Source: Thermobrachium celere DSM 8682
Lineage (GTDB): Bacteria > Bacillota > Clostridia > Clostridiales > Caloramatoraceae
NCBI RefSeq assembly: GCF_000430995.1
Contig: NZ_HF952018.1
Location: 1-64,000, forward strand
DNA length: 64,000 nt
Reading direction: 5' to 3'
Shown here: positions 1-64,000 of the stretch, one piece after another
Numbering within the stretch: the stretch's first letter is position 1
How the letters are laid out: each line of letters opens with the position of its first letter
Notes under the pieces: model-generated
The model's database searches: none
What the model saw: only the letters and a program-made list of their open reading frames with translations
What the model was told of the DNA's origin: nothing
Translations under genes and position numbers: made by a program

Positions 1-518
<518 letters not shown>

Positions 519-577
519 ATATAAAATATAATAGCTAGGGTGGGCGGAGGGTTTATGATTGAAAGGAGAAAGGAGCA

Positions 578-745
578 TTGAAGGAGGCAAAGCTTGTAGT
601 ATTATCACTGCTTACAGGAATGATTGTTGGATTTATATTCCAAAAGCTTTCCCTACCTGTGCCAGCACCACCAACTATTGATGCCTTCATGGGTATCTTT
701 GGTGTATGGCTTGGTTCAGTTGTAATTGATAAGATTTCAAGATAA
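578..745 (+). CDS. XapX-type small membrane protein (copy 1)
   Basis: A 55-residue hydrophobic protein with a TTG start (MKEAKLVV...) preceded by AAGGAG at 563-568. It has two predicted membrane segments, roughly residues 5-22 and 36-52, joined by a proline-rich LPVPAPPT turn. The pattern LPVPAPP followed by GIFGVWLGS is typical of the XapX (DUF1427) family, whose biochemical role is not established. A homologous second copy follows 19 bases after the stop, so the two are probably co-transcribed. A TTG start is the only one that gives this frame; the upstream ATG at 555 hits a stop after eight codons. Confidence 0.75.
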
Positions 746-764
746 TTAAAGGAGGGAAAGTGAA

Positions 765-917
765 ATGATGACAATACTATTAGCAACAGTTGCAGGTATG
801 ATATTAGGTGCTCTATTTAAGAAGATGAATTTACCACTACCAGCACCACCAACATTACCTGGTGTAGTAGGGGTACTTGGAGTGCTTCTTGGAAGTATGT
901 TAGCAAAAATGCTATAA
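765..917 (+). CDS. XapX-type small membrane protein (copy 2)
   Basis: A 50-residue protein (MMTILLATVAGMILGALF...) with GGAGGGAAAGTGAA upstream of the ATG. It shares the architecture of the preceding gene: helix, LPLPAPPTLPG turn, then a glycine-rich helix (GVLGVLLGSML). Both copies belong to the XapX (DUF1427) family by motif. Two half-size paralogues in tandem could assemble as a heteromeric membrane protein, but that is inference. A terminator hairpin follows directly. Confidence 0.75.
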   Translation: MMTILLATVAGMILGALFKKMNLPLPAPPTLPGVVGVLGVLLGSMLAKML

Positions 918-921
918 GAGA

Positions 922-948
922 AAAGAGGGTAGAAATACCCTCTTTTTT
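922..948 (+). terminator. Rho-independent terminator after XapX pair
   Basis: AAGAGGGTA and TACCCTCTT flank a short GAAA-type loop and are followed by a T run. It ends the two-gene XapX unit. Confidence 0.85.
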
Positions 949-995
949 AATTTATTTTGTGATATAATATTAAAAAAGATATTGGGGGTGATAGG

Positions 996-2132
996 ATGAA
1001 GGAGCTTAAATTTCACGGAAAAAGTATTATAATTGGTGAAAATTCAATTGAATATATAAAGAATATAGATTTTAAAAGGGTGTTTATTGTAACTGGTGGT
1101 AGGTCAATGTTTGAAAATGGAGCTATAGATAAACTTATGAGTATATTAAAAGAAAAAAGTGCAGAAGTACACATTTTTAAAGGAGTTAATAAAAACCCTA
1201 CAACAGAAGTTGTAAAATTAGGAGTAGAAGAAATGAAAAAATTTAACCCAGATACTGTAATTGGTATAGGGGGAGGCTCTCCTATAGATGCAGCAAAGTC
1301 TATGGCACTGTTTTATGAATATGATTTAGACATAGAAAAAGTAGAGGGAATAACTTTACCACAGGTAAGATATAAGACAAAGTTTATTGCAGTACCTTCA
1401 ACTTCAGGAACAGGAACAGAGGTTACAAGGGCATCAGTTATAACGTATAAAGACAAGGATATAAAGATAGGTCTAAAATCAGATGCCTTTATACCTGATT
1501 ATGCAATATTAGATTCTACTTTGACATATTCAATGCCAAAGGAAGTTGTTGCTGAAACAGGAATGGATGCATTAACACACGCTGTAGAATGTTACATAAA
1601 CAAAAATATAGATGAGTTTACAGAGGTTTTAGCAGAGGGTGCAGTAAAGGGAATATTTAAATATTTAGTCCTATCTTACAACGGTGATAAAAAAGCACGA
1701 GATAAGGTACATAAATATCAGTGTATGGCTGGATGTGCCTTTTCAAATGTAGGGCTTGGTATGGCACACGGTATATCCCACGCAATAGGCGGAAAATATA
1801 ATCTATCACACGGCCTTTTAAATGCAATATGCCTACCCTATGTTTTAAAGTATAATTCTAGGGATTTTGAGGTAGATCAAAGATTAAACTATTTAGCTAG
1901 CTTAATAGGTTCAGATAGTTTTATAAATAGTGTTATTGATTTAAATAAAAGCTTAAATATACCATTATCCTTTAAAGATTTAGGGATAGACGAAAATGAT
2001 TTTTTTGAAAACATAGAAGAAATTACATCAAATTCATTAAAGGGATCTACAAGGGTAAACCCAGTAAAAGTTAGTTTTGATGAAATGAAAAATATATTAA
2101 AATGTATTTTTTATGGGGATATGGGTTTATAA
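996..2132 (+). CDS. Iron-containing alcohol dehydrogenase
   Basis: A 378-residue group III (iron-activated) NAD(P)-dependent alcohol dehydrogenase, cytoplasmic, expected to interconvert aldehydes or ketones and alcohols during fermentation. The nucleotide-binding GGGSPIDAAK lies near residues 92-101 and PSTSGTGTEVT near 133-143. Metal-ligand segments are visible at GMDALTHAVE (near 189-198), GMAHGISHAIGG (near 254-265) and LSHG just after. Length is normal for the family. It has its own SD (GGGGGTG) and appears monocistronic. Substrate (butanol, propanediol, lactaldehyde) cannot be told from sequence alone. It lies outside the conserved yaaO block. Confidence 0.9.
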   Translation: MKELKFHGKSIIIGENSIEYIKNIDFKRVFIVTGGRSMFENGAIDKLMSILKEKSAEVHIFKGVNKNPTTEVVKLGVEEMKKFNPDTVIGIGGGSPIDAAKSMALFYEYDLDIEKVEGITLPQVRYKTKFIAVPSTSGTGTEVTRASVITYKDKDIKIGLKSDAFIPDYAILDSTLTYSMPKEVVAETGMDALTHAVECYINKNIDEFTEVLAEGAVKGIFKYLVLSYNGDKKARDKVHKYQCMAGCAFSNVGLGMAHGISHAIGGKYNLSHGLLNAICLPYVLKYNSRDFEVDQRLNYLASLIGSDSFINSVIDLNKSLNIPLSFKDLGIDENDFFENIEEITSNSLKGSTRVNPVKVSFDEMKNILKCIFYGDMGL

Positions 2133-2350
2133 TGTTTAATAACAGGATTGTTAAAAAGTGCACAAATATAATATGGAGAAAAACAAAACTATAGTGAGAT
2201 ATATTATATATAACTATAATAGAACATAACAATTTATATAAATAGCGTTTTTTAATAGTTTGTCTAGTTTTTTAACCTCTTTTGGATGTGGCAATATTTT
2301 AAGATATATCATATAATCTCTTTGTTAAACTTAGAGAGAAGGAGATAGAT

Positions 2351-2854
2351 ATGGGGTATTTATACAGAGAAGTAGTTGAATACAAACAAAAGAGGTTTGC
2401 GAAAATTTTGTTACCATTAATTACTATTTTGTGTATACTTAACTTTGTGGTTATATTAAGTGATTTAAGAAAGTACTTAAATAATTTTCATTATGTTATT
2501 ACTCTTTTGGTATCAGCACTAATATTTGTTCAATTTAAGATATGGAGAAAGTGTAAAAGACGCTATAGATATCAAATAATAGATGATGAACTTATTATAG
2601 AAAGATTTGATGGAGATAAAAGAAGAGTGGAGTTAAGCATAGATATAAAGCAAATAATAAAGGTTGAAAAAATTATAGATAAGATTTGTGACGACATAGA
2701 ATATAAAGAATTCTGTTTTTCAAATAAACAAAACAATATATATAGAGTTATTTATAAAATGGATGGTAAGATGTATAGCTTTTGTTTTGAACCAAGTACA
2801 AAATTTATAAATAAGGTTAATAGCCTTTTGAAGAAAAAGCCACTAGCTAGCTAG
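2351..2854 (+). CDS. Hypothetical membrane protein, two N-terminal helices
   Basis: A 167-residue protein not recognised as a named family. Hydrophobic segments at about residues 18-36 and 47-63 look like a membrane hairpin. A basic stretch (KCKRRYRYQ) follows, then a soluble beta-rich tail (about 75-165) that resembles bacterial PH-like or YcxB-like domains; this resemblance is a weak visual impression. The SD GAGAAGGAG lies just upstream of ATG. The last codons and stop sit inside the palindromic terminator shared with the convergent M20 gene. The 218 bases upstream are AT-rich and hold no evident gene. Confidence 0.6.
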   Translation: MGYLYREVVEYKQKRFAKILLPLITILCILNFVVILSDLRKYLNNFHYVITLLVSALIFVQFKIWRKCKRRYRYQIIDDELIIERFDGDKRRVELSIDIKQIIKVEKIIDKICDDIEYKEFCFSNKQNNIYRVIYKMDGKMYSFCFEPSTKFINKVNSLLKKKPLAS

Positions 2855-2860
2855 TGGCTT
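2837..2860. terminator. Bidirectional terminator containing both convergent stop codons
   Basis: A perfect 24-base palindrome (AAGCCACTAGCT plus its reverse complement) has A-rich sequence on the left and ATTATTTTTG on the right, so it can terminate in both directions. The plus-gene stop (2852-2854) and minus-gene stop (2851-2853) overlap within it. Confidence 0.85.
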
Positions 2861-3987
2861 ATTATTTTTGTATTTTCAATTATATCTATTCCAGTAAGGG
2901 CAAGGGCACTTGCAGTTTTAACTAACTGTTCAATTGCAAAGTCCTTTATTGTTGCATCTGCAAATTCCTTGGAATAGAATTCAATGTTATCCTGTGTTAT
3001 GCCAATGTATGGGTGTATACATGGTATCTTGTAGCTAAGATTAGCCATGTCTAAGCTTTGGCTCATAATCATAGGACCGTGTATATCAACAATTCCCTTT
3101 TCCTTAAGATTGTGGCAGAAAATCTTAGAAAGTTCTGAATGAGTTTTAAATGGTACATATCTTGCCAAAGTAGAGTATTCAAAGTCACATCTATATATTT
3201 TAGAATAAAGCCTTGCTATATCTAAAATATCGTCTTGAGCAAAGTCTATTAGTTTATCTTGATCAGACTTAATTAATATCTTTACGCAGCTTTTTTCTGC
3301 AACCTTGCATATATCATCCATACAATCAGTGATGGTATAGTTTATGTATATATGTTCTTTGTACTTAGATTTTATTGCTTCAATTGAGGAAATAGTAACT
3401 GCTGCAGGTGTTATTGGATTTATGCCTTTATCAAAATTAACAAGTGCAGATGAAGAATATCCCTTAAATTGCATATTGGATATAAGCATTGAAAGTGAAG
3501 AACCACTTTCAAGTGTTTTTGTGTATGGATGTGCACAAAGTGCTGCATCTATATTATTAAAATAATTATTCTCAAGAAGTTTTATTTTTGTTGGATTTTT
3601 TTCTTCTGACGGACAGCCAAATACTGTACAACTTCCACCAATTTCATTTATGGCCCTTTTTAAACCTATTGCACCTAAAACATTCATAGTACATTGTATA
3701 TTATGTCCGTTTATGTAACCATGACCTTCAACTGTATCATATTCGCATAGATAAGCTATATTTGGAGCAGAACTACCATATTTTGCAACAAACCCATTTG
3801 GTATCTCAGGTATATCTGAAACTTCAAAACCTTCCTCCTTAAGCAGATTAACAAGTGATGTATATGCAATACCTTCACATTTTTGTGCGTCGCTACATTT
3901 ATATAATTCAAGAACAATTGAGCGTATCCTTTCTTTAAGATTTTCAACATAACCTGTAACAAGTTCACGTATTACAGTTTTACTCAT
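2851..3987 (-). CDS. M20-family amidohydrolase/peptidase (AbgB/PM20D2-like)
   Basis: A 378-residue protein of the M20 metallo-amidohydrolase family, which cleaves amide bonds of N-acyl amino acids or dipeptides in the cytoplasm. Recognisable segments are LCEYDTVEGHGYINGHN, CPSEEKNPTKIKLLE, AALCAHPY and HPYIGI near the C-terminus. The usual M20D GHACGHN motif has its metal-binding Cys replaced (YINGHN), so metal binding may differ. The ATG at 3985-3987 is chosen because GAGGAGTGG lies 5-7 bases upstream; a start 15 bases earlier lacks this spacing. It is convergent with the upstream gene, sharing a terminator. Confidence 0.8.
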   Translation of the reverse strand: MSKTVIRELVTGYVENLKERIRSIVLELYKCSDAQKCEGIAYTSLVNLLKEEGFEVSDIPEIPNGFVAKYGSSAPNIAYLCEYDTVEGHGYINGHNIQCTMNVLGAIGLKRAINEIGGSCTVFGCPSEEKNPTKIKLLENNYFNNIDAALCAHPYTKTLESGSSLSMLISNMQFKGYSSSALVNFDKGINPITPAAVTISSIEAIKSKYKEHIYINYTITDCMDDICKVAEKSCVKILIKSDQDKLIDFAQDDILDIARLYSKIYRCDFEYSTLARYVPFKTHSELSKIFCHNLKEKGIVDIHGPMIMSQSLDMANLSYKIPCIHPYIGITQDNIEFYSKEFADATIKDFAIEQLVKTASALALTGIDIIENTKIISH

Positions 3988-4113
3988 AATACCACTCCTC
4001 AAACTTTTTATATTATTTTTTGATATTTGTTAATAAATTATGTAAGAGTATTACTTTATTATATTTTGATATTTCTGCTATAATATAAATAATAATTTAA
4101 AGGAGGAATAGAG

Positions 4114-5523
4114 TTGTCTTTAATAGATGATTTAATTAAATATAAACAAGAAGTTGATGTAAGGTTTCACATGCCTGGACATAAAGGAAATACCTTTGAA
4201 TTTGATGAACTTGAAAGGCTTAGAGAACATTTATTTTCAATAGATGTGACAGAGGTTGAGGGAACAGATAATCTTCATGTTCCAAATGGTATAATAAAAA
4301 ATGCACAGGATAGAGCAAAGGAGTTTTATGGAGCAGAACACAGCTTTTTTTTAGTTAATGGCTCTACAGCAGGTATATATAGTATGATTTTAGGTCTTTT
4401 AAAGCCAAAAGATAAAATAATAGTACAGAGAAATTGTCATAGGTCTGTATATTCAGCCTGTATGTTAGGAGATTTAGATGTTGTATATGTTAATCCTGTT
4501 ATAGATGAAGAATTTCATATACCTGTTTCATTGGATATTGAACAAATTTTAGATGTAATGGATAGCAACTTAGATGCAAAGGCTATTGTACTTACATATC
4601 CTACATATTATGGTACATGTTTTGATTTAAAGAGGGTTATACAAGAGGCTAAAAAAAGAGGGATGTACGTTTTAATAGATTCTGCCCATGGTGCTCATTT
4701 TAAATGTTCAAGCAAACTACCAGAGGATGCAATTGAACTTGGTGCAGATGCAGTAGTTTATAGCCTTCATAAGACAACTCCAGCACTTACGCAATGTTCA
4801 ATTTTAAATGTGAATAATGTGGATATTACAGGAATAAAATTTATGCTTAGTATATTTCAAACAACAAGTCCTTCTTATGTACTTATGTCATCAATAGATG
4901 CAGCAGTTAATATTATGAACAAAAAAGGCACTGAACTTATAGAAAGGACAATTTTAAGTGCAAATAAATTAAGAGAACGATTAAAAATTATTGGTTTTGA
5001 TTCAATTAATTTAGATAGAATAGGAAGATATAATATAAAAGATATAGACACAACAAGAATAGTTATATCATCAAATATAGGTGGATATTTGTTAGATGAG
5101 ATATTAAGAAAAAAATATAAAATTCAAGTTGAGATGTCAGATAATAAAAACATTGTATTAATAGGAAGTATGTTTGATAAGGAAGACTATTATGAGTATC
5201 TATATAAGGCTCTTTGTGATATAAAAAATAAATATTTAGAAGGCAATAAACAAAATATAAATTACGCAGATGTTAAATATAAAATTCGCATGAACATGAG
5301 AAGTGCATATTACAGTAAAAAGGAGAGGGTTTTATTAAAGAATGCCAAGGGATTAGTTAGTGCAGAGATGATTGTACCATATCCGCCAGGGGTTCCAATA
5401 TTAATGCCAGGAGAAGAAATAACAGAAGATATAATACATTTTATTAATGAAAATAGAGGGAAGATAGCTTTAAATGGGATTAGTGATAAAAATGCAGAGT
5501 ATATTTATGTTGTTAAGGAGTGA
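4114..5523 (+). CDS. yaaO: Orn/Lys/Arg decarboxylase family protein (YaaO-like)
   Basis: A 469-residue PLP-dependent fold-type I decarboxylase of the ornithine/lysine/arginine group, cytoplasmic, which would make a polyamine or cadaverine. Visible motifs are HMPGHKGN near residue 20, LIDSAHGAH (PLP Asp) near 188-196 and YSLHKTTPALTQ with the likely Schiff-base Lys. C-terminal PPGVPILMPGE is typical of the family. The TTG start follows AAAGGAGGAATAGAG. It is the first gene of the tight yaaO-tmk-darA-holB-ricT operon, matching its B. subtilis context. Substrate specificity is not inferable. Confidence 0.88.
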   Translation: MSLIDDLIKYKQEVDVRFHMPGHKGNTFEFDELERLREHLFSIDVTEVEGTDNLHVPNGIIKNAQDRAKEFYGAEHSFFLVNGSTAGIYSMILGLLKPKDKIIVQRNCHRSVYSACMLGDLDVVYVNPVIDEEFHIPVSLDIEQILDVMDSNLDAKAIVLTYPTYYGTCFDLKRVIQEAKKRGMYVLIDSAHGAHFKCSSKLPEDAIELGADAVVYSLHKTTPALTQCSILNVNNVDITGIKFMLSIFQTTSPSYVLMSSIDAAVNIMNKKGTELIERTILSANKLRERLKIIGFDSINLDRIGRYNIKDIDTTRIVISSNIGGYLLDEILRKKYKIQVEMSDNKNIVLIGSMFDKEDYYEYLYKALCDIKNKYLEGNKQNINYADVKYKIRMNMRSAYYSKKERVLLKNAKGLVSAEMIVPYPPGVPILMPGEEITEDIIHFINENRGKIALNGISDKNAEYIYVVKE

Positions 5524-5528
5524 TTTGT

Positions 5529-6152
5529 TTGAAGGGACTTTTTATAACATTTGAGGGACCAGATGGTGCAGGAAAAACAACACAGATAAATATGCTTAAG
5601 GAGTATTTAACTTCTAAAGGTTATGATGTAGTTTTGACTAGAGAACCAGGGGGAACAGCTATAGGGGAGAAGATAAGGAATGTTATACTTGATGTAGAAA
5701 ATAAAGAGATGGATGATATATGTGAAGCACTTTTATATGCAGCCTCAAGGGCGCAACATGTAAAGCAGTTAATTCTTCCAAGTATAGATCAAGGTAAGAT
5801 TGTTATTTGTGATAGATTTGTAGAATCTTCTATTGTTTATCAAGGATATGCAAGAGGTTTAGGAGAAGATAAGATAGAAGCTATAAATAATATAGCAACT
5901 AGAGGATTAGTTCCAGATGTGGTATTTCTTCTTATGCTTACTCCAGAGGAAGGTATAAAGAGGAAAAAGAAGTCAGGAGAGCTTGATAGGTTAGAAATGG
6001 AAAAGTTAGAGTTTCACAATAGGGTGTATGAAGGATATAATAGATTAAAGGAGAGACGAAAAAACATATTTGAAATTGATGCTACTTTAGATATCGATGA
6101 TATACATAATAGAATAGTTAGGGTAGTTGAGAGTTTATTGAGGGAGGAATAA
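5529..6152 (+). CDS. tmk: Thymidylate kinase
   Basis: A 207-residue dTMP kinase (dTMP + ATP to dTDP + ADP), essential for DNA precursor supply. P-loop GPDGAGKTT is at about residues 10-18; TREPGGTAIGE (dTMP binding), DRFVESSIVYQGYARG and an RKKKSGELDRLE lid follow. Start: a TTG at 5529, eight bases after AAGGAG, is preferred over the in-frame GTG at 5520 that overlaps the SD. The gene begins 5 bases after the yaaO stop and ends 2 bases before darA, so it is translationally linked to both. Confidence 0.95.
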   Translation: MKGLFITFEGPDGAGKTTQINMLKEYLTSKGYDVVLTREPGGTAIGEKIRNVILDVENKEMDDICEALLYAASRAQHVKQLILPSIDQGKIVICDRFVESSIVYQGYARGLGEDKIEAINNIATRGLVPDVVFLLMLTPEEGIKRKKKSGELDRLEMEKLEFHNRVYEGYNRLKERRKNIFEIDATLDIDDIHNRIVRVVESLLREE

Positions 6153-6154
6153 TT

Positions 6155-6484
6155 ATGAAGCTTGTTATTGCTATTGTACATGATGAGGATGCTATGGAAC
6201 TTATAGATAATTTAACTGAGGGAGGATTTAAGGTTACAAAGCTTGCAACAACAGGGGGATTTTTAAAGGCTGGTAATACTACTCTTTTAATAGGAGTTGA
6301 AAAGGAAAGTGTAGATAGTGTATTATCAATAATACAGGACGTATGCAAAACAAGAAAGGGAGTAGTTTCTATGCCATCTCCAATGGTTGGGGCAACAGGA
6401 GTATTTGTTCCAACGCCTGTTGAGGTAACAATTGGAGGTGCAACTGTTTTTGTTTTAGATGTTGAAAGATTTGAGAGAATATAA
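6155..6484 (+). CDS. darA: Cyclic-di-AMP receptor (DarA/PstA, YaaQ)
   Basis: A 109-residue PII-like protein of the YaaQ/DarA/PstA family, known to bind c-di-AMP as a trimer. Motifs: MKLVIAIVHDEDA at the start, TKLATTGGFLKAGNTTLL (ligand-binding and T-loop base) and the PSPMVGATGVFVPTP loop. Length is standard. It lies between tmk and holB as in other Firmicutes. Its downstream target is not known; the conserved location beside replication genes does not prove a replication role. Confidence 0.93.
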   Translation: MKLVIAIVHDEDAMELIDNLTEGGFKVTKLATTGGFLKAGNTTLLIGVEKESVDSVLSIIQDVCKTRKGVVSMPSPMVGATGVFVPTPVEVTIGGATVFVLDVERFERI

Positions 6485-6496
6485 TGGAGTGATTGT

Positions 6497-7459
6497 ATGA
6501 TAAAGGTTGTAGGGCAGGATGCTCAAATTGAACTTTTTTTAAAAACAGCTGATAAAGGCATGCTTGCCCATTCTTTTATAATAACAGGGCCAGATGGTGT
6601 GGGCAAAAGTGTATTTGCAAGGTTTATGGCTTCTTATATACTTTGTACTTCTAAAAATAAACCATGTGGTGTGTGTTCAAATTGTATCAGAGTAAAAAAT
6701 AAAAATCATCCAGATGTAATTGAAATTGCACCTAAAAACAGTATAGGTGTTGATGATATAAGAGGTTTAAGTGAAAAGATAAATACTAAACCTTATGAAG
6801 GAGACAGAAAAGTTGTAATAATTAAAGGAGCTGACTTTATAACTATTCAAGGGCAGAATGCATTTTTAAAAACTTTAGAGGAACCACCATTAGATACAAC
6901 TATTATAATGCTTGCAGAGAATATAAATTTAATATTAGACACAATAAAATCAAGATGCCAGATATATAAATTAAACAGAATTCCAATAGAGAAGGTTAAA
7001 AATTATTTAATTAGTATAAATGTTGAAGAAAAAAAGGCAGAGCTATTTTCAAATTTAAGTGATGGTATAATAGGAAATGCTCTTAAAATGCTTGATAACA
7101 GGTATCAAATTTTAAGAGATGAAACATGTAGTGTGTTTACCAAAATGGTTCAGTTTAATCCATTAGATTTTATGATGATAGAGGATTTTTTTACTGCAAA
7201 CAAAGATAATATTGAGGCTGTGTTTGATATTATAATATCACTTATTAGGGATATATCTGTATTTAAAAACACTTTAAAAGAAACTCACTGTTTAAATATA
7301 GACAAGATTGATCTAATTAGAAACTTAAGTGAAGTTTTATCAAATGAAAAATTAAATAGACTATTAGAAATCATTTTAAATACAAAGGGTAACATAGATA
7401 AAAATGCAAATTTTCAAATGGCCATAACATCGCTACTTTTGTCAATGCAGGAGGTTTAA
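6497..7459 (+). CDS. holB: DNA polymerase III subunit delta-prime
   Basis: A 320-residue AAA+ clamp-loader subunit. Walker A GPDGVGKS is at residues 31-38; a zinc finger CGVCSNCIRVKNKNHPD lies near 58-74; sensor 1 (SRCQ) and the LKTLEEPP segment are present. An intact Walker A as found here occurs in some Gram-positive delta-prime proteins. The C-terminal third is the usual divergent collar domain. SD: GGAGTG before ATG. The ricT start lies one base after its stop, so translation is coupled. Confidence 0.93.
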   Translation: MIKVVGQDAQIELFLKTADKGMLAHSFIITGPDGVGKSVFARFMASYILCTSKNKPCGVCSNCIRVKNKNHPDVIEIAPKNSIGVDDIRGLSEKINTKPYEGDRKVVIIKGADFITIQGQNAFLKTLEEPPLDTTIIMLAENINLILDTIKSRCQIYKLNRIPIEKVKNYLISINVEEKKAELFSNLSDGIIGNALKMLDNRYQILRDETCSVFTKMVQFNPLDFMMIEDFFTANKDNIEAVFDIIISLIRDISVFKNTLKETHCLNIDKIDLIRNLSEVLSNEKLNRLLEIILNTKGNIDKNANFQMAITSLLLSMQEV

Positions 7460-7460
7460 T

Positions 7461-8369
7461 ATGGTTACAGTAGTAGGAGTAAGATTTAAAAGAGCTGGTA
7501 AGATATATTATTTTGATCCAGATGGGCTTGACATAAATAAAGGTGATTTTGCAATTGTTGAAACAGCAAGAGGTATAGAATTTGGAGAAGTTGTTATAGG
7601 AAAAAGAGATGTTCCAGAAGAGGAAATAGTTGCACCATTAAAGAAGGTGATAAGGGTTGCAACAGAGGAGGATAAGCTTAAAAATCTTCAAAATAAAGCA
7701 AAGGAAGAGGATGCTTTTAATATTTGTCTTAAAAAAATACAAGAGCATGGCCTTCCAATGAAGTTAATTGATGTTGAGTATACCTTTGACAACAATAAAG
7801 TTATATTTTACTTTGTTGCAGACGGAAGAATTGACTTTAGAGAGCTTGTGAAGGATTTGGCTGCAATATTTAGAACAAGAATAGAATTAAGGCAGATTGG
7901 AGTAAGAGATGAATCAAAAATGGTAGGAGGACTTGGACCTTGTGGAAGGCCAATGTGCTGTGCAACATTTTTAGGAGAGTTTGAGCCAGTTTCTATAAAA
8001 ATGGCAAAGGAACAAAACTTATCTTTAAATCCATCAAAGATATCTGGAGTATGTGGTAGATTGATGTGCTGTCTAAACTATGAACAGGAAACGTATGAAG
8101 AAATAAGAAAGATAACTCCTGTTGTAGGTTCTATAGTGAAAACTCCTGATGGAGAGGGAGAAGTTATAGAAAATAGCATAATTAGAGAAAGTGTAAAAGT
8201 TAAACTAAGGACACCTGATGATGTTGAAATTAAAACCTACTCTATCCACGATATAGAGTTAATAGAAGGACAGTATGAACATAGAGAAATATCTGATGAT
8301 GAAATTAAGTCAGAAATTGAAGAATTAGATGAATCTGATGTAGATATTAATAGTCTTTTAGATGAATAA
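7461..8369 (+). CDS. ricT: PSP1-domain protein RicT (YaaT)
   Basis: A 302-residue PSP1-domain protein. In B. subtilis RicT joins RicA and RicF in an Fe-S complex that tunes RNase Y maturation of mRNAs and influences Spo0A phosphorelay output. The cysteine signatures CGRPMCCA (near 160-167) and CGRLMCC (near 198-204) are intact and fit cluster ligation. The C-terminal tail is acidic (EIEELDESDVDINSLLDE). It is the last gene of the yaaO operon here; yabA does not follow. Confidence 0.93.
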   Translation: MVTVVGVRFKRAGKIYYFDPDGLDINKGDFAIVETARGIEFGEVVIGKRDVPEEEIVAPLKKVIRVATEEDKLKNLQNKAKEEDAFNICLKKIQEHGLPMKLIDVEYTFDNNKVIFYFVADGRIDFRELVKDLAAIFRTRIELRQIGVRDESKMVGGLGPCGRPMCCATFLGEFEPVSIKMAKEQNLSLNPSKISGVCGRLMCCLNYEQETYEEIRKITPVVGSIVKTPDGEGEVIENSIIRESVKVKLRTPDDVEIKTYSIHDIELIEGQYEHREISDDEIKSEIEELDESDVDINSLLDE

Positions 8370-8453
8370 TGCCAATAATTAGTGATATATGTACTTTTCA
8401 GATTTAAAAATTAGTGTTAAAATAGGAATAGAAGTTTGCGGGAGGTGAAACTT

Positions 8454-8624
8454 ATGGCATACAAGATTACTGACGCTTGTGTTAACTGTGGAGCATGCGC
8501 TTCAGAATGCCCAGTTAACTGCATAAGCCAAGGAGATTCAATCTATGTAATTGATGCAGATGCTTGCATCGACTGCGGAAACTGTGCTAATGTTTGCCCA
8601 GTAGGAGCACCTGTTCAAGAATAA
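8454..8624 (+). CDS. 2[4Fe-4S] clostridial-type ferredoxin
   Basis: A 56-residue electron carrier with two canonical clusters: CVNCGACASECP and CIDCGNCANVCP. Size and composition match the classic clostridial ferredoxin used by hydrogenase and pyruvate:ferredoxin oxidoreductase. The ATG at 8454 is chosen because GGGAGGTGAAACTT lies directly upstream; an in-frame start 18 bases earlier lacks an SD. It is flanked by its own leader and two tandem terminators, so it is probably monocistronic and highly expressed. Codon use (GCTTGTGTTAACTGTGG...) is cleaner than in neighbours, in line with high expression. Confidence 0.97.
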   Translation: MAYKITDACVNCGACASECPVNCISQGDSIYVIDADACIDCGNCANVCPVGAPVQE

Positions 8625-8634
8625 TCTACATACT

Positions 8635-8658
8635 AAAAAAGGCCGAAAGGCCTTTTTT
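8635..8658 (+). terminator. Terminator 1 of ferredoxin gene
   Basis: AAAAAAGGCC-GAAA-GGCCTTTTTT: perfect stem, GNRA-type loop, U run. Confidence 0.95.
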
Positions 8659-8664
8659 AATTTT

Positions 8665-8699
8665 ATAGCAGGTATCTAAAAGATGCCTGCTATTTTTTT
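8665..8699 (+). terminator. Terminator 2 of ferredoxin gene
   Basis: TAGCAGGTATCT and AGATGCCTGCTA pair (one G-U) around an AAA loop and precede TTTTTTT. It is a second hairpin within 10 bases of the first. Confidence 0.85.
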
Positions 8700-8768
8700 A
8701 ATAAAATTAAAAGTTTTTACTATGATATGAATATGGATTTATAAATATAAATATGATAATATATAAAT

Positions 8769-8785
8769 ATACCGTACAAGGGTAT
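8769..8785. promoter_or_regulatory. CsoR-family-like operator upstream of ccdA
   Basis: ATACCGTACAAGGGTAT matches the recalled B. subtilis CsoR copper operator ATACCCTACGGGGGTAT at 14 of 17 positions and has the same 17-base length with ATACC/GGTAT arms. It sits 24 bases before the ccdA start, where a repressor would block transcription. CsoR-family members sense Cu(I), Ni/Co, formaldehyde or persulfide (CstR). Which one applies is unknown and no csoR gene is in the window. Confidence 0.45.
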
Positions 8786-8809
8786 ATATAAATCTGATGG
8801 AGGTGTGTT

Positions 8810-9487
8810 ATGGAAAGGCTGTCAACTTTAATTGTATTTTCACAGGGTTTACTATCATTTCTTTCCCCATGCTTTTTACCACTTATCCCTATTTATTTAA
8901 GCTACATTTCAGGAGAGGCAGCAAACAAAAAAAGAACTATTTACAATACAATGGCATTCATTTTAGGATTTACAATAATGTTTACAAGTTTAGGAGCTTT
9001 ATCAGGATCTATAGGACGATTTTTGTTAATTAATAGAAGTATTATAAATAAAGTATTGGGTATTTTTATAATAATAATGGGATTATTTTACACAGGTATT
9101 ATTAAATTTGAATTTCTTAACAGAGAATTTAAACTAGATTTTAATTACAAAAGAGGAAGTTTAGTTTCTTCCTTTTTATTAGGGGTAAGCCTTTCTGTTG
9201 GGTGGACTCCCTGTATAAGTCCTATACTTTCAAGTGTTTTAATGCTTGCAGCAAGTAGGCAGTCAAGTTTAATAGGGGCTTATTATCTTTTAGTTTATTC
9301 TTTAGGTCTTCTTGCACCATTTTTAATTTTTTCAATCTTTGCTGATAAATCTAAGAATTTTTCACGTTATATATTAAGAAGGGCTAATATTATAAAAATA
9401 ATTACAGGAACAATATTAGTGTTAACAGGAGTATTGTTGTTTACTGGTAAACTATATATACTATCAAATATATTAGGAGGTTTTTAA
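8810..9487 (+). CDS. ccdA: CcdA-type transmembrane thiol-disulfide carrier
   Basis: A 225-residue membrane protein with about six helices. Two cysteine-proline signatures, FLSPCFLPLIP (near residues 18-28) and GWTPCISPIL (near 131-140), are the redox cysteines of the CcdA/DsbD family, which carry electrons from cytoplasmic thioredoxin across the membrane. SD is GGAGGTG before ATG; an overlapping frame opening at 8797 is a shadow. The TlpA-like lipoprotein starts 2 bases after the stop, making a two-gene redox relay. In an anaerobe the likely use is reducing extracytoplasmic thiols. Confidence 0.9.
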   Translation: MERLSTLIVFSQGLLSFLSPCFLPLIPIYLSYISGEAANKKRTIYNTMAFILGFTIMFTSLGALSGSIGRFLLINRSIINKVLGIFIIIMGLFYTGIIKFEFLNREFKLDFNYKRGSLVSSFLLGVSLSVGWTPCISPILSSVLMLAASRQSSLIGAYYLLVYSLGLLAPFLIFSIFADKSKNFSRYILRRANIIKIITGTILVLTGVLLFTGKLYILSNILGGF

Positions 9488-9489
9488 TT

Positions 9490-10017
9490 ATGAAAAGGAC
9501 AATAGCGATAATATTATCAATATTAGTTTTATTTTTAGCGGGATGTTCATATAAAGGAGATACTGATAATACAAACAAACAAGAGACAGAAAAAGTTGTA
9601 GTAGCAAAGGATAGTGCAAAAGATTTTAAACTTAAAGATATAGAAGGAAAAGAAATAAAGCTTTCCGATTATAAAGGAAAAGTTATAATACTAAATTTCT
9701 TTGCTACATGGTGTCCACCTTGTAGAGCGGAATTTCCAGGTTTTATACAAATGGTGGATGAATATAAAAATAATACTGATGTAGAATTTGTATTTGTTAA
9801 TTTGGGAGAGGATAAAGATACGGTTATAAAGTTTTTAAATGAAAGAAACTATAATATAAAACCTCTTTTAGATTTACAGACAGATGTGGCAGCACTTTAT
9901 GGTGTGACAGGAATACCAACAACTGTTATAATAGATAAGGAGTTTAAAATAGATACTATACATGTAGGATTTATGGAGAAGGGGGATTTAAAAAATCATA
10001 TAGAAAATTTAAAATAA
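9490..10017 (+). CDS. TlpA/ResA-family thioredoxin-like lipoprotein
   Basis: A 175-residue secreted thiol-disulfide oxidoreductase. A lipoprotein signal ends in LFLAGC (Cys near 19), then a charged linker, then a thioredoxin fold of the AhpC-TSA/TlpA type with active site FFATWCPPCRAEF near 74-86 and cis-proline GIPTT. It is translationally linked to ccdA, the presumed electron source. Substrates may be apocytochromes, spore-coat or surface thiol proteins; no cytochrome c genes are seen in the window. Confidence 0.9.
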   Translation: MKRTIAIILSILVLFLAGCSYKGDTDNTNKQETEKVVVAKDSAKDFKLKDIEGKEIKLSDYKGKVIILNFFATWCPPCRAEFPGFIQMVDEYKNNTDVEFVFVNLGEDKDTVIKFLNERNYNIKPLLDLQTDVAALYGVTGIPTTVIIDKEFKIDTIHVGFMEKGDLKNHIENLK

Positions 10018-10027
10018 AGGAGGACAT

Positions 10028-10759
10028 ATGCTTAAAGCTGGTGAGAGACTGGATGATCTTGAATTAAAGGGACTTAAGATAATACAAAATCCTGACTGGT
10101 TTTGCTTTGGAATTGATGCAGTGCTTTTATCGTCCTATGCAGTTATAAGAAAAAAAGATAGAGTAGTAGATTTAGGAACAGGGACAGGGATTATACCTCT
10201 TCTTGTGTATGGGAAGTATGAACCTAAAGAAATTATAGGTGTTGAAATACAAAAAGATGTTGCCGACATGGCAAGAAGAAGTATTGAATTAAATGGATTA
10301 ACAGATATAATTAAGATATATGAAGGAGATATTAAAGATTGCTTTAAATACATTGGAATAAACCAATTTGATGTTGTGGTATCAAATCCCCCATATAAAA
10401 AAGGAAGCTCTGGTATTTTAAATATGTCAGATACAAAGGCTATATCAAGGCATGAGGTATTAATAAATATAGATGAATTATGTTTTTCTGCTTCAAGGCT
10501 TTTAAAGGGCGGCGGTCGTTTCTATATGATACACAGACCAGAAAGACTAAAAGATATAATACTTGCACTAAATAATAATAAATTTACTCCAAAGAGGATA
10601 AGATTTGTGCATCCGAAGATAAATAAAGCGCCTAATATGGTTTTAATTGAATCTGTAAAGGCAGGGGGAGACTTTTTAAAGATAGAAGAGCCACTTTATG
10701 TTTATAACGATGATGGAACCTATACACAAGAAATTTTAAAGATTTATGGAAGGTGTTAA
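10028..10759 (+). CDS. yabB: tRNA1(Val) (adenine-37-N6)-methyltransferase-type protein (YabB/TrmN6)
   Basis: A 243-residue SAM-dependent methyltransferase. SAM motif I VVDLGTGTGIIPLL lies near residues 45-58 and the N6-adenine catalytic motif NPPYKKG near 124-130. Family and gene order (yabB-yabC-abrB) match the YabB proteins, assigned to tRNA modification by similarity with E. coli TrmN6. The stop lies 2 bases before the rsmI ATG, indicating coupling. Confidence 0.88.
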   Translation: MLKAGERLDDLELKGLKIIQNPDWFCFGIDAVLLSSYAVIRKKDRVVDLGTGTGIIPLLVYGKYEPKEIIGVEIQKDVADMARRSIELNGLTDIIKIYEGDIKDCFKYIGINQFDVVVSNPPYKKGSSGILNMSDTKAISRHEVLINIDELCFSASRLLKGGGRFYMIHRPERLKDIILALNNNKFTPKRIRFVHPKINKAPNMVLIESVKAGGDFLKIEEPLYVYNDDGTYTQEILKIYGRC

Positions 10760-10761
10760 AA

Positions 10762-11601
10762 ATGGCAGGTACTCTTTATTTAGTTGCAACACCAATAGGG
10801 AACTTAGACGACATAACCTTTAGAGCAATAAATACATTGAAGGAAGTGGATTTTATAGCTGCAGAGGATACAAGGCAGACACTAAAGCTTTTAAATCATT
10901 TTGAGATTAAAAAACCTCTCTTAAGCTATCATGAACACAATAAATATGAAGTTGGGCCTAAAATAATAGAAAGATTAATAAAGGGTGAAAGTGTAGCACT
11001 TGTAACTGATGCTGGAACTCCAGGCATTTCAGATCCTGGAGAAGATTTAGTAAAGCTTGCAATTGAGAATTTTATAAATGTAGTACACATTCCAGGTGCA
11101 TCAGCCTTTTTATATGCACTTGTTGTTTCAGGACTTGCTACAAGAAGATTTGTTTTTGAAGGTTTTTTAGAAAGAGAAGGAAAACAAAGAAGAGAAAGAC
11201 TAGAAGAATTAAAAAATGAAACAAGAACTATTGTATTTTACGAAGCACCACATAGATTAGTAAAAACACTGAATGATTTATATGAGTATTTTGGTAATAG
11301 AAAAATTGCTATATGTAGAGAATTAACCAAAAGATTTGAGGAGATTACAAGGTGTACGTTGCTTGAGGCAATAGAAATTTATAAAGAAAAAGAACCAAAG
11401 GGAGAGTATGTTTTGGTCTTAGAAGGAAAAAGCCAAGAGGAGATAGAAGAAGAAAAAAGACAGGAATTTAGCGACTTAGATATAAGAGAGCATATACAAA
11501 AATATGTTGATGAAGGATTAAGCAAAAAGGAAGCTATAAAAAGGGTTGCAAAGGAAAGGGGATTAAAGAAGTCTGAGGTTTATAAATACACAATAGAATA
11601 G
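10762..11601 (+). CDS. rsmI: 16S rRNA (cytidine-1402-2'-O)-methyltransferase
   Basis: A 279-residue RsmI (YabC), which methylates C1402 in the decoding site. Typical motifs are LYLVATPIGNLDDIT at the N-terminus, AAEDTRQTLKLL, SYHEHN, LVTDAGTPGISDPGE and HIPGASAF. The ATG at 10762 is preferred because the family begins with MAGTLYLVATP and GGAAGGTG is suitably placed; an earlier in-frame start lies inside the upstream gene. It ends 5 bases before a large hairpin that separates it from the convergent abrB gene. Confidence 0.95.
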   Translation: MAGTLYLVATPIGNLDDITFRAINTLKEVDFIAAEDTRQTLKLLNHFEIKKPLLSYHEHNKYEVGPKIIERLIKGESVALVTDAGTPGISDPGEDLVKLAIENFINVVHIPGASAFLYALVVSGLATRRFVFEGFLEREGKQRRERLEELKNETRTIVFYEAPHRLVKTLNDLYEYFGNRKIAICRELTKRFEEITRCTLLEAIEIYKEKEPKGEYVLVLEGKSQEEIEEEKRQEFSDLDIREHIQKYVDEGLSKKEAIKRVAKERGLKKSEVYKYTIE

Positions 11602-11606
11602 AAAAA

Positions 11607-11674
11607 GTGCCACCCAGGTGAAATGTGACATTAGGAAATCAACTGGAAAATGTCACATTTCACCTGGGTGGCAC
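11607..11674. repeat. REPIN-like inverted repeat, 26-bp arms; probable bidirectional terminator
   Basis: Arms 11607-11632 and 11649-11674 are perfect reverse complements of 26 bases (beginning GTGCCACCCAGGTGAAATGT) around a 16-base spacer. It lies between the convergent rsmI and abrB stops. A 31-base near-identical copy of one arm plus TTTTCCA occurs at 44854-44884, so this is a dispersed repeat and not only a terminator. The form resembles REP/REPIN or MITE elements that RAYT (Y1 transposase) proteins mobilise; no such transposase is in the window. Confidence 0.7.
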
Positions 11675-11682
11675 CTATTTTA

Positions 11683-11925
11683 TTATTCAGCCTTTATTTC
11701 AGCTAAGCAGTTTTTGCAAATGTTCTTACCCTTGAAGTTTACAACGTCTCTTGCGTCTCCGCAGAAGATGCAAGCTGGTTGGTATTTCTTAAGGATAATC
11801 ATTTCTCCGTCTACGTAGATTTCAAGAGCGTCCTTTTCTGCTATATCTAGTGTTCTTCTTAGCTCGATTGGAATTACTACTCTACCTAGTTCGTCTACTC
11901 TTCTAACTACTCCTGTGGACTTCAT
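11683..11925 (-). CDS. abrB: AbrB-family transition-state regulator
   Basis: An 80-residue DNA-binding protein. The N-terminal swapped-hairpin AbrB domain reads MKSTGVVRRVDELGRVVIPI, followed by ELRRTLDI and EIYVDGEMIILKKY. The C-terminal part has CIFCG and CKNC pairs, a common clostridial AbrB form. The ATG at 11923-11925 follows AAGGAGGGAGTACAT. In Bacillus AbrB represses post-exponential genes and is itself repressed by Spo0A~P; the leader here has a matching 0A box. Codon use is unusually rich (GTCTACGTAG, CTCGAT), pointing to strong expression. Confidence 0.93.
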   Translation of the reverse strand: MKSTGVVRRVDELGRVVIPIELRRTLDIAEKDALEIYVDGEMIILKKYQPACIFCGDARDVVNFKGKNICKNCLAEIKAE

Positions 11926-11948
11926 ATGTACTCCCTCCTTCAACAAAC

Positions 11949-11955
11949 TTCGACA
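11949..11955 (-). promoter_or_regulatory. Candidate Spo0A box in abrB leader
   Basis: TGTCGAA on the minus strand, within AAATGTCGAAG, lies just downstream of the abrB -10 element. Spo0A~P repression of abrB through downstream boxes is known in B. subtilis; conservation here is inferred from sequence and position. Confidence 0.55.
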
Positions 11956-11967
11956 TTTCTTAATTAG

Positions 11968-11996
11968 ATAATAACAAAGTTACCAGTAAAAGTCAA
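11968..11996 (-). promoter_or_regulatory. Sigma-A promoter of abrB
   Basis: On the minus strand TTGACT (11991-11996) and TATTAT (11968-11973) are separated by 17 bases. Confidence 0.65.
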
Positions 11997-12048
11997 TAAC
12001 AGGGTATAAGAATTTCTAATTAATTTAATAAAATAATTTAATTAACAA

Positions 12049-12068
12049 ATAGGTAAGCTCTTACCTAT
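12049..12068. promoter_or_regulatory. Palindrome between abrB and nurA, possible operator
   Basis: ATAGGTAAG-CT-CTTACCTAT is a 9-bp perfect inverted repeat with a 2-base centre, 62 bases before the nurA start and 52 bases upstream of the abrB -35. It has no U run, so an operator is more likely than a terminator. Confidence 0.4.
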
Positions 12069-12130
12069 ATTTTCTCCCTTATTTTAAATATTATGAATAT
12101 AGTGTAGAATATTTAAAGGGGTGAGTTAAT

Positions 12131-13084
12131 ATGTTTAATGATATTAAAAAGAAATTGGAGGATTTAAATGTTATATTGAAGGATAAAAATAAATCTTTAA
12201 ATAAATTAGAAATAAGAGAGTATCTTATAAAAAATGATATTGCAAATATTAAAAGTGCGAAAAAGTTGAGTGATGAAGAAATAAAAGGTGTATCATGTGA
12301 TAAAGGTATAGTTGCTGTTGATGGTAGTATAAACAATTTTGGAGGACTGTATCCACACTATATTTCTCTTATAAGGGCAGTTGCACTATGTACAAAGGGT
12401 TATAAGGCTGAGTATGAGGATGTTTATACACCTCTTTTAGAGGAGAAGATGACTCAGGAAGAGGATGCAATAAAAAGAAGATCAAGTATGTCTAAACTAG
12501 AGATAAAGGCTGCTGTTGATGCTATAAATAATTGTGAGGCAAATATTATATTAATGGATGGTTCACTTTTACACTATAAAATAGACTGTCCGTATGAATG
12601 GGAGGAGCTTAAAAAAATAGCTATAGAGAGTGGTAAGATAATAGTAGGGGTAACTGAAGAGGTAAAAACAAAGGATATTGCAGAAATATTAAAAACATCT
12701 GGAAAGATTAATGATGAGGTTGTTTACGATAGAGAAATATTATTTAACATGTTAAATATAGGCGAATATCTTTACTTTAAAAAAGAAATAAAAACAAGCA
12801 AAAAAGATAGTGGTATAAAGAGTTTTTATGCAAGATTTTCGGAAGATCCACAGGCAATTGGTGTTGATTTTTTAAAGGAACAGGAGCTTTACGCTGATAG
12901 TTTGCTTAGTTTAATATATACTATTACATTTTGTAAATCTAGAGGACTACCTTATATAATTGATTTGGTTGATGTTGAGGCAAAGATGACAGATGAAAAG
13001 GTGAAGGCTCTAGTAGAGGGATATTTAGACAAGGATGTAGTTGAAGTTTATTTTAATCCTAAGAGAAATAAAAGGGGGTATTAA
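12131..13084 (+). CDS. nurA: NurA-domain nuclease
   Basis: A 317-residue protein of the NurA family, a 5'-to-3' nuclease that works with HerA in DNA end resection, known best from archaea. Catalytic acidic motifs are visible: IVAVDGSINNF near residues 59-69, ILMDGSLLHY near 140-149 and a C-terminal IIDLVDVEAK. The SD GGGGTGAG precedes ATG. herA starts 2 bases after the stop, the standard nurA-herA pairing. In bacteria this pair is patchy, with many carriers being thermophiles. Confidence 0.85.
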   Translation: MFNDIKKKLEDLNVILKDKNKSLNKLEIREYLIKNDIANIKSAKKLSDEEIKGVSCDKGIVAVDGSINNFGGLYPHYISLIRAVALCTKGYKAEYEDVYTPLLEEKMTQEEDAIKRRSSMSKLEIKAAVDAINNCEANIILMDGSLLHYKIDCPYEWEELKKIAIESGKIIVGVTEEVKTKDIAEILKTSGKINDEVVYDREILFNMLNIGEYLYFKKEIKTSKKDSGIKSFYARFSEDPQAIGVDFLKEQELYADSLLSLIYTITFCKSRGLPYIIDLVDVEAKMTDEKVKALVEGYLDKDVVEVYFNPKRNKRGY

Positions 13085-13086
13085 TT

Positions 13087-14925
13087 ATGCAAGTTGTTGG
13101 AATCACAAATCAACAGGAAGTGTATGTTGTTTCAGATAAAAATCCTTTCAAGATAAACCAAATTTTAGTTATAAATGATGAAAGACAGGGGTTGTTAAGA
13201 GGTGAGGTAGTAGAAACAAGTGCATATAATAGGTTTATTCCGCTTGATATAAATGGGGATTTTGTTGATAAAAACGTTATAGCATCACTAAAGGCATTAG
13301 GATATAGTATTGATGATAATACCATATATATTGCAAAGGTAAGGCTTATGGTGGAAGCTGATTATCCAATTCAAGTTGGTTCAGAAGTAAGAGTACCAGA
13401 ATTTTATGAGGTTAAGGATCTTCTTTTAAAATCAAAGTTAGATTCAGGACTTATATTAGGGGTTATTAAAAGTTCAGAAGAACTTTATGATTCTATGGAT
13501 GATGAGTTAAAGGATAGATTTTTATTATACCAAGATGGAAAGATACTAAAACAAAATGGAGTTCCATTTATTTTTGATATTTCATCTATGCAGCAGTATC
13601 CTCATATAGGTATATTTGGAGGTTCAGGTTCAGGAAAGTCCTTTGGTCTTAGGGTTATATTAGAAGAATTAATGAAGAAAAATATACCAACTGTTGTATT
13701 AGATCCCCATTTTGAAATGAACTTTAAAGATAATCAACAGGGCATTGAAAAGGAATATCAATATAATTTTATAGGAAAATTTGAATGCTTAGAAATAGGT
13801 AAAGATGTTGGAGTAAAATTTGAAAATTTAACTACTAGAGATCTAATTAATTTAATTGGAGCAGCATCTGCAGGTACATTAACTGATTCTATGACAAATG
13901 TTATAGAGCAGATTCATAAAAATAGAGACACTTATTTTAGTTTTGAGAGAAAACTGTCATTATTAAAAGAGGCACAGGAGATTGGAAGCGAGAAGAAGAT
14001 ATTAGATAGAAAAGCTAAGTGCGACGAAGATATGGATGCAAGTAGATTTGATGAAATGCTAGATTTGTTTAGAGAGTATGGTAGCCTTCCAACTCAATCA
14101 ATTAATGGTGTTCTATGGAGACTTCAAAGGCTTCAGAAGGATGGTATATTTACAAACGATATTACAAAAGTAGAAAAATGTTTACAGGCAGGTAAGCTTG
14201 CAGTTGTACAAGGTCCAATTAAGATATTAAATGTATTTTCAACATATTTAATTTCAAATCTTTACTATAAAAGAAGAGAGTATAGAGATGCTCTTCAAAG
14301 GGGAGATGCAAAGGACTTTTTCCCACCATTTATAATAGCCTTTGATGAGAGTCATAATTTTGCACCAAAGGGCTATGATACACCATCTAAGTCAATCATA
14401 AAGGAAATTGCACAAGAGGGTAGAAAATATGGAGTGTTTTTAATACTAGCAACACAGCGCCCAACTCTTTTAGATGAAACAGTTACAGCACAGTTAAATA
14501 CAAAATTAGTATTTAGAACAGTAAGGGCATCTGATATTGCAACAATAAAGGAGGAGACCGACATAACAAACGAAGAAGCAAAAAGACTTCCATATTTAAG
14601 AAGTGGAGATGTATTTATATCCTCTGCATTATTTGGACGAACAGTACCAGTTAGAATTAGGCTTTCTCATACAACTACAAGTCATACTCAAAATCCTTTT
14701 GATGAGCTTTTAAGCTTTAGAGATCAAAAGTATGAAGAAATTTATAATGAGATAGAAAAGTTTTTACCAATATATTCAACTGATTTGATGAGTATATTAT
14801 CTAATGTAAATAAGGAAAAAATAAAAGATATAGAGGATTTAAAAAGTTCATTAGATACTTTGGTAGAAAAGGGTTATATTGTAAAAGGAAGAGCACCGTT
14901 TGGAGATTACTATGATAGAAAGTAG
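13087..14925 (+). CDS. herA: HerA-type DNA translocase/helicase ATPase
   Basis: A 612-residue FtsK/HerA-superfamily ATPase. The N-terminal beta-barrel (HAS-barrel) covers roughly residues 1-100. Walker A GGSGSGKSF is near 178-186, Walker B FIIAFDESHNF near 415-425, and ATQRPTLLDETV follows as sensor region with an arginine-rich FRTVRASD segment. A helical insertion (about 290-330) and a C-terminal tail with winged-helix character complete it. It forms hexamers that drive NurA in archaeal systems. Partner genes mre11/rad50 are not in the window. Confidence 0.88.
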   Translation: MQVVGITNQQEVYVVSDKNPFKINQILVINDERQGLLRGEVVETSAYNRFIPLDINGDFVDKNVIASLKALGYSIDDNTIYIAKVRLMVEADYPIQVGSEVRVPEFYEVKDLLLKSKLDSGLILGVIKSSEELYDSMDDELKDRFLLYQDGKILKQNGVPFIFDISSMQQYPHIGIFGGSGSGKSFGLRVILEELMKKNIPTVVLDPHFEMNFKDNQQGIEKEYQYNFIGKFECLEIGKDVGVKFENLTTRDLINLIGAASAGTLTDSMTNVIEQIHKNRDTYFSFERKLSLLKEAQEIGSEKKILDRKAKCDEDMDASRFDEMLDLFREYGSLPTQSINGVLWRLQRLQKDGIFTNDITKVEKCLQAGKLAVVQGPIKILNVFSTYLISNLYYKRREYRDALQRGDAKDFFPPFIIAFDESHNFAPKGYDTPSKSIIKEIAQEGRKYGVFLILATQRPTLLDETVTAQLNTKLVFRTVRASDIATIKEETDITNEEAKRLPYLRSGDVFISSALFGRTVPVRIRLSHTTTSHTQNPFDELLSFRDQKYEEIYNEIEKFLPIYSTDLMSILSNVNKEKIKDIEDLKSSLDTLVEKGYIVKGRAPFGDYYDRK

Positions 14926-14934
14926 GAGATGTGT

Positions 14935-16293
14935 ATGAGGTATTTGGACGAAATAAAAGCATACAGCCTTAAAAATAATATTCCAATATATTTAGTTGGT
15001 GGTGCAGTTAGAGACATACTGTTACAAAGAGAAATTTCAGATTATGATTTTGTAAGTAAATACTTTAAAGATGTTTCTGAATATTTTAGTAAGTTAGTAG
15101 ATGGCAATTTAATTAAACTGCATGATGATGTATACAGAGTGGTAGTAGATGGGGTTGTTTTTGACTTTACAAATTTTAAAGGTGATAGTATTGAAGAAGA
15201 TTTAAAAAATAGGGATTTTACCATAAATGCAATAGCCTATGATTTTATAAAGGATGAATATATCGATATTTTAGGTGGAATGGATGATTTAAGGAGGGGA
15301 ATTATAAAACACACATCCGATAATATAGTAAAGCAGGATGCCTTAAGAATATTGAGGGCCTATAGGTTAAAGGGTGAATTAAACTTTAATATACATGATG
15401 ATACATTAAGATTATTTAAAAGGGATGTGGATTACCTAAACAATATAAAGGGCGAAAGGATTGTTGATGAGCTTTTTAAGATCTTAAAGTTTAAAAACAG
15501 CTATGATTATATACAGATGTTAGATGACATAGGTGTTATAGATAGTATTTTCCCTATAATGAAGGAAATGAAAAAGATAGGTAAATGCAAATACCATCTT
15601 GTTGATGCCTACACCCATTCTACACTTGCACTTAAATTTTTGGAGGACAGATATAAAGAACTATATAGTACAAAATGGGGAAATAAGATAGAGGAATATT
15701 TAGAAGAACAGGTTGGAACATCGAAAAGAATAGAAGTGTTGAAGCTTGCAATATTTTTACATGACATTGGAAAGGTAAAGGCCTTTAAAGAGATTGACGG
15801 AAAAATTACATTTAGAGGACATGATTTAACAGGGGTGGATGAATTTAATTTGATTTTAAAAAGGCTTCCTCTATCTAATGCAAAGGCATCCATAATTAAA
15901 TCGGTTATAACAGGGCATATGAGAATACTTGGACTTTTTAAGCAGGGAGCAAGTGATAAAGCAGTATATAAACTTATAAAGGATTATAAAACAAACCTAC
16001 CAAGCGTTTTAATTTCTTCGTTATATGATGTTCTTGCAACAAGAAGTCTACTGGATGAAAATGGAGAAAGCCAAAGGTACTTTGAATTCGTACTAAATCT
16101 ATTTGATAGATATTATACTTTTTTAGAAAAAAGAGATAGTTTTATTTCAGGTGATGATGTCTGCAAAATATTAGATATTAGAGGGCCAAAGGTTGGGGAA
16201 GTTTTAGAGAATATACATGAGCTTATATTTAAGGGTAAGATAAACTCACGTGAAGAAGCAATAAAAATGCTGAGGAGTCAAGCGAAAGCTTGA
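14935..16293 (+). CDS. cca: CCA tRNA nucleotidyltransferase / poly(A) polymerase family with HD domain
   Basis: A 452-residue class II nucleotidyltransferase. YLVGGAVRD (residues about 19-27) and DYDF form the catalytic site; RDFTINAIAYD and the RILRAYRL segment are standard CCA-enzyme motifs; an HD motif FLHDIGK is near 275-281. It would add or repair the CCA end of tRNAs. The start at 14935 is chosen because AGGAG is at the right distance; the ATG at 14929 is too close to it. The last codons form the left arm of the terminator hairpin. Confidence 0.88.
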   Translation: MRYLDEIKAYSLKNNIPIYLVGGAVRDILLQREISDYDFVSKYFKDVSEYFSKLVDGNLIKLHDDVYRVVVDGVVFDFTNFKGDSIEEDLKNRDFTINAIAYDFIKDEYIDILGGMDDLRRGIIKHTSDNIVKQDALRILRAYRLKGELNFNIHDDTLRLFKRDVDYLNNIKGERIVDELFKILKFKNSYDYIQMLDDIGVIDSIFPIMKEMKKIGKCKYHLVDAYTHSTLALKFLEDRYKELYSTKWGNKIEEYLEEQVGTSKRIEVLKLAIFLHDIGKVKAFKEIDGKITFRGHDLTGVDEFNLILKRLPLSNAKASIIKSVITGHMRILGLFKQGASDKAVYKLIKDYKTNLPSVLISSLYDVLATRSLLDENGESQRYFEFVLNLFDRYYTFLEKRDSFISGDDVCKILDIRGPKVGEVLENIHELIFKGKINSREEAIKMLRSQAKA

Positions 16294-16302
16294 TTCCTCA
16301 GC
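16269..16302. terminator. Bidirectional terminator containing cca and convergent-gene stop codons
   Basis: A 15-bp stem (one G-U) around a GAAA loop. The cca stop TGA (16291-16293) and the minus-strand stop (16298-16300) both lie in the right arm. T-rich sequence follows on the plus side. Confidence 0.85.
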
Positions 16303-16768
16303 TTACTTTCTTTATTTTTTCAAATGGCTCTTTAGAGATGTTTATAGTATAACCTTCCGAACTTGTTACAATTTGGAATTCGCATGTACATACATCTGAA
16401 TAGGATGACCAAGTATAGTAATCTATCCTTTCACTATCTATGTTAATTGATTTTTTTAACTTAACTTCACCATAGTTGGAGAACCACTTTAGAAGAGATG
16501 GTAGATCTAATTTTTCTGCGACTATATAAATATCAAACCTCTGCTTTGATATGTTTATTAGAGGGAATTTTTTCACAAGTGTGCCGTATCTGATTTTGAA
16601 TAGTTGTAGATCATTAAAGTATTCTACTTTTCTAGGGTTATCTTTTGAAAATAGTTCGTATACTCCACAGTAATTTCTTCTAAGTACACGCACGTCTCCT
16701 TCAGCAATCTCCACATCAATCCATTTTCCCTTTTTAAGATTTTTAACTTCCATTGGTCTAAAAATCAT
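16298..16768 (-). CDS. Hypothetical protein, 156 residues
   Basis: Not recognised. It is a soluble, mixed alpha/beta protein without signal peptide or membrane segment. The start MIFRPMEVKNLKKGKW has a strong GGAGGTGG six bases upstream. Internal stretches such as KYFSNYGEV-like KWFSNYGEVKLK and a single CTCEF are visible, but there is no catalytic motif that I can name. It is convergent with cca and divergent from spmA. Its own SD and shared terminator argue for a real gene. Confidence 0.7.
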   Translation of the reverse strand: MIFRPMEVKNLKKGKWIDVEIAEGDVRVLRRNYCGVYELFSKDNPRKVEYFNDLQLFKIRYGTLVKKFPLINISKQRFDIYIVAEKLDLPSLLKWFSNYGEVKLKKSINIDSERIDYYTWSSYSDVCTCEFQIVTSSEGYTINISKEPFEKIKKVS

Positions 16769-16947
16769 TTAAACCACCTCCAAGGTTTTCATGAGGTTTC
16801 TAGTAATATATTAACATGCTATATGTAAGTGGTGGTTAATGTTATGTTAATTTTAAGATAAGTCAAAATATTTGTCAATTAAATTTTATACTAAATTTGT
16901 TAATTTTAGTATATATTTTAGAGAGAGTAAAGTGTAAGGGGAGTCGT

Positions 16948-17526
16948 ATGATTAATTTAATTTGGTTTTTTATGATTTTTATTGGTATAATAACAAGCTT
17001 TTTATACAATCCGATTGATTTTTCAACTATCATTGCACAGTCTGCTGAAAGTACAGTAAAGCTTTGTATTAGCTTATTAGGTATTATGGCAATATGGTCA
17101 GGTATAATGAAACTTTGTGAAAAATCAGGTCTTATTAAGATATTTTATGCTGTATTGAAACTACCTATGAAGATACTTTTCCCTAAACTTGAATATAAAA
17201 ACGAGAGGGCTCTTTACTATATAGTAATGAATTTAGCTAGTAACATGCTTGGACTTTCTAATGCAGCTACTCCCTTTGGAATAAAGGCAATGGAGGAGTT
17301 GCAAAGGATAAACACTAATAAGGATACAGCATCGGATTATATGGTTAAATTTATTATAATCAACAGTGCATGTATTCAATTAATACCTGCAACGGTAATT
17401 TCAATAAGGGCTAATTTAGGTGCAACATCCCCCTCTAGCATAGTAATTCCAACAATAATAACAAGTGCAATAACACTTATAATAGCTTTGGTTCTTGAGA
17501 AAGTATTTAGAAGGTGGTTTATATGA
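16948..17526 (+). CDS. spmA: Spore maturation protein A
   Basis: A 192-residue integral membrane protein with a nucleoside-recognition (Gate) domain. In Bacillus, SpmA and SpmB are needed for proper spore-core dehydration; the molecular activity is unknown. NLASNMLGLSNAATPFGIK (near 96-114) is a hallmark segment. The ATG at 16948 is chosen from AAGGGGAG placed 6-8 bases upstream; longer in-frame extensions lack an SD. The stop overlaps the spmB ATG (ATGA), so the pair is coupled. Confidence 0.92.
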   Translation: MINLIWFFMIFIGIITSFLYNPIDFSTIIAQSAESTVKLCISLLGIMAIWSGIMKLCEKSGLIKIFYAVLKLPMKILFPKLEYKNERALYYIVMNLASNMLGLSNAATPFGIKAMEELQRINTNKDTASDYMVKFIIINSACIQLIPATVISIRANLGATSPSSIVIPTIITSAITLIIALVLEKVFRRWFI

Positions 17527-18035
17527 TTTCAAAATATTTTATACCCCTTTTTATTTTATTTGTTTTAATTTATTCAGTTTTTAAGGGAATAAAGGTATAT
17601 GAAGTATTTGTTGAGGGTGCAAAGGAAGGTTTAAAAACAGTATTTAATATTGCACCATATCTTTTAACTATGCTGTTTGCTATAGATGTTTTTAGACGTT
17701 CAGGAGCATTGAATGGTTTTATAAATTTACTCGCTCCTGTTACTAAGTTTTTAAACATACCAGATGGTGTACTGCCTATGATTTTAATTAAGCCCCTATC
17801 TGGAAGTGGAGCAATTTCTGTTATGACAGATATTATGAAGACATATGGAGTTGATTCTACTGAGGGATTAATTGCTGCAATTATAATGGGTTCAAGTGAA
17901 ACTATTTTCTATACCATATCCCTTTATTTTGGAAGTATAGGGGTGAAAAAAATAAGACATGCATTAATTGTTGCATTAATAGCACATTTTATAAGCAGTG
18001 TTATTGTATGTAACTTTATTTTAAATTTTTTATAA
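17523..18035 (+). CDS. spmB: Spore maturation protein B
   Basis: A 170-residue partner of SpmA, also a Gate-domain membrane protein. Characteristic segments are FIPLFILFVLIYSVFKG at the N-terminus, EGLKTVFNIAPYLL, and MILIKPLSGSGAISVMTD near 85-102. The start ATG overlaps the spmA stop by four bases with AGAAGGTGG upstream. Length is normal. It is expected to act in the forespore or mother-cell membrane during spore maturation. Confidence 0.92.
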   Translation: MISKYFIPLFILFVLIYSVFKGIKVYEVFVEGAKEGLKTVFNIAPYLLTMLFAIDVFRRSGALNGFINLLAPVTKFLNIPDGVLPMILIKPLSGSGAISVMTDIMKTYGVDSTEGLIAAIIMGSSETIFYTISLYFGSIGVKKIRHALIVALIAHFISSVIVCNFILNFL

Positions 18036-18101
18036 TACAGATCTATTTACATTACAATCATGTAATATTTTGATATAATAAAATACGAAGGAGGAGTTAA
18101 A

Positions 18102-19451
18102 ATGAGGGATTTAACTAAAGGAAATGAAGCAAAACAGATAGTATATTTTGCAATACCAATGCTTTTGGGCAATCTACTTCAAACACTCTATAATACAGTT
18201 GACAGTATTTGGGTTGGAAAAGGTGTTGGTGAAAAGGGGCTTGCAGCAGTTACAGTAAGTTTCCCAATAATGTTTATGTTGATTTCTTTAATTATGGGAA
18301 TTACTATGGGAAGCAGTATTGTAATATCTCAGTATTTTGGAGCAAAAGACTATGAAAATGTTACAAAATCCATTAATACTACATTGTATTTTTTATTAAT
18401 ATCTTCGATTGTAGTTACAGTATTAGGTATTGCAGTTTCAAAACCTATTTTAATTTTGATAAATACTTCAAAGGATATATTAAATGAGGCTAATAACTAT
18501 TTAGTTATTATGTTTTTGGGCATAATATTTATGTTTGGATATAACGGGGTTACAGCAATTTTAAGAGGATTAGGAGACTCTAAAACACCATTATATTTTC
18601 TTTTAATAGCAACAATAATTAATATAATACTTGATCCAATATTCATATTTGCATTTAAACTTGGTGTTGTAGGTGCTGCCGTAGCAACAGTTATAGCTCA
18701 GGCTGTATCTTTTATATTTAGCATAAATTACATAAATAGAAAGCATGAATTATTTAAAATTAAATTAAGTAAAATAAAAGAGGCCGATAAGGATTTATTA
18801 AAAAAGATAATTAAGATAGGAATTCCTATGGGTATACAACAAACTTTAGTTTCATTAGCTATGGTATTTTTAAATTCAATAATTAACTTATTTGGAGTTG
18901 ATGCTATGGCTGCATATGGTGCAGCAGGAAGGATAGATTCCTTTATGTCAATGCCAATAATGAGTTTAAGTGCTGCAGTTTCATCCTTTACAGGTCAAAA
19001 CTTGGGTGCTAACAAAAAAGATAGAGTGGTAAAGGGGTTTAGAGCAACTCTTGTAATTGCTGTAGGTATATCAATATTAATTGCAATGCTTGCGATAATA
19101 TTTTCAAGTCAATTAATAAGCATATTTAATACAAAAAAAGAGGTTATAGATTACGGAATAGGTTACTTAAAAATTGTAGGCATGTTTTATTTTACATTTG
19201 CAATTATGTTTATAGTATCAGGTGTAATAAGAGGTTCGGGAGATACTATGGTACCAATGCTCACTACTCTAATTGGCCTTTGGGGAGTTAGAGTTCCACT
19301 TGCACAATATTTATCAAAAAAGATAGGTATAGAAGGAGTTTGGTGGTCTATAGGAATTGGATGGGTAATAGGAAGCACGCTTAATTATATTTATTATAAA
19401 ACTGGTAGATGGGAGAAAAAGGTTGTAATAAAGAAACCTGCTAAAATATAA
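18102..19451 (+). CDS. MATE-family multidrug/organic-cation efflux transporter
   Basis: A 449-residue transporter with about 12 membrane helices in two homologous halves. N-terminal MLLGNLLQTLYNTVDSIWVG and the internal repeat PMGIQQTLVSLAMVFLN, plus GAAGRIDSF and SFTGQNLGANK, are MATE (NorM/DinF-type) features. It would use Na+ or H+ gradients to export drugs or metabolites. SD is AAGGAGGAG. The final codons form the left arm of its terminator. Substrate unknown. Confidence 0.92.
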   Translation: MRDLTKGNEAKQIVYFAIPMLLGNLLQTLYNTVDSIWVGKGVGEKGLAAVTVSFPIMFMLISLIMGITMGSSIVISQYFGAKDYENVTKSINTTLYFLLISSIVVTVLGIAVSKPILILINTSKDILNEANNYLVIMFLGIIFMFGYNGVTAILRGLGDSKTPLYFLLIATIINIILDPIFIFAFKLGVVGAAVATVIAQAVSFIFSINYINRKHELFKIKLSKIKEADKDLLKKIIKIGIPMGIQQTLVSLAMVFLNSIINLFGVDAMAAYGAAGRIDSFMSMPIMSLSAAVSSFTGQNLGANKKDRVVKGFRATLVIAVGISILIAMLAIIFSSQLISIFNTKKEVIDYGIGYLKIVGMFYFTFAIMFIVSGVIRGSGDTMVPMLTTLIGLWGVRVPLAQYLSKKIGIEGVWWSIGIGWVIGSTLNYIYYKTGRWEKKVVIKKPAKI

Positions 19452-19462
19452 GCAGGTTTTTA
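19434..19462 (+). terminator. Terminator overlapping MATE gene stop
   Basis: AAACCTGCT and AGCAGGTTT flank an 8-base loop that contains the start of the TAA stop; TTT follows. Confidence 0.75.
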
Positions 19463-19544
19463 AATTTTATGACACTTTTACTGTTTTTTTGTCAAAAAAT
19501 TGCTATAATATACATAGGAGGCATTTTATAAAGGAGAGTAATTT

Positions 19545-20498
19545 ATGAAGCGAAGTATAAGATTCTTTGTTATAATGCTTATTATGATTTCATCGTTAGT
19601 TCCTCTTTTAGTTTTTGCTTTGTTATTCTTTAATAATACCTTTAGCTTCTTTATAGCAAGTGATAGGAGAAATATTGAATCAGTATTAGAAAAGGAAAGA
19701 AAATATATTGAGAGATTTGTTGAAGTTAATATTAAAGATGTAAAATTAGTGGCTACATCAGATAATGTAAAAACACTAAAAAAGGAAGAAATAATAGATG
19801 TTTTTATAAGAGTTATGAAGGTTCGAGATGATTTTGAAAAGATGAAGTTTATTAAGACAAATGGGGAAGTTTTAGAGGTAAGTAGAGAAGGAAAGGTAAG
19901 GGAGTATAAAAAAACTCACCTTGATTATTTTGATAAATATGCACTAGAACATGGAGATATAGCCTTCTATACAAATGAAGAGGATAGTAAACAGTATCTT
20001 TGTTTTTCTTCAAATTTTATAAAGGACGGAGAAGTATTTGCAACTTGTATTGCCTATATGCCTACAGATACAGTAGATTTTTTTACAGATAATATAAATC
20101 TAGATGCTATAGCAGAAATATATATAACAGATAGTAGGGATAAATTCTTGATAAAGAAGATGGATGAAGATCTTCAAGAGAGTGCCGATATTACTCTACC
20201 TATTAAAAATTCTGATTGGACTTTAGTTGCAAATGTAAATAATAGATACTTTAAAGATATACTTTATAAAAACATTCTATTTAAAACATTTATATTTTTG
20301 ATATTTATAATATTTTCTATAATACCAATAGCAAATTATATTGCTATACAGGTACAGGAGGCTTTTAGAGAAGTCTTAGATGCAATAGAAAATAAACAAA
20401 AAATAGAAGGGAAAAGCATATTTTTCGATAAGATTTATGAGCTAAGAAAACTAAAGGTTAATATAAACAAATTTATTGTTTATATTAGAAAAAACTAA
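19545..20498 (+). CDS. Membrane sensor protein lacking an output domain (paralogue of adjacent cyclase)
   Basis: A 317-residue protein with helix at about 5-30, an extracytoplasmic Cache-like domain (about 35-235), a second helix near 245-270, and a short coiled cytoplasmic tail that ends at about 317. The N-terminal half closely parallels the next gene: FVEVNIKDVKLVATSDNVK here and FVEMNIDDMRLLANSDDLK there. There is no GGDEF, EAL, kinase or MCP domain. It is followed after 12 bases by the full-length cyclase. It may be a regulatory partner or a decayed duplicate; the intact frame and SD favour a functional protein. Confidence 0.75.
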   Translation: MKRSIRFFVIMLIMISSLVPLLVFALLFFNNTFSFFIASDRRNIESVLEKERKYIERFVEVNIKDVKLVATSDNVKTLKKEEIIDVFIRVMKVRDDFEKMKFIKTNGEVLEVSREGKVREYKKTHLDYFDKYALEHGDIAFYTNEEDSKQYLCFSSNFIKDGEVFATCIAYMPTDTVDFFTDNINLDAIAEIYITDSRDKFLIKKMDEDLQESADITLPIKNSDWTLVANVNNRYFKDILYKNILFKTFIFLIFIIFSIIPIANYIAIQVQEAFREVLDAIENKQKIEGKSIFFDKIYELRKLKVNINKFIVYIRKN

Positions 20499-20510
20499 GG
20501 GTGGGTTAAG

Positions 20511-21947
20511 ATGTTCAAAAGGTTAAAGGTTGTTATAACAGTATTTCTTTTAATAATGTCCATAGTTCCTTTAATACTTTTTTCTTCTACATTCTTTTTT
20601 TCAGTAATTAATTACTTTACTAAAAATGATGAGAAAAACATTTTAGAGATTTTAACAAGAAATAAAAAGTACTTAGAAGTTTTTGTAGAGATGAATATAG
20701 ATGATATGAGGCTTTTGGCTAATTCTGATGACTTGAAAAGTTATGAAATAGATGAAATAAAGGGAGTTTTAGAAAGATTTTTATCAACTAGAGATGAATA
20801 TTCAAAGATTAAATATATCGATAAGGATGGCTGGTTTGTTGAAGTAGATAGAAGTAGATCCGTTTATGAAAAATACTTACAACTTAGCCAAAAGGAGAGG
20901 TTATTATTTGAAAAGGGGGATTTTTCTACAATAATATCTGAAGATGGCATAAATTATGTTGTATTTTCTTCACCTTATGAGGATGAAAACAGACATGGTA
21001 TTGTTGTGGGATATATTGATTTAAATAGGTTTGACTATATTTTTAAAGATTTAACTTTAACAGGTTTAGGTAACATAATTATTAAAGATAGTTCAGGAAA
21101 CTATTTGTTTAAAATGGATAATAATAAAAAATATGATGAGGATGTAAAGGAAGAGATAAAAAATACTGATTTTAGTATGATTGTTTCTATAAACAGAGAA
21201 GATATAAGAAATGTATTTTTAAACGATCTATTTAGAAAGCTTACCCTTTACTTCTTTTTAACAGTTGTTATGGCAATAGTTTTTGCATATATAATATCTG
21301 AAGCAATAAACAAATATATAACTCGAATTATAGTAAGTATAAATACTTTGACTAGAATTAAAAGTACCGATAGCCTTCTTGATAATATAAAAGAAATAGA
21401 AACTTTTAAAAATAAGTTTAATGAAATAATAGAAAAGCTAAATAAAGATAAGATAGACTTAAGTGATAAAGCTTATATTGATGCTTTAACAGGACTTTAT
21501 AATAAAAGATTCTTATCAGAAAAGTTATCTGAGAAATTAAAAGAAGTAAATGAAAATGTATATTTTATGATGGCTGATATTGATTATTTTAAAAAGATAA
21601 ATGATACTTATGGACATATTGTTGGAGATAGAGTTTTAAAATCCTTAGCAGAAATATTAAAACAAAACATTAGAGAAGGAGACTATGCAATTAGATTTGG
21701 TGGAGAAGAGTTTTTGATTGTTTTTAGAAATATAACAAAAAAGGAAGCTCTAAATATAGCGGAGAGACTAAGGGTTCAGGTTGAAAAATTTGTATATAGA
21801 GAGGAAAAGTTAAATATAAAGTTTACAATAAGCATAGGGGTTGCAAAATTTAAAAATGGAATTGAATATACAATAGACATAAGTGATGAAGCTCTTTATA
21901 GTGCCAAAAGTTTAGGGCGTAATAGGGTAGTTTACAAGGAAGTGTAA
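20511..21947 (+). CDS. Membrane diguanylate cyclase (Cache-GGDEF)
   Basis: A 478-residue protein predicted to make c-di-GMP. It has two membrane helices (about 6-30 and 243-266) enclosing an extracytoplasmic sensor, a short linker, and a C-terminal GGDEF domain (about 315-478). The catalytic motif is GGEEF at 397-401; an intact inhibitory RxxD (R388-E-G-D391) sits five residues ahead, so product feedback is expected. The TGLYNKRFL and DIDYFKKINDTYGH segments are canonical. It is coupled with the preceding sensor-only paralogue. Confidence 0.92.
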   Translation: MFKRLKVVITVFLLIMSIVPLILFSSTFFFSVINYFTKNDEKNILEILTRNKKYLEVFVEMNIDDMRLLANSDDLKSYEIDEIKGVLERFLSTRDEYSKIKYIDKDGWFVEVDRSRSVYEKYLQLSQKERLLFEKGDFSTIISEDGINYVVFSSPYEDENRHGIVVGYIDLNRFDYIFKDLTLTGLGNIIIKDSSGNYLFKMDNNKKYDEDVKEEIKNTDFSMIVSINREDIRNVFLNDLFRKLTLYFFLTVVMAIVFAYIISEAINKYITRIIVSINTLTRIKSTDSLLDNIKEIETFKNKFNEIIEKLNKDKIDLSDKAYIDALTGLYNKRFLSEKLSEKLKEVNENVYFMMADIDYFKKINDTYGHIVGDRVLKSLAEILKQNIREGDYAIRFGGEEFLIVFRNITKKEALNIAERLRVQVEKFVYREEKLNIKFTISIGVAKFKNGIEYTIDISDEALYSAKSLGRNRVVYKEV

Positions 21948-21987
21948 AAATACAAGAAGCGGGAAAAATAAGTATGAGGTGTTATTT

Positions 21988-23442
21988 ATGGATAGACTTA
22001 TACTTATTGTTTCTCGCTTTGCTGCTTTTATTATAGATTTAGTTGTATTTGGGGTAGTTTATATTATAGCTTCAGATTTAGGAGCATATGCTTATCTGTT
22101 AGGTTACATAGCTATATTTTTGTATAGGTTCATAATGCAGGGAAGATATGGTCAGACATTAGGAATGATGCTTTTAAAAATAAGGCTTAATAAATATTCA
22201 TACAAAATTGCATTAAAAAGAGAAATATATAGAATTGCATCTAGTTTTTATTATATAGGTTATATCTATGCTATATTTGATAAGAAATTAAGGACGTTTC
22301 ATGATATATCATCAGGAACCTATGTGGACTATGTGGATAAAGAATTAGAAGAAGTAAGAGATAATAAAATAATATTTTATATTTCAAGTTTTCTTCTTGT
22401 AATTTCAATAATAAAGGGTACTTCTAGATTTTTTATAAATGAAATAGGACTTTTTGGATTGAATAGATTTTTAACATCGGATGAATATTATCAAAGTTTT
22501 GAAGGAGACAATCTTTTAAGCCTATCACAGGATGAACTTTATCTTAAAACAGTTGGAAGAAAATATACAGCAGTAATTAAAGAAGGAGAAAAGAAGGTTA
22601 TATATAGAATATCCAATAAGCTAAAATATACAGAAGTATATAGGCTAAATACAAATGGAAATGAACTTGTTGGAGAATATAAATTTAAAGTGGATTTTCC
22701 CATACAGTTCATAGATAGTGGGGATTTTAAAAGAGAAAGTTGTTTTTGTGCAATAACACCTAAGGGAGAGCTTATTTTATTTTCAAACTGGGGAGATATC
22801 TATGCAAAAACAAAAATTTTAAATAAGGATGTAATAAATCTAAAAACTGGTGATATAGACAGGGATGGATTGGATGAAATAGCAATTTTAAATAGAAATG
22901 CAGACATAGAAATTTATAAATTAATGGATGGTAAATTAAACTTGATATTCTCAGGAAAGATAGGTGAAGACATATTACCCTATGCCTTTTTAATTGATGA
23001 TGGTATAATTGTTTTGTCTAAAGGCCAAAATAAAATTAATATATATAAATATGATTTTAAGGATTATAGTTTTAGATATGTCTTCAAAAAAGAGATAAAG
23101 ATAAAAGAAATATCAAATATATTTAAGTTTGGAGAAGGTTATTTAATAAACTATATAGGAAGAAATAATATGACCTTTAAAGTTGGAAATATACAAGTAT
23201 TTGAAGCTTTAGATAATAACTTTAAATTAAAATACAACTTTGGTGAAAGACCAGCAAGAAGATATTCATATATGGTTAGGATTGTGGAAAATGTGGTTGA
23301 TTTAGACGATGATGGGAAAGAAGAAATAATAGTTAAGTCTGTTGGTAAGGATGATGTAATGGGTCACGCCTACAGGGTAGAAGTCTATAAACAAAATAAT
23401 ATTCTTCTTATGATTAACAAATTATTAAGCTGGTGGGCTTGA
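21988..23442 (+). CDS. RDD-domain membrane protein with C-terminal FG-GAP/VCBS-like repeats
   Basis: A 484-residue protein. Residues about 1-115 form an RDD domain (RFAAFIIDLVVFG; RYGQTLGMMLLKIRL; FHDISSGT). A further helix lies near 125-142. The remainder (about 165-484) is beta-rich and has acidic calcium-binding-like loops DIDRDGLDEIAIL and DLDDDGKEEIIV, as in FG-GAP/VCBS propeller blades. The C-terminal part would be extracytoplasmic if the last helix crosses outward. ATG at 21988 with GAGGTG is chosen over an upstream GTG. Function unknown; such a fusion could be a surface sensor or transporter accessory. Confidence 0.7.
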   Translation: MDRLILIVSRFAAFIIDLVVFGVVYIIASDLGAYAYLLGYIAIFLYRFIMQGRYGQTLGMMLLKIRLNKYSYKIALKREIYRIASSFYYIGYIYAIFDKKLRTFHDISSGTYVDYVDKELEEVRDNKIIFYISSFLLVISIIKGTSRFFINEIGLFGLNRFLTSDEYYQSFEGDNLLSLSQDELYLKTVGRKYTAVIKEGEKKVIYRISNKLKYTEVYRLNTNGNELVGEYKFKVDFPIQFIDSGDFKRESCFCAITPKGELILFSNWGDIYAKTKILNKDVINLKTGDIDRDGLDEIAILNRNADIEIYKLMDGKLNLIFSGKIGEDILPYAFLIDDGIIVLSKGQNKINIYKYDFKDYSFRYVFKKEIKIKEISNIFKFGEGYLINYIGRNNMTFKVGNIQVFEALDNNFKLKYNFGERPARRYSYMVRIVENVVDLDDDGKEEIIVKSVGKDDVMGHAYRVEVYKQNNILLMINKLLSWWA

Positions 23443-23467
23443 CAAAAACTATCTAATTTTGTACATT
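23439..23467 (+). promoter_or_regulatory. Sigma-A promoter of the metG T-box unit
   Basis: TTGACA (23439-23444), a 17-base spacer and TACATT (23462-23467). The -35 element overlaps the stop codon of the RDD gene. Confidence 0.65.
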
Positions 23468-23474
23468 AATCTTA

Positions 23475-23694
23475 ATAATGAAAATGCTGTGAAGGAGAGA
23501 GTAGCATAATACCGTGTCTAAAAGAGAGCTGGGGTAGGTGAAAGCCAGTGGCACAGGGTTATGTGAAGATGGCTCTGGAGCACAACAGTCGATATGTAGG
23601 CTGTTGCGGCGTTGCCGTTATCTTAATTAAGGCCGTATGGCGAAGTAGGGTGGTACCGCGATGCCTCGCCCCTATATGGGGTGGGGCTTTTTAA
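23475..23694 (+). promoter_or_regulatory. T-box leader controlling metG
   Basis: The leader contains the T-box sequence AGGGTGGTACCGCG at 23647-23660 and a following terminator (23663-23694) with GCCTCGCCCC pairing to GGGGTGGGGC before a T run. Stem I elements AGAGAG, GGTGAAAGCC and GAAGATGGCTCTGGAG are present. The likely specifier codon is ATG at 23561-23563, just ahead of TGAAGATGG. This fits regulation by uncharged tRNA-Met: uncharged tRNA stabilises the antiterminator and lets metG be transcribed. The leader fills most of the 311-base gap between genes. Confidence 0.93.
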
Positions 23695-23753
23695 TTATAA
23701 AAGTTAAATATAACATCTTATATACACAAATAAAAAAGAAAGGAGAGAAGAGG

Positions 23754-25685
23754 ATGGAAAATAAGAGATTTTATATTACAACCCCAATTTATTACCCAAG
23801 TGATAAGCTACATATAGGTAATACATATACAACAGTAGCAGCAGATGCACTGGCAAGATTTAAGAGACTTACAGGTTATGATGTAATGTTTTTAACTGGT
23901 ACAGATGAACATGGACAAAAAATACAAAGAATAGCAGAAAAAAATGGAGTAACACCTAAAGAATATGTAGATAAAATAGTTGCATCAATAAAGGAACTAT
24001 GGAAGACAATGAATATATCCTATGATAAATTTATAAGAACAACTGATGATTATCATGAAAAGGCTGTACAATACATATTTAAAAAGCTATATGAAAAGGG
24101 AGACATATATAAAGGATATTATGAAGGTTGGTATTGTACTCCTTGTGAATCCTTCTTTACAGAAACACAATTAAAGGATGGAAAGTGTCCAGACTGTGGA
24201 AGAGATGTAGAGTGGACAAAGGAAGAGGCATATTTCTTTAAATTATCAAAATACCAAGACAGACTTTTAAAATATATAGAAGAACATCCAGAATTTATAC
24301 AGCCTGAAAGCAGAAAAAATGAAATGATTAACAACTTCTTAAAACCAGGTTTAGAAGATCTATGTGTTTCTAGAACTTCATTTACATGGGGTGTACCTGT
24401 TGAGTTTGATCCAAAGCATGTTGTATATGTTTGGATAGATGCACTTGCTAACTATATAACTGCATTAGGTTATGGAAGTGAAGATGATACATTATATAAG
24501 AAATACTGGCCAGCAGATGTACATCTTGTTGGAAAGGATATAATAAGATTCCATACAATTATTTGGCCAATCATGTTAATGGCACTTGATCTACCACTTC
24601 CAAAGCAAGTATTTGGACATGGATGGTTATTAGTTGATGGTGGAAAGATGTCAAAATCAAAGGGTAATGTAGTAGATCCAGTTGTTTTAACTGAACACTT
24701 TGGAGTGGATGCTGTTAGATATTATCTATTAAGAGAAATTCCTTTTGGTCAAGATGGTCAATTTACAAATGAAATGTTTATAAAGAGAATAAATTCAGAC
24801 CTTGCTAATGACCTTGGTAATTTAGTGTCAAGAACTCTAACAATGATTGAAAAATACTTTGATGGAGAAATTTTAAGAGGAGAAGCAGGAGATTTTGATG
24901 ACGAATTAAAGAATCTTGCTAAGGAAACTCCAGCTAAAGTTGAAGATTTAATGAACAAATATAGAATAAGTGATGCCATGGATGAAATATGGAGGCTGAT
25001 CTCTAGGGCAAATAAGTATATAGATGAAACAATGCCATGGGTTCTTGCAAAGGATGAAGGTACTAAAAATAGATTAAAAGAGGTTCTATACAACCTTGCA
25101 GAAACAATAAGATTTATAACTGTTCTATTACAATCATTTATGCCTGAAACTGCAGAAAAAATTAAAAATCAATTTAACTTTACAGATTTAACTTGGGATT
25201 CAGTTAAGGACTTTGGATGCTTAAAAGAAGGTACTAAAGTTAAGAGAGGAGAGCTATTATTCCCAAGAATAGATGTAGAAAAGAAGTTAGAGGAGCTTGA
25301 AAAATTAAACAAAAATGAAGAAAAGAAGGAGGAAAAGAAGATGGAGCCAATTAAGAGTGAAATAACAATAGATGATTTTTCAAAGATAGATCTAAGAGTT
25401 GCTAAGGTTGTTGAATGTGAAAAAATTGAAGGTGCAGATAAATTGCTTAAATTAAAGGTTGATTTAGGTGGAGAACAAAGACAGGTTGTATCTGGAATTG
25501 CAAAACACTTTAAGCCAGAAGAACTAATTGGTAAAAATGTGATTTTAGTTGCAAACTTAAAACCTGTAAAGCTAAGAGGAGTAGACTCCTATGGTATGAT
25601 TTTAGCTGCATCAACTTCAGATAAAGAAAAATTAGTTTTAGCAACAGTTGATGGAGATATTGAAACAGGTGCACAAGTTAAGTAA
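23754..25685 (+). CDS. metG: Methionyl-tRNA synthetase
   Basis: A 643-residue class I synthetase. HIGN is at residues 20-23, zinc-binding CTPC near 129-132 and CPDC near 145-148, and KMSKS near 299-303. The C-terminal EMAP-like tRNA-binding domain starts near 540 (DFSKIDLRVAKVVECEKI) after a lysine/glutamate-rich linker. The ATG at 23754 with AGGAG eight bases upstream is the start; the open frame running back to 23661 is part of the T-box terminator. It is controlled by the T-box upstream and followed by tatD 11 bases later. Confidence 0.97.
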   Translation: MENKRFYITTPIYYPSDKLHIGNTYTTVAADALARFKRLTGYDVMFLTGTDEHGQKIQRIAEKNGVTPKEYVDKIVASIKELWKTMNISYDKFIRTTDDYHEKAVQYIFKKLYEKGDIYKGYYEGWYCTPCESFFTETQLKDGKCPDCGRDVEWTKEEAYFFKLSKYQDRLLKYIEEHPEFIQPESRKNEMINNFLKPGLEDLCVSRTSFTWGVPVEFDPKHVVYVWIDALANYITALGYGSEDDTLYKKYWPADVHLVGKDIIRFHTIIWPIMLMALDLPLPKQVFGHGWLLVDGGKMSKSKGNVVDPVVLTEHFGVDAVRYYLLREIPFGQDGQFTNEMFIKRINSDLANDLGNLVSRTLTMIEKYFDGEILRGEAGDFDDELKNLAKETPAKVEDLMNKYRISDAMDEIWRLISRANKYIDETMPWVLAKDEGTKNRLKEVLYNLAETIRFITVLLQSFMPETAEKIKNQFNFTDLTWDSVKDFGCLKEGTKVKRGELLFPRIDVEKKLEELEKLNKNEEKKEEKKMEPIKSEITIDDFSKIDLRVAKVVECEKIEGADKLLKLKVDLGGEQRQVVSGIAKHFKPEELIGKNVILVANLKPVKLRGVDSYGMILAASTSDKEKLVLATVDGDIETGAQVK

Positions 25686-25696
25686 GGAGTGATAAC

Positions 25697-26446
25697 TTGA
25701 TATTTGATACACATGCTCATTATGATGACGATGCATTTGATAACGATAGAGAGGAAGTAATTGAAAAGCTAAAAAAGGCAAATGTTGGACGTGTTTTGAA
25801 TTGTGGAGCAAGTATAGAAGGATGTTTTAAGACTGTTGAGCTTGTTCAAAAATATGATTTCTTCTTTGGAGCAGTTGGACTTCATCCTCATGAGGCAGAA
25901 AAAAAGAATGATTTAAATATAGTTGGTGATCTACTTTTAAAGGATAAAATTGTAGCTGTTGGAGAGATTGGATTAGATTACTACTATCCTCATGATAGAG
26001 AAAAGCAAAAGAGATTATTTAGAGAGCAGATGGATTTGGCAAAACAGCTAAACAAACCAGTAGTAATACATGATAGAGATGCCCATGAGGATACATTAAA
26101 GATATTAAAGGAATTTAAAGGAGTATCTGGTGTACTCCACTGCTTCTCAGGTAGTGTAGAGTTTGCAAAAGAGGTTGTAAAGCTTGGATATTATTTAGGT
26201 TTTACAGGAGTTGTAACCTTCAAAAATGCAAAAAAAGCGGTGGAGGTTGTGCAAAATATACCTCTTGATTACATTCTAGTAGAAACAGATTGTCCATACA
26301 TGGCACCAGAACCCTATAGAGGTAAGAGAAATGATTCATCCTATTTAGTTTATGTAATAGATAAAATAGCACAAATTAAAGAACTAGATTATAAATACGT
26401 AGAAGAAGTCACATATAACAATGGTTTAAGGGCTTTTATGTTATAA
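25697..26446 (+). CDS. yabD: TatD-family metal-dependent DNase (YabD)
   Basis: A 249-residue TIM-barrel hydrolase. Metal ligands are in FDTHAHYDDDAF, GEIGLDYYY, VIHDRDAHEDT, LHCFSGS and VETDCPYMAPEP. Length is typical. TatD enzymes are 3'-to-5' exonucleases active on DNA and possibly involved in repair or RNA/DNA turnover. It starts with TTG after AAGGAGTGATAAC, 11 bases past metG, the same order as metS-yabD in B. subtilis. Its last codons enter a terminator hairpin. Confidence 0.93.
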   Translation: MIFDTHAHYDDDAFDNDREEVIEKLKKANVGRVLNCGASIEGCFKTVELVQKYDFFFGAVGLHPHEAEKKNDLNIVGDLLLKDKIVAVGEIGLDYYYPHDREKQKRLFREQMDLAKQLNKPVVIHDRDAHEDTLKILKEFKGVSGVLHCFSGSVEFAKEVVKLGYYLGFTGVVTFKNAKKAVEVVQNIPLDYILVETDCPYMAPEPYRGKRNDSSYLVYVIDKIAQIKELDYKYVEEVTYNNGLRAFML

Positions 26447-26466
26447 AGCCCTTAAATTAATTTTTT
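26425..26466 (+). terminator. Terminator overlapping the yabD 3' end
   Basis: TTTAAGGGCTTT and AAAGCCCTTAAA enclose an 8-base loop with the TAA stop partly in the right arm; TTAATTTTTT follows. Confidence 0.85.
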
Positions 26467-26497
26467 GTAAATAACAAAGAAAAATGAAAAAAATGGT

Positions 26498-26525
26498 TTT
26501 ACTTTTTTCATTTTTTGTATATAAT
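26498..26525 (+). promoter_or_regulatory. Candidate upstream promoter before yabE
   Basis: TTTACT (26498-26503) and a perfect TATAAT (26520-26525) with 16-base spacing. It would start a transcript near 26532, at the start of the structured segment described next. Confidence 0.4.
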
Positions 26526-26530
26526 ATTAA

Positions 26531-26647
26531 CAAGCTGCCTCCGTGCTGGAAAGGGATGTATAACCGCAATCATTTTTGTTTATAATTTTTTATATAAATG
26601 TATGCCAAGGTAGGCATTTTATAATTTTTCCAGCTTGGGAAGCTGGG
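26531..26647 (+). ncRNA. Possible structured leader or small RNA upstream of yabE (family not recognised)
   Basis: Unlike the AT-rich surroundings, this segment has GC-rich islands that pair. CAAGCTG (26531-26537) is complementary to CAGCTTG (26631-26637). CAGCTTG is also part of a local hairpin CCAGCTT-GGG-AAGCTGG (26630-26646), so the two pairings exclude each other. A small hairpin ATGCC-AAGGTA-GGCAT sits at 26602-26617. It does not match the ydaO, T-box, TPP, SAM or c-di-GMP-I consensus as I recall them. It may be a small RNA, an unassigned switch, or non-functional. Confidence 0.35.
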
Positions 26648-26651
26648 ACGT

Positions 26652-26680
26652 TTGACAAAATATGTCGAAATGTGTATAAT
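26652..26680 (+). promoter_or_regulatory. Sigma-A promoter of yabE
   Basis: TTGACA (26652-26657), 17 bases, TATAAT (26675-26680): both hexamers perfect consensus. Confidence 0.85.
26663..26669 (+). promoter_or_regulatory. Spo0A-box-like heptamer inside the yabE promoter spacer
   Basis: TGTCGAA lies between the -35 and -10 elements. If bound by Spo0A~P it would compete with RNA polymerase. A heptamer alone is weak evidence. Confidence 0.35.
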
Positions 26681-26717
26681 ACCATAGTTGTCCCTGGTCC
26701 CAAAAGGAGGTGTTAGT

Positions 26718-27755
26718 ATGTCAAAGTTGACCTCTCAGGTAAAGACTAGGATTTACGGGAATCCCAGGTTTCTAGGCATTTTAACCGCTTGTATAGTAGC
26801 TTTTTTAATCATTTTTGTTCAAACAGAAAAGACAGTTACTATTGTAGATGGAAAGGAAACAGTAAAGGTAGCTACTTACAAGAAAAAGGTTAAGGATGTC
26901 TTATTATCTTGCAATGTAAACATCAAAGACAAAGATAGAGTTGCACCTGGGCTAGACAGCATAGTTGAAGATAACATGGTTATAAATATAAAAAGAGCAG
27001 TTCCAGTTACTATCCATGTGGATGGAAAAACTATAAATGTGGAAACTGCTCAAGACACAGTATTAGACGTTCTAAATGAAGAAGGAATAGTTTTAAATGA
27101 AAAGGATAAGGTTTCTCCATCGATTATGGCTAAGGTAAAGCAAGGAGATGTAATAAAAATAGTGAGGGTGGAGGAAAAGATATTAACATCCACCGAGAGA
27201 ATTCCTTATACAATTGTAAGGAAGGCAGATAATAACCTTGCTAAAGGAACAACAAAGGTTCTTCAAGATGGCCAAGATGGAGAAAAGGAAATTGTGACAA
27301 AGGTAGTATATGAAGACGGTAAGGAAGTAGTAAGACAGGTTGTAGCACAAAATGTAAAAAAGGCTCCAGTAAATAAAGTTGTTGCATATGGTACACTTGC
27401 TTGGATATCAAGAGGTGATAGTAAGCTATACTATACTAAAAAAATAAGAATGAGGGCAACATGCTATACAGCAAGTTACCAAGATACAGGTAAGATGCCT
27501 GGAAGTCCTGGATTTGGAAGAACTGCAACAGGTACATTAGCACGAAGAAATGAGAATGGCTATAGTACAGTTGCAGTTGACCCTGATGTAATACCACTTG
27601 GTACAAAGTTATATATCCCTGGTTATGGTTTAGCCATAGCAGAGGATACAGGTGGTGCTATTAAGGGTAATAAGATTGACCTTTATTTTAATCCAGGAAG
27701 CTATGAATACAGGACCTGGGGAGTAAGATATGTAGATGTTTATATTTTAAAATAA
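26718..27755 (+). CDS. yabE: YabE-type cell-wall protein (DUF348 x2, G5, 3D domain)
   Basis: A 345-residue protein that is anchored or secreted. A membrane segment lies near residues 17-35, then two DUF348 repeats (about 40-150), a G5 domain (about 155-230; GEKEIVTKVVYEDGKEVV) and a C-terminal 3D domain (about 250-345) with TATGTLA, VAVDPDVIPLGTKLYI and AEDTGGAIKGNKIDLYF. The 3D domain resembles lytic transglycosylase MltA cores and Rpf/Sps proteins, so it may cleave peptidoglycan during growth or outgrowth. Start at 26718 follows AAGGAGG; an upstream TTG in frame lacks one. Order yabD-yabE-rnmV-ksgA is conserved. Confidence 0.92.
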   Translation: MSKLTSQVKTRIYGNPRFLGILTACIVAFLIIFVQTEKTVTIVDGKETVKVATYKKKVKDVLLSCNVNIKDKDRVAPGLDSIVEDNMVINIKRAVPVTIHVDGKTINVETAQDTVLDVLNEEGIVLNEKDKVSPSIMAKVKQGDVIKIVRVEEKILTSTERIPYTIVRKADNNLAKGTTKVLQDGQDGEKEIVTKVVYEDGKEVVRQVVAQNVKKAPVNKVVAYGTLAWISRGDSKLYYTKKIRMRATCYTASYQDTGKMPGSPGFGRTATGTLARRNENGYSTVAVDPDVIPLGTKLYIPGYGLAIAEDTGGAIKGNKIDLYFNPGSYEYRTWGVRYVDVYILK

Positions 27756-27779
27756 GGTGGATTTCCACCTTATTTTTTT
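27751..27779 (+). terminator. Terminator of yabE (overlaps stop codon)
   Basis: AATAAGGTGG-ATTT-CCACCTTATT followed by a T run. The TAA stop (27753-27755) is inside the left arm. Confidence 0.9.
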
Positions 27780-27826
27780 GTATAATTATTGGGTTGTGTA
27801 GAAGTATAATAAAAGAGGTGTTTTAT

Positions 27827-28369
27827 GTGATAAAGGAAGTTATAGTTGTAGAAGGAAGAGATGATTTAATAAAGGTAAAACAGGCTGTTGATGCAGATGT
27901 AATTGTTACAAGTGGATTTGGTATAACTGAAAAAACAATAGAGAAAATAAGGGAGGCACAAAGAACAAGGGGAGTTATAATATTTACTGATCCAGATTAT
28001 GCAGGTGAAAAAATAAGAAGAACAATATCAGAGAAGGTTAAGGGTTGTAAACATGCATATATGCCTAGGGATAAGGCTATAAAAAATGGAGATGTTGGTG
28101 TAGAGAATGCAACTATAGAAAGTATAAGAGAAGCCTTAAGTAAAGTTCAAACTGAAGTTGAAAACCCTAAAATTGAGTTTACAATGGAGGATTTAATTAA
28201 AGCTGGATTAGTAAATGTAGAAAACTCTTCAGAGTTAAGGGATGAAGTAGGTAAAATATTAGGAATAGGCTATGGAAATGCAAAGCAGTTCTTAAATAGA
28301 TTAAATAGATATGGTATTAAAAGAGAGGATTTTGAAAGGGCCATAAAGTTGGCAAAGGAGGGAAAATAA
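27827..28369 (+). CDS. rnmV: Ribonuclease M5
   Basis: A 180-residue Toprim-domain RNase that matures 5S rRNA at the 50S particle with ribosomal protein L18. Toprim residues are in VVEGRDDLIKVKQAVDAD (near 6-23) and IIFTDPDYAGEKIR; the C-terminal helical part follows. The start is GTG at 27827 after GAGGTG; an ATG two bases earlier is out of frame and stops at once. The stop overlaps the rsmA ATG by one base (TAATG). Confidence 0.95.
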   Translation: MIKEVIVVEGRDDLIKVKQAVDADVIVTSGFGITEKTIEKIREAQRTRGVIIFTDPDYAGEKIRRTISEKVKGCKHAYMPRDKAIKNGDVGVENATIESIREALSKVQTEVENPKIEFTMEDLIKAGLVNVENSSELRDEVGKILGIGYGNAKQFLNRLNRYGIKREDFERAIKLAKEGK

Positions 28370-29217
28370 TGAGTCTTGCTTCTAAAACAAAGGAAATAGT
28401 GAAACACTTTGAATTTAAATTTAGTAAGAGCTTAGGACAAAACTTTCTAATTGATCAAAATATACTAAATAAAATAGTTGATGCAGCAGAGCTTGATGAA
28501 AACAGTACAGCAATTGAAATAGGACCTGGTATTGGGGTTTTAACTCAAGAGATGGCAAGAAGATGTAAAAAGGTAGTTGCCATAGAAATAGATGATACAT
28601 TAATACCTATTTTAAATGAAACGCTTGCAAATTTTGAAAATATTAAGATAGTACATAATGATGCTCTAAAGGTTGATTTTAATAGATTAATTGAAGAGGA
28701 AGGGCTAGAGAACATAAAACTCGTAGCTAATTTACCATACTATGTTACAACACCTATATTAACTAAGGTATTAATGGAAAAGCTACCTTTAAAATCGATT
28801 ATAGTCATGATACAAAAGGAAGTAGCAGATAGAATTGTTGCAAAGCCTGGATCAAAGGAATATGGATCGCTTTCAATTTTAGTTCAATATTATTGTGATG
28901 TACAAAAGGTATGTAGAGTTTCAAAGAATTGTTTTGTTCCACCACCAAAGGTTGAATCGAGTGTAATAAAAATGAATTTAAGGCCTCCAAAATATAATGT
29001 TGAAGATGAGGATCTATTCTTTAATGTTGTAAGACATGCATTTAATATGAGAAGAAAAACTCTTTGGAATGCACTAAAGCCAATAGGTTTAAGGGAAGAG
29101 GATTTAAAGGAAGTGTTTAAACTATCTGGTATTGATGAAACAAGAAGAGGTGAAACATTAAGTATAGAAGAATTTGCTAAGCTTTCTAATACAATTTACA
29201 CAAAACTTAAAAAATAA
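28369..29217 (+). CDS. rsmA: 16S rRNA dimethyladenosine transferase
   Basis: A 282-residue KsgA/RsmA, which dimethylates A1518 and A1519 of 16S rRNA during 30S assembly. SLGQNFLIDQNIL, IEIGPGIGVLTQEMA (SAM motif I), NLPYYVTTPIL (catalytic motif IV) and FVPPPKVESSV are all intact. It is coupled with rnmV upstream. Length is standard. Confidence 0.96.
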   Translation: MSLASKTKEIVKHFEFKFSKSLGQNFLIDQNILNKIVDAAELDENSTAIEIGPGIGVLTQEMARRCKKVVAIEIDDTLIPILNETLANFENIKIVHNDALKVDFNRLIEEEGLENIKLVANLPYYVTTPILTKVLMEKLPLKSIIVMIQKEVADRIVAKPGSKEYGSLSILVQYYCDVQKVCRVSKNCFVPPPKVESSVIKMNLRPPKYNVEDEDLFFNVVRHAFNMRRKTLWNALKPIGLREEDLKEVFKLSGIDETRRGETLSIEEFAKLSNTIYTKLKK

Positions 29218-29229
29218 AGGACAATTTTT

Positions 29230-29268
29230 CAGTTAATGTTCATATACTATAATGATGAACATTAACTG
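29230..29268. promoter_or_regulatory. 14-bp inverted repeat enclosing a TATAAT element
   Basis: CAGTTAATGTTCAT (29230-29243) and its exact reverse complement (29255-29268) flank an 11-base centre holding TATAAT (29248-29253). The palindrome ends 12 bases before the next start codon and its right half abuts the SD GGGAGG. It looks like an operator over the -10 region, or a hairpin affecting translation. Confidence 0.5.
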
Positions 29269-29280
29269 GGAGGTATAAAA

Positions 29281-30372
29281 GTGTCTGCTAAAAAAAGTTA
29301 TAGTAGATATTTCATCATATTACAGGAAGATGACAAGGGATTTGGTATAGCTATAGACAAGCAACCAACAGGATATACTAAGATTGAAACCAAAAATGGA
29401 AAATGCAAAATAACAGTTTATGTACAAAACTTGGTTAAAGAAAAGGGACCGTATGTATGTTATCTTGTGGATACTACAAAAAACCCACTTTATACAGCAA
29501 GGCTTGGTGAAGTACCAGTAGATGATACAGGTAGAGGAGAAGTTTGGTGGGAGTATAGAGAAGACAACGTTGCAGATACTGGACTTAACGTAGATAAATT
29601 TAATGTTTCAACAATAGTTGTTGAAGGAGAAAGTGCAAGTTTTCCACTTGTAGGTTATGTGGGTAAGGACAGAACAAGTTTTAAGGACAGATTTGTGTTA
29701 AAGAAGAGAGAGGTTAAAGAGGTTAAAGAAGCTGTTAAAGTTAAAAATGAAGTTGAAGTTAAAGTAGAAGATGAAGTAGATGAAGAGGCAGCTAAATTTG
29801 ATAAATATGAAGAGGAGATTAAGAAAGAAATATTAGGAAATATTGAAGAACCTCAAAGAGAAGAAGTTAAGGATGAGGATTTAAACGACTATAATGAAGC
29901 TGCTCAGGTTGAACTATTGAGAAATGCTGATATGAGTAGTAAAAGTAAAAACCACGCAATGTATTTCCATGAAATACTTAAGGATTTTGAAGAGGTAAAG
30001 GATATAACAGAGGAGTATTCAGATTGCAGATGGTGGAAGGTAAAGCTTGATTATGATATTAGGCTTAAAGAAAATAAATACTACCCATATTATTGTGCAG
30101 TATATCATCTAAAGATGGCATATCCTTATATTAACTATTTGAAGTATTGTAAAAACACAGGACATTATTACTTTGGAATAAAATATGATAAAGATGGAGA
30201 AGTAAAATATTTACTATATGGTATTGAGGGAGATAATGATATCAAATCACAACCTTACAGTGGCATGACAGGGTTTGTAAAATGGATAAAGTTTAAGGAC
30301 AAAGGGCTTTGGATTATGGTTTATAATCCTTACAATGGATGTATAATGATACCAAAGCCTAAGGATAAGTGA
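29281..30372 (+). CDS. Hypothetical protein with acidic/lysine-rich central linker
   Basis: A 363-residue protein of no recognised family. It starts with GTG after GGGAGG. The N-terminal domain (about 1-138) is beta-rich with SRYFIILQEDDKGFG and WWEYREDN; the middle (about 140-215) is a low-complexity charged linker (KEVKEVKEAVKVKNEVEV...); the C-terminal domain (about 220-363) is rich in Tyr and Trp and has CRWWKVKLDYDIRLKE. No signal peptide or membrane segment. The preceding operator-like palindrome and following terminator make it a single-gene unit. Comparable domains are expected in other clostridia, but I cannot name them. Confidence 0.75.
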   Translation: MSAKKSYSRYFIILQEDDKGFGIAIDKQPTGYTKIETKNGKCKITVYVQNLVKEKGPYVCYLVDTTKNPLYTARLGEVPVDDTGRGEVWWEYREDNVADTGLNVDKFNVSTIVVEGESASFPLVGYVGKDRTSFKDRFVLKKREVKEVKEAVKVKNEVEVKVEDEVDEEAAKFDKYEEEIKKEILGNIEEPQREEVKDEDLNDYNEAAQVELLRNADMSSKSKNHAMYFHEILKDFEEVKDITEEYSDCRWWKVKLDYDIRLKENKYYPYYCAVYHLKMAYPYINYLKYCKNTGHYYFGIKYDKDGEVKYLLYGIEGDNDIKSQPYSGMTGFVKWIKFKDKGLWIMVYNPYNGCIMIPKPKDK

Positions 30373-30377
30373 TAAAT

Positions 30378-30415
30378 AAGCCCCAAAGAGTTATATACTC
30401 GAATGGGGCTTTTAA
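30378..30415 (+). terminator. Terminator
   Basis: AAGCCCCA and TGGGGCTT form the outer stem with GAGT/ACTC inside; TTT follows. Confidence 0.75.
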
Positions 30416-30432
30416 GTTTAAGGGGGGATTTT

Positions 30433-30993
30433 ATGAAGCGTAAAAAATATCTTTTAATATCACTATTAGTTCTTATAATTTTGTTGCTTTCACTTAATTG
30501 GATGTGGATTTTTAAATTATATAGAGTAAGTTTGAATTTGCTATGTGAATATAAAGGTATAAAAATAAAGGATTATGGTATTACTTATTATCTACCTCAA
30601 AGTTTCAATTTAAATACAATAGATTTTAATGATAAAGTAGTACTATATCATGCTGATTTTATATCTAGTGATAAAAACATTAGAGGAATAGTTGAAGTAT
30701 TGAATATAGGAGATTTGAAAACATATTTAGAAAAATCCAAAAAAAGTGCAACTGGAGCAGTTGATTTTAAATATTTTAATATTTACAATAAAAAAGTAGC
30801 CAATAAAAATGCATTTGTTATTGAATATTTAAGAAGGGGAAATGATAATAGATATTATAGGGCATATGAATACTTTATTCCTACAAGTCAAGGATATGTT
30901 TTTAGGATGAGCTTTTTTATTCCTGATGATATATTTAATAACAATTTTTATAATCTGTTTGAGGATATAGTAAATAAAACATTAATAAGCTGA
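30433..30993 (+). CDS. Hypothetical membrane-anchored protein
   Basis: A 186-residue protein that starts at the ATG following AGGGGGGATTTT. One N-terminal helix (about 5-24: LLISLLVLIILLLSLNWMW) probably anchors an extracytoplasmic domain. The rest is mixed alpha/beta with IKDYGITYYLPQSF and repeated aromatic residues; PsbP/Mog1-like folds have a comparable layout, but I cannot assign it. It sits upstream of a second small membrane gene and lgt with short gaps, so the three are probably co-transcribed. Confidence 0.65.
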   Translation: MKRKKYLLISLLVLIILLLSLNWMWIFKLYRVSLNLLCEYKGIKIKDYGITYYLPQSFNLNTIDFNDKVVLYHADFISSDKNIRGIVEVLNIGDLKTYLEKSKKSATGAVDFKYFNIYNKKVANKNAFVIEYLRRGNDNRYYRAYEYFIPTSQGYVFRMSFFIPDDIFNNNFYNLFEDIVNKTLIS

Positions 30994-31002
30994 GGTGTAG
31001 AT

Positions 31003-31422
31003 ATGAATAAACAAAAGATTAAATTTATCAAAAAGAAGTTGTTTTTTTCAATAAAGGCATCTATAATTACTATAATAGTTTTATCTATTATTACTTCAAT
31101 TTATGCCTTGATAAAGCATAAAGACATATTGAGTAGTATTTATACCTTCTTATATTATTTTGGTGGATTTAGTATGATTTTAGCTGTACCTCAATTTTAT
31201 AAAAGAAATGAGGATGCAAAATTAAGAAGAATTAGGCGACAAAGCCCACTTTATGGTTTCTATGATATAAAAGAAAATCCATACGTAGAAGAGGCTATGG
31301 AGGAGGCTTTTGAGGAGTTTAGAGAGGATGGATTTTATACAGGAATTGCCATTATTATTTATTCTATCTTAATTTTATTAGTTGCATTTTTAATGGAAAA
31401 GATTTATTTACTAAGGGGGTAA
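31003..31422 (+). CDS. Hypothetical small membrane protein
   Basis: A 139-residue protein with membrane helices at about 15-35, 43-62 and 112-132. A basic stretch (KLRRIRRQ) and an acidic run (VEEAMEEAFEEFRED) lie in the loop between helices two and three. SD GAGGTG precedes ATG by six bases. The stop is six bases before lgt, suggesting one operon. Function not recognised. Confidence 0.65.
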   Translation: MNKQKIKFIKKKLFFSIKASIITIIVLSIITSIYALIKHKDILSSIYTFLYYFGGFSMILAVPQFYKRNEDAKLRRIRRQSPLYGFYDIKENPYVEEAMEEAFEEFREDGFYTGIAIIIYSILILLVAFLMEKIYLLRG

Positions 31423-31428
31423 AATGGT

Positions 31429-32181
31429 ATGCATCCAATATTGTTTAGAATAGGGAATATTACAATATACAGTTATGGTTTCATGATGGTTGTTGGCATA
31501 TTATCAGCGATATTATTAACAATATATAGAGCTAAAAAACAAGGTATAAGTGAAGATGTTGTTATGGATATTGCAATATATGGAGTTATTGCAGGTATTA
31601 TTGGTGCAAAGCTTTTATTTTTGATTGCAGAGGCTCCATATATATTTAAAAATCCAGCTGTACTTAAGGATATGATAACAGGAGGATTTGTTGTTTATGG
31701 AGCTTTAATTGGAGGTGTTTTAGCAGCCTATATTTACTGCAGAATAAAGAAAGTAGATTTTCTAAAGATGTTTGACATAGCTGCTCCTTCTATTGCAATT
31801 GCACAGGGATTTGGAAGAATTGGATGCCTATTTGCAGGTTGTTGCTATGGGAGAGAAACAACAAGTCCCTTTGGAATAGTTTTTAAAAATTCACCCTTTG
31901 CACCAAATGGAGTTAAACTTATTCCAACACAAATAATATCAAGTGTAGGTGATTTTTTAATTGGATTTATTCTTTTATACTTTTCTACTAAAACTAATAA
32001 AAAGGGGCAAGTAGCAGGTCTATATATGATTTTATACAGCGTAGGTAGATTTTTTGTTGAATTCTTAAGAAATGACCCAAGGGGAAATGTATTGTTTTTA
32101 TCAACATCTCAATTTATTTGTATTTTTGTATTTATTATAGGAATATATGTATTTAATATTGACAAGTTGCGTAGAAGCTAA
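31429..32181 (+). CDS. lgt: Phosphatidylglycerol-prolipoprotein diacylglyceryl transferase
   Basis: A 250-residue membrane enzyme that attaches diacylglycerol to the lipobox Cys of prolipoproteins. About seven helices; YSYGFMMVVGI near the start, GGFVVYGALIGG, the signature GRIGCLFAGCCYGRET near 125-140 and FGRFFVEFLRND-like VGRFFVEFLRNDPRG near 205-219. It would process the lipoproteins encoded nearby (TlpA-like and the 32737 gene). Confidence 0.96.
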   Translation: MHPILFRIGNITIYSYGFMMVVGILSAILLTIYRAKKQGISEDVVMDIAIYGVIAGIIGAKLLFLIAEAPYIFKNPAVLKDMITGGFVVYGALIGGVLAAYIYCRIKKVDFLKMFDIAAPSIAIAQGFGRIGCLFAGCCYGRETTSPFGIVFKNSPFAPNGVKLIPTQIISSVGDFLIGFILLYFSTKTNKKGQVAGLYMILYSVGRFFVEFLRNDPRGNVLFLSTSQFICIFVFIIGIYVFNIDKLRRS

Positions 32182-32192
32182 GGTGATGTATT

Positions 32193-32732
32193 ATGATGAT
32201 TTATGAGCTTAAAAATGGCAAGAGGTTAAGCATTAGACGTGCTCAGGAGAGGGATGCAAAAGAACTAGTTGAAATGTACAATAAATTAGGTATGGAATCA
32301 GATAATTTGACCTTTGGAGTAGATGACTATTATCTTAATGTAGATCAAGAAAAAAATTTAATTTATAACTTAAACAATAGAGATAACTGCATATATTTGG
32401 TTGCTCTAATTGATGGTAAAATAGTAGGGAATTTAACTTTTATAGCCTCCCAAAGAAAAAGGCTTATGCATAGGGGAGAAATGGGTATAGCTGTATTAAA
32501 GGACTACTGGAATTTAGGAATTGGAAATAGTCTAATGGACTATTTTTTCAAATGGGTTCAAAGTACAGAAAAAATAAAGAAGGTTGAACTTCAAGTAAGG
32601 GAAGACAATATTGCAGCAATTAACTTATATTTAAAGTGGGGATTTAAATTTGAGGGGAAGATATCAAAGGGAATAATGGTTAATGGAAAATATTACGATC
32701 TATACTATATGGGAAGAACAATAGGATGGTGA
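32193..32732 (+). CDS. GNAT-family N-acetyltransferase
   Basis: A 179-residue acetyl-CoA-dependent transferase. The acetyl-CoA binding region is GIAVLKDYWNLGIGNSLMD (near 96-114), followed by VELQVREDNIAAINLYLKWG and a C-terminal GKYYDLYYMGR. The form is close to the L-amino-acid or ribosomal-protein RimJ/RimL type; substrate unknown. It lies 11 bases after lgt and 4 bases before the next gene, in the same operon. Confidence 0.88.
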   Translation: MMIYELKNGKRLSIRRAQERDAKELVEMYNKLGMESDNLTFGVDDYYLNVDQEKNLIYNLNNRDNCIYLVALIDGKIVGNLTFIASQRKRLMHRGEMGIAVLKDYWNLGIGNSLMDYFFKWVQSTEKIKKVELQVREDNIAAINLYLKWGFKFEGKISKGIMVNGKYYDLYYMGRTIGW

Positions 32733-32736
32733 GAAA

Positions 32737-33516
32737 GTGAAAAAATTCCTTGTTTTAATTTGTACATTAATAGTATTATTTACAAGTTCATGTAATTTTT
32801 TTAAGCATTCTAATACTAAAATTGAATCCAAATTAAATAAGAACATAAAATATGAGAGAATTATAATAACAAGTACAAGACTTGCTGGTAGGTATACTAT
32901 TTTTGACCAAACTTCAATAAAGAGATTTATGAATGAAATATATGGTGCAAAGAATGTTGAAGGTGATATAACACTTCAACCTGACTTTTTTATAGAGTTT
33001 TATGATTCAAATAAAAAGGTGGCAACTTTTAAATATATTGCAGGAATTACAGATGAAAATCAGCCAAATTTAATTGATGAAGAAGGTAATAAGTACTATG
33101 TAGATAGTAGTATTGAAGATGAGTTTATAAAAAGAATTATGAAAAAAGAAATGTTTAAAGGCGCTTCTGACTATTATATATCTTTATTAGAAGATGTATT
33201 AAATAGGATAAAGCAGGAAAGACAAGACAATATAAAGGTTTATATAGACATAAACAAAGACTATTTAGTTATAAAATATCTTACTTCGGTTGATATGAGG
33301 AATATATATGATTCAGTAAAGATACAGGGAATAGAAATAGTTGAAAATGAAAACCAAGCAGATTATGTTATAAATATTGTAACTAGCGAATACAAAGATA
33401 CAAAAGTAGTTGCGAATGTATCAATAAAGGATAAAAGCAATTACACAAAAAAGCTGTTTTATGAAGGAAACAGGGTAGATGGGAAAATAACATCATACTT
33501 TATAAAGAATAAGTAG
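32737..33516 (+). CDS. Putative lipoprotein of unknown function
   Basis: A 259-residue protein starting with GTG. The signal ends in LFTSSC with the lipobox Cys near residue 19, so it should be lipid-anchored by the nearby Lgt product. The mature part shows two similar alpha/beta segments (about 40-140 and 145-255). No catalytic motif is recognised. The last gene of the lgt group, followed by a strong terminator. Confidence 0.75.
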   Translation: MKKFLVLICTLIVLFTSSCNFFKHSNTKIESKLNKNIKYERIIITSTRLAGRYTIFDQTSIKRFMNEIYGAKNVEGDITLQPDFFIEFYDSNKKVATFKYIAGITDENQPNLIDEEGNKYYVDSSIEDEFIKRIMKKEMFKGASDYYISLLEDVLNRIKQERQDNIKVYIDINKDYLVIKYLTSVDMRNIYDSVKIQGIEIVENENQADYVINIVTSEYKDTKVVANVSIKDKSNYTKKLFYEGNRVDGKITSYFIKNK

Positions 33517-33519
33517 CTA

Positions 33520-33555
33520 AAAAGCTTCATATCTATTAGATATGAAGCTTTTTTT
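33520..33555 (+). terminator. Terminator of the lgt-region operon
   Basis: A 15-bp perfect stem (AAAAGCTTCATATCT) with a 3-base loop and a T run. Confidence 0.92.
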
Positions 33556-33568
33556 GTGGGGTGATATT

Positions 33569-34168
33569 GTGAAATACTTTAAAATCTTTGTTATAACAGT
33601 TATTTTAGCAGTTACTTTCTTTTCAATCTTATATCTTACAAAAATTGCAAAGGACATTGAGGAGTACACCTTTTCAAGGGGTGATAGTATTAATTTAATC
33701 GTTTATACAACTAGTAAGGAAAAGTTAATTGATGCAGATATAAAGAATTTGCTAGATTACATAGAGAAATCTCAGGAAAGTATAGGTATTAAGGTTAAAA
33801 ATTTAGGAGCAGTAACAGATAAGAAGACTCTAGAAAATAAGCTTAATAAAACTATAAAGCCTTTAGGAAGATATATAGTAATAGATTTATCTTTAAATGA
33901 TAAGATAATTAATAAAGAAACTATACTTATAAGAGTTGAAAAAAATGAAAAATATGATGAAAATGTAGGCTTTGCTAATAAAATAAAAACAACATTAAAC
34001 AAAGATAGAGTAAATATTTTAGGTGAAAGCAAGTGCTATCTACAGGAGTTTGGAGATAGGGCCTTAAGAGTTGAACTAAGTAATAAGCTTACATTAAAAG
34101 AGGCAGAAAAATTAATTGATAAGCTTATGTATGCAATATATAAAAACATTACAGATGGAGAGTTTTAA
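33569..34168 (+). CDS. Hypothetical membrane-anchored protein
   Basis: A 199-residue protein starting with GTG after GGGGTGATATT. One N-terminal membrane segment (about 4-23), then an extracytoplasmic domain of alternating strands and helices in two halves; LGRYIVIDLSLND and GDRALRVELSNKL are visible. No family recognised. Expression seems to start inside or after the preceding terminator, because only 17 bases separate the T run from the start codon; read-through may feed it. Confidence 0.65.
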   Translation: MKYFKIFVITVILAVTFFSILYLTKIAKDIEEYTFSRGDSINLIVYTTSKEKLIDADIKNLLDYIEKSQESIGIKVKNLGAVTDKKTLENKLNKTIKPLGRYIVIDLSLNDKIINKETILIRVEKNEKYDENVGFANKIKTTLNKDRVNILGESKCYLQEFGDRALRVELSNKLTLKEAEKLIDKLMYAIYKNITDGEF

Positions 34169-34182
34169 TATTAAATCTAAAG

Positions 34183-34213
34183 CCCCATGGAAGGATAAAA
34201 TCCATCCATGGGG
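34183..34213 (+). terminator. Hairpin after 33569 gene (GCCCCATGGA family)
   Basis: CCCCATGGA and TCCATGGGG with inner AGGAT/ATCC pairing. Only a weak U tract follows (TTAATCTAT). Confidence 0.5.
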
Positions 34214-34234
34214 TTAATCTATGAATAAAGAATA

Positions 34235-34262
34235 TTGATAATATTACATTTTATGGTAAAAT
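34235..34262 (+). promoter_or_regulatory. Candidate promoter of the MacAB-type operon
   Basis: TTGATA (34235-34240), 16-base spacer, TAAAAT (34257-34262), 54 bases before the start codon. Confidence 0.5.
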
Positions 34263-34315
34263 AGATCATAAGCAATTTTTCTAGCGTAATTAATTTTAAA
34301 AGGAGTGAAAAGGGT

Positions 34316-35392
34316 ATGAGAAGAAAGGGGATTATTATAACTCTTATAATATTTTTTATATTTGGTATTACAATTTATTCTCTAAAAAGAAGTGCACAAA
34401 AGCCTGTTGAAGTTAAAACACAGGAGGTTATAAAGGGGGATATTGTTGCAAGTTTTTCAACCAGTGGAACTGTTGAATCAAAAAATAAAAGGGAATATTA
34501 TGCCCTAACTACTGGTAAAGTGTTAAAAGTTTATGTAAAGGAGTCAGATAGGGTAAAAAAAGGAGATATACTAGTTGAATTTGAAGTTCAAGATATGACA
34601 AATCAATTGAAAACTGCAAAGCTTCAATATGAAAATGCTAAACTGCAGCTTGAAAATCTAAAAAAGCAGAAGGAAAATGCTATAAACAATCTTCCTCAAA
34701 ATCAAACAGCTTCAATAGATGATCAAATAAAGATGCAACAGAACCAAGTAGAAATAGCAAGGCTTAATGTAGAAAGTATTAAACAAACAATAGCAAAACA
34801 ACAAAGGTACTTAAAGGCAGAATCAGATGGGGTTGTAACTCAGATAAATGTAAAAGAGGGAAGTCAAGTACCAGTGCAGCTTCCTGCAATTGTTGTTGAA
34901 GATATTTATAACCTCAGAGTAGTAGTTAACATAAATCAATATGATGTAAACAGAATAAAAGAAGGACAAGAGGCAGAGATTAAGTTTTTGGACAATACTT
35001 TAAAGGGTGTTGTATCTTCAATCAGCAAATCTGCAACTAAGACAATGTCAACTGCTGGTACAGATACTGTTGTTAAGGCCTATGTTGATGTACTTGAAAA
35101 ATCTGATGTTATAAAACCTAATTTTGATGTAGATGTAGAAATTAAAACAGCATATAAAAACTCTGTATTAAAGGTACCAAATGAAGCAGTTATTCAAGAG
35201 AAGGATAATAGAGAAAGGGTATATATAGTTGAAAATGGTGTTGTAAAGTCAGTAGATGTAAAAATAGGACTACAAAATGACTTTGAATCTGAAGTTATAA
35301 GCGGATTAAAGGAAGGGGATAGGATAGTATTAAATCCCCCTGCAACATTAAAGGATGGAGTTAAAGTTGTAGATAAGGATGTGAAAAGATGA
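34316..35392 (+). CDS. HlyD/MacA-type membrane-fusion protein
   Basis: A 358-residue adaptor of a tripartite-like ABC exporter. An N-terminal helix (about 5-24) anchors it; a biotinyl-lipoyl-like segment ([20 protein letters not shown] near 62-82) is split by a coiled-coil hairpin (about 95-160, rich in Gln/Lys/Asn); beta-barrel and membrane-proximal domains follow, ending in a [13 protein letters not shown] segment. The stop overlaps the ATPase ATG (ATGA). With the next two genes it forms a MacAB-like exporter for peptides, lipids or drugs; substrate unknown. Confidence 0.9.
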
Positions 35393-36084
35393 TAGAAGTA
35401 TTTGAACTTAGAAAATCCTATAAACTATTATCAGATGATATTGAAGTTTTAAGGGGAATAAACTTAAAAATAGAAAAGGGTGAATATGTAGCAATAATGG
35501 GTCCTTCAGGATCAGGAAAGTCTACCCTTATGAATATTTTAGGATGCCTTGATAGACCAACTAATGGTAAATATATATTAAATGGAAGTGATGTATCCAA
35601 ATTAAATGATAATGAACTTGCAAAAATAAGAAATAGGGAAATAGGATTTGTTTTTCAAGCATTTAACCTACTTCCTAGGCTTTCAGCCCTTGAAAATGTT
35701 GAACTTCCACTTATATATGCAGGTATTAAAGCATCGGAGAGAAGAAAAAGGGCAGTTGAAGCACTTGAAAAGGTAGGGCTCTCTGATAGAATGCATCACA
35801 AACCTAACGAATTATCAGGTGGGCAAAGGCAGAGGGTAGCAATTGCAAGGGCCATTGTAACAAATCCATCGGTTTTAATGGCAGATGAGCCAACTGGAAA
35901 TTTAGATTCAAGGTCAAGTGAGGAGATAATGAAGATATTTCAAAGCCTAAATGATGAAGGAGCAACTATAGTTATGGTTACTCATGAGATGGATATTGCA
36001 AACCATACAAAGAGAATAGTTAGAATTAAAGATGGCTTGATTTTAAATGATAAACCAGTAGAAAACAGAATATGCTACAGGTAG
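35389..36084 (+). CDS. ABC transporter ATP-binding protein (MacB/LolD type)
   Basis: A 231-residue nucleotide-binding subunit. Walker [10 protein letters not shown] near 38-46, Q-loop [19 protein letters not shown], signature [14 protein letters not shown], Walker [13 protein letters not shown] and the His switch VTHE are all intact. Q-loop and signature wording are typical of the MacB/LolD/FtsE-like family. It energises the adjacent permease. Confidence 0.95.
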
Positions 36085-36092
36085 GTGTCTTT

Positions 36093-37301
36093 ATGAATAT
36101 TTTAGAAAGCTTTAAGGTTGCTATAGAAAGCATATTAGCTAATAAGCTTAGGTCTTTTCTTACGATGCTTGGGATAATAATTGGTATTTCATCAGTAATT
36201 ACAATTGTAGCAATAGGAAAAGGCGGACAAAAAAGAATAACAGCAGAATTTGAAGATATTGGAGTTAATGTTTTAGAGGTAAAGGTAGATACAAATACTC
36301 AGCTTTCAACTAAGGATTATTTTACGTTAGATGATATTAAGGAGATCAAAAATAGAATAGATGAGGTGAAAAATGTTGCACCACTGGTACAGAGACCAGT
36401 TACAGCAAAGTTTGAAAAGGCAACAAAGAGGGCGATTTTATTAGGTACAACTAATGATTATTCTTCTATATTTTCTTTAGATATACTATATGGTAGATTT
36501 ATTAATGAAAGGGACACACTTCTAGGTAAAAATGTTGTTGTGATTGACAATGTAAGTGCTAAAAATATATTTGGATATGAGGATTGTGTAGGCAAGACTG
36601 TTAAATTAGGCAGCAGGGATAACATGATTAATGCGGTGATAGTTGGTGTTTATAAGAATGAGGGTGGAACATTTGCAGCAGCCTTTGGTGGTAATATGCC
36701 AATATTTGCATATGTGCCAATAACATTCATGCAGAAGCTTATACCCAATGAGTTTAACATAACACAGATGCAGGTTTTAATTTCAAATTCTAAAAACTCA
36801 GAGGAAGTTGCAAGAAATATAATAAGGTTAGTTGAGTCAAGGCATTTTAATAAGGATAAGTACAAGGCAGAAAATTTAGTAAAGCAGCTTGATCAGGTAA
36901 ATAACATAATAAATATTTTTACTATGATAATTGGTGCCATAGCTGGAATTTCTCTTATTGTTGGTGGAATAGGAGTTATGAATATTATGCTTGTTTCGGT
37001 AACAGAACGAACAAGAGAGATAGGTATAAGGAAGGCTATAGGTGCAACAAGAAGGGATATATTGATACAGTTTTTAATAGAATCATTAATTTTATCGTTA
37101 ATTGGTGGAGTAATAGGTATGATGCTAGGAACCTTATTTGCCTATGCTATAGGAGTATTTTTAAAGATAGAGCCTACTGTTTCAATGTCGACAGTTTTAA
37201 TTGCATTTCTTTTCTCATCTGCAGTTGGTATATTCTTTGGAATATATCCAGCAAACAAAGCAGCAAAACTAGATCCAATAGAGGCGTTAAGATATGAGTA
37301 A
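36093..37301 (+). CDS. ABC transporter permease (MacB-type, FtsX fold)
   Basis: A 402-residue permease with one N-terminal helix (about 20-42; SFLTMLGIIIGISSVITIV), a large extracytoplasmic MacB_PCD domain (about 45-270) and three C-terminal helices in the FtsX fold (about 277-390), with VTERTREIGIRKAIGATRRD as the coupling segment. ATG at 36093 is selected because an AGGTAGGTG SD precedes it; the frame open from 36072 overlaps the ATPase gene. Terminator follows. Confidence 0.93.
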   Translation: MNILESFKVAIESILANKLRSFLTMLGIIIGISSVITIVAIGKGGQKRITAEFEDIGVNVLEVKVDTNTQLSTKDYFTLDDIKEIKNRIDEVKNVAPLVQRPVTAKFEKATKRAILLGTTNDYSSIFSLDILYGRFINERDTLLGKNVVVIDNVSAKNIFGYEDCVGKTVKLGSRDNMINAVIVGVYKNEGGTFAAAFGGNMPIFAYVPITFMQKLIPNEFNITQMQVLISNSKNSEEVARNIIRLVESRHFNKDKYKAENLVKQLDQVNNIINIFTMIIGAIAGISLIVGGIGVMNIMLVSVTERTREIGIRKAIGATRRDILIQFLIESLILSLIGGVIGMMLGTLFAYAIGVFLKIEPTVSMSTVLIAFLFSSAVGIFFGIYPANKAAKLDPIEALRYE

Positions 37302-37310
37302 AATTTTTAG

Positions 37311-37347
37311 CCCCATGAATTTTAAGTTAAAATTCATGGGGTTTTTT
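37311..37347 (+). terminator. Terminator of the MacAB-type operon
   Basis: A CCCCATGAAT... stem of up to 15 bp with its reverse complement, then TTTTTT. Confidence 0.92.
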
Positions 37348-37374
37348 ATAAAAATTTATGTAACTTTAGAATAA

Positions 37375-37740
37375 TTACCTTTTAAAAAATTTTTTTATAA
37401 AACTTAGTACATTTTTTTCTTTATTATCAAAGTATGATGAATACCACTCCAACACAACGTCTCTTAATACTGTTTCTCTTCCTTTATATAACTTTTTAAA
37501 GGATTCATCCCACATTGACTTTGGATCAATTGTTATTATTTTCTTTTTAAATTTTTCAACATCATCACAGTATGCAAATATTAGAGCATTTTTAACTAGT
37601 GTTTTAAATTCTTCTTCTATATCAAGTCTTTGACTTAGAAGAGTCTCTACTAGGCTCTTATCAACTGAATTTCCTGTATGTTCAATTCCATAAAGTATTC
37701 TTCCAATAAAAAACTTTTCGTGTGTTGATAACTTTCCCAT
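37375..37740 (-). CDS. Hypothetical protein, 121 residues
   Basis: A soluble, helical protein (MGKLSTHEKFFIGRILYGIE...) with AGGAGG placed seven bases before ATG on the minus strand. C-terminus is basic and aromatic (LSFIKKFFKR). No domain recognised. It is convergent with the MacAB operon and divergent from a ferredoxin gene. Confidence 0.65.
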   Translation of the reverse strand: MGKLSTHEKFFIGRILYGIEHTGNSVDKSLVETLLSQRLDIEEEFKTLVKNALIFAYCDDVEKFKKKIITIDPKSMWDESFKKLYKGRETVLRDVVLEWYSSYFDNKEKNVLSFIKKFFKR

Positions 37741-37850
37741 ATAAACCTCCTCATTGAGCGTACAATTTAAAATTGACTAATTATATTTTAGAACTTTTAG
37801 GGTAAAAAGTAAATTATGTGGTAATAATAAATAAAAAGGAGGGATGTTTT

Positions 37851-38039
37851 ATGAAGGCAATAGTTGATAAGGAAACATGCATAGGATGTGGATTATGTCC
37901 ATCTATCGCACCAGATGTTTTTGAGATGGGAGACGATGGTAAAGCCCATGTTATCACCTCAACAGTACCAGCAGGTTCAGAAGATGCTGCAAAGGAGTCA
38001 GAAGCAAGCTGCCCTGTAAATGCAATAAAAGTACAATAA
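37851..38039 (+). CDS. Single-cluster [4Fe-4S] ferredoxin
   Basis: A 62-residue ferredoxin with one cluster: CIGCGLC and a distal CPVNAI; the second cluster positions are replaced by the insert GSEDAAKESEAS. This is the Bacillus/Thermotoga-type monocluster form (about 60 residues), distinct from the two-cluster ferredoxin at 8454. ATG follows AAAGGAGGGATGTTTT. The stop lies inside a bidirectional terminator shared with the convergent kinase gene. Confidence 0.93.
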   Translation: MKAIVDKETCIGCGLCPSIAPDVFEMGDDGKAHVITSTVPAGSEDAAKESEASCPVNAIKVQ

Positions 38040-38059
38040 GGTGGCAAGTGCCACCTTAT
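38036..38059. terminator. Bidirectional terminator containing both convergent stop codons
   Basis: ATAAGGTGGCA and TGCCACCTTAT enclose a 2-base centre. The ferredoxin stop (38037-38039) and the kinase stop (38056-38058) each lie inside an arm. Confidence 0.85.
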
Positions 38060-39573
38060 ATAATGTCAGCAAAATAATTTTTACTGTATTCTATTCTTCT
38101 TTGCAACTTTTGTTGATTTAGCATGGCCTTTTTATTTGGGAGCGTTATAGCATAACCAGTTAGGTTATCCTTATTTATTATTTTGATCTCACCCTCTAAC
38201 ATTTTAACAAATTCTCTTGCAATATAAAGTCCAATTCCTAAACCTTCTGTTGAAGGAAGATTTGAGTCTTTTGATTTATAGAATTTATCAAATATCCTAT
38301 GCTTTTCATCCTCATTTATTGGGGGGCCATCATTTAGAATGCATAATTGTAATTTTTGATCAATTTGAAGATCTATATGAATATTTCCACCATAGTTTGT
38401 ATATTTTATGGAATTAGATATAAGGTTTAAGAAAATATTTGTAAACATCTTTTTATCAGTTACAAAAGTTCTATTATTAGAGAATTCAAAAGTCACATCC
38501 AGCTTCTTTTTATCTAAAACCTCTTCAGCCGATTCTATTATTTCGTCTATTATGTAAACAATGTCTTCATCAGAATAGAATACTTCAACATTTCCATTTT
38601 CAATTTCATTAAATAATATCAGGTTATCTGAAAGTCTATTTAATCTGTGGGCATTATTTTCGATTGAGGATATATAACTTAAATATTTTTGAGGATTTTG
38701 GTATATTAACCTAGAGGCATTTAATATAATATTTACTGGTGTTCTAAGTTCATGGGATAGATTAATTAAAAAGTCTGTTTTTATTGTATTTGCTTCTTCT
38801 AGATTTTTATATGGTTTTTGAATGTTGCTCATTACAAAGGTTTTAATTAAAAATAAAAATGCTATTAACTTAAAAACATGAGTTGATGCTGCAAATATAT
38901 CGTTTGGGTATTTATGAAAATAGGATACATATTTAGAGAAAAATGCAAAAGCAATGCTGTTTATAGAATTTATATTATAAATATCAGGCTTTAATTTATA
39001 GCGTTTTAGGGATGTTAAAAGAGCATAAAAATAAAGGGCAAAAACAGTAAAGTCAAGTACCCTGCAGTATTTAGTTGGCCCATTTGAATCAATAAAGATA
39101 ACATATTGTTGGTTTTTAAAGGCATAGTGTACTAACAAAGAAAAGGCTGTAAAAACTAATGGAATATAAAAAAAATGCTTTCTATCTTTTGCTACATGAT
39201 TTTCAGGTAATTTATTTAAAAGTATAATCGCTATGCTCAGTAGTGTATATGTAATATTAGCAAGCAGAATACTTATCCCCCAACTGTCCATTTGTAGAGC
39301 AAAGTGTATGTGAAGAATATTAATTAGCGAAATAGATAAAAAAATAGAAGAAGGGATAATATATTTTTGCTTCTTTTCATAGGGGAATGTGTACCATCCT
39401 ATATAAAAGATAGTACATGATGCCATAGAAACAATTATTTCACTTGCTAAATGAAAAAAATCAAAGGTACGTCGATCTATAAGTATAGGTTTTTTTGTAG
39501 ATAAAACTGCGAAAAAAATAAAAATGAAAAAAGAAATTAACAAATTTATGATAATAGTTATTTTTTTCTTCAA
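38056..39573 (-). CDS. Membrane sensor histidine kinase with MASE3-like N-terminus
   Basis: A 505-residue sensor kinase with no partner response regulator next to it (orphan). About seven hydrophobic segments (residues 1-245) resemble MASE3. Then come a dimerisation helix with H-box LSHELRTPVN (His near 275) and an HATPase domain with N-box NLISNSIKYT, DGPP, and GLGIGLYIAREF. Start: TTG at 39573 behind AAGGGGGGATAAAA; the earlier in-frame ATG at 39600 lacks an SD. Orphan membrane kinases often feed Spo0A in clostridia, and a Spo0A-like box lies in its promoter region, so a sporulation role is a reasonable inference. Confidence 0.85.
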   Translation of the reverse strand: MKKKITIIINLLISFFIFIFFAVLSTKKPILIDRRTFDFFHLASEIIVSMASCTIFYIGWYTFPYEKKQKYIIPSSIFLSISLINILHIHFALQMDSWGISILLANITYTLLSIAIILLNKLPENHVAKDRKHFFYIPLVFTAFSLLVHYAFKNQQYVIFIDSNGPTKYCRVLDFTVFALYFYALLTSLKRYKLKPDIYNINSINSIAFAFFSKYVSYFHKYPNDIFAASTHVFKLIAFLFLIKTFVMSNIQKPYKNLEEANTIKTDFLINLSHELRTPVNIILNASRLIYQNPQKYLSYISSIENNAHRLNRLSDNLILFNEIENGNVEVFYSDEDIVYIIDEIIESAEEVLDKKKLDVTFEFSNNRTFVTDKKMFTNIFLNLISNSIKYTNYGGNIHIDLQIDQKLQLCILNDGPPINEDEKHRIFDKFYKSKDSNLPSTEGLGIGLYIAREFVKMLEGEIKIINKDNLTGYAITLPNKKAMLNQQKLQRRIEYSKNYFADII

Positions 39574-39632
39574 TTTTATCCCCCCTTGGCAAAAAAACAT
39601 TTTATCATACTTAAATGAATATTTCTACAATT

Positions 39633-39658
39633 TGTCGAATGAATTACAAATTTAGACA
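39633..39658. promoter_or_regulatory. Spo0A-box-like pair between kinase and uppP
   Basis: TGTCGAA on the plus strand (39633-39639) and a TGTCTAA variant on the minus strand (39652-39658) face each other. The second lies within a 15-base sequence that recurs, inverted, upstream of the chemoreceptor at 45081. Confidence 0.4.
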
Positions 39659-39736
39659 AAATATTACATAAATTATTTTATCATTGATTTATTATAAACA
39701 ATAGTGTATTCTATTTAGAGGAAAGGGGGATGTGCT

Positions 39737-40519
39737 TTGATATTAAAGGCTATAATTTTAGGAATAATTGAAGGATTAACAGAATTTTTACCTGTATCAT
39801 CAACAGGACATCTAATCATTGCAAACAAATACATAAGCTTTACAGGAAACTTTGCTAATGTATTTGATGTTGTTATTCAGGTTGGTGCAATACTTGCAGT
39901 AATGCTTTATTTTAAAGATAAGATATTCCCTAAATTTGAAGATAAAAGACAAGCAAGAAGGGTGTTTAGGCTTTGGTATAAGGTTGTAGTTGGATTTTTA
40001 CCAGCTGCAGTCTTAGGATTTTTATTAGATGATTATATAGAAGAACACTTTTTTAATCCTAGAACAGTTGCCTATGCACTAATTTTTGGAGCATTGCTTT
40101 TACTATTTGCTGAAGCAAGGCTAAAGAGGGTTAAGGTTGATGATGTAGATGAAATGACCTATAAAGATGCATTAGGAGTAGGATTATTCCAATGTTTAGC
40201 TCTTTGGCCTGGTATGTCAAGATCTGCATCAACCATAATAGGAGGATTATTCCTAGGACTTTCAAGAGAAGTATCAGCAGAGTTTTCATTCTTCTTAGCA
40301 CTTCCAACAATAATAGGGGCTTCAGTTTTAAAACTATTTAAATCAGGATTGATGTTTACTCCATATGAGTGGTTAGTTTTATTTGTTGGAACTTTTGTTT
40401 CCTTTGTTGTAGCATTAATAGTTATTGCTGCTTTTATGAGCTATATAAAGAAAAGAAAGTTGGCTCCATTTGCATATTATAGAATTATACTTGGAATAAT
40501 AGTGTTGCTTTTATTATAA
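39737..40519 (+). CDS. uppP: Undecaprenyl-diphosphatase
   Basis: A 260-residue BacA/UppP integral membrane phosphatase that recycles undecaprenyl diphosphate to the monophosphate carrier for wall and glycan synthesis; confers bacitracin tolerance. Active-site motifs EGLTEFLPVSSTGHL near residues 8-22 and WPGMSRSASTIIGG near 155-168 are intact. TTG start after GAAAGGGGGATGTGC. It is convergent with the coat-like gene, sharing a palindromic terminator. Confidence 0.95.
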   Translation: MILKAIILGIIEGLTEFLPVSSTGHLIIANKYISFTGNFANVFDVVIQVGAILAVMLYFKDKIFPKFEDKRQARRVFRLWYKVVVGFLPAAVLGFLLDDYIEEHFFNPRTVAYALIFGALLLLFAEARLKRVKVDDVDEMTYKDALGVGLFQCLALWPGMSRSASTIIGGLFLGLSREVSAEFSFFLALPTIIGASVLKLFKSGLMFTPYEWLVLFVGTFVSFVVALIVIAAFMSYIKKRKLAPFAYYRIILGIIVLLLL

Positions 40520-40577
40520 AGTAGCCCTATAATTGTGCTTAGTTATTTTTGTAATTAGCTTAATAAATGCAAATTAT

Positions 40578-40611
40578 GTAGAATAAGCTGGTTATAACCA
40601 GCTTATTCTAC
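40578..40611. terminator. Bidirectional terminator, 17-bp arms
   Basis: A perfect 34-base palindrome (GTAGAATAAGCTGGTTA and complement). The minus-gene stop (40603-40605) is within it; flanks are T-rich. Confidence 0.8.
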
Positions 40612-41052
40612 TTTATAGTATCCTTTTGTTCTCATCATGTTGAATATAGTTTCTGCGTGTCCTTGTTCTTCCTGTTGGATATGTTGAAGTTGTTTTCTTA
40701 TGTTAGTATCAACGGTTTCTAAAATTGCTGTATTGTAGTTTGAGGAAACATGTTTTTCAGTAGATAATGAATCATTCATAATTTGAGCATCTGAGAAGGA
40801 AAGATTTTGCTGATTTTGAGCTGCAGATGGCTTATTATAGCTCTCATAGATGCTAGTATAATTAACACCATTTTGAGTTAATATATTTTTCAGTGTTGTT
40901 GCATGCTGCCTTTCATATCCTGCAAGAGTGTTGAACATATTTTTTACATCTGCATCACTTGCTAATGCTGCATATTGTTCATATTTTCTAATACAAAGAT
41001 ATTCAGCATCAAGATTTTCCTTAAGGTAATTTATCTCTTTTTGAGTGAGCAT
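40603..41052 (-). CDS. Ferritin-like spore-coat protein (CotF family)
   Basis: A 149-residue helical-bundle protein. Two helix pairs, EYLCIRKYEQYAALASDADV with YERQHATTL, and LQHIQQEEQGHAETIFNMM with KGYY, follow the coat F/ferritin-like layout with conserved Glu and His positions (E..H). A Gln/Asn-rich linker lies near 75-95. ATG is selected from GGAGGTG six bases upstream. CotF proteins are spore-coat components; an iron-binding rubrerythrin-like role is an alternative. Confidence 0.78.
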   Translation of the reverse strand: MLTQKEINYLKENLDAEYLCIRKYEQYAALASDADVKNMFNTLAGYERQHATTLKNILTQNGVNYTSIYESYNKPSAAQNQQNLSFSDAQIMNDSLSTEKHVSSNYNTAILETVDTNIRKQLQHIQQEEQGHAETIFNMMRTKGYYKVE

Positions 41053-41156
41053 ATTAAACACCTCCAAAATTATTTTTTGCAAATATATGATTTATATCAC
41101 ATAAATTTTTTATATTTTATTTTATAATCAGTTTGAAAATAAATGGAGGTGGTATC

Positions 41157-41897
41157 ATGGCAATAAGAAAGATAGTGCATATAGATGAAGAAAAGTGCAA
41201 TGGATGTGGATTATGTATTCCAAACTGTGCAGAGGGAGCACTACAAATAGTAGATGGTAAAGCAAAGCTTGTTAAAGATATTTACTGTGATGGACTTGGA
41301 GCTTGTTTAGGACATTGTCCACAAGGAGCTATATCAATAATAGAAAGAGAAGCAGAAGAATTTGATGAAAGGGCTGTTGAGGAATATTTAAAATCAAAGA
41401 AGGATGATGATAATTTAAAAAACACAACAAAGCACCATATACATCATGGTGGTTGTCCAGGAAGTATGATAAGGCAATTTAATAATGCCTCTAACCAAGA
41501 GCAAAATATTAAGGTTTCATCAAGATTAAGACAATGGCCTGTTCAATTAAGTCTAGTTCCTGCTACAGCACCATATTTAAATGGAGCTGATCTACTAATT
41601 ACGGCAGATTGCGTACCTTTTGCATATGGAAATTATCATAATGACTTTCTAAAGGACAGAGCAGTTGTGGTAGGTTGTCCAAAATTAGATGATATAGAAT
41701 ACTATATTGAAAAGCTAACAGATATAATAAAGCTCAATAATCTAGAGAGCATAACAGTTTTAAAGATGGAGGTTCCTTGTTGCAGCGGAATGATGTATGC
41801 AGCAAAGACAGCAAGAGATAGAGCAGGTTCTGATATTCCAATTAAAGTTGTAACTATTGGAATTGAAGGCGACATTTTAAAGAGAGAGTACGTGTAA
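41157..41897 (+). CDS. 4Fe-4S ferredoxin-domain protein
   Basis: A 246-residue protein. Two cluster motifs are at the N-terminus: CNGCGLCIPNCAEGAL (near 14-29) and CDGLGACLGHCPQGAI (near 45-60). The rest is a conserved clostridial C-terminal domain: CPGSMIRQF, LRQWPVQLSLVPATAPYL, ADCVPFAYGNYH, VVGCPKLDD and KMEVPCCSGM, with extra cysteines. It appears to be a redox protein of unknown partner. GGAGGTGG precedes ATG; divergent from the coat-like gene. Confidence 0.9.
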   Translation: MAIRKIVHIDEEKCNGCGLCIPNCAEGALQIVDGKAKLVKDIYCDGLGACLGHCPQGAISIIEREAEEFDERAVEEYLKSKKDDDNLKNTTKHHIHHGGCPGSMIRQFNNASNQEQNIKVSSRLRQWPVQLSLVPATAPYLNGADLLITADCVPFAYGNYHNDFLKDRAVVVGCPKLDDIEYYIEKLTDIIKLNNLESITVLKMEVPCCSGMMYAAKTARDRAGSDIPIKVVTIGIEGDILKREYV

Positions 41898-41956
41898 AAA
41901 AATTCAAGGAATAAAAACATCACCTATACTAAGAATAATTAGTAGAGGTGATCTAC

Positions 41957-42571
41957 TTGAAAAAGAAGATAACAATACTATATCTAATAACATTTATACT
42001 ATTTACTTCAATAGTATTTGCACAGGACACATACTATACAGTACAGCCAGGAGATAGCATGTGGAAAATAGCACAAAAATATCAGGTTGGGGTATCAGAA
42101 ATAGTTGCAGCAAACCCAGAAATCAAAGATCCAGCATTAATCTACCCAGGGCAGAAGATAAAGATACCTGTTGTTGAAACAAAGGCAATAGAAAGTGAAG
42201 TAGTAAGGCTTGTGAATATTGAAAGGGCAAAGGTAGGTTTACCAGCCCTTAAGGAAAATTGGCAGCTTTCAAGAATTGCAAGATATAAGTCTCAGGATAT
42301 GATAAATAAAAACTACTTCTCACATTATTCACCAACTTATGGTTCACCCTTTGATATGATAGAATCCTTTGGATTGAAATTCTCAGCAGCAGGAGAAAAC
42401 ATAGCAATGGGTCAAAGAACTCCTCAAGAGGTTATGAATGCATGGATGAACTCTCCTGGCCATAGAAGTAACATCCTAAGCCCAACATATACGGAAATAG
42501 GAGTAGGACTTGCAAAGGACAAATATGGAAGGTGCTACTGGACACAGATGTTTATAAAACCTATTAGATAA
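41957..42571 (+). CDS. Secreted LysM-CAP domain protein (SafA/YkwD-like)
   Basis: A 204-residue exported protein. Signal peptide about residues 1-22 ends near IVFAQ; a LysM domain follows (YYTVQPGDSMWKIAQKYQVG to YPGQKIKIP, near 25-70) and a CAP/SCP domain (about 78-204) with VNIERAKVGLPAL, SHYSPTYGSPF, GENIAMG and MNSPGHRSNILSP. This layout resembles spore-coat assembly SafA-type and YkwD proteins. Start is TTG at 41957 after AGAGGTGATCTAC. The LysM probably anchors it on peptidoglycan. Confidence 0.88.
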   Translation: MKKKITILYLITFILFTSIVFAQDTYYTVQPGDSMWKIAQKYQVGVSEIVAANPEIKDPALIYPGQKIKIPVVETKAIESEVVRLVNIERAKVGLPALKENWQLSRIARYKSQDMINKNYFSHYSPTYGSPFDMIESFGLKFSAAGENIAMGQRTPQEVMNAWMNSPGHRSNILSPTYTEIGVGLAKDKYGRCYWTQMFIKPIR

Positions 42572-42593
42572 TTGAAATTAAAAAAATATTTTG

Positions 42594-42630
42594 TAGCCCC
42601 ATGAATGTATAAAAATCGTTCATGGGGCTA
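42594..42630. repeat. Inverted repeat, GCCCCATGAA hairpin family
   Basis: TAGCCCCATGAA and TTCATGGGGCTA, 12 bp each, with a 13-base loop. No U run follows on the plus strand; on the minus strand the flank is richer in T. It resembles the hairpins at 34183 and 37311. Confidence 0.55.
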
Positions 42631-42754
42631 AATTATGGCGTTTTTTGTTTAGAAAAATATAAATTTTGTATATAATTTATGCTTTTATTTTTGTAATCAA
42701 AGTAATATAATTAGTATGTATATTAAATTAAATTAATTAAGAAAGGGGATAACT

Positions 42755-43708
42755 ATGTACATAGGTATAGATTTAGGTGGTACAAACATTGCAGCTGGAC
42801 TAGTTGATGATAGCGGAAAAATATTATATACAAAATCAACTCCAACGCTTGCAACAAGAGGATATAAGGCAGTTATAGATGATATAAACAAGTTAGTTAA
42901 GGATATTATTGAAGAAGCAAAGGTTGAAAAGAATGAAATAAAAGCAATAGGTATAGGTATACCAGGGCTTGCTGATAAGGATGGAAATGTTATATTTTGC
43001 GTTAACTTAGGATGGGAAAACATTCCTTTAAGAAAAATGATGGAGGAAGAGTTAAATATTCCAGTATTTATAGACAACGATGCAACTGTTGCTGGCCTTG
43101 CTGAATATGAGTTTGGTTCAATGAAGGGATGCAAAAATGGAATTCTTCTAACATTAGGTACAGGTATAGGTGGAGGAATAATATTAAATGGAGAGGTTTA
43201 TAGCGGAGTACATGGTGTAGGTTCGGAAATAGGACATATGATAATAGGAGAAAACTTTTATAATTGCAACTGTGGAAAGAATGGATGCTTTGAAACATTT
43301 GCATCTTCAACAGCAATAATTAAATATACTCAAAAATTAATTAGTGAGGGAAATACAGATACAATAATTCTACAAAAGGTAGAAGGGGATTTAGAAAAGA
43401 TAAATGCAAAAGTAATTTTTGATAGCGCAAAAGAAGGCGATAGGGTTGCTAAGATGGCAGTGGATAGACTTGTAAAATACCTTGTTATAGGAATATTCAA
43501 TATAGTAAACTTCATGGATCCAGAGGTTATAGCATTAGGCGGAGGAATTTCTAATGCAGGAGAGTACTTATTAAATTTAGTAAAAGAGGAATTTGAAAAA
43601 TTTAAATACTACAAGACTCTTCCAGCAGCAAACATTGTACTTGCTCAGTTTAAAAATGATGCAGGAATACTTGGAGCTGCGATGCTTGGAAAACATGGTG
43701 TAAGATAA
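42755..43708 (+). CDS. glcK: ROK-family glucokinase
   Basis: A 317-residue sugar kinase (glucose + ATP to glucose-6-phosphate). Phosphate 1 motif IGIDLGGTNIAAGLVD at the N-terminus, VFIDNDATVAGLAE with catalytic Asp, GTGIGGGIIL, EIGHM and the ROK zinc motif CNCGKNGCFE near 170-179 are all present. SD GAAAGGGG. manC lies 82 bases downstream, a possible sugar-activation pair. Confidence 0.93.
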   Translation: MYIGIDLGGTNIAAGLVDDSGKILYTKSTPTLATRGYKAVIDDINKLVKDIIEEAKVEKNEIKAIGIGIPGLADKDGNVIFCVNLGWENIPLRKMMEEELNIPVFIDNDATVAGLAEYEFGSMKGCKNGILLTLGTGIGGGIILNGEVYSGVHGVGSEIGHMIIGENFYNCNCGKNGCFETFASSTAIIKYTQKLISEGNTDTIILQKVEGDLEKINAKVIFDSAKEGDRVAKMAVDRLVKYLVIGIFNIVNFMDPEVIALGGGISNAGEYLLNLVKEEFEKFKYYKTLPAANIVLAQFKNDAGILGAAMLGKHGVR

Positions 43709-43749
43709 GTAAAAAATGTGATTTACTACTATTAAGTAGCAAATAAAGG

Positions 43750-43782
43750 CCACTCTGCATATTATAACAATATGCGGGGTGG
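43750..43782 (+). promoter_or_regulatory. Hairpin that sequesters the manC ribosome-binding site
   Basis: A 14-bp stem (two G-U pairs) around ATAAC has the manC SD GGGGTGG (43776-43782) entirely in its 3' arm; ATG begins eight bases later at 43790. A weak TTATTTTA follows, so a glcK terminator overlapping the next SD is the alternative reading. Confidence 0.5.
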
Positions 43783-43789
43783 TTATTTT

Positions 43790-44854
43790 ATGATATATGC
43801 AGTAATTATGTCAGGTGGGCTTGGATCAAGATTTTGGCCAAAATCTAGAAAAGGACTCCCTAAACAGTTTTTGAAGATTATTGGGCAAAAAACAATGATA
43901 GAAAATACAGTTGACAGGATTTCAACAATCATCCCAAGGGAAAACATATATGTTGTGACAAATCAAAACTATGTAGGGATTATAAAAAAGCTTTTAGGGT
44001 TTGACAATAAAAATATATTTAAGGAGCCTTTAAACAAGGAAACTGCTTCATGTATAGGACTTGCAGCAGTTAAGCTATTAAAAAAGGACTTTGAAGCTAC
44101 AATGGTGGTTTTGCCTTCGGATCATTTAATTATTGGTCAAGAGGAATTTGAACAGACTATAAAAAGGGCAATAGATGTGGCTCAAGATGGTGACTACTTA
44201 GTTACTATGGGTGTCGCTCCAACAAGGCCAGAGATTGGTTATGGATATATTGAAGTAGGGGATAAAATTCAGGATAACGTATTTAGGGTAAAAAGATTTA
44301 TTGAAAAACCAAATTTAGATGTAGCAACATCTTTTATAGAAAAGGGAAACTTTTTATGGAATAGTGGGATGTTTGTTTGGAGGGCAGATAGGCTTCTTCG
44401 CGAAATAAAAAAATACCTTCCAGACCTATATAAAAACCTTATGAGAATATATGAGTATATTGGAACAGAGGATGAGGAGAAGGTAATAAAAGAAGAGTAT
44501 GAAAAGATTGATGGAATATCAATAGACTTTGGAGTAATGCAGAGGACCCACAGGGCTGTTGTGATACCAACCAACTTTGTATGGGATGATATAGGAAGTT
44601 TTACATCCCTTGAAAGATTTTTAAGCAAAGATGAGAATGGAAATATAATTCAAAACTGTGAAGCTGCAGTAATGGATGTAAAGAATACAACAATAATGGG
44701 GGACAAGAGATTAGTTGCTGCAATAGGAATAAAGGATATGCTAATTATAGATACCGACGATGTAATTCTAGTGTGCCCAAAGGACAGAGCCCAAAGCATA
44801 AAGGATTTAGTAAAAAAGATTTCAAGCAGCGAAGAATTCGAAAAGTTCATATAG
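43790..44854 (+). CDS. manC: Mannose-1-phosphate guanylyltransferase
   Basis: A 354-residue nucleotidyltransferase making GDP-mannose from mannose-1-phosphate and GTP. Signature MSGGLGSRFWPKSRKGLPKQ near residues 7-26, VVLPSDHLI, GYGYIE, VKRFIEKP and FLWNSGMFVWRAD are the GDP-mannose pyrophosphorylase hallmarks; the C-terminal phosphomannose isomerase domain is absent. ATG at 43790 is chosen over the in-frame ATG at 43772, which lies inside the SD-bearing hairpin arm. Its product could feed surface or spore glycosylation by the GT4 enzymes at 49081 and 53562. Confidence 0.93.
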   Translation: MIYAVIMSGGLGSRFWPKSRKGLPKQFLKIIGQKTMIENTVDRISTIIPRENIYVVTNQNYVGIIKKLLGFDNKNIFKEPLNKETASCIGLAAVKLLKKDFEATMVVLPSDHLIIGQEEFEQTIKRAIDVAQDGDYLVTMGVAPTRPEIGYGYIEVGDKIQDNVFRVKRFIEKPNLDVATSFIEKGNFLWNSGMFVWRADRLLREIKKYLPDLYKNLMRIYEYIGTEDEEKVIKEEYEKIDGISIDFGVMQRTHRAVVIPTNFVWDDIGSFTSLERFLSKDENGNIIQNCEAAVMDVKNTTIMGDKRLVAAIGIKDMLIIDTDDVILVCPKDRAQSIKDLVKKISSSEEFEKFI

Positions 44855-44884
44855 TGCCACCCAAGTGAAATGTGACATTTTCCA
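44854..44884. repeat. Half-copy of the 11607 REPIN-like repeat
   Basis: This 31-base stretch, GTGCCACCCA then AGTGAAATGT and on, matches the reverse complement of 11644-11674 with one mismatch. It abuts the manC stop codon; its inverted partner is absent. Confidence 0.7.
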
Positions 44885-44909
44885 TTGTTTGTAATAACAA
44901 AATATAACA

Positions 44910-44941
44910 AAAAAGCTCCTAGGATTAATAGGAGCTTTTTT
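44910..44941 (+). terminator. Terminator after manC
   Basis: AAAAGCTCCTA and TAGGAGCTTTTT with a short loop and a T run. Confidence 0.9.
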
Positions 44942-44974
44942 GTTGCATTTATTGTGAATAAAATAACTAAAATT

Positions 44975-45020
44975 GTATTTTGTCTAAATTTATCTATTGA
45001 TAAAGTATTTTGTCTAATTT
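44975..45020 (+). repeat. Direct repeats upstream of chemoreceptor
   Basis: GTATTTTGTCTAA occurs at 44975-44987 and 45005-45017, exactly 30 bases apart (about three helical turns). The first copy extends to a 15-base match (inverted) with 39648-39662. Confidence 0.5.
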
Positions 45021-45080
45021 AAAATATAATTAATAAAACTATTAAACTATAATTTTTTCGTAATCTTTGGAGGTAGAGCT

Positions 45081-47108
45081 ATGGAAAAGAAAAATTTGTT
45101 TAAATCAATAAGATTTAAACTTGTAGGGCTTCCTTTATTAATTCTATTTTTATCATATACTCTATTTACTGTAGCTGCTGTCTATTTTACAAAACAGTCT
45201 GTTTTACATACTATGAGGGAAGATGGGCTTGAGCTTACAAGACAAATGGCAAAGAGAATAGAACAGAGTGGACTAGCCTATAATATGGTTAACGAACAGG
45301 TTGAGGATAAAATAAGGATAGCTGGTAAGATGGTTTTGAGTCAACCTAATGTCAATAATGATGTTTTAAAGAGAATTGCAAATACTTTAGGAGTTGATGA
45401 AATAAACTATACTGACTCAAAGGGAGTAATTATTTATTCAAACCTAGAGTCAAGTATTGGTGCTGTTTTTGATAGCAATCATATATCCTATCCTGTTTTA
45501 TCAGGTAAGCAAAATGAACTTATGGAGAATATAAGAAAGAGTAGAGAGAATAATAATTATTACAAGTATGGATATGTAATTAATCCAAAAGGTGGAATGG
45601 TTCAAGTAGGAATACTTGCAAATAAAATTCAGTCAATGTATGATCAAACAAGCTATCAGGCAATAGTAGATGAATTAGCTAAGAATCCTAAAATTGTATA
45701 TGCATTATTCATAGATAGAAATTTAAAGGCAACTGCCCACAGCATTAAAGAAAGAATAGGAATTGAACTTAAGGATGAAGGAAGTAAAACTGCTGCTGTT
45801 GATGGCAAGGAATATGCTTCAGAATATTACTATGATGTAAAGAAGGTCAATGTATACGATGTTTTAACACCTGTTTACATTAACGGAAAGCATGTTGGTG
45901 CTATAAACATTGGACTTTCAATGGAAGCAGTTTATGATGCAATAAATAGAACTATATTGATTTTAACTATAGTAGGTATAATTTCATTCTTACTAGTAGG
46001 CGTTGTATTATATATTTATTCTATGAATTCAATAAAGACAATTAATAAGATAAAAGAATATCTAGGCCTAATGGCTAATGGTGATCTAACTAAGGATGTT
46101 GATGAAAAGCTTATTAAAAACGAAGACGAATTTGGAGATATGGCAAAGGCAATTGCAGAATTAAACAATGCCTTTAAGATAATAATTGGAGATATTAAGT
46201 TAAGAGCAGAACAAATAGGCAAATCATCAGAAGGGCTTGCTGCAACATCACAGGAGATGGCAGCAGGTTCAGAAGAGGTTGCGGCAACAATTAATGAAGT
46301 TGCAAGGGGTACTCATACTCAAACAGAGGAAATTGCTGATGTTGTTAATTTAATGCAGGATCTTGCTCAAAATATGGACAACATATATGAAAAATTAAGA
46401 AGTGTTAAGGCATCAACTGATGATACTAAAGATAAAGTTAACATTGGAAAGAATGAATTAAATTTACTATTAAAGTCAATAGAGGACATAAAACAGTCCT
46501 TTGGTATGGTAAACAGCAAGGTTCAAAACCTTTCACAATCAGTTACAAGTGTAAGTAGCTTTACAGATGCAATAACAAATATAGCTGAACAAACAAATCT
46601 TTTAGCACTAAATGCAGCAATAGAGGCAGCACGTGCTGGTGAAGCTGGCCGTGGATTTGCAGTAGTTGCTGAAGAGGTTAGAAAGCTTGCAGAAGAATCA
46701 AAGCGTTCTGCAGATGAGATTAAGAATTTAATTACTTCAATAAATGAAGATACAAAGGAAGTTATAAATACTGTAAACAATGTTGATACTCATGTTAAAG
46801 CACAGATTGAAACAGTTGATAAAACTGTTAAGTCCTTTGAGGATATATTAAATTCAGTAGAAGCTATTGCACCTTCAATAGAGGATGTATATAGATCAGT
46901 AGATTTAACTGTTGAAGTAAAGGATGCAGTTTTATCTAAGACAGAAAATGTATCAAGCATTATTGAAGAAGCTTCAGCTTCAACAGAGGAGATATCAGCT
47001 TCAAGTGAACAGATGTCTGCTTCAGTTCAAGAGGTTGCAGAAGCTGTACAGGGACTTGCACAAATTGCCGAAGAACTTGTTAAATCGGTTGAAAAATTTA
47101 GAATATGA
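45081..47108 (+). CDS. Methyl-accepting chemotaxis protein (Cache sensor)
   Basis: A 675-residue chemoreceptor. Membrane helix at about 13-36, a Cache-type extracytoplasmic sensor (about 40-285), helix at about 290-315, HAMP (about 316-370) and the cytoplasmic signalling domain. The conserved hairpin tip [20 protein letters not shown] is near 511-530. It would report to CheA/CheW; no che genes are in the window. SD GGAGGTAGAGCT. Direct repeats upstream may be regulatory. Ligand unknown. Confidence 0.94.
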
Positions 47109-47131
47109 TGTAAAATTTATGTAAAATAAAG

Positions 47132-47172
47132 GTCATCCTTCCATGTTGCTATGGAAGGATGACAATTTTTTT
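47132..47172 (+). terminator. Terminator after chemoreceptor
   Basis: A 13-bp stem (GTCATCCTTCCAT / ATGGAAGGATGAC) with a short loop and a T run. Confidence 0.92.
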
Positions 47173-47211
47173 GCTATAATTTAAATGCAGATTTTACAAA
47201 GGGGGAATATC

Positions 47212-48663
47212 ATGAAGGACCTAATTAAACTTATTATGATCTTTTTATTTGGGGGACTTATTTCAGCTGCTTTTTATTTTTTAAATTTAAATTTTTTAGT
47301 AACTATCCTAGTGCTTAGTATTTCCCTCCCTATTATCACCTATTTATCATGTAGACGAACTATTACAGTAGAAAAAGTAGTAAAAGACAGTGATGATGAT
47401 TTTGTAGATATATCAAAAAAGCTTGCCCAAAGTAGCAGGGACATATATGTATCTACAAATAAGCTTTATGATATTTCAAAAGATATTTATAGTTTATCAG
47501 ATGAAATTACAGTATTAACAGAAAAGGATAATAAAAATATAAGGTCTATTATAAATGAAATAGAAAATGTAATATCTAAGGTTTCAAATATAATAAAATC
47601 TGCAAAGGATGCTAAAAGCTTATCTAATTATTGTTTAGAAGATATAAAGAGAAATGAGTCTTCAATCAAAAACTCTAGAAGCACATTTGATGATCTAATT
47701 TATGTATATAAAAACTTTTCAAAAAGCAAAGATGAACTAATAGCGTCATCACAGAAGATTTATGAAATAGCAAATTATATAAATGAAATTGCAAATAGAA
47801 CACACCTATTATCGCTTAATGCAAGTATTGAGGCTGCAAGAGCAGGTGAATCAGGAAGAGGATTTTTAGTTGTTGCAGGTGAGATAAAAAAATTAGCAGC
47901 ACAGTCAAAGGAGTTTAGTGAAAACATTAAAAAGGTACTAGATGGAATTACAGAAAGCATAAATAAACTAGATGAAGTTTCAAATTTAAGCTCTATGAAG
48001 ATGGAACAGACAAAGAAGGAGCTAGAGGAACTTTATAGTTCAATCTATAGATTTATCAACTCTACTGTAGAGTTAGATAATAATATAAACAATGTAATCT
48101 ATCAGGCAGAAGCAATAGAAAATTCAACGAATTTAGCACTTGAAACAGCACAGGCTGTATATTCATCCCATGAAAATACTACATCTTTAGTTGAAAAATC
48201 CGCAGAATTTATACAAAATCAATGGAGTGTAGTTGAAAAGTTTAAGAGAATTTCCGATGAGATTTCAACTGTTTCAGATGAATTTTTAAAGAAGAGTATT
48301 GACGATAGTGTAGAACAAAAACTTTATGAAATAGGTAAGAGGATAATGGAATACAATGGAGATAAGACTGAACATGCTTTAAAGAAGTTATGTAGTGATT
48401 TAGGAGTAAGTGACGTTTATTATGCAAATTCTTTAGGTATATTTGAGTATGGCACAACCAAGGAAGCAATGGGACTTAATATATTTGAACTTGACAAAAG
48501 ATATAGGGATTTTGTAAGAAGTGGAGAGGATGTTAGAATTTATCCTTTAACAAGAAGACTTGATACAGGAGAACTTTTTAAGTTCATGGCAGTTAAAAGA
48601 AGAGATAAAGAGGGAGTAATATCAGTTGGTATTTCAATTGATAAGCTTCTTAATTTAAAATAG
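47212..48663 (+). CDS. MCP-signalling-domain protein with C-terminal sensor-like domain
   Basis: A 483-residue protein with an unusual layout. Two adjacent helices (about 8-27 and 31-50) form an N-terminal membrane hairpin with no extracytoplasmic domain. The MCP signalling domain follows, with the tip [16 protein letters not shown] near 203-218. The C-terminal part (about 365-483) is a small alpha/beta sensor-like domain ([31 protein letters not shown]) resembling Cache/PAS folds, and is cytoplasmic. ATG at 47212 is chosen after GGGGGAATATC. Confidence 0.85.
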
Positions 48664-48693
48664 TAAGGTGTTTTATAATATAAATGTAAAAAG

Positions 48694-48718
48694 TAGGAGT
48701 GCAAAGCATGCACTCCTA
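48694..48718. terminator. Bidirectional terminator
   Basis: TAGGAGTGCA-AAGCA-TGCACTCCTA with T-rich sequence to the right and A-rich to the left. The stop of the minus gene (48716-48718) is within it. Confidence 0.8.
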
Positions 48719-49051
48719 TTTTTCTTCACTCTCTACTGCCTCTTTTATATTTTTAACATCAAATACACCACTTTCAACAGACTTTATAGCAGCACAAAGC
48801 CTCTTATCAAGTAAACACTGAAGATCCTCTGCAGAACGTCTTATGTCAAATACCAATTCTAAAAGTTCCTTAATCTGATGTTGTTCTGTTATATTTATAT
48901 GTGAAACTGCATTAGCAGCAGATGCAAATCCATCAGCAGCAACTCCAAGTCTTGATATTGCATCAATTATAGGAAGTATTTCTGTATTAAAAAGTTCACC
49001 AACAGATTTATATTTAGTTGAAAACCCAATTTTTTCAACTGTCTCGCCCAT
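48716..49051 (-). CDS. Hypothetical helical protein, 111 residues
   Basis: Not recognised. It is helical, Ala/Ile-rich and acidic at the end, with segments ISRLGVAADGFASAANAVSH and KELLELVFDIRRSAEDLQC. There is no signal peptide. AGGGGTGATAAT lies before ATG on the minus strand. It is 29 bases downstream of the GT4 gene in the same direction and may be co-transcribed with it. Confidence 0.65.
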   Translation of the reverse strand: MGETVEKIGFSTKYKSVGELFNTEILPIIDAISRLGVAADGFASAANAVSHINITEQHQIKELLELVFDIRRSAEDLQCLLDKRLCAAIKSVESGVFDVKNIKEAVESEEK

Positions 49052-49080
49052 ATTATCACCCCTTTTATTTTATGGGGGCG

Positions 49081-50205
49081 TTATAAATTATTTTTTGCTT
49101 CTTTATATATATTTAAGGTTTCTTTTGCTGTTTTATTCCAGCTAAATTTAAGTGAGTGCTCATAGCCATGAATGGCGAGACTGTTTCTTTTATTTTCATC
49201 ATGGATTAGTTCTTCTATAGAGTTTTTAAGCTGTTCTGCATCAAATGGATTAATTAAAAGTGCTGCATCTCCTACTATCTCTGGGATAGATGAAACATTT
49301 GATGTAATAACAGGTGTACAACAGCTCATAGCTTCAAGTGGTGGAAGGCCAAAACCTTCATAAAGTGATGGGTATAAAAATAAGGTTGCACCGCTATAAA
49401 AATACGGTAGATCCTCATAAGGAACATATCCAGTAAAAATTACATTTTCACTTATGTTTAAGCTGTTGGCAAGACTTATTAAAAAACTATGTTCATCTTT
49501 AGACGAACCTACTATAACTACTTTATATTTATCCTTAATATCTTTAATTAATCTTGAGTAGGCAAGAAGTATAGATTTTACGTTTTTTCTAGGACTAAAT
49601 CCTCCTATATACAATAGATAGTCAAAATTTATATTGTATTTTTTATTAAGATAATCTTTACATACATTTTCTTCTATAGGCTTAAAGTAGTCATCGGCGG
49701 CAAGATATGTTACCTTAATTTTATTTTCATCCACATCAAAAATTCTCATTATATCCTTTTTAGAGTAGTTTGATACAGTAATTATAATATCTGAGTTTTG
49801 TACAATTTGTGGCATTTGAGAAATAAATTTTTTAAGATATCCTCTTCCCACAGTTTCAGGCATAACATAAGGGATTAGATCGTGTATTGTAGATATATAA
49901 ATGCAGCTTTTTTTAGAAGGTAGGCCTATTCCATTTTGGGGAACATGATATATATCAATATTTTTAAGCTTTATATTTTCAGGAATAAAATATTCTTCAA
50001 AAAAATGATGGTGCTTTTTGGATGCAATGCTTATTGAAATGTTTTTATTAAAATTAAATTGTTTATAGTTACTTCCATACCAATAAAGTAGGTATTTGTT
50101 TTCTGAATCATGTTTATTTATATATTTTAATAGCTCTATTGTATAGGTTCCAATTCCTGTACCAGCATATAGATTTGCACCTCTAGCATCTATGGCTATA
50201 TTCAT
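49081..50205 (-). CDS. GT4-family glycosyltransferase (copy 1)
   Basis: A 374-residue GT-B fold glycosyltransferase. The N-terminal [20 protein letters not shown], the linker [21 protein letters not shown] and the donor-binding E-x7-E in [16 protein letters not shown] are typical. Donor probably a nucleotide-activated sugar (GDP-mannose is possible because manC is close). ATG at 50205 follows GGAGTGATGTG. It is divergent from the first cotS gene and close in sequence to the GT4 at 53562 (IDARx[20 protein letters not shown]). Confidence 0.9.
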
Positions 50206-50348
50206 CACATCACTCCGTAAAATAGCTGTATATATTATAAATATTACATTTATTAGTCAAATGTGCATATTTTTTTAAAACAATTTTGTATCACAAAAAG
50301 ATGTTAAAAACATATTATAAAATAGAACTCTTAAATAGGAGATGAAGT

Positions 50349-51341
50349 ATGTTTTTAGAAAAGGTTGAAAAAGCATATGGATTTAATGTTGAATCATATG
50401 AAAAAATAAAAAACATATATAAACTTATTACAGATAGAGGTATATACTGTCTTAAGGTTTCAAAATATGATTTAAAACAATATAATTTCATAATAAGTGC
50501 AATGAATTATTTAATCGATAAAGGATATGAGCATATACTTCCTATTTATAAAACAATAGAGGGAGAGAATTATTTAGCTATAGATGATGGATATGCTTAC
50601 CTTACAGACTTTATAGATGCAAAAGAGGTTGATTTTAAGGATTTAACAGAACTTAAAATGTGTATTGAAGCTATTGCAAAGTTACACTTGGCATCAAGGG
50701 GATTTAAATATGAAATAAGAATAAGGGACTATTATGGTAGATGGATTGAAAAGTTTAAAAAGAGAAGTAGTGAACTTTTATATTTTAGAGCAATATGTGA
50801 GTCAAAAGATGAGAAGAGTGAATTTGATTCTATATTTCTTAAATATTTCGATTTACACTACAGACAGTCCTTAAAGTGTTTAAAGGATTTTGAAACATCA
50901 AACTACTTTAAAATAATGGAGTCCCACAAAAGATTACATGAAATATGTCATCACGATACAGCAAATCACAATTTCTTAATTACACATGAAAACATTGTTT
51001 TAATAGATTATGATTATGTAATCATGGATACACATCTACATGATTTAGCAAGTCTTTTAATCAGAAACTTAAGATACGGTAACTGGGACATAAAGTTGTT
51101 TAATTTTATACTTAATGAATATTCTAGGTACATCCCCATAACGCTTGAGGAAATATATTTAATATTTTGCTTTATGGAATTTCCACAGGATTATTGGCAG
51201 GTTGGACTACAATATTATGTCGAGAAGCAGCCTTGGACAGAAGAAAATTTTTTAAAAAGATTAAATAGAGTTGTGCTTGATGCTGAGGGTAGATTTAAAT
51301 TTTTATCTGAGTTGGAGGGGTTATATGGAAAATATAGATAA
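50349..51341 (+). CDS. cotS: CotS-family spore-coat kinase-like protein (A)
   Basis: A 330-residue protein with the aminoglycoside-phosphotransferase/choline-kinase fold of the CotS/YutH/YsxE family. ATP-site Lys in YCLKVSK, catalytic loop ICHHDTANHNF near 199-209 and metal-binding LIDYDYVIMD near 217-226 are intact, so it may be an active small-molecule or glycan kinase in the coat. SD GGAGATGAAGT. It overlaps the following coiled-coil gene by 17 bases. Confidence 0.88.
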   Translation: MFLEKVEKAYGFNVESYEKIKNIYKLITDRGIYCLKVSKYDLKQYNFIISAMNYLIDKGYEHILPIYKTIEGENYLAIDDGYAYLTDFIDAKEVDFKDLTELKMCIEAIAKLHLASRGFKYEIRIRDYYGRWIEKFKKRSSELLYFRAICESKDEKSEFDSIFLKYFDLHYRQSLKCLKDFETSNYFKIMESHKRLHEICHHDTANHNFLITHENIVLIDYDYVIMDTHLHDLASLLIRNLRYGNWDIKLFNFILNEYSRYIPITLEEIYLIFCFMEFPQDYWQVGLQYYVEKQPWTEENFLKRLNRVVLDAEGRFKFLSELEGLYGKYR

Positions 51342-51606
51342 ATATTTAGAAAAGATAGAAAAAATGAGAGAGGAATTAAATCAAATTACATTAGAAATAT
51401 TAAAAAGGTCAGATGATGAAAATGTAAGCATTACTGATTTAGAAGATAAAATTAAAGGCTTAAAGGAAGAAATAAAAAGGCTCAAAAAATTAAAGAAACA
51501 GCAGGAGAAGATGGAAGAGTTATTAGAGAAAAAAGAGGATATCATAAGGGAAATCCAAAGAACCAAGGAAAAGCACACAAAGAGAAGGCATAAAAGGAAA
51601 CATTAG
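51325..51606 (+). CDS. Short basic coiled-coil protein
   Basis: A 93-residue protein (MENIDKYLEKIEKMREEL...) with charge-heptad pattern across about residues 5-80 (LEDKIKGLKEEIKRLKKLKK) and a His/Lys/Arg-rich tail HTKRRHKRKH. Start ATG at 51325 after GGAGGGGTTAT. It overlaps the end of the upstream cotS gene by 17 bases and precedes the degenerate CotS paralogue by ten. No family recognised; a coat scaffold or DNA/polyanion-binding role is possible. Confidence 0.7.
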   Translation: MENIDKYLEKIEKMREELNQITLEILKRSDDENVSITDLEDKIKGLKEEIKRLKKLKKQQEKMEELLEKKEDIIREIQRTKEKHTKRRHKRKH

Positions 51607-51616
51607 GAGTGATTTT

Positions 51617-52513
51617 ATGGAATTAAAGGGTGATAAAATAAAAAAGGTTGAAAAGGTTGAGGATGGGTATGTAGTTTATATGCTAGATAAAATATATCAT
51701 TTAAAGAAGGTAAATATCAAAGAGTCTGAATTGCTTTTTATTAATGAGGTTATTGAATATGTAAATAACAAGGGATTTGATAATATAATAAAATTCCAAA
51801 GATTATCTAACGGAAAACCCTATATGAAATATGAAGGGGATGTGTATGTAGTTATTGATAACTATAATTTAATTGATTTAAAGAAGGATATAAATGCCTT
51901 ATGCTATGCTAGTTTATTATCAAAATTTCATGCAACAGCTAAAGGTTTTGTAGCAAAGTTTGAAATTAAACCTAGTGTTGTATGGGGGAAGCGATTAGAA
52001 AAATATAAGAATTTATATAGAGTTTTGGAAAAGTTCATAGATGAGGTAAGTAGTAAAAGTAAGCATAATGAATTTGAACAACAAGTAATTCCTTATTTGG
52101 ATGAATTAAAATCAAGAAGCAAAAAATCGATGAAGGTACTAAGAAGTTTTAGTTATATAGATCTGCTTGAGACTAGCATGAAAAACAAAGAAATTGTGCT
52201 TTATGATATAGGGAAAAATTCACTAGCAGAAAAAGATAGTAGACATTTTATATATAATGTCTTTGACATTTCATATGGATTGATTGAGGAAGATTTAGCA
52301 GTGCTAATAAAAAAATGCAATAAAAATTTAAAAGAGAATATTATAGATATATACAAAGAGAACTCACCAAGAGAATTAAATATAGATGTTCTAGAGGCAT
52401 ATATTCTATTTCCAGAAAATACACTAAAGGTTATAAGGGATTACGTTAAACAAAGGGATTTAAGTTTAATTGATAAATTTAAAAAGGCCTCTATTAAGGA
52501 TGGAGTGAGGTGA
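51617..52513 (+). CDS. CotS-like paralogue without catalytic loop (pseudokinase)
   Basis: A 298-residue protein that shares the CotS outline: N-terminal YHLKKVNIKESELLFINEVI, KPYMKYEGDVYVVID, LLSKFHATAKGF, and C-terminal LEAYILFPENTLK. Where active copies have CHHDxxxHN and DFDY, this protein reads VLYDIGKNSLAEKDSRHF and VFDISYG, so the catalytic His-Asp and Asn are missing. The frame is intact and preceded by AGGAGTG. It is best viewed as a pseudokinase, not a pseudogene. It sits between two intact cotS genes. Confidence 0.8.
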   Translation: MELKGDKIKKVEKVEDGYVVYMLDKIYHLKKVNIKESELLFINEVIEYVNNKGFDNIIKFQRLSNGKPYMKYEGDVYVVIDNYNLIDLKKDINALCYASLLSKFHATAKGFVAKFEIKPSVVWGKRLEKYKNLYRVLEKFIDEVSSKSKHNEFEQQVIPYLDELKSRSKKSMKVLRSFSYIDLLETSMKNKEIVLYDIGKNSLAEKDSRHFIYNVFDISYGLIEEDLAVLIKKCNKNLKENIIDIYKENSPRELNIDVLEAYILFPENTLKVIRDYVKQRDLSLIDKFKKASIKDGVR

Positions 52514-52517
52514 ATAT

Positions 52518-53534
52518 ATGGAGTATAAATTTAGAGATAAGGTTTATTTATCAACTTATATGTTAGATGCTGAATTGTTTGATAAGTATAATTTTTTAGT
52601 TGAAGATGCTGTTCCAATAAGATCAGTTTTTATTTTAAAGACAAATGAAGGGCTAAAGATATTAAAGAAAGTGGATTATAAAATTGAAGAGATTGAGTAT
52701 ATATATGAGGTATTAAATCATATAAGAAGGAGCTACCCCTATATTATAAATTTTAAACAGAGTGTTGAAGGTAAACCTTATGTGGAGTATGAAGGCGGAG
52801 TTTATGTTGTGTTTGATTTAATAGAAGGACGTGAATGTATATATGAAAATCCTGTGGATTTACTTGGTGCCTCAAGATCACTTGCAAAGCTTCATAATGC
52901 TTCAAATGGAATAAAAGTTAAAGATATTAGAAACAATCTTTACAAAATGGATAGTAACATTATCAAAAAGATAAAGGAACTTAATATGTGTAGGGATTTT
53001 GCAGACCTCCACGTTAATAAGACTGATTTTGATAGGCTCTTTTTAGAGTATGCAGATTACTATATAGAACAAGCAAATCTTTCACTAAAAGAGCTTCAGG
53101 AATCAGACTATAGAAAGCTTTGTAGAGATAAATATGTTTTGTGCCATCATGATTTAGCACACCACAATATAATTGTGGACAATGAGGATAACTACTATTT
53201 TGTAGACTTTGATTACTGCATGATAGACTTACCATATCATGATTTGTGCAATTTTATTACAAAGGCAATAAAACATAATATGTGGAATGTTGATATGGCA
53301 GATACAATACTTCAAGGATATTCAATGATAAGAAAACTAGAACCAAATGAGTTAAAGGTTTTATATGCATATCTTTTATTTCCACAGGATTTTTACGATA
53401 TAACAATAAGCTATTATATGAAAACAAGAGGTTGGGATGAAGATGAATTTTTTGAAAAGCTTAAGAGAAAGGCAGAATATAAAGAGGATAGAGAAAAGTT
53501 CCTAAAGGATTTTAAAGAGCTTATACAAATTTAA
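52518..53534 (+). CDS. cotS: CotS-family spore-coat kinase-like protein (B)
   Basis: A 338-residue CotS-type protein. Lys in LKILKKVDYK, GGVYVVFDLIEGREC, catalytic loop LCHHDLAHHNIIVD near 212-225 and YFVDFDYCMIDLPYHDL near 231-247 are intact. It begins four bases after the pseudokinase stop and is in the same operon as the A copy. Overall structure matches the copies at 50349 and 54826. Confidence 0.9.
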   Translation: MEYKFRDKVYLSTYMLDAELFDKYNFLVEDAVPIRSVFILKTNEGLKILKKVDYKIEEIEYIYEVLNHIRRSYPYIINFKQSVEGKPYVEYEGGVYVVFDLIEGRECIYENPVDLLGASRSLAKLHNASNGIKVKDIRNNLYKMDSNIIKKIKELNMCRDFADLHVNKTDFDRLFLEYADYYIEQANLSLKELQESDYRKLCRDKYVLCHHDLAHHNIIVDNEDNYYFVDFDYCMIDLPYHDLCNFITKAIKHNMWNVDMADTILQGYSMIRKLEPNELKVLYAYLLFPQDFYDITISYYMKTRGWDEDEFFEKLKRKAEYKEDREKFLKDFKELIQI

Positions 53535-53558
53535 AAGTGCTGCTATAGGGCAGCACTT
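53535..53558. terminator. Terminator between convergent cotS and GT4
   Basis: AAGTGCTGC and GCAGCACTT around a 6-base loop with T-rich flank. Confidence 0.8.
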
Positions 53559-53561
53559 ATT

Positions 53562-54674
53562 TTATGAATTCAAAATTTCAATTGTTTCTACAGCTGTTTT
53601 CTTCCATGAATACATGCTACTTCTTTTTAGGGACTTTAGAACCATTTTAAAATACAAGGTCTCATCATTTAATAGAAGGAGCATTTTTTCTTTTATATCA
53701 TCCACATCATATGGATTAATATATAATGTATCTTCACCTAAAATTTCTGGTATAGATGTTTTATTTGAAGCTATAGTTGGTGTTCCACAGGCCATTGCTT
53801 CAAGAGGTGGAAGACCAAATCCCTCATAAAATGAAGGATAAACAAATATCTTTGCAGCGTTATAAAATATTGGTAGTTCCTCAACAGGAACATATCCTGT
53901 AAATATTACATCATCCTTTAGATTAAGCTTATATGATAGGTCCCTGTAATCATAGTAGGATCTGCCCTTTTTACCTAGTATAACAAGTTTAATAGGCTTT
54001 TTATATTTTTCCTTTAAAAGTGCAAAGGCCTGTATAAGTCCCTTTATGTTTTTTCTAGGGCTAAATCCACCAACATATAATATAAATTCTTCATCTATAC
54101 CATAATTTCTTTTAACAAAGTTTTTGCATACTTCTTTATCCATCGGAACATAGAATTCTTCTGCTGCAAGGTAGGTTACATATATTTTATCTTCAGGAAA
54201 ACCCAGCGTTTCTGAAATGTCCTTCTTTGAAAAGTTTGAAACGGTAATTATTCCATCAATCCTTTTTATTATTTGAGGAACTTCCTTAAGATAAATATCA
54301 AGATATTGTGGCCCTACAGTTTCAGGCATTTTATATGGAATGACATCATGAAGTGTTATAAAAAACTTGCACATCTTTTCAGAGGGTAGTCCTATACCGT
54401 TTTGTGGAACAAGATACACATCTATACCAGTGTTGCTTATTACATTAGGAATATATACATCTTCCCAGAAAGTATCTTTACTTCTATCATCAATAATATT
54501 TACTTTTATATTACTTGGAATATCCAAATCAGAGTTGTTTTCGTTTGGTAAAAAGAAGGTATAATTATTTATTTTGTCTAGCCTACAGATGTTATATATA
54601 AGCTGATATGTGTATGTGCCAATTCCAGTTCCACGATACCATCTTGCAGCACGTGCATCAATTCCTATTTTCAT
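53562..54674 (-). CDS. GT4-family glycosyltransferase (copy 2)
   Basis: A 370-residue GT-B glycosyltransferase closely related to the one at 49081. It has [20 protein letters not shown] at the start, [20 protein letters not shown] and [16 protein letters not shown] with the E-x7-E donor site. ATG after AAGGTGTAAAG. It is divergent from the cotS gene at 54826 as copy 1 is from cotS A, so the GT4/CotS pair appears duplicated. Confidence 0.9.
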   Translation of the reverse strand: MKIGIDARAARWYRGTGIGTYTYQLIYNICRLDKINNYTFFLPNENNSDLDIPSNIKVNIIDDRSKDTFWEDVYIPNVISNTGIDVYLVPQNGIGLPSEKMCKFFITLHDVIPYKMPETVGPQYLDIYLKEVPQIIKRIDGIITVSNFSKKDISETLGFPEDKIYVTYLAAEEFYVPMDKEVCKNFVKRNYGIDEEFILYVGGFSPRKNIKGLIQAFALLKEKYKKPIKLVILGKKGRSYYDYRDLSYKLNLKDDVIFTGYVPVEELPIFYNAAKIFVYPSFYEGFGLPPLEAMACGTPTIASNKTSIPEILGEDTLYINPYDVDDIKEKMLLLLNDETLYFKMVLKSLKRSSMYSWKKTAVETIEILNS

Positions 54675-54825
54675 CTTTACACCTTTATAAATAATTTCTA
54701 CTATATCATAATATGTATTAATTTATAAAATGTGAAAAAGGTATATAAGTAGTTTAATAAATTTATCTTTCTTTTGGAATAGTTGTATAAATTGTAACAT
54801 AAAAATGAATAAAGGGGGTGGAAGT

Positions 54826-55818
54826 ATGGTTAGAGAAACTGAAATATCAAATCAGTTTGGTTTTAGAATATATGATTGTATTCCTAAAAAGGGAGTGTAC
54901 CTATTAAAAACTGATAAAGGAGATAAGTGTTTAAAGAAAATATCCTATGGAATACAAAAATTAAATTACATCTACAAAGCTAAAAACCATATAATTGAAA
55001 ATGGTTTTGATAAGGTTGATAGATATAATCTTTCCCTTAATAATACACCTTATGCTTTAGTTAACGAAGACATCTATATTGTAACAGACTGGATTGATGG
55101 GAGAGAATGTGATTTTAAAGTATTAGATGATGTAAAGATTGCTGCAAGGACATTGGCAAAATTCCATATTGCAGCAAGGGGATTTGATTTAGAGGAAAAT
55201 TTAAAGGTTAGATGCGACATAGGGAAATTACCTTATACTTTGGAAAAGAGGCTTAGAACATTAAAGAAAATGAAGGATATGGCACATAAAAATAAAAAGA
55301 AGACTGAGTTTGATATGCTCTATTTATCTAATGTTGATAGTTTTTATGAACTTGCAAAGCAGGCATATGAAGCATTAAACTTAGAGGTTTATAAAGCCCT
55401 TTGTGAAAAATCATTAAGTGAAAAGGTTTTGTGCCATCATGATTATACTTATCATAATATATTAATAAAGAGTCCAGAAGAGGTGTATATTGTTGACTTT
55501 GATTATTTAAAATCTGAAGTACAAGTTTATGATTTATCTACTCTTATTGTTAAGACTTTAAAGAGAGTAGATTGGAATTTAGATTACGCAAAAGATATTT
55601 TAAAGGAATATACAAGTATTAAGGAACTTACAAGTGAAGAAAAGCATGTTCTAAAGGTTTTATTAAGATTTCCTCAGAGATTTTGGAGGCTTGCAAATAG
55701 GTATTATTATAAAGAGGCAACTTGGACAGAGACAACTTTCCTAAAGAAGATGAAGGAAATAGTTGATGAAAAGGAAAAATATTTAGAGTTCTTAAGCAAG
55801 TTAGATGAGATATTGTAA
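54826..55818 (+). CDS. cotS: CotS-family spore-coat kinase-like protein (C)
   Basis: A 330-residue CotS-type protein. LLKTDKGDKCLKKI (ATP-site Lys), IYIVTDWIDGRECD, FHIAARGFD, catalytic loop LCHHDYTYHNILI near 204-216 and VYIVDFDYLKSE near 222-233 are intact. ATG at 54826 after GGGGGTGGAAGT. It is a single-gene unit between GT4 copy 2 and yabG with a long terminator after it. A sigma-E or sigma-K promoter is expected but was not clearly read. Confidence 0.9.
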   Translation: MVRETEISNQFGFRIYDCIPKKGVYLLKTDKGDKCLKKISYGIQKLNYIYKAKNHIIENGFDKVDRYNLSLNNTPYALVNEDIYIVTDWIDGRECDFKVLDDVKIAARTLAKFHIAARGFDLEENLKVRCDIGKLPYTLEKRLRTLKKMKDMAHKNKKKTEFDMLYLSNVDSFYELAKQAYEALNLEVYKALCEKSLSEKVLCHHDYTYHNILIKSPEEVYIVDFDYLKSEVQVYDLSTLIVKTLKRVDWNLDYAKDILKEYTSIKELTSEEKHVLKVLLRFPQRFWRLANRYYYKEATWTETTFLKKMKEIVDEKEKYLEFLSKLDEIL

Positions 55819-55836
55819 GTATGTATAGAAAAACAA

Positions 55837-55901
55837 AAATGACATGAAGAAGGTTTAGATGTATTTTAAATACTTCTAACCTTATTCATGTCATTTATTT
55901 T
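55837..55901 (+). terminator. Long-stem terminator after cotS C
   Basis: AAATGACATGAA pairs with TTCATGTCATTT; AAGGTTTAGA and TCTAACCTT extend the stem; TTATTTTT follows. Confidence 0.85.
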
Positions 55902-55949
55902 TAACCTATTATTTAGTTATTTCATATTATATACAAAGGAGGTGAAGTT

Positions 55950-56822
55950 ATGGAGGAATTCAAAGTGGGGGACATTGTGGTAAGAAAATCCTATGGCGGA
56001 GATGTGTATTTTAAAATTATGGAAATAGTAAAAAAGCAGGATGGAAGCAATCTCTATATTTTAAAGGGCACAAACTATAGACTAATTGCTGATGCTCAAG
56101 AAGAAGATTTAGAAAAACCTCCTATGTCAAAGATAACAAAGGATGAGGATGAAAGTTTAAAGAGGGTAAATACCCTTATAAAAAAAGCTGTACTTCAGAG
56201 GAGAAATCAAGGGACCTTTCAGCGAATAAACACCCCGAGTACTAATTCTAATATAACCTTTGGACGACCGGGGAAGGTCCTTCATATAGATGGAGATATG
56301 GAATATTTAAATATATGCCTTAAGGGTTATAAACAGCTAGGAATTGAGGCGTATGGAAGGTTTGTACCAGAGGTCAGACAACCTGATGTTGTGTTGGAAC
56401 TTTTAAGTGAGATAAGGCCAGATATATTAGTTTTGACGGGGCATGATGCAATGCTAAAGGGAAGTCAGGATTATAAAAGTTTAGATAGCTACAGAAACTC
56501 AAGATATTTTGTAGAGGCTGTAAGAAGAGCAAGGGAATATGAGCCGTCTTATGATGATTTAGTTATATTTGCAGGTGCTTGTCAATCCTTCTATGAGGCA
56601 TTAATTGAGGCTGGAGCAAACTTTGCAAGTTCTCCTAACAGAGTTTTTATTCATGCTATGGATCCAGTTTTTATATGTGAGAAGATAGCATTTTCAAGTA
56701 TTTCCAAATTTTTAAATCCAAAGGAAATAGTTGATAGTACAATTACAGGAATAAAGGGTATAGGTGGGCTTGAAACTAGAGGTAAATACAGAGAAGGGCT
56801 ACCTAAATCACCTTATGCATAG
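55950..56822 (+). CDS. yabG: Sporulation-specific protease YabG
   Basis: A 290-residue coat-processing protease (peptidase family U57). N-terminal FKVGDIVVRKSYGGDVYFKI, the central VLHIDGDMEYLNICLKGYKQ, and segments GHDAM and FAGACQSFYEALIEAGANFA (Cys-containing) and FIHAMDPVF are the recognisable family regions. In Bacillus it cleaves coat proteins such as SafA and CotB; in clostridia it also processes preproSleB-type or CspBA proteins. ATG after GGAGGTGAAGTT. The family normally lies between ksgA and veg, as here in expanded form. Confidence 0.94.
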   Translation: MEEFKVGDIVVRKSYGGDVYFKIMEIVKKQDGSNLYILKGTNYRLIADAQEEDLEKPPMSKITKDEDESLKRVNTLIKKAVLQRRNQGTFQRINTPSTNSNITFGRPGKVLHIDGDMEYLNICLKGYKQLGIEAYGRFVPEVRQPDVVLELLSEIRPDILVLTGHDAMLKGSQDYKSLDSYRNSRYFVEAVRRAREYEPSYDDLVIFAGACQSFYEALIEAGANFASSPNRVFIHAMDPVFICEKIAFSSISKFLNPKEIVDSTITGIKGIGGLETRGKYREGLPKSPYA

Positions 56823-56833
56823 GTGGGGTGTTT

Positions 56834-58147
56834 ATGAAAATAATGGGTGTACCATTAAGAAACTTGGTTTTAAATAGCATTCTTGTTTTAGATTTAGATA
56901 TTTTTAATTTGCCCTTTGAGGTTTTAAAGGCTCTCATTACTCTAAAGAGAAGTGAACTTATAGTTCATGTAAAAAACTCAGGTTTTTATAAAAAAGAATA
57001 TTCAGGTAGTATAAACACTGATAAGTTTGATGAATTAGATAGTGATAAAAAGAGCATATTAAATAGGGCTTATGATGAAACAGAAGGGATTGTTGTTATA
57101 AACAATTCCGAACCAGTAGCACTCTTTTTTACTAAATGTTGTTGTGGTGGAACTGCAAATTCAGAGGCTATATTGGGATATAAAATTAATTATTTAAGGA
57201 AGGTTCTATGTAAAAGATGTAGTCAAAGGTGTGAGGAGATAAAAGTAGACTGTAGCAAAATAGCTGAAACTTTAGGATGTAAAATTAACTACAAAGAACA
57301 AATTAGGGAAATGATTAAAGATGTATCAAGGGATGATACTGGAAGGATTAGAAAATTAAATTTACTTGGAAAGGAGATTACGGGAGATAAATTAGTTGAA
57401 ATTTTAAATTTAAAGAGTAATAGGGTTTATTTTAAAGAAGACAGTATAGTATTTAAAGTATTAGGAGAAGGCCTAGGGCTTGGTATATGCATAGAAGGTG
57501 CATGTAGTATGGCCGGCGAAAATAAAGACTTTAAAGATATAATAGAATACTATTATACAGGAGTAGAATTTATTAAATTAGATGAGTATAAAATAATAAA
57601 TACTCTTGAGGGAAGGAAAATAGTGATAGATGCAGGTCACGGTGGAAGAGATTTAGGACATGTAAATGGAGATTTTGTAGAGAAGGATTTGAATTTAAAC
57701 ATTGCACTTAAATTATGTGAGCTATTAAAACTTAAGGGTGCAGAGTGTATCTTAACAAGGGAAAAGGATGAGGATGTTACACTTTCGGATAGAGTAAAAC
57801 TTATAAACAAAAGAAGGCCTGATATATTCATTAGCATACATCAAAATGGTTTTCCTCAAGAAAGCGTCAATGGAATTGAGGTCTACTGTTTTAAGGATGA
57901 TAAGGATGCATTAAATTTAGCAAATAAAATATTAAAAAGAATTTCAGAGGATGTAAAAATTAAAAATAGAGGTTGTAGGGATGGAGATTATTTTATATTG
58001 AGGGAAAGTAAGAGTACAGGTATTGTGGTTGAATGCTTATATATTACAGGTAATGTGGATAGTAAATTAATAAATGACGACAATTTAGATAAAATAGCAG
58101 AGGCTATGTTTAAAGGAATTTGTGAATATTTTGAGGTTAGTATTTAG
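56834..58147 (+). CDS. SpoIID-like domain fused to Amidase_3 (N-acetylmuramoyl-L-alanine amidase)
   Basis: A 437-residue fusion. Residues about 1-250 read like SpoIID: LPFEVLKALITLKRSEL, ALFFTKCCCGGTANSE, VLGEGLGLGICIEGACSMAG and IIEYYYTG. The catalytic Glu expected just before the LPFEVLKAL segment in SpoIID is not evident. Residues about 263-437 form Amidase_3 with zinc ligands at IDAGHGGRD (His), DFVEKDLN (Glu), FISIHQN (His) and VVECLYI (catalytic Glu). No signal peptide is seen. ATG at 56834 is used because the GTG at 56828 is part of the SD. A function in septal or cortex peptidoglycan hydrolysis during sporulation is inferred. Confidence 0.8.
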   Translation: MKIMGVPLRNLVLNSILVLDLDIFNLPFEVLKALITLKRSELIVHVKNSGFYKKEYSGSINTDKFDELDSDKKSILNRAYDETEGIVVINNSEPVALFFTKCCCGGTANSEAILGYKINYLRKVLCKRCSQRCEEIKVDCSKIAETLGCKINYKEQIREMIKDVSRDDTGRIRKLNLLGKEITGDKLVEILNLKSNRVYFKEDSIVFKVLGEGLGLGICIEGACSMAGENKDFKDIIEYYYTGVEFIKLDEYKIINTLEGRKIVIDAGHGGRDLGHVNGDFVEKDLNLNIALKLCELLKLKGAECILTREKDEDVTLSDRVKLINKRRPDIFISIHQNGFPQESVNGIEVYCFKDDKDALNLANKILKRISEDVKIKNRGCRDGDYFILRESKSTGIVVECLYITGNVDSKLINDDNLDKIAEAMFKGICEYFEVSI

Positions 58148-58200
58148 TTGTGGTAATGCCAAGATGTTTATAAAATGTCTTGGCATTACCACAACTTTTT
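58147..58200 (+). terminator. Strong terminator after the SpoIID-amidase gene
   Basis: An 18-bp perfect stem (GTTGTGGTAATGCCAAGA and complement) with a 13-base loop and TTTTT. The last base of the stop codon is in the stem. Confidence 0.92.
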
Positions 58201-58301
58201 GTCAAACTTAATAATAGCATATTTACATGAGTATTTAAGAGATTTAAAGAAGATAGAGGATGTTAATAAAAAATTTAAAAATAGTAAACATAAAATAATC
58301 G

Positions 58302-58330
58302 TTGACTTTAGGTAAAAATGCTGTTAAAAT
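58302..58330 (+). promoter_or_regulatory. Upstream sigma-A promoter of veg
   Basis: TTGACT (58302-58307), 17-base spacer, TAAAAT (58325-58330). Confidence 0.65.
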
Positions 58331-58342
58331 AAATTATTTTAT

Positions 58343-58371
58343 TTGACAAAATAAAGTTGTTGGAGTAAAAT
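58343..58371 (+). promoter_or_regulatory. Downstream sigma-A promoter of veg
   Basis: TTGACA (58343-58348), 17-base spacer, TAAAAT (58366-58371). The B. subtilis veg promoter is a classical strong sigma-A promoter; two in tandem here fit high expression. Confidence 0.75.
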
Positions 58372-58398
58372 TGTATTTGTGGAAAGAGGGTGTTTGTT

Positions 58399-58656
58399 AT
58401 GAAGGGAAGAGAACTTTTAGAAGCCATCAAAAAAAATATCGATGAGCATGTAGGCGAAAAGGTTCTTTTAAAGGCAAACAACGGTAGAAAAAAGGTTTTA
58501 GTTAAAGAAGGAATATTAGAGCAAACATACCCAAATATATTCGTAGTTAGAGTTGAAGCAAGTGACAATACAACAAGAGTAATATCATACAGCTATTCCG
58601 ACATATTAACTAAAAATGTTCAAATAGTTTTTGAAAACAACGAAGTGGCAATTTGA
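58399..58656 (+). CDS. veg: Veg family protein
   Basis: An 85-residue protein (MKGRELLEAIKKNIDEHVGE...). Family signatures GEKVLLKANNGRKKV, EGILEQTYPNIFVVRV and VISYSYSDILTKNVQIVF are intact. Veg stimulates biofilm-gene expression in B. subtilis and its fold is SH3-like; the molecular target is uncertain. ATG at 58399 follows AAAGAGGGTGTTTGTT. It is transcribed from two tandem sigma-A promoters and followed by two hairpins. Confidence 0.96.
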   Translation: MKGRELLEAIKKNIDEHVGEKVLLKANNGRKKVLVKEGILEQTYPNIFVVRVEASDNTTRVISYSYSDILTKNVQIVFENNEVAI

Positions 58657-58667
58657 CGTAAATATAA

Positions 58668-58702
58668 AAATTTAGGCTGCATTCTGCAGCCTAAATTTTT
58701 TT
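58668..58702 (+). terminator. Terminator of veg
   Basis: AAATTTAGGCTGCA-TTC-TGCAGCCTAAATTT plus T run. Confidence 0.93.
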
Positions 58703-58710
58703 GACAAAAA

Positions 58711-58744
58711 ACACAAAAACCACCGGGGTGGGTGGTTTTTGTGT
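58711..58744. terminator. Second hairpin after veg
   Basis: ACACAAAAACCACC and GGTGGTTTTTGTGT, 14 bp, with a 6-base loop. There is no following T run on the plus strand; T-rich sequence lies on its left on the minus strand side (TTTTTGTCAA). Confidence 0.6.
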
Positions 58745-58993
58745 GGGGTTATGGGTTTGGCAGCTTATTTTTAAAATAGGGGGATAAAAGATTAAGGTTT
58801 CTTTAGGGTATTGAGAATTTATGAGAGGTTATATGGTCATCAACAATTATTTATTTTAAACAAAATAAGAAAAATGTCAATATATATCGAAAAAAGAAGT
58901 AATATTAAAAAAATTCTTTAAATAATGTTTTAGTCATAAAAAAACTACAGGCATTATATACTATATTAGGTAATTTAGGGTGGGAGGGATATA
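58745..58993 (+). promoter_or_regulatory. Intergenic region upstream of sipL with candidate sigma-E promoter
   Basis: The gap between veg and sipL is 337 bases; after the two hairpins no gene is seen. A candidate sigma-E promoter is GTCATAA (58933-58939) and CATTATAT (58952-58959), 12 bases apart, close to known sigma-E elements and 34 bases before the sipL ATG. Mother-cell expression of sipL is known in C. difficile. The assignment here rests on one motif reading. Confidence 0.4.
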
Positions 58994-60556
58994 ATGTCAT
59001 TAGAATTAATTAGAGATATGCTTAGCTACGAAAGAATAATTTCAGAAGGTTCAAGTCAAACAATGGTAAGTGGTGATATTGTAATTGACGAGATGAACCC
59101 AGAGATAGATAAGATACTAAGCGTTGATGGAGAAGTTACTTCAGTTGAAACTACTGTACTTGAGGATAAAGTTTTAGTAGATGGAAGAATGTCCTTTAAG
59201 ATACTTTATGCATCAAGGGGTGAGAGAGCAGAAGTAAAGATTCAAAAGGCAGATACTAATTTTAAACATTATGTACAGGCACCAATGGCAGCTCCTAATA
59301 TGGTTTGCAAAGTTGTTCCTTCAATTGAAACTCTTGAATATGAAATTGTATCGGATAAGAAATTAAAGGTTAATGCAGTTGTAGTTTTAAAGGCTGTTGT
59401 TTTTGAAAAATGTCAAGTAGAAACAATAGTAGATATTAAGGGGCAGGATCTTCAATCTCTTAAGGATACAATGAAGGTTTGCGAATTTGTATCTGATGAT
59501 ACATCAAAGGTTATAGTAAAGGGAAACCTAGAACTTCCTCAAGAAAAGGGAGAATTTGCAAACATACTTAAACTTTCAGCACATGTTCATAAGAAGGATA
59601 TTTTAATTCAAGATGGCAAGCTTGTTGTAAATGCATGTGTTCTTTCAAGAGTTTTATTTGAAACTACAAATAATGTATTAATGTCTCAAGATGTTGATAT
59701 TGCCTTTACTAATGAAGTGATGATAGAAAAATTAAAACCAAATATGAAGTGTGATGTATCCTTTAGAATAACAGATGTAGATTATAAAGTATTAGAAAAT
59801 GAAGCAGGAGCAAAGCAGAATTTAGAAATTCAAATATCATTAGATGTAAATGTTAAGACATATAATGAAAGAACTATTGAAAGAACTGTTGATGCCTTTA
59901 CATCAACTTCAAGATTTGAATTTATTAGAGATAATATAAACTCAATAGGATATTATGGTGAAGGCGTTGACAGTCAAACAATAAAAGAGAGAATTACAAT
60001 AGATGATGAGCTTGATGGTATAAGAGATATTGTATATGTAGATGCAAAACCAATATTAACAGAGGTAAAGATTGTAGAGGACAAGGTAGTTTGTGATGGT
60101 GTTCTTGATGTTTGTGCAGTTTATAGAGCAGAAAAGGAAGAAGAGGAGCTTGTAAGCTACAGAGAAGAGATACCATTTAAAGCAGCTGTTTCAATAGATG
60201 GTGCAAAGATAGATATGATTGAGGATGCTGTTGTTAATTTAGAATATCTATCCTTTGACAAGGCATCCCAAAGAGAAATAGATATTAAGGCAATAGTTGA
60301 GGTAGTTGCAAAGCTATATAGTAAGATGGGATTTGATATTGTTAAGAATATAGAAGAGATAGATATAGAAGATAGTCTAAAGAACATGCCAAGCTTAGTT
60401 TTATATGTAGTTCAGCCAAAGGATACATTGTGGAAGATTGCTAAGAAATATTGTACTTCAGTTGATGATATAGTAAAGCTTAATGATATAGAAAATCCTG
60501 ATTTGATTATGCCAGGAATGAAGCTATTAATTCCAAAGAAGGGATTTATGAAATAG
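58994..60556 (+). CDS. sipL: SipL-like spore morphogenetic protein (SPOCS/DUF3794 repeats plus LysM)
   Basis: A 520-residue protein with three SPOCS (DUF3794) repeats (about residues 30-140, 165-280 and 320-430; INSIGYYGEGVDSQTI lies between) and a C-terminal LysM (about 470-517; YVVQPKDTLWKIAKKYC and IMPGMKLLIP). Length and order match SipL, which in C. difficile binds SpoIVA through the LysM and links coat to cortex. SD GGGAGG. No signal peptide, consistent with mother-cell cytoplasmic assembly. It sits where sspF or yabH neighbours lie in Bacillus. Confidence 0.9.
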   Translation: MSLELIRDMLSYERIISEGSSQTMVSGDIVIDEMNPEIDKILSVDGEVTSVETTVLEDKVLVDGRMSFKILYASRGERAEVKIQKADTNFKHYVQAPMAAPNMVCKVVPSIETLEYEIVSDKKLKVNAVVVLKAVVFEKCQVETIVDIKGQDLQSLKDTMKVCEFVSDDTSKVIVKGNLELPQEKGEFANILKLSAHVHKKDILIQDGKLVVNACVLSRVLFETTNNVLMSQDVDIAFTNEVMIEKLKPNMKCDVSFRITDVDYKVLENEAGAKQNLEIQISLDVNVKTYNERTIERTVDAFTSTSRFEFIRDNINSIGYYGEGVDSQTIKERITIDDELDGIRDIVYVDAKPILTEVKIVEDKVVCDGVLDVCAVYRAEKEEEELVSYREEIPFKAAVSIDGAKIDMIEDAVVNLEYLSFDKASQREIDIKAIVEVVAKLYSKMGFDIVKNIEEIDIEDSLKNMPSLVLYVVQPKDTLWKIAKKYCTSVDDIVKLNDIENPDLIMPGMKLLIPKKGFMK

Positions 60557-60564
60557 TGTTTTAT

Positions 60565-60600
60565 AGCCTTGTCACCTTAAACTAGATGACAAGGCTTTTA
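60565..60600 (+). terminator. Terminator of sipL
   Basis: AGCCTTGTCA and TGACAAGGCT with a 12-base loop, then TTTATTA. Confidence 0.82.
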
Positions 60601-60661
60601 TTATATATTTGCAGGAATTTTTAACCTTATGTATAATTGTATATACGAAGGGAGGATTTTT

Positions 60662-61510
60662 ATGATTATAGAATGTCCTGCAAAGATTAACCTTTCACTT
60701 GATGTGGTTGGTAAAAGAGAAGATGGGTATCATCTGCTTCAGATGATAATGCAGACTATAGCTTTATATGATAGGGTAAAAATAACTAAAAATAATGAGA
60801 TGGTTATAACGTGTAATAAAATAGATGTACCATGTGATAGAAGTAATATAGCCTATAGAGCAGTAGAGGTAATGAAGGAAAAATTTAATATAGAGGATAA
60901 CTTCAAAATAGAAATAGAAAAAAACATTCCTGTTGCAGCAGGACTAGCAGGTGGAAGCACAAATGCTGCAGCAGTAATTAAAGGATTAAATGATATGTAT
61001 TCTTTAAATCTTTCAATTGATCAAATGAAGGAAATAGGTTTAAAACTGGGTGCAGATGTTCCCTTCTTTTTTGAAGGGGGAACATGTCTTGCAGAGGGAA
61101 TAGGTGAAAAGCTAACAAAGTTAAATGATGTATCATGTCACCTTGTGGTTGCAAAGCCTCCAATAAATGTTTCAACAAAATATGTATATCAAAATCTAAA
61201 ATTAGATGAAATAGCAGTTCATCCAGATACCAAAAGAATAATACAGTATATTAACTCAAACGATATAAGGTCGCTGGCTGAATCAATGGTAAATGTTTTA
61301 GAAACAGTAACTGTAAGAGAATATCCAGTTATTTTTGAGATTAAAAATATAATGATGGAATTTGGAGCATTAGGAAGCCTTATGAGTGGAAGTGGACCAT
61401 CGGTATTTGGTATTTTTGAGGATAAGGCTGATGCTCTAAAATGCCACAATAGATTGAGAGATTATATAAAGGAAGTTTTTGTTGTAAGTACTATAAATAG
61501 AGGGGTGTAA
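60662..61510 (+). CDS. ispE: 4-diphosphocytidyl-2-C-methyl-D-erythritol kinase
   Basis: A 282-residue GHMP kinase of the MEP pathway for isoprenoid (and undecaprenyl carrier) synthesis. Segments CPAKINLSLDVVGKREDGYH, NIPVAAGLAGGSTNAAAV (GHMP ATP loop, near 91-108), LGADVPFFFEGGTCLAEGIG and LMSGSGPSVFGIFE are intact. ATG at 60662 with GGGAGG is chosen; a longer frame upstream lacks an SD. It follows sipL after a terminator and leads a two-gene unit with the nucleotidyltransferase. Confidence 0.96.
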   Translation: MIIECPAKINLSLDVVGKREDGYHLLQMIMQTIALYDRVKITKNNEMVITCNKIDVPCDRSNIAYRAVEVMKEKFNIEDNFKIEIEKNIPVAAGLAGGSTNAAAVIKGLNDMYSLNLSIDQMKEIGLKLGADVPFFFEGGTCLAEGIGEKLTKLNDVSCHLVVAKPPINVSTKYVYQNLKLDEIAVHPDTKRIIQYINSNDIRSLAESMVNVLETVTVREYPVIFEIKNIMMEFGALGSLMSGSGPSVFGIFEDKADALKCHNRLRDYIKEVFVVSTINRGV

Positions 61511-61513
61511 AAT

Positions 61514-62248
61514 ATGGTAAATGCTTTAATTCTTGCTGGTGATAGGGGAGAGGATGGGGTTTCTAAGGCTCTCTTGAGGATAGGTCAAAAATATATGATA
61601 GAATATATAATAGATGCACTTAATGGGTGTGCTAATGTTAAGGATATATATATAGTTTGTGATGAAAATGTTGAAAACAAGATATCAAGTAAGGTTAAAG
61701 GGTGTATAAGGCCAAGAGAGGGTATAATAGAAAATATACAATCCGCATCTGAATATATAAAGGATAAAAATACTCCACTTATTATTTGTACTGCAGATAT
61801 TCCACTTGTAAGTTCAGAGGCAGTGGATGATTTTATAATTGAATGTGAAAGCAAAAACATAGATGTGGGTTATCCTATAATTGATAAAAGGTTAAACGAT
61901 GTAAAATACCCAGATGTAAAAAGAACCTATGTAAAGATGAAGGAAGGAACATACACAGGCGGAAATATTATATATATAAAGATGGAAGTAATAGATAAGT
62001 TTACAGATAAGGCTAAACAGTTAGTTCAATATAGAAAAAAACCTCTTAAAATGAGCAGAATTTTAGGACTTACATTTTTATTAAGATTAGCTTTAGGGAA
62101 ATTAACAATTCCTGCTGTTGAAAGTAAAATTGGTAGGATGTTTGATGTAAATGGCAAAGCAATACTCACAAAATACCCAGAAATAGGAAATGACGTCGAT
62201 AAACAAGAGGATATAGATTTTGTAAAGAAGTATTTAAATATTGTATAG
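61514..62248 (+). CDS. MobA-like/NTP-transferase family protein
   Basis: A 244-residue nucleotidyltransferase-fold protein. The N-terminus VNALILAGDRGEDGVSKALL has the shape of the NTP-binding loop but differs from the usual GGxGxRxG; LIICTADIPLVSSEAV near residues 93-108 carries the metal-binding Asp; YTGGNIIYIK follows. Function unknown; a sugar or cofactor nucleotidyltransferase is likely. It starts three bases after ispE. Confidence 0.82.
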   Translation: MVNALILAGDRGEDGVSKALLRIGQKYMIEYIIDALNGCANVKDIYIVCDENVENKISSKVKGCIRPREGIIENIQSASEYIKDKNTPLIICTADIPLVSSEAVDDFIIECESKNIDVGYPIIDKRLNDVKYPDVKRTYVKMKEGTYTGGNIIYIKMEVIDKFTDKAKQLVQYRKKPLKMSRILGLTFLLRLALGKLTIPAVESKIGRMFDVNGKAILTKYPEIGNDVDKQEDIDFVKKYLNIV

Positions 62249-62250
62249 TT

Positions 62251-62287
62251 AGATCCACTTTGGTTTTACCAAAGTGGATCTTTTTTT
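62251..62287 (+). terminator. Terminator of ispE unit
   Basis: AGATCCACTTTGG-TTTTA-CCAAAGTGGATCT followed by a T run. Confidence 0.93.
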
Positions 62288-62335
62288 GAATAAATATCTT
62301 TTAGTGTAGTAAAACTAATTTAAAGAGGTGGTGCT

Positions 62336-62542
62336 ATGTTTATATTGAAGTTTTTTAAGAACTATTTTGACTTTAATGTAATGCTATTATTTTTAATAAC
62401 AGTATTATTTTTATACATCGATTCAAAGGAATACAAACAAAATGGAAAACAAAAGGAGTATAAGTTCTGCAGGTTCTTTATGTATCTATATACGATAATT
62501 GCAATAATAGGGTACATACTTTATTTAAAACTAGAAATATAG
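62336..62542 (+). CDS. Small membrane protein, 68 residues
   Basis: A two-helix protein (about residues 12-30 and 46-65) with a basic loop DSKEYKQNGKQKEYK between them. SD AGAGGTGGTGCT and a ten-base gap to the GerA-family gene suggest co-transcription. No family name is certain; small membrane proteins of this size are common next to spore germination genes. Confidence 0.65.
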   Translation: MFILKFFKNYFDFNVMLLFLITVLFLYIDSKEYKQNGKQKEYKFCRFFMYLYTIIAIIGYILYLKLEI

Positions 62543-62552
62543 GGGTGATTAA

Positions 62553-64000
62553 ATGAAGAGGGAGATTTTATATGAATATATACCAAATAAAAAAACTCCT
62601 ATAAGCAATATGATAGATGATAATATTGTTTCGGTGAAAAATTTACTTAAGGACTGTGATGATGTAGTATATAGGCAGTTTAAAATAGGTGGGGATAAAG
62701 GAAGAGATGTTTTTCTTTTTTATGTTGATGGAATGGCTGAAAAGGATCTATTAAATAATTTTGTTTTAAAACCCCTTATGCTTATGGCAAGGATGGTGGA
62801 TCCTACCTTTGAGGAAATAAAGGACGAAATATATGAGGCTTCAAAGGTTGCAGCTATGTCTGTTACAGATTTTAAAGAGAGCGATAATATAGAGGATTCA
62901 GTATTAGCTGTTTTATCTGGAGATACTGCAATTTTTGTAGATGGAGAAAATAAAGCTCTAGTTATAGCTACAAAGTTTTTCCCAGTAAGAGGAGTACAGG
63001 AGCCAACGGCTGAAACAGTAATTAGAGGTTCTAGAGATGGATTTACAGAAACAATAAGAATGAATACAGCACTAGTTAGAAGAAGGATAAGGGATCCAAG
63101 ATTTAAGATAAAGCAGAAACAGATAGGAGTTCGCTCCAAAACTGACATAGCAATAATGTACATAGATGATATAGTTGATAAGCAGATAGTTGATGAGGTA
63201 ATTAAAAAGTTAGATTCAATAAACATAGATGCTATTTTAGATAGTGGATATATACAGCAGTACCTAGAGGATAGGCCCTTAAGTTTATTTCCACAGGTTC
63301 AAACAACAGAGAGACCTGATGTTGTTGCGGCGGCTGTATATGAGGGAAGAGTTGGAATACTAGTTGATAATTCACCTTTTGCATTAATTGTTCCTGTTAC
63401 ATTGACAGCTTTTTTCCAATCTCCAGAGGATTACTATTCAAGAAGTATTGTTGTTAGCTTTGTAAGGGTACTAAGGGTTTTATGTGGAGCTATTGCAATA
63501 CTTGCACCATCTTTATATATAGCAATAACCTCCTTCAGTCCTGGTATTATCCCCACAAAGCTTGCACTCTCAATTGCAGCAACAAGAGAAGGTGTACCTT
63601 TCCCTGCCTTTATTGAAGCAATAATTATGGAGCTTACACTTGAGCTTTTAAGAGAGGCAGGAGTAAGACTACCAAGACCTATAGGTTCCACCATAGGTAT
63701 AGTTGGAGGTCTTGTAATAGGTCAGGCAGCGGTGTCTGCAGGTATTGTAAGTCCTATTATGGTAATTGTTGTTGCAATTACTGCAATTGCTTCATTTTCA
63801 ATTCCAAACTATGAAGTGTCTGCAGCTTTTAGATTGGTAAGGTTTATTTTAATGGTTTTAGCTTCTATATATGGATTATATGGAATAGTTTTAGGTTCAA
63901 TTATGGTACTAATACATCTATGCAATTTAAAGAGTTTTGGAGTACCATTTTTAGCTCCTATTGCACCATTTGAATTTAGTGACATAAAGGACTCTCTAAT
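62553..64000 (+). CDS. GerA-family spore germinant receptor subunit A (partial, runs off window)
   Basis: An open frame of 482 codons from ATG at 62553 (after GGGGTGATTAA) that continues past the window end. The N-terminal soluble GerA domain (about 1-260) contains GVQEPTAETVIRGSRDGFTE and RMNTALVRRRIRDPRFK, and the following part has SIVVSFVRVLRVLCGAIAIL, then PFPAFIEAIIMELTLELLRE and several membrane helices. The family includes GerAA, GerKA and SpoVAF; this copy is not separable among them. Its usual partners (B and C subunits) probably lie beyond the window. Confidence 0.92.
   Translation, partial: MKREILYEYIPNKKTPISNMIDDNIVSVKNLLKDCDDVVYRQFKIGGDKGRDVFLFYVDGMAEKDLLNNFVLKPLMLMARMVDPTFEEIKDEIYEASKVAAMSVTDFKESDNIEDSVLAVLSGDTAIFVDGENKALVIATKFFPVRGVQEPTAETVIRGSRDGFTETIRMNTALVRRRIRDPRFKIKQKQIGVRSKTDIAIMYIDDIVDKQIVDEVIKKLDSINIDAILDSGYIQQYLEDRPLSLFPQVQTTERPDVVAAAVYEGRVGILVDNSPFALIVPVTLTAFFQSPEDYYSRSIVVSFVRVLRVLCGAIAILAPSLYIAITSFSPGIIPTKLALSIAATREGVPFPAFIEAIIMELTLELLREAGVRLPRPIGSTIGIVGGLVIGQAAVSAGIVSPIMVIVVAITAIASFSIPNYEVSAAFRLVRFILMVLASIYGLYGIVLGSIMVLIHLCNLKSFGVPFLAPIAPFEFSDIKDSL

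Follow-up and report, generated by a model that had tools for sequence, protein, structure and literature searches.

What does a protein do that joins a SpoIID-type region to an Amidase_3 domain in a single chain and is encoded between the sporulation genes yabG and veg? This question is raised by one gene in the window, by which we mean the whole stretch of 64,000 nucleotides of Thermobrachium celere DSM 8682 that was analysed. The original prediction, in which the coordinates of the open reading frame were exact, had suggested for its product either a denuded-glycan-binding amidase or a mother-cell cytoplasmic variant tied to the YabG-Veg neighbourhood. The best explanation overall, which in our estimate has an even chance of being right, is a protein made in the mother cell and conserved for its binding of peptidoglycan, most likely at the coat-cortex interface; in Caloramator it is probably also an active amidase.

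The genes of the locus follow one another in the order yabG, fusion, veg and sipL-like gene:

55904..55933, + strand: sigma-K-type promoter upstream of yabG (AC at 55904-55905, 17 nt, then CATATTATATA at 55923-55933)
55950..56822, + strand: yabG, sporulation protease (PF05582, 398 bits; TIGR02855, 373 bits, above the cut-off of 270)
56834..58147, + strand: SpoIID-Amidase_3 fusion gene, 437 aa (ATG at 56834, stop ends at 58147)
58148..58194, + strand: terminator-like hairpin with a 20-bp stem, directly 3' of the fusion gene
58390..58656, + strand: veg (PF06257, 105 bits; ORF from GTG at 58390, ATG at 58399)
58994..60556, + strand: sipL-like gene, three SPOCS domains and LysM

Only 11 nt separate the stop codon of yabG from the start of the fusion gene. 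In C. difficile the gene order is yabG, then veg and sipL (PMC10681294), and the fusion is absent from this yabG locus. Among 56 fusion loci, veg lies at most 700 nt downstream in 47 and yabG lies upstream in 25; both are present in 19 and at least one of them adjoins in 53, which bears out the proposed tie to the YabG-Veg neighbourhood. The three loci with neither neighbour comprise two near contig ends (L068, L087) and one with veg 2 kb off (L078). Where yabG is not adjacent, a conserved, divergent ORF of about 600 aa starting with M/VKGTIVSAW or similar is often found upstream of the fusion (L060, L068, L071, L085, L089, L090 and others). Farther upstream in the window, positions 51617-55818 hold three related ORFs around an opposite-strand gene; we take the three to be CotS/CotI-type kinase-like spore-coat proteins, and the opposite-strand gene is presumably glycosyltransferase-like. 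On the complete chromosome of Caloramator sp. mosi_1 (L038, L010), yabG is in pieces, as are the fusion and the SipL-like gene, and the splitting of all three genes in one stretch suggests sequencing errors in the assembly, not decay.

An artefact or a wrong joining of two genes was rejected as the origin of the fusion, because the same single ORF is found in 56 of the best 80 loci out of 236 candidates, the remainder being one broken fusion (L038) and 23 SpoIID-type proteins without amidase. As these 80 loci are the best of the 236, weaker fusions may be missing from the set. A full-length fusion match was obtained in 19 of 293 genomes of the class, the window genome counted. When the window genome and 39 relatives were searched, the fusion was found in 14 of the 16 genomes of the window's own family (f1, which includes Caloramator and Fonticella), in both genomes of family f3 and in none of the 21 of family f2. 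One of the f1 fusions is broken, one is cut by a contig end and one has a stop codon near its start. The two f1 genomes without the fusion (G006, G007) gave best matches of 1.8e-21 and 1.4e-25, in both cases to the amidase part only. Nine of the ten sampled genomes of family f20 carry the fusion, which is absent from G170. Its absence from all f2 genomes, from two f1 members and from the C. difficile locus indicates that sporulation can in general do without it. The window genome is closest to Caloramator, and among the matches listed the top-ranked relative of the N-terminal half was that of C. proteoclasticus (76%). A tree built from the 62-row alignment (10 duplicate genomes removed first; L043 omitted from the tree) separated 61 fusions from 25 SpoIID-type proteins by a branch that has a support of 100/100. 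To judge from these alignments, the fusions are a clade distinct from SpoIID and a conserved family built of known domains. No published account of a SpoIID-Amidase_3 fusion was found among the matches listed from the open-licence PMC literature.

The features of the fusion protein that matter for its function map to the gene as follows:

56834..57583, + strand: SpoIID-fold domain, residues 1-250 (TIGR02870, profile, hhalign and AlphaFold2 evidence)
56888..56890, + strand: codon of L19, which hhalign aligns with the catalytic Glu of SpoIID; next come D20, L21 and D22
57140..57142, + strand: Cys103, the first of the four cysteines that are invariant in the family (the others being C126, C129 and C219)
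57209..57220, + strand: Cys126-x-x-Cys129, from the alignment of fusion rows
57488..57490, + strand: Cys219, in a motif that is commonly GHGVGMSQ in SpoIID and GLGLGICI here
57608..58144, + strand: Amidase_3 domain, residues 259-437, with H269, E283, H336 and E400 present

The N-terminal half gave no match to the Pfam SpoIID profile PF08486, and besides Amidase_3 no other Pfam domain was found in the window protein up to E 5, hence no SPOR repeats. It matches NCBIfam TIGR02870 over profile positions 145-335 (2e-28; 99.5 bits, below the equivalog cut-off of 234.75), and a profile of the N-terminal halves of 14 relatives finds the sequences of three SpoIID crystal structures, matching them across the catalytic domain with E values of 2e-36 to 7e-36; with hhalign the probability against true SpoIIDs was 100. 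In the AlphaFold2 model of the window protein (pLDDT 90.9, pTM 0.78), residues 1-250 align with SpoIID of B. anthracis (4rwr; Z 17.0, rmsd 3.9, 197 aligned) and of C. difficile (5i1t; Z 15.9). The TIGR02870 and hhalign matches show that the N-terminal half does find SpoIID profiles, a point on which the original prediction could have failed.

The match of the C-terminal half to Amidase_3 (PF01520) reaches 161.2 bits at a gathering cut-off of 27 (E 3.3e-47), and residues 250-435 of the model align with amidases (4rn7, Z 29.1). We take H269, E283, H336 and E400 to be the metal/catalytic residues of Amidase_3, and with this quartet present the window amidase is probably catalytically active in Caloramator. 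As a CwlD it does not qualify, with 119.1 bits at a TIGR02883 equivalog cut-off of 221.55. All 55 aligned fusions match both Amidase_3 and TIGR02870, and 48 of the 55 match PF08486 (this alignment omits L043, which ends at a contig end, L052, which has a long uncertain N-terminus, and L013, L016, L017, L019 and L021). Pfam, NCBIfam, hhalign and the model thus agree on a SpoIID-type region joined to an Amidase_3 domain with an intact quartet, as had been read from the window. A weak Pfam Tox-HDC match was seen in five members of the family (best 1.3e-4) and is probably due to chance or to a cysteine/histidine pattern.

At the column of the SpoIID catalytic Glu, neither the hhalign nor the MAFFT alignment gave a Glu in the window protein. 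With hhalign, L19 is opposite the Glu and D20-L21 is an insertion; with MAFFT, L21 is found there, two positions further along this lengthened loop. The earlier reading that the catalytic Glu is not evident holds, and alignment, which might have placed a Glu at this position and so spoken against it, did not do so. An acidic residue is present near the column in most rows of the window's family, and D20 or D22 might act as a substitute acid in the window protein. Across 62 distinct fusion rows the column has Glu in 17 and another residue in 31 rows outside f1 and in all 14 f1 rows, which have a changed loop and a less certain register. Residues found in the 31 rows outside f1 are N, S, Q, T, K, R or D, with no local insertion except in L103. 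Among SpoIID-type rows, Glu is kept in 24 of 25. On the tree the column shows at least three state changes among the fusions, for which loss and gain are indistinguishable. The GHG motif of SpoIID reads GLG in the window protein, and its histidine is lost in 27 of the 62 fusion rows, the window (L) included.

Cys103, C126, C129 and C219 are invariant in 62/62 rows, and also in 55/55 rows of the alignment used for the amidase counts; C126 and C129 fall within the lowest-confidence stretch of the window AlphaFold2 model. The zinc site of C. difficile SpoIID consists of H134, C140, H145 and C146 (PMC6221140), and the four invariant cysteines were rejected as its equivalent since they occupy other positions. 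The loop of that zinc site is absent from the window's family and appears to be present in many other fusions. The cysteine pattern of the fusion family was also seen in four Glu-bearing SpoIID-type proteins (L091, L092, L097 and L101, the last with three of the four positions), which are possible relatives of the fusion ancestor.

Hydropathy analysis revealed no export segment, signal peptide or membrane anchor in the window protein or in the 55 aligned fusions. The maximal 15-residue mean hydropathy near the N-terminus ranged from 0.55 to 1.83 in the 55 fusions, whose start codons were chosen by rule, vs. 2.15 to 3.73 in 26 SpoIID-type proteins. With 1.63, the window protein stays below the SpoIID-type range, in line with the absence of a signal peptide noted before.

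A promoter element AC-N15-17-CATAnnATRTA recurs in most of the loci. Its relaxed -10 motif lies ahead of yabG in 20 of 26 loci, where 0.3 would be expected; of the 29 loci in which yabG is not adjacent, 27 have it ahead of the fusion (0.6 expected). These counts are for a motif tuned on the same, mutually related loci. The strict form CATAnnnTA gave a smaller excess and was present in 15/26 loci for yabG (2.6 expected) and in 22/29 for the fusion (6.0 expected), or in 19/29 vs. 5.7 expected when a shorter region was taken. An AC located 15-17 nt upstream of the -10 was seen at 46 of 47 sites and a sigma-E-like ATA at none of the 47; promoters of sigma-E and sigma-K have a common -10 and differ by T vs. 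C in the -35 (PMC517825). These footprints suggest that the fusion is synthesised in the mother cell under sigma-K, and the mother-cell origin proposed earlier gains from them as well as from analogy with yabG of C. difficile, which is under sigma-K control (PMC3789822).

Other wall enzymes are encoded elsewhere in the genome. A true SpoIID (369 bits, cut-off 234.75), a SpoIIP (205 bits, cut-off 123.15) and a true CwlD (249 bits, cut-off 221.55) were all found, as the original prediction had proposed to check, and the fusion was rejected as a replacement of any of the three. SleB (308 bits, cut-off 236.5) is also present, together with a shorter second PF07486 protein that was taken for CwlJ. 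A second Amidase_3 protein without signal peptide (L117:1632-2372, G000:C53) begins with MKICIDPGHGG and has a C-terminal extension that we take to resemble an SH3 domain; it is a candidate mother-cell lysis enzyme. Directly beside spoIIP lies an ORF (L119:1-1404, G000:C32) that is presumably transposase-like.

The active sites have been lost in part of the family. In the 55 rows the amidase quartet is intact in 44, the window included, degenerate in 10 and changed from E to D in one. Among 17 further loci, 10 of which are from genomes already in the first set, it is intact in eight, degenerate in eight that all belong to family f20, and in one it shows the E-to-D change with Glu kept; the eight f20 loci are all that were retrieved from this family (G188 lying outside these eight). 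Distinct amidase-degenerate loci number 14, namely L049, nine others of the 55 rows and four new ones, and 13 of the 14 belong to one lineage. All 14 are also without the SpoIID Glu and are called double-dead below. Most of the named double-dead loci come from metagenome assemblies, and the lineage may not be representative of Caloramator. In L138 the Glu is kept and the amidase has the E-to-D change; transglycosylase activity may persist in this protein or in other Glu-bearing rows.

Values of dN/dS were between 0.05 and 0.18 in 20 of 24 comparisons, double-dead pairs included, the remaining four being not computable because of saturated dS. For the window fusion and its two closest relatives dN/dS was 0.06-0.09 with dS near saturation, and for two close double-dead pairs it was 0.08 and 0.10 in the SpoIID part and 0.17 and 0.12 in the amidase part; relative to dS, change is faster in the amidase half. 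Purifying selection acts on both domains where dN/dS is computable. The AlphaFold2 model of the double-dead L076 protein (pLDDT 87.7) keeps both folds, with Z 29.4 to 4rn7 and Z 20.0 to 5i1t. A pseudogene was rejected, in the window as in the double-dead lineage, the ORFs being intact and dN/dS low. As active sites were lost while the protein was kept, selection has not preserved the catalytic function of either domain throughout the family; what it has kept are the features of the SpoIID domain common to all rows.

From these results the following course can be proposed. A SpoIID-type protein would have lost its N-terminal membrane anchor and been joined to an Amidase_3 domain. The resulting soluble, non-exported protein would be a late sporulation product of the mother cell, and its gene would be transcribed from a sigma-K-type promoter in common with yabG. 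Without export it could reach peptidoglycan only from the mother-cell side, and the site of contact would be the coat facing the cortex, or the wall after failure of the mother-cell membrane. The SpoIID part would no longer be a dependable lytic transglycosylase and would serve mainly as a glycan-binding module. SpoIID works on strands denuded by SpoIIP (PMC6221140), which makes it plausible that a SpoIID fold without Glu reads denuded glycan and that the amidase joined to it produces such glycan; binding of denuded glycan by the Glu-less domain is assumed by this analogy. In Caloramator the amidase part would probably remove stem peptides from the held glycan, amidase action being an extra where the residues are intact. 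Glycan binding, amidase activity, the place of action and any processing by YabG are in each case what we infer. The label denuded-glycan-binding amidase would cover only part of the family, some members of which keep the Glu and one lineage of which is double-dead.

The coat-cortex interface is favoured because the protein persists in a lineage in which both active sites are gone, and such retention is easier to reconcile with binding or assembly than with lysis of the wall. A CwlC-like mother-cell lysis amidase, unexported and cutting the wall once membrane integrity is lost, with the SpoIID fold replacing SPOR repeats, is a conceivable but rather doubtful reading. It would suit an amidase with its residues present, a presumed glycan-binding module, no export segment and a sigma-K-type promoter, and it has a precedent in CwlC and CwlH, which lyse the B. 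subtilis mother cell under sigma-K (PMC3789822, PMC517825); SPOR domains, moreover, bind denuded glycan, and residues for this binding have been predicted in CwlC (PMC6895207). However, double-dead relatives under selection would be useless in lysis, and the second signal-less Amidase_3 protein could do this job. We consider it unlikely that the fusion is a SleC-like enzyme carried in the coat, cortex-lytic or accessory to germination, which would be a mother-cell product, possibly matured by YabG, and would cut the cortex when the spore germinates. SleB and the CwlJ-like PF07486 protein are already in the genome, the Glu is lost in 45/62 rows, window included, and no pro-region is evident in the window protein. 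A SpoIID-type domain with Glu, as in SleC, was not found in the window protein at the catalytic column of the alignment made to SpoIID. What speaks for such an enzyme is that SleC of C. difficile is under sigma-K control (PMC3789822) and depends on YabG for its processing (PMC10681294), and that the SleC structure 9h68 aligns with the SpoIID-like part of the L076 model at Z 17.5. SleC is also described as uniting transglycosylase and amidase activities (PMC3533761). SleC is not among the 50 whole-model matches listed for the window protein; as it is listed for the L076 model, this absence carries no meaning.

A dual enzyme that still cuts both bonds, D20 or D22 taking over from the SpoIID Glu, is very improbable. 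The acidic residues beside the catalytic column in the window and most rows of its family, and the Glu kept in 17 of the 62 rows, would agree with it, but the GHG histidine is lost in the window and elsewhere, and the 31 rows outside f1 with other residues at the column are free of insertions save for L103. Returning to the idea of a protein that binds where coat and cortex meet, we tentatively suggest a particular form of it, that of a two-headed peptidoglycan reader which is built from two peptidoglycan hydrolases and in which catalysis is optional. Its SpoIID head would bind denuded glycan and its amidase head the glycan-peptide junction, and the protein, made in the mother cell with YabG, would mark or anchor the cortex for coat assembly; one lineage is dead in both heads yet selected.

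The connection of the coat, which is built in the mother-cell cytoplasm, to the cortex across a membrane is poorly known, and the link is usually sought in LysM proteins, SafA and SipL among them. The fusion is a new candidate, on account of its peptidoglycan-enzyme folds, the lack of an export signal, the sigma-K-type promoter and its position next to yabG, veg and sipL. Glu-bearing, SpoIID-dead and double-dead members form a series of natural variants with which binding could be told apart from cutting. Calling every member an N-acetylmuramoyl-L-alanine amidase on the basis of a Pfam match would be misleading for those that are double-dead.

Among known systems, CwlD shares the Amidase_3 domain with the fusion, which differs in falling below the TIGR02883 cut-off. 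Likeness to SpoIID extends to the fold of the catalytic domain, to a helix reading EALKAQ in SpoIID and to the TxNSE, GxGxG and YYYT motifs, whereas the window protein lacks the membrane anchor and the Glu at its column, has GLG for GHG and carries a fused amidase. In addition, the window protein is without the zinc-residue loop of C. difficile SpoIID, and the SpoIID proteins of C. difficile and B. anthracis are without the fusion's four cysteines at those positions. CwlC of Bacillus, composed of Amidase_3 and SPOR, resembles the fusion in combining Amidase_3 with a second wall-binding domain and in its sigma-K timing; like the fusion it is not known to have a signal peptide, and its domain order is the reverse. 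The fusion differs from CwlC in having a SpoIID fold for SPOR repeats, in its linkage to yabG and veg and in that some relatives are without catalytic residues. SleC of Clostridia is not known to have an Amidase_3 domain. It further differs in possessing a pre-pro region (PMC10681294; title of 9h68), and is like the fusion in its SpoIID-type domain, its sigma-K expression in C. difficile and its connection to YabG.
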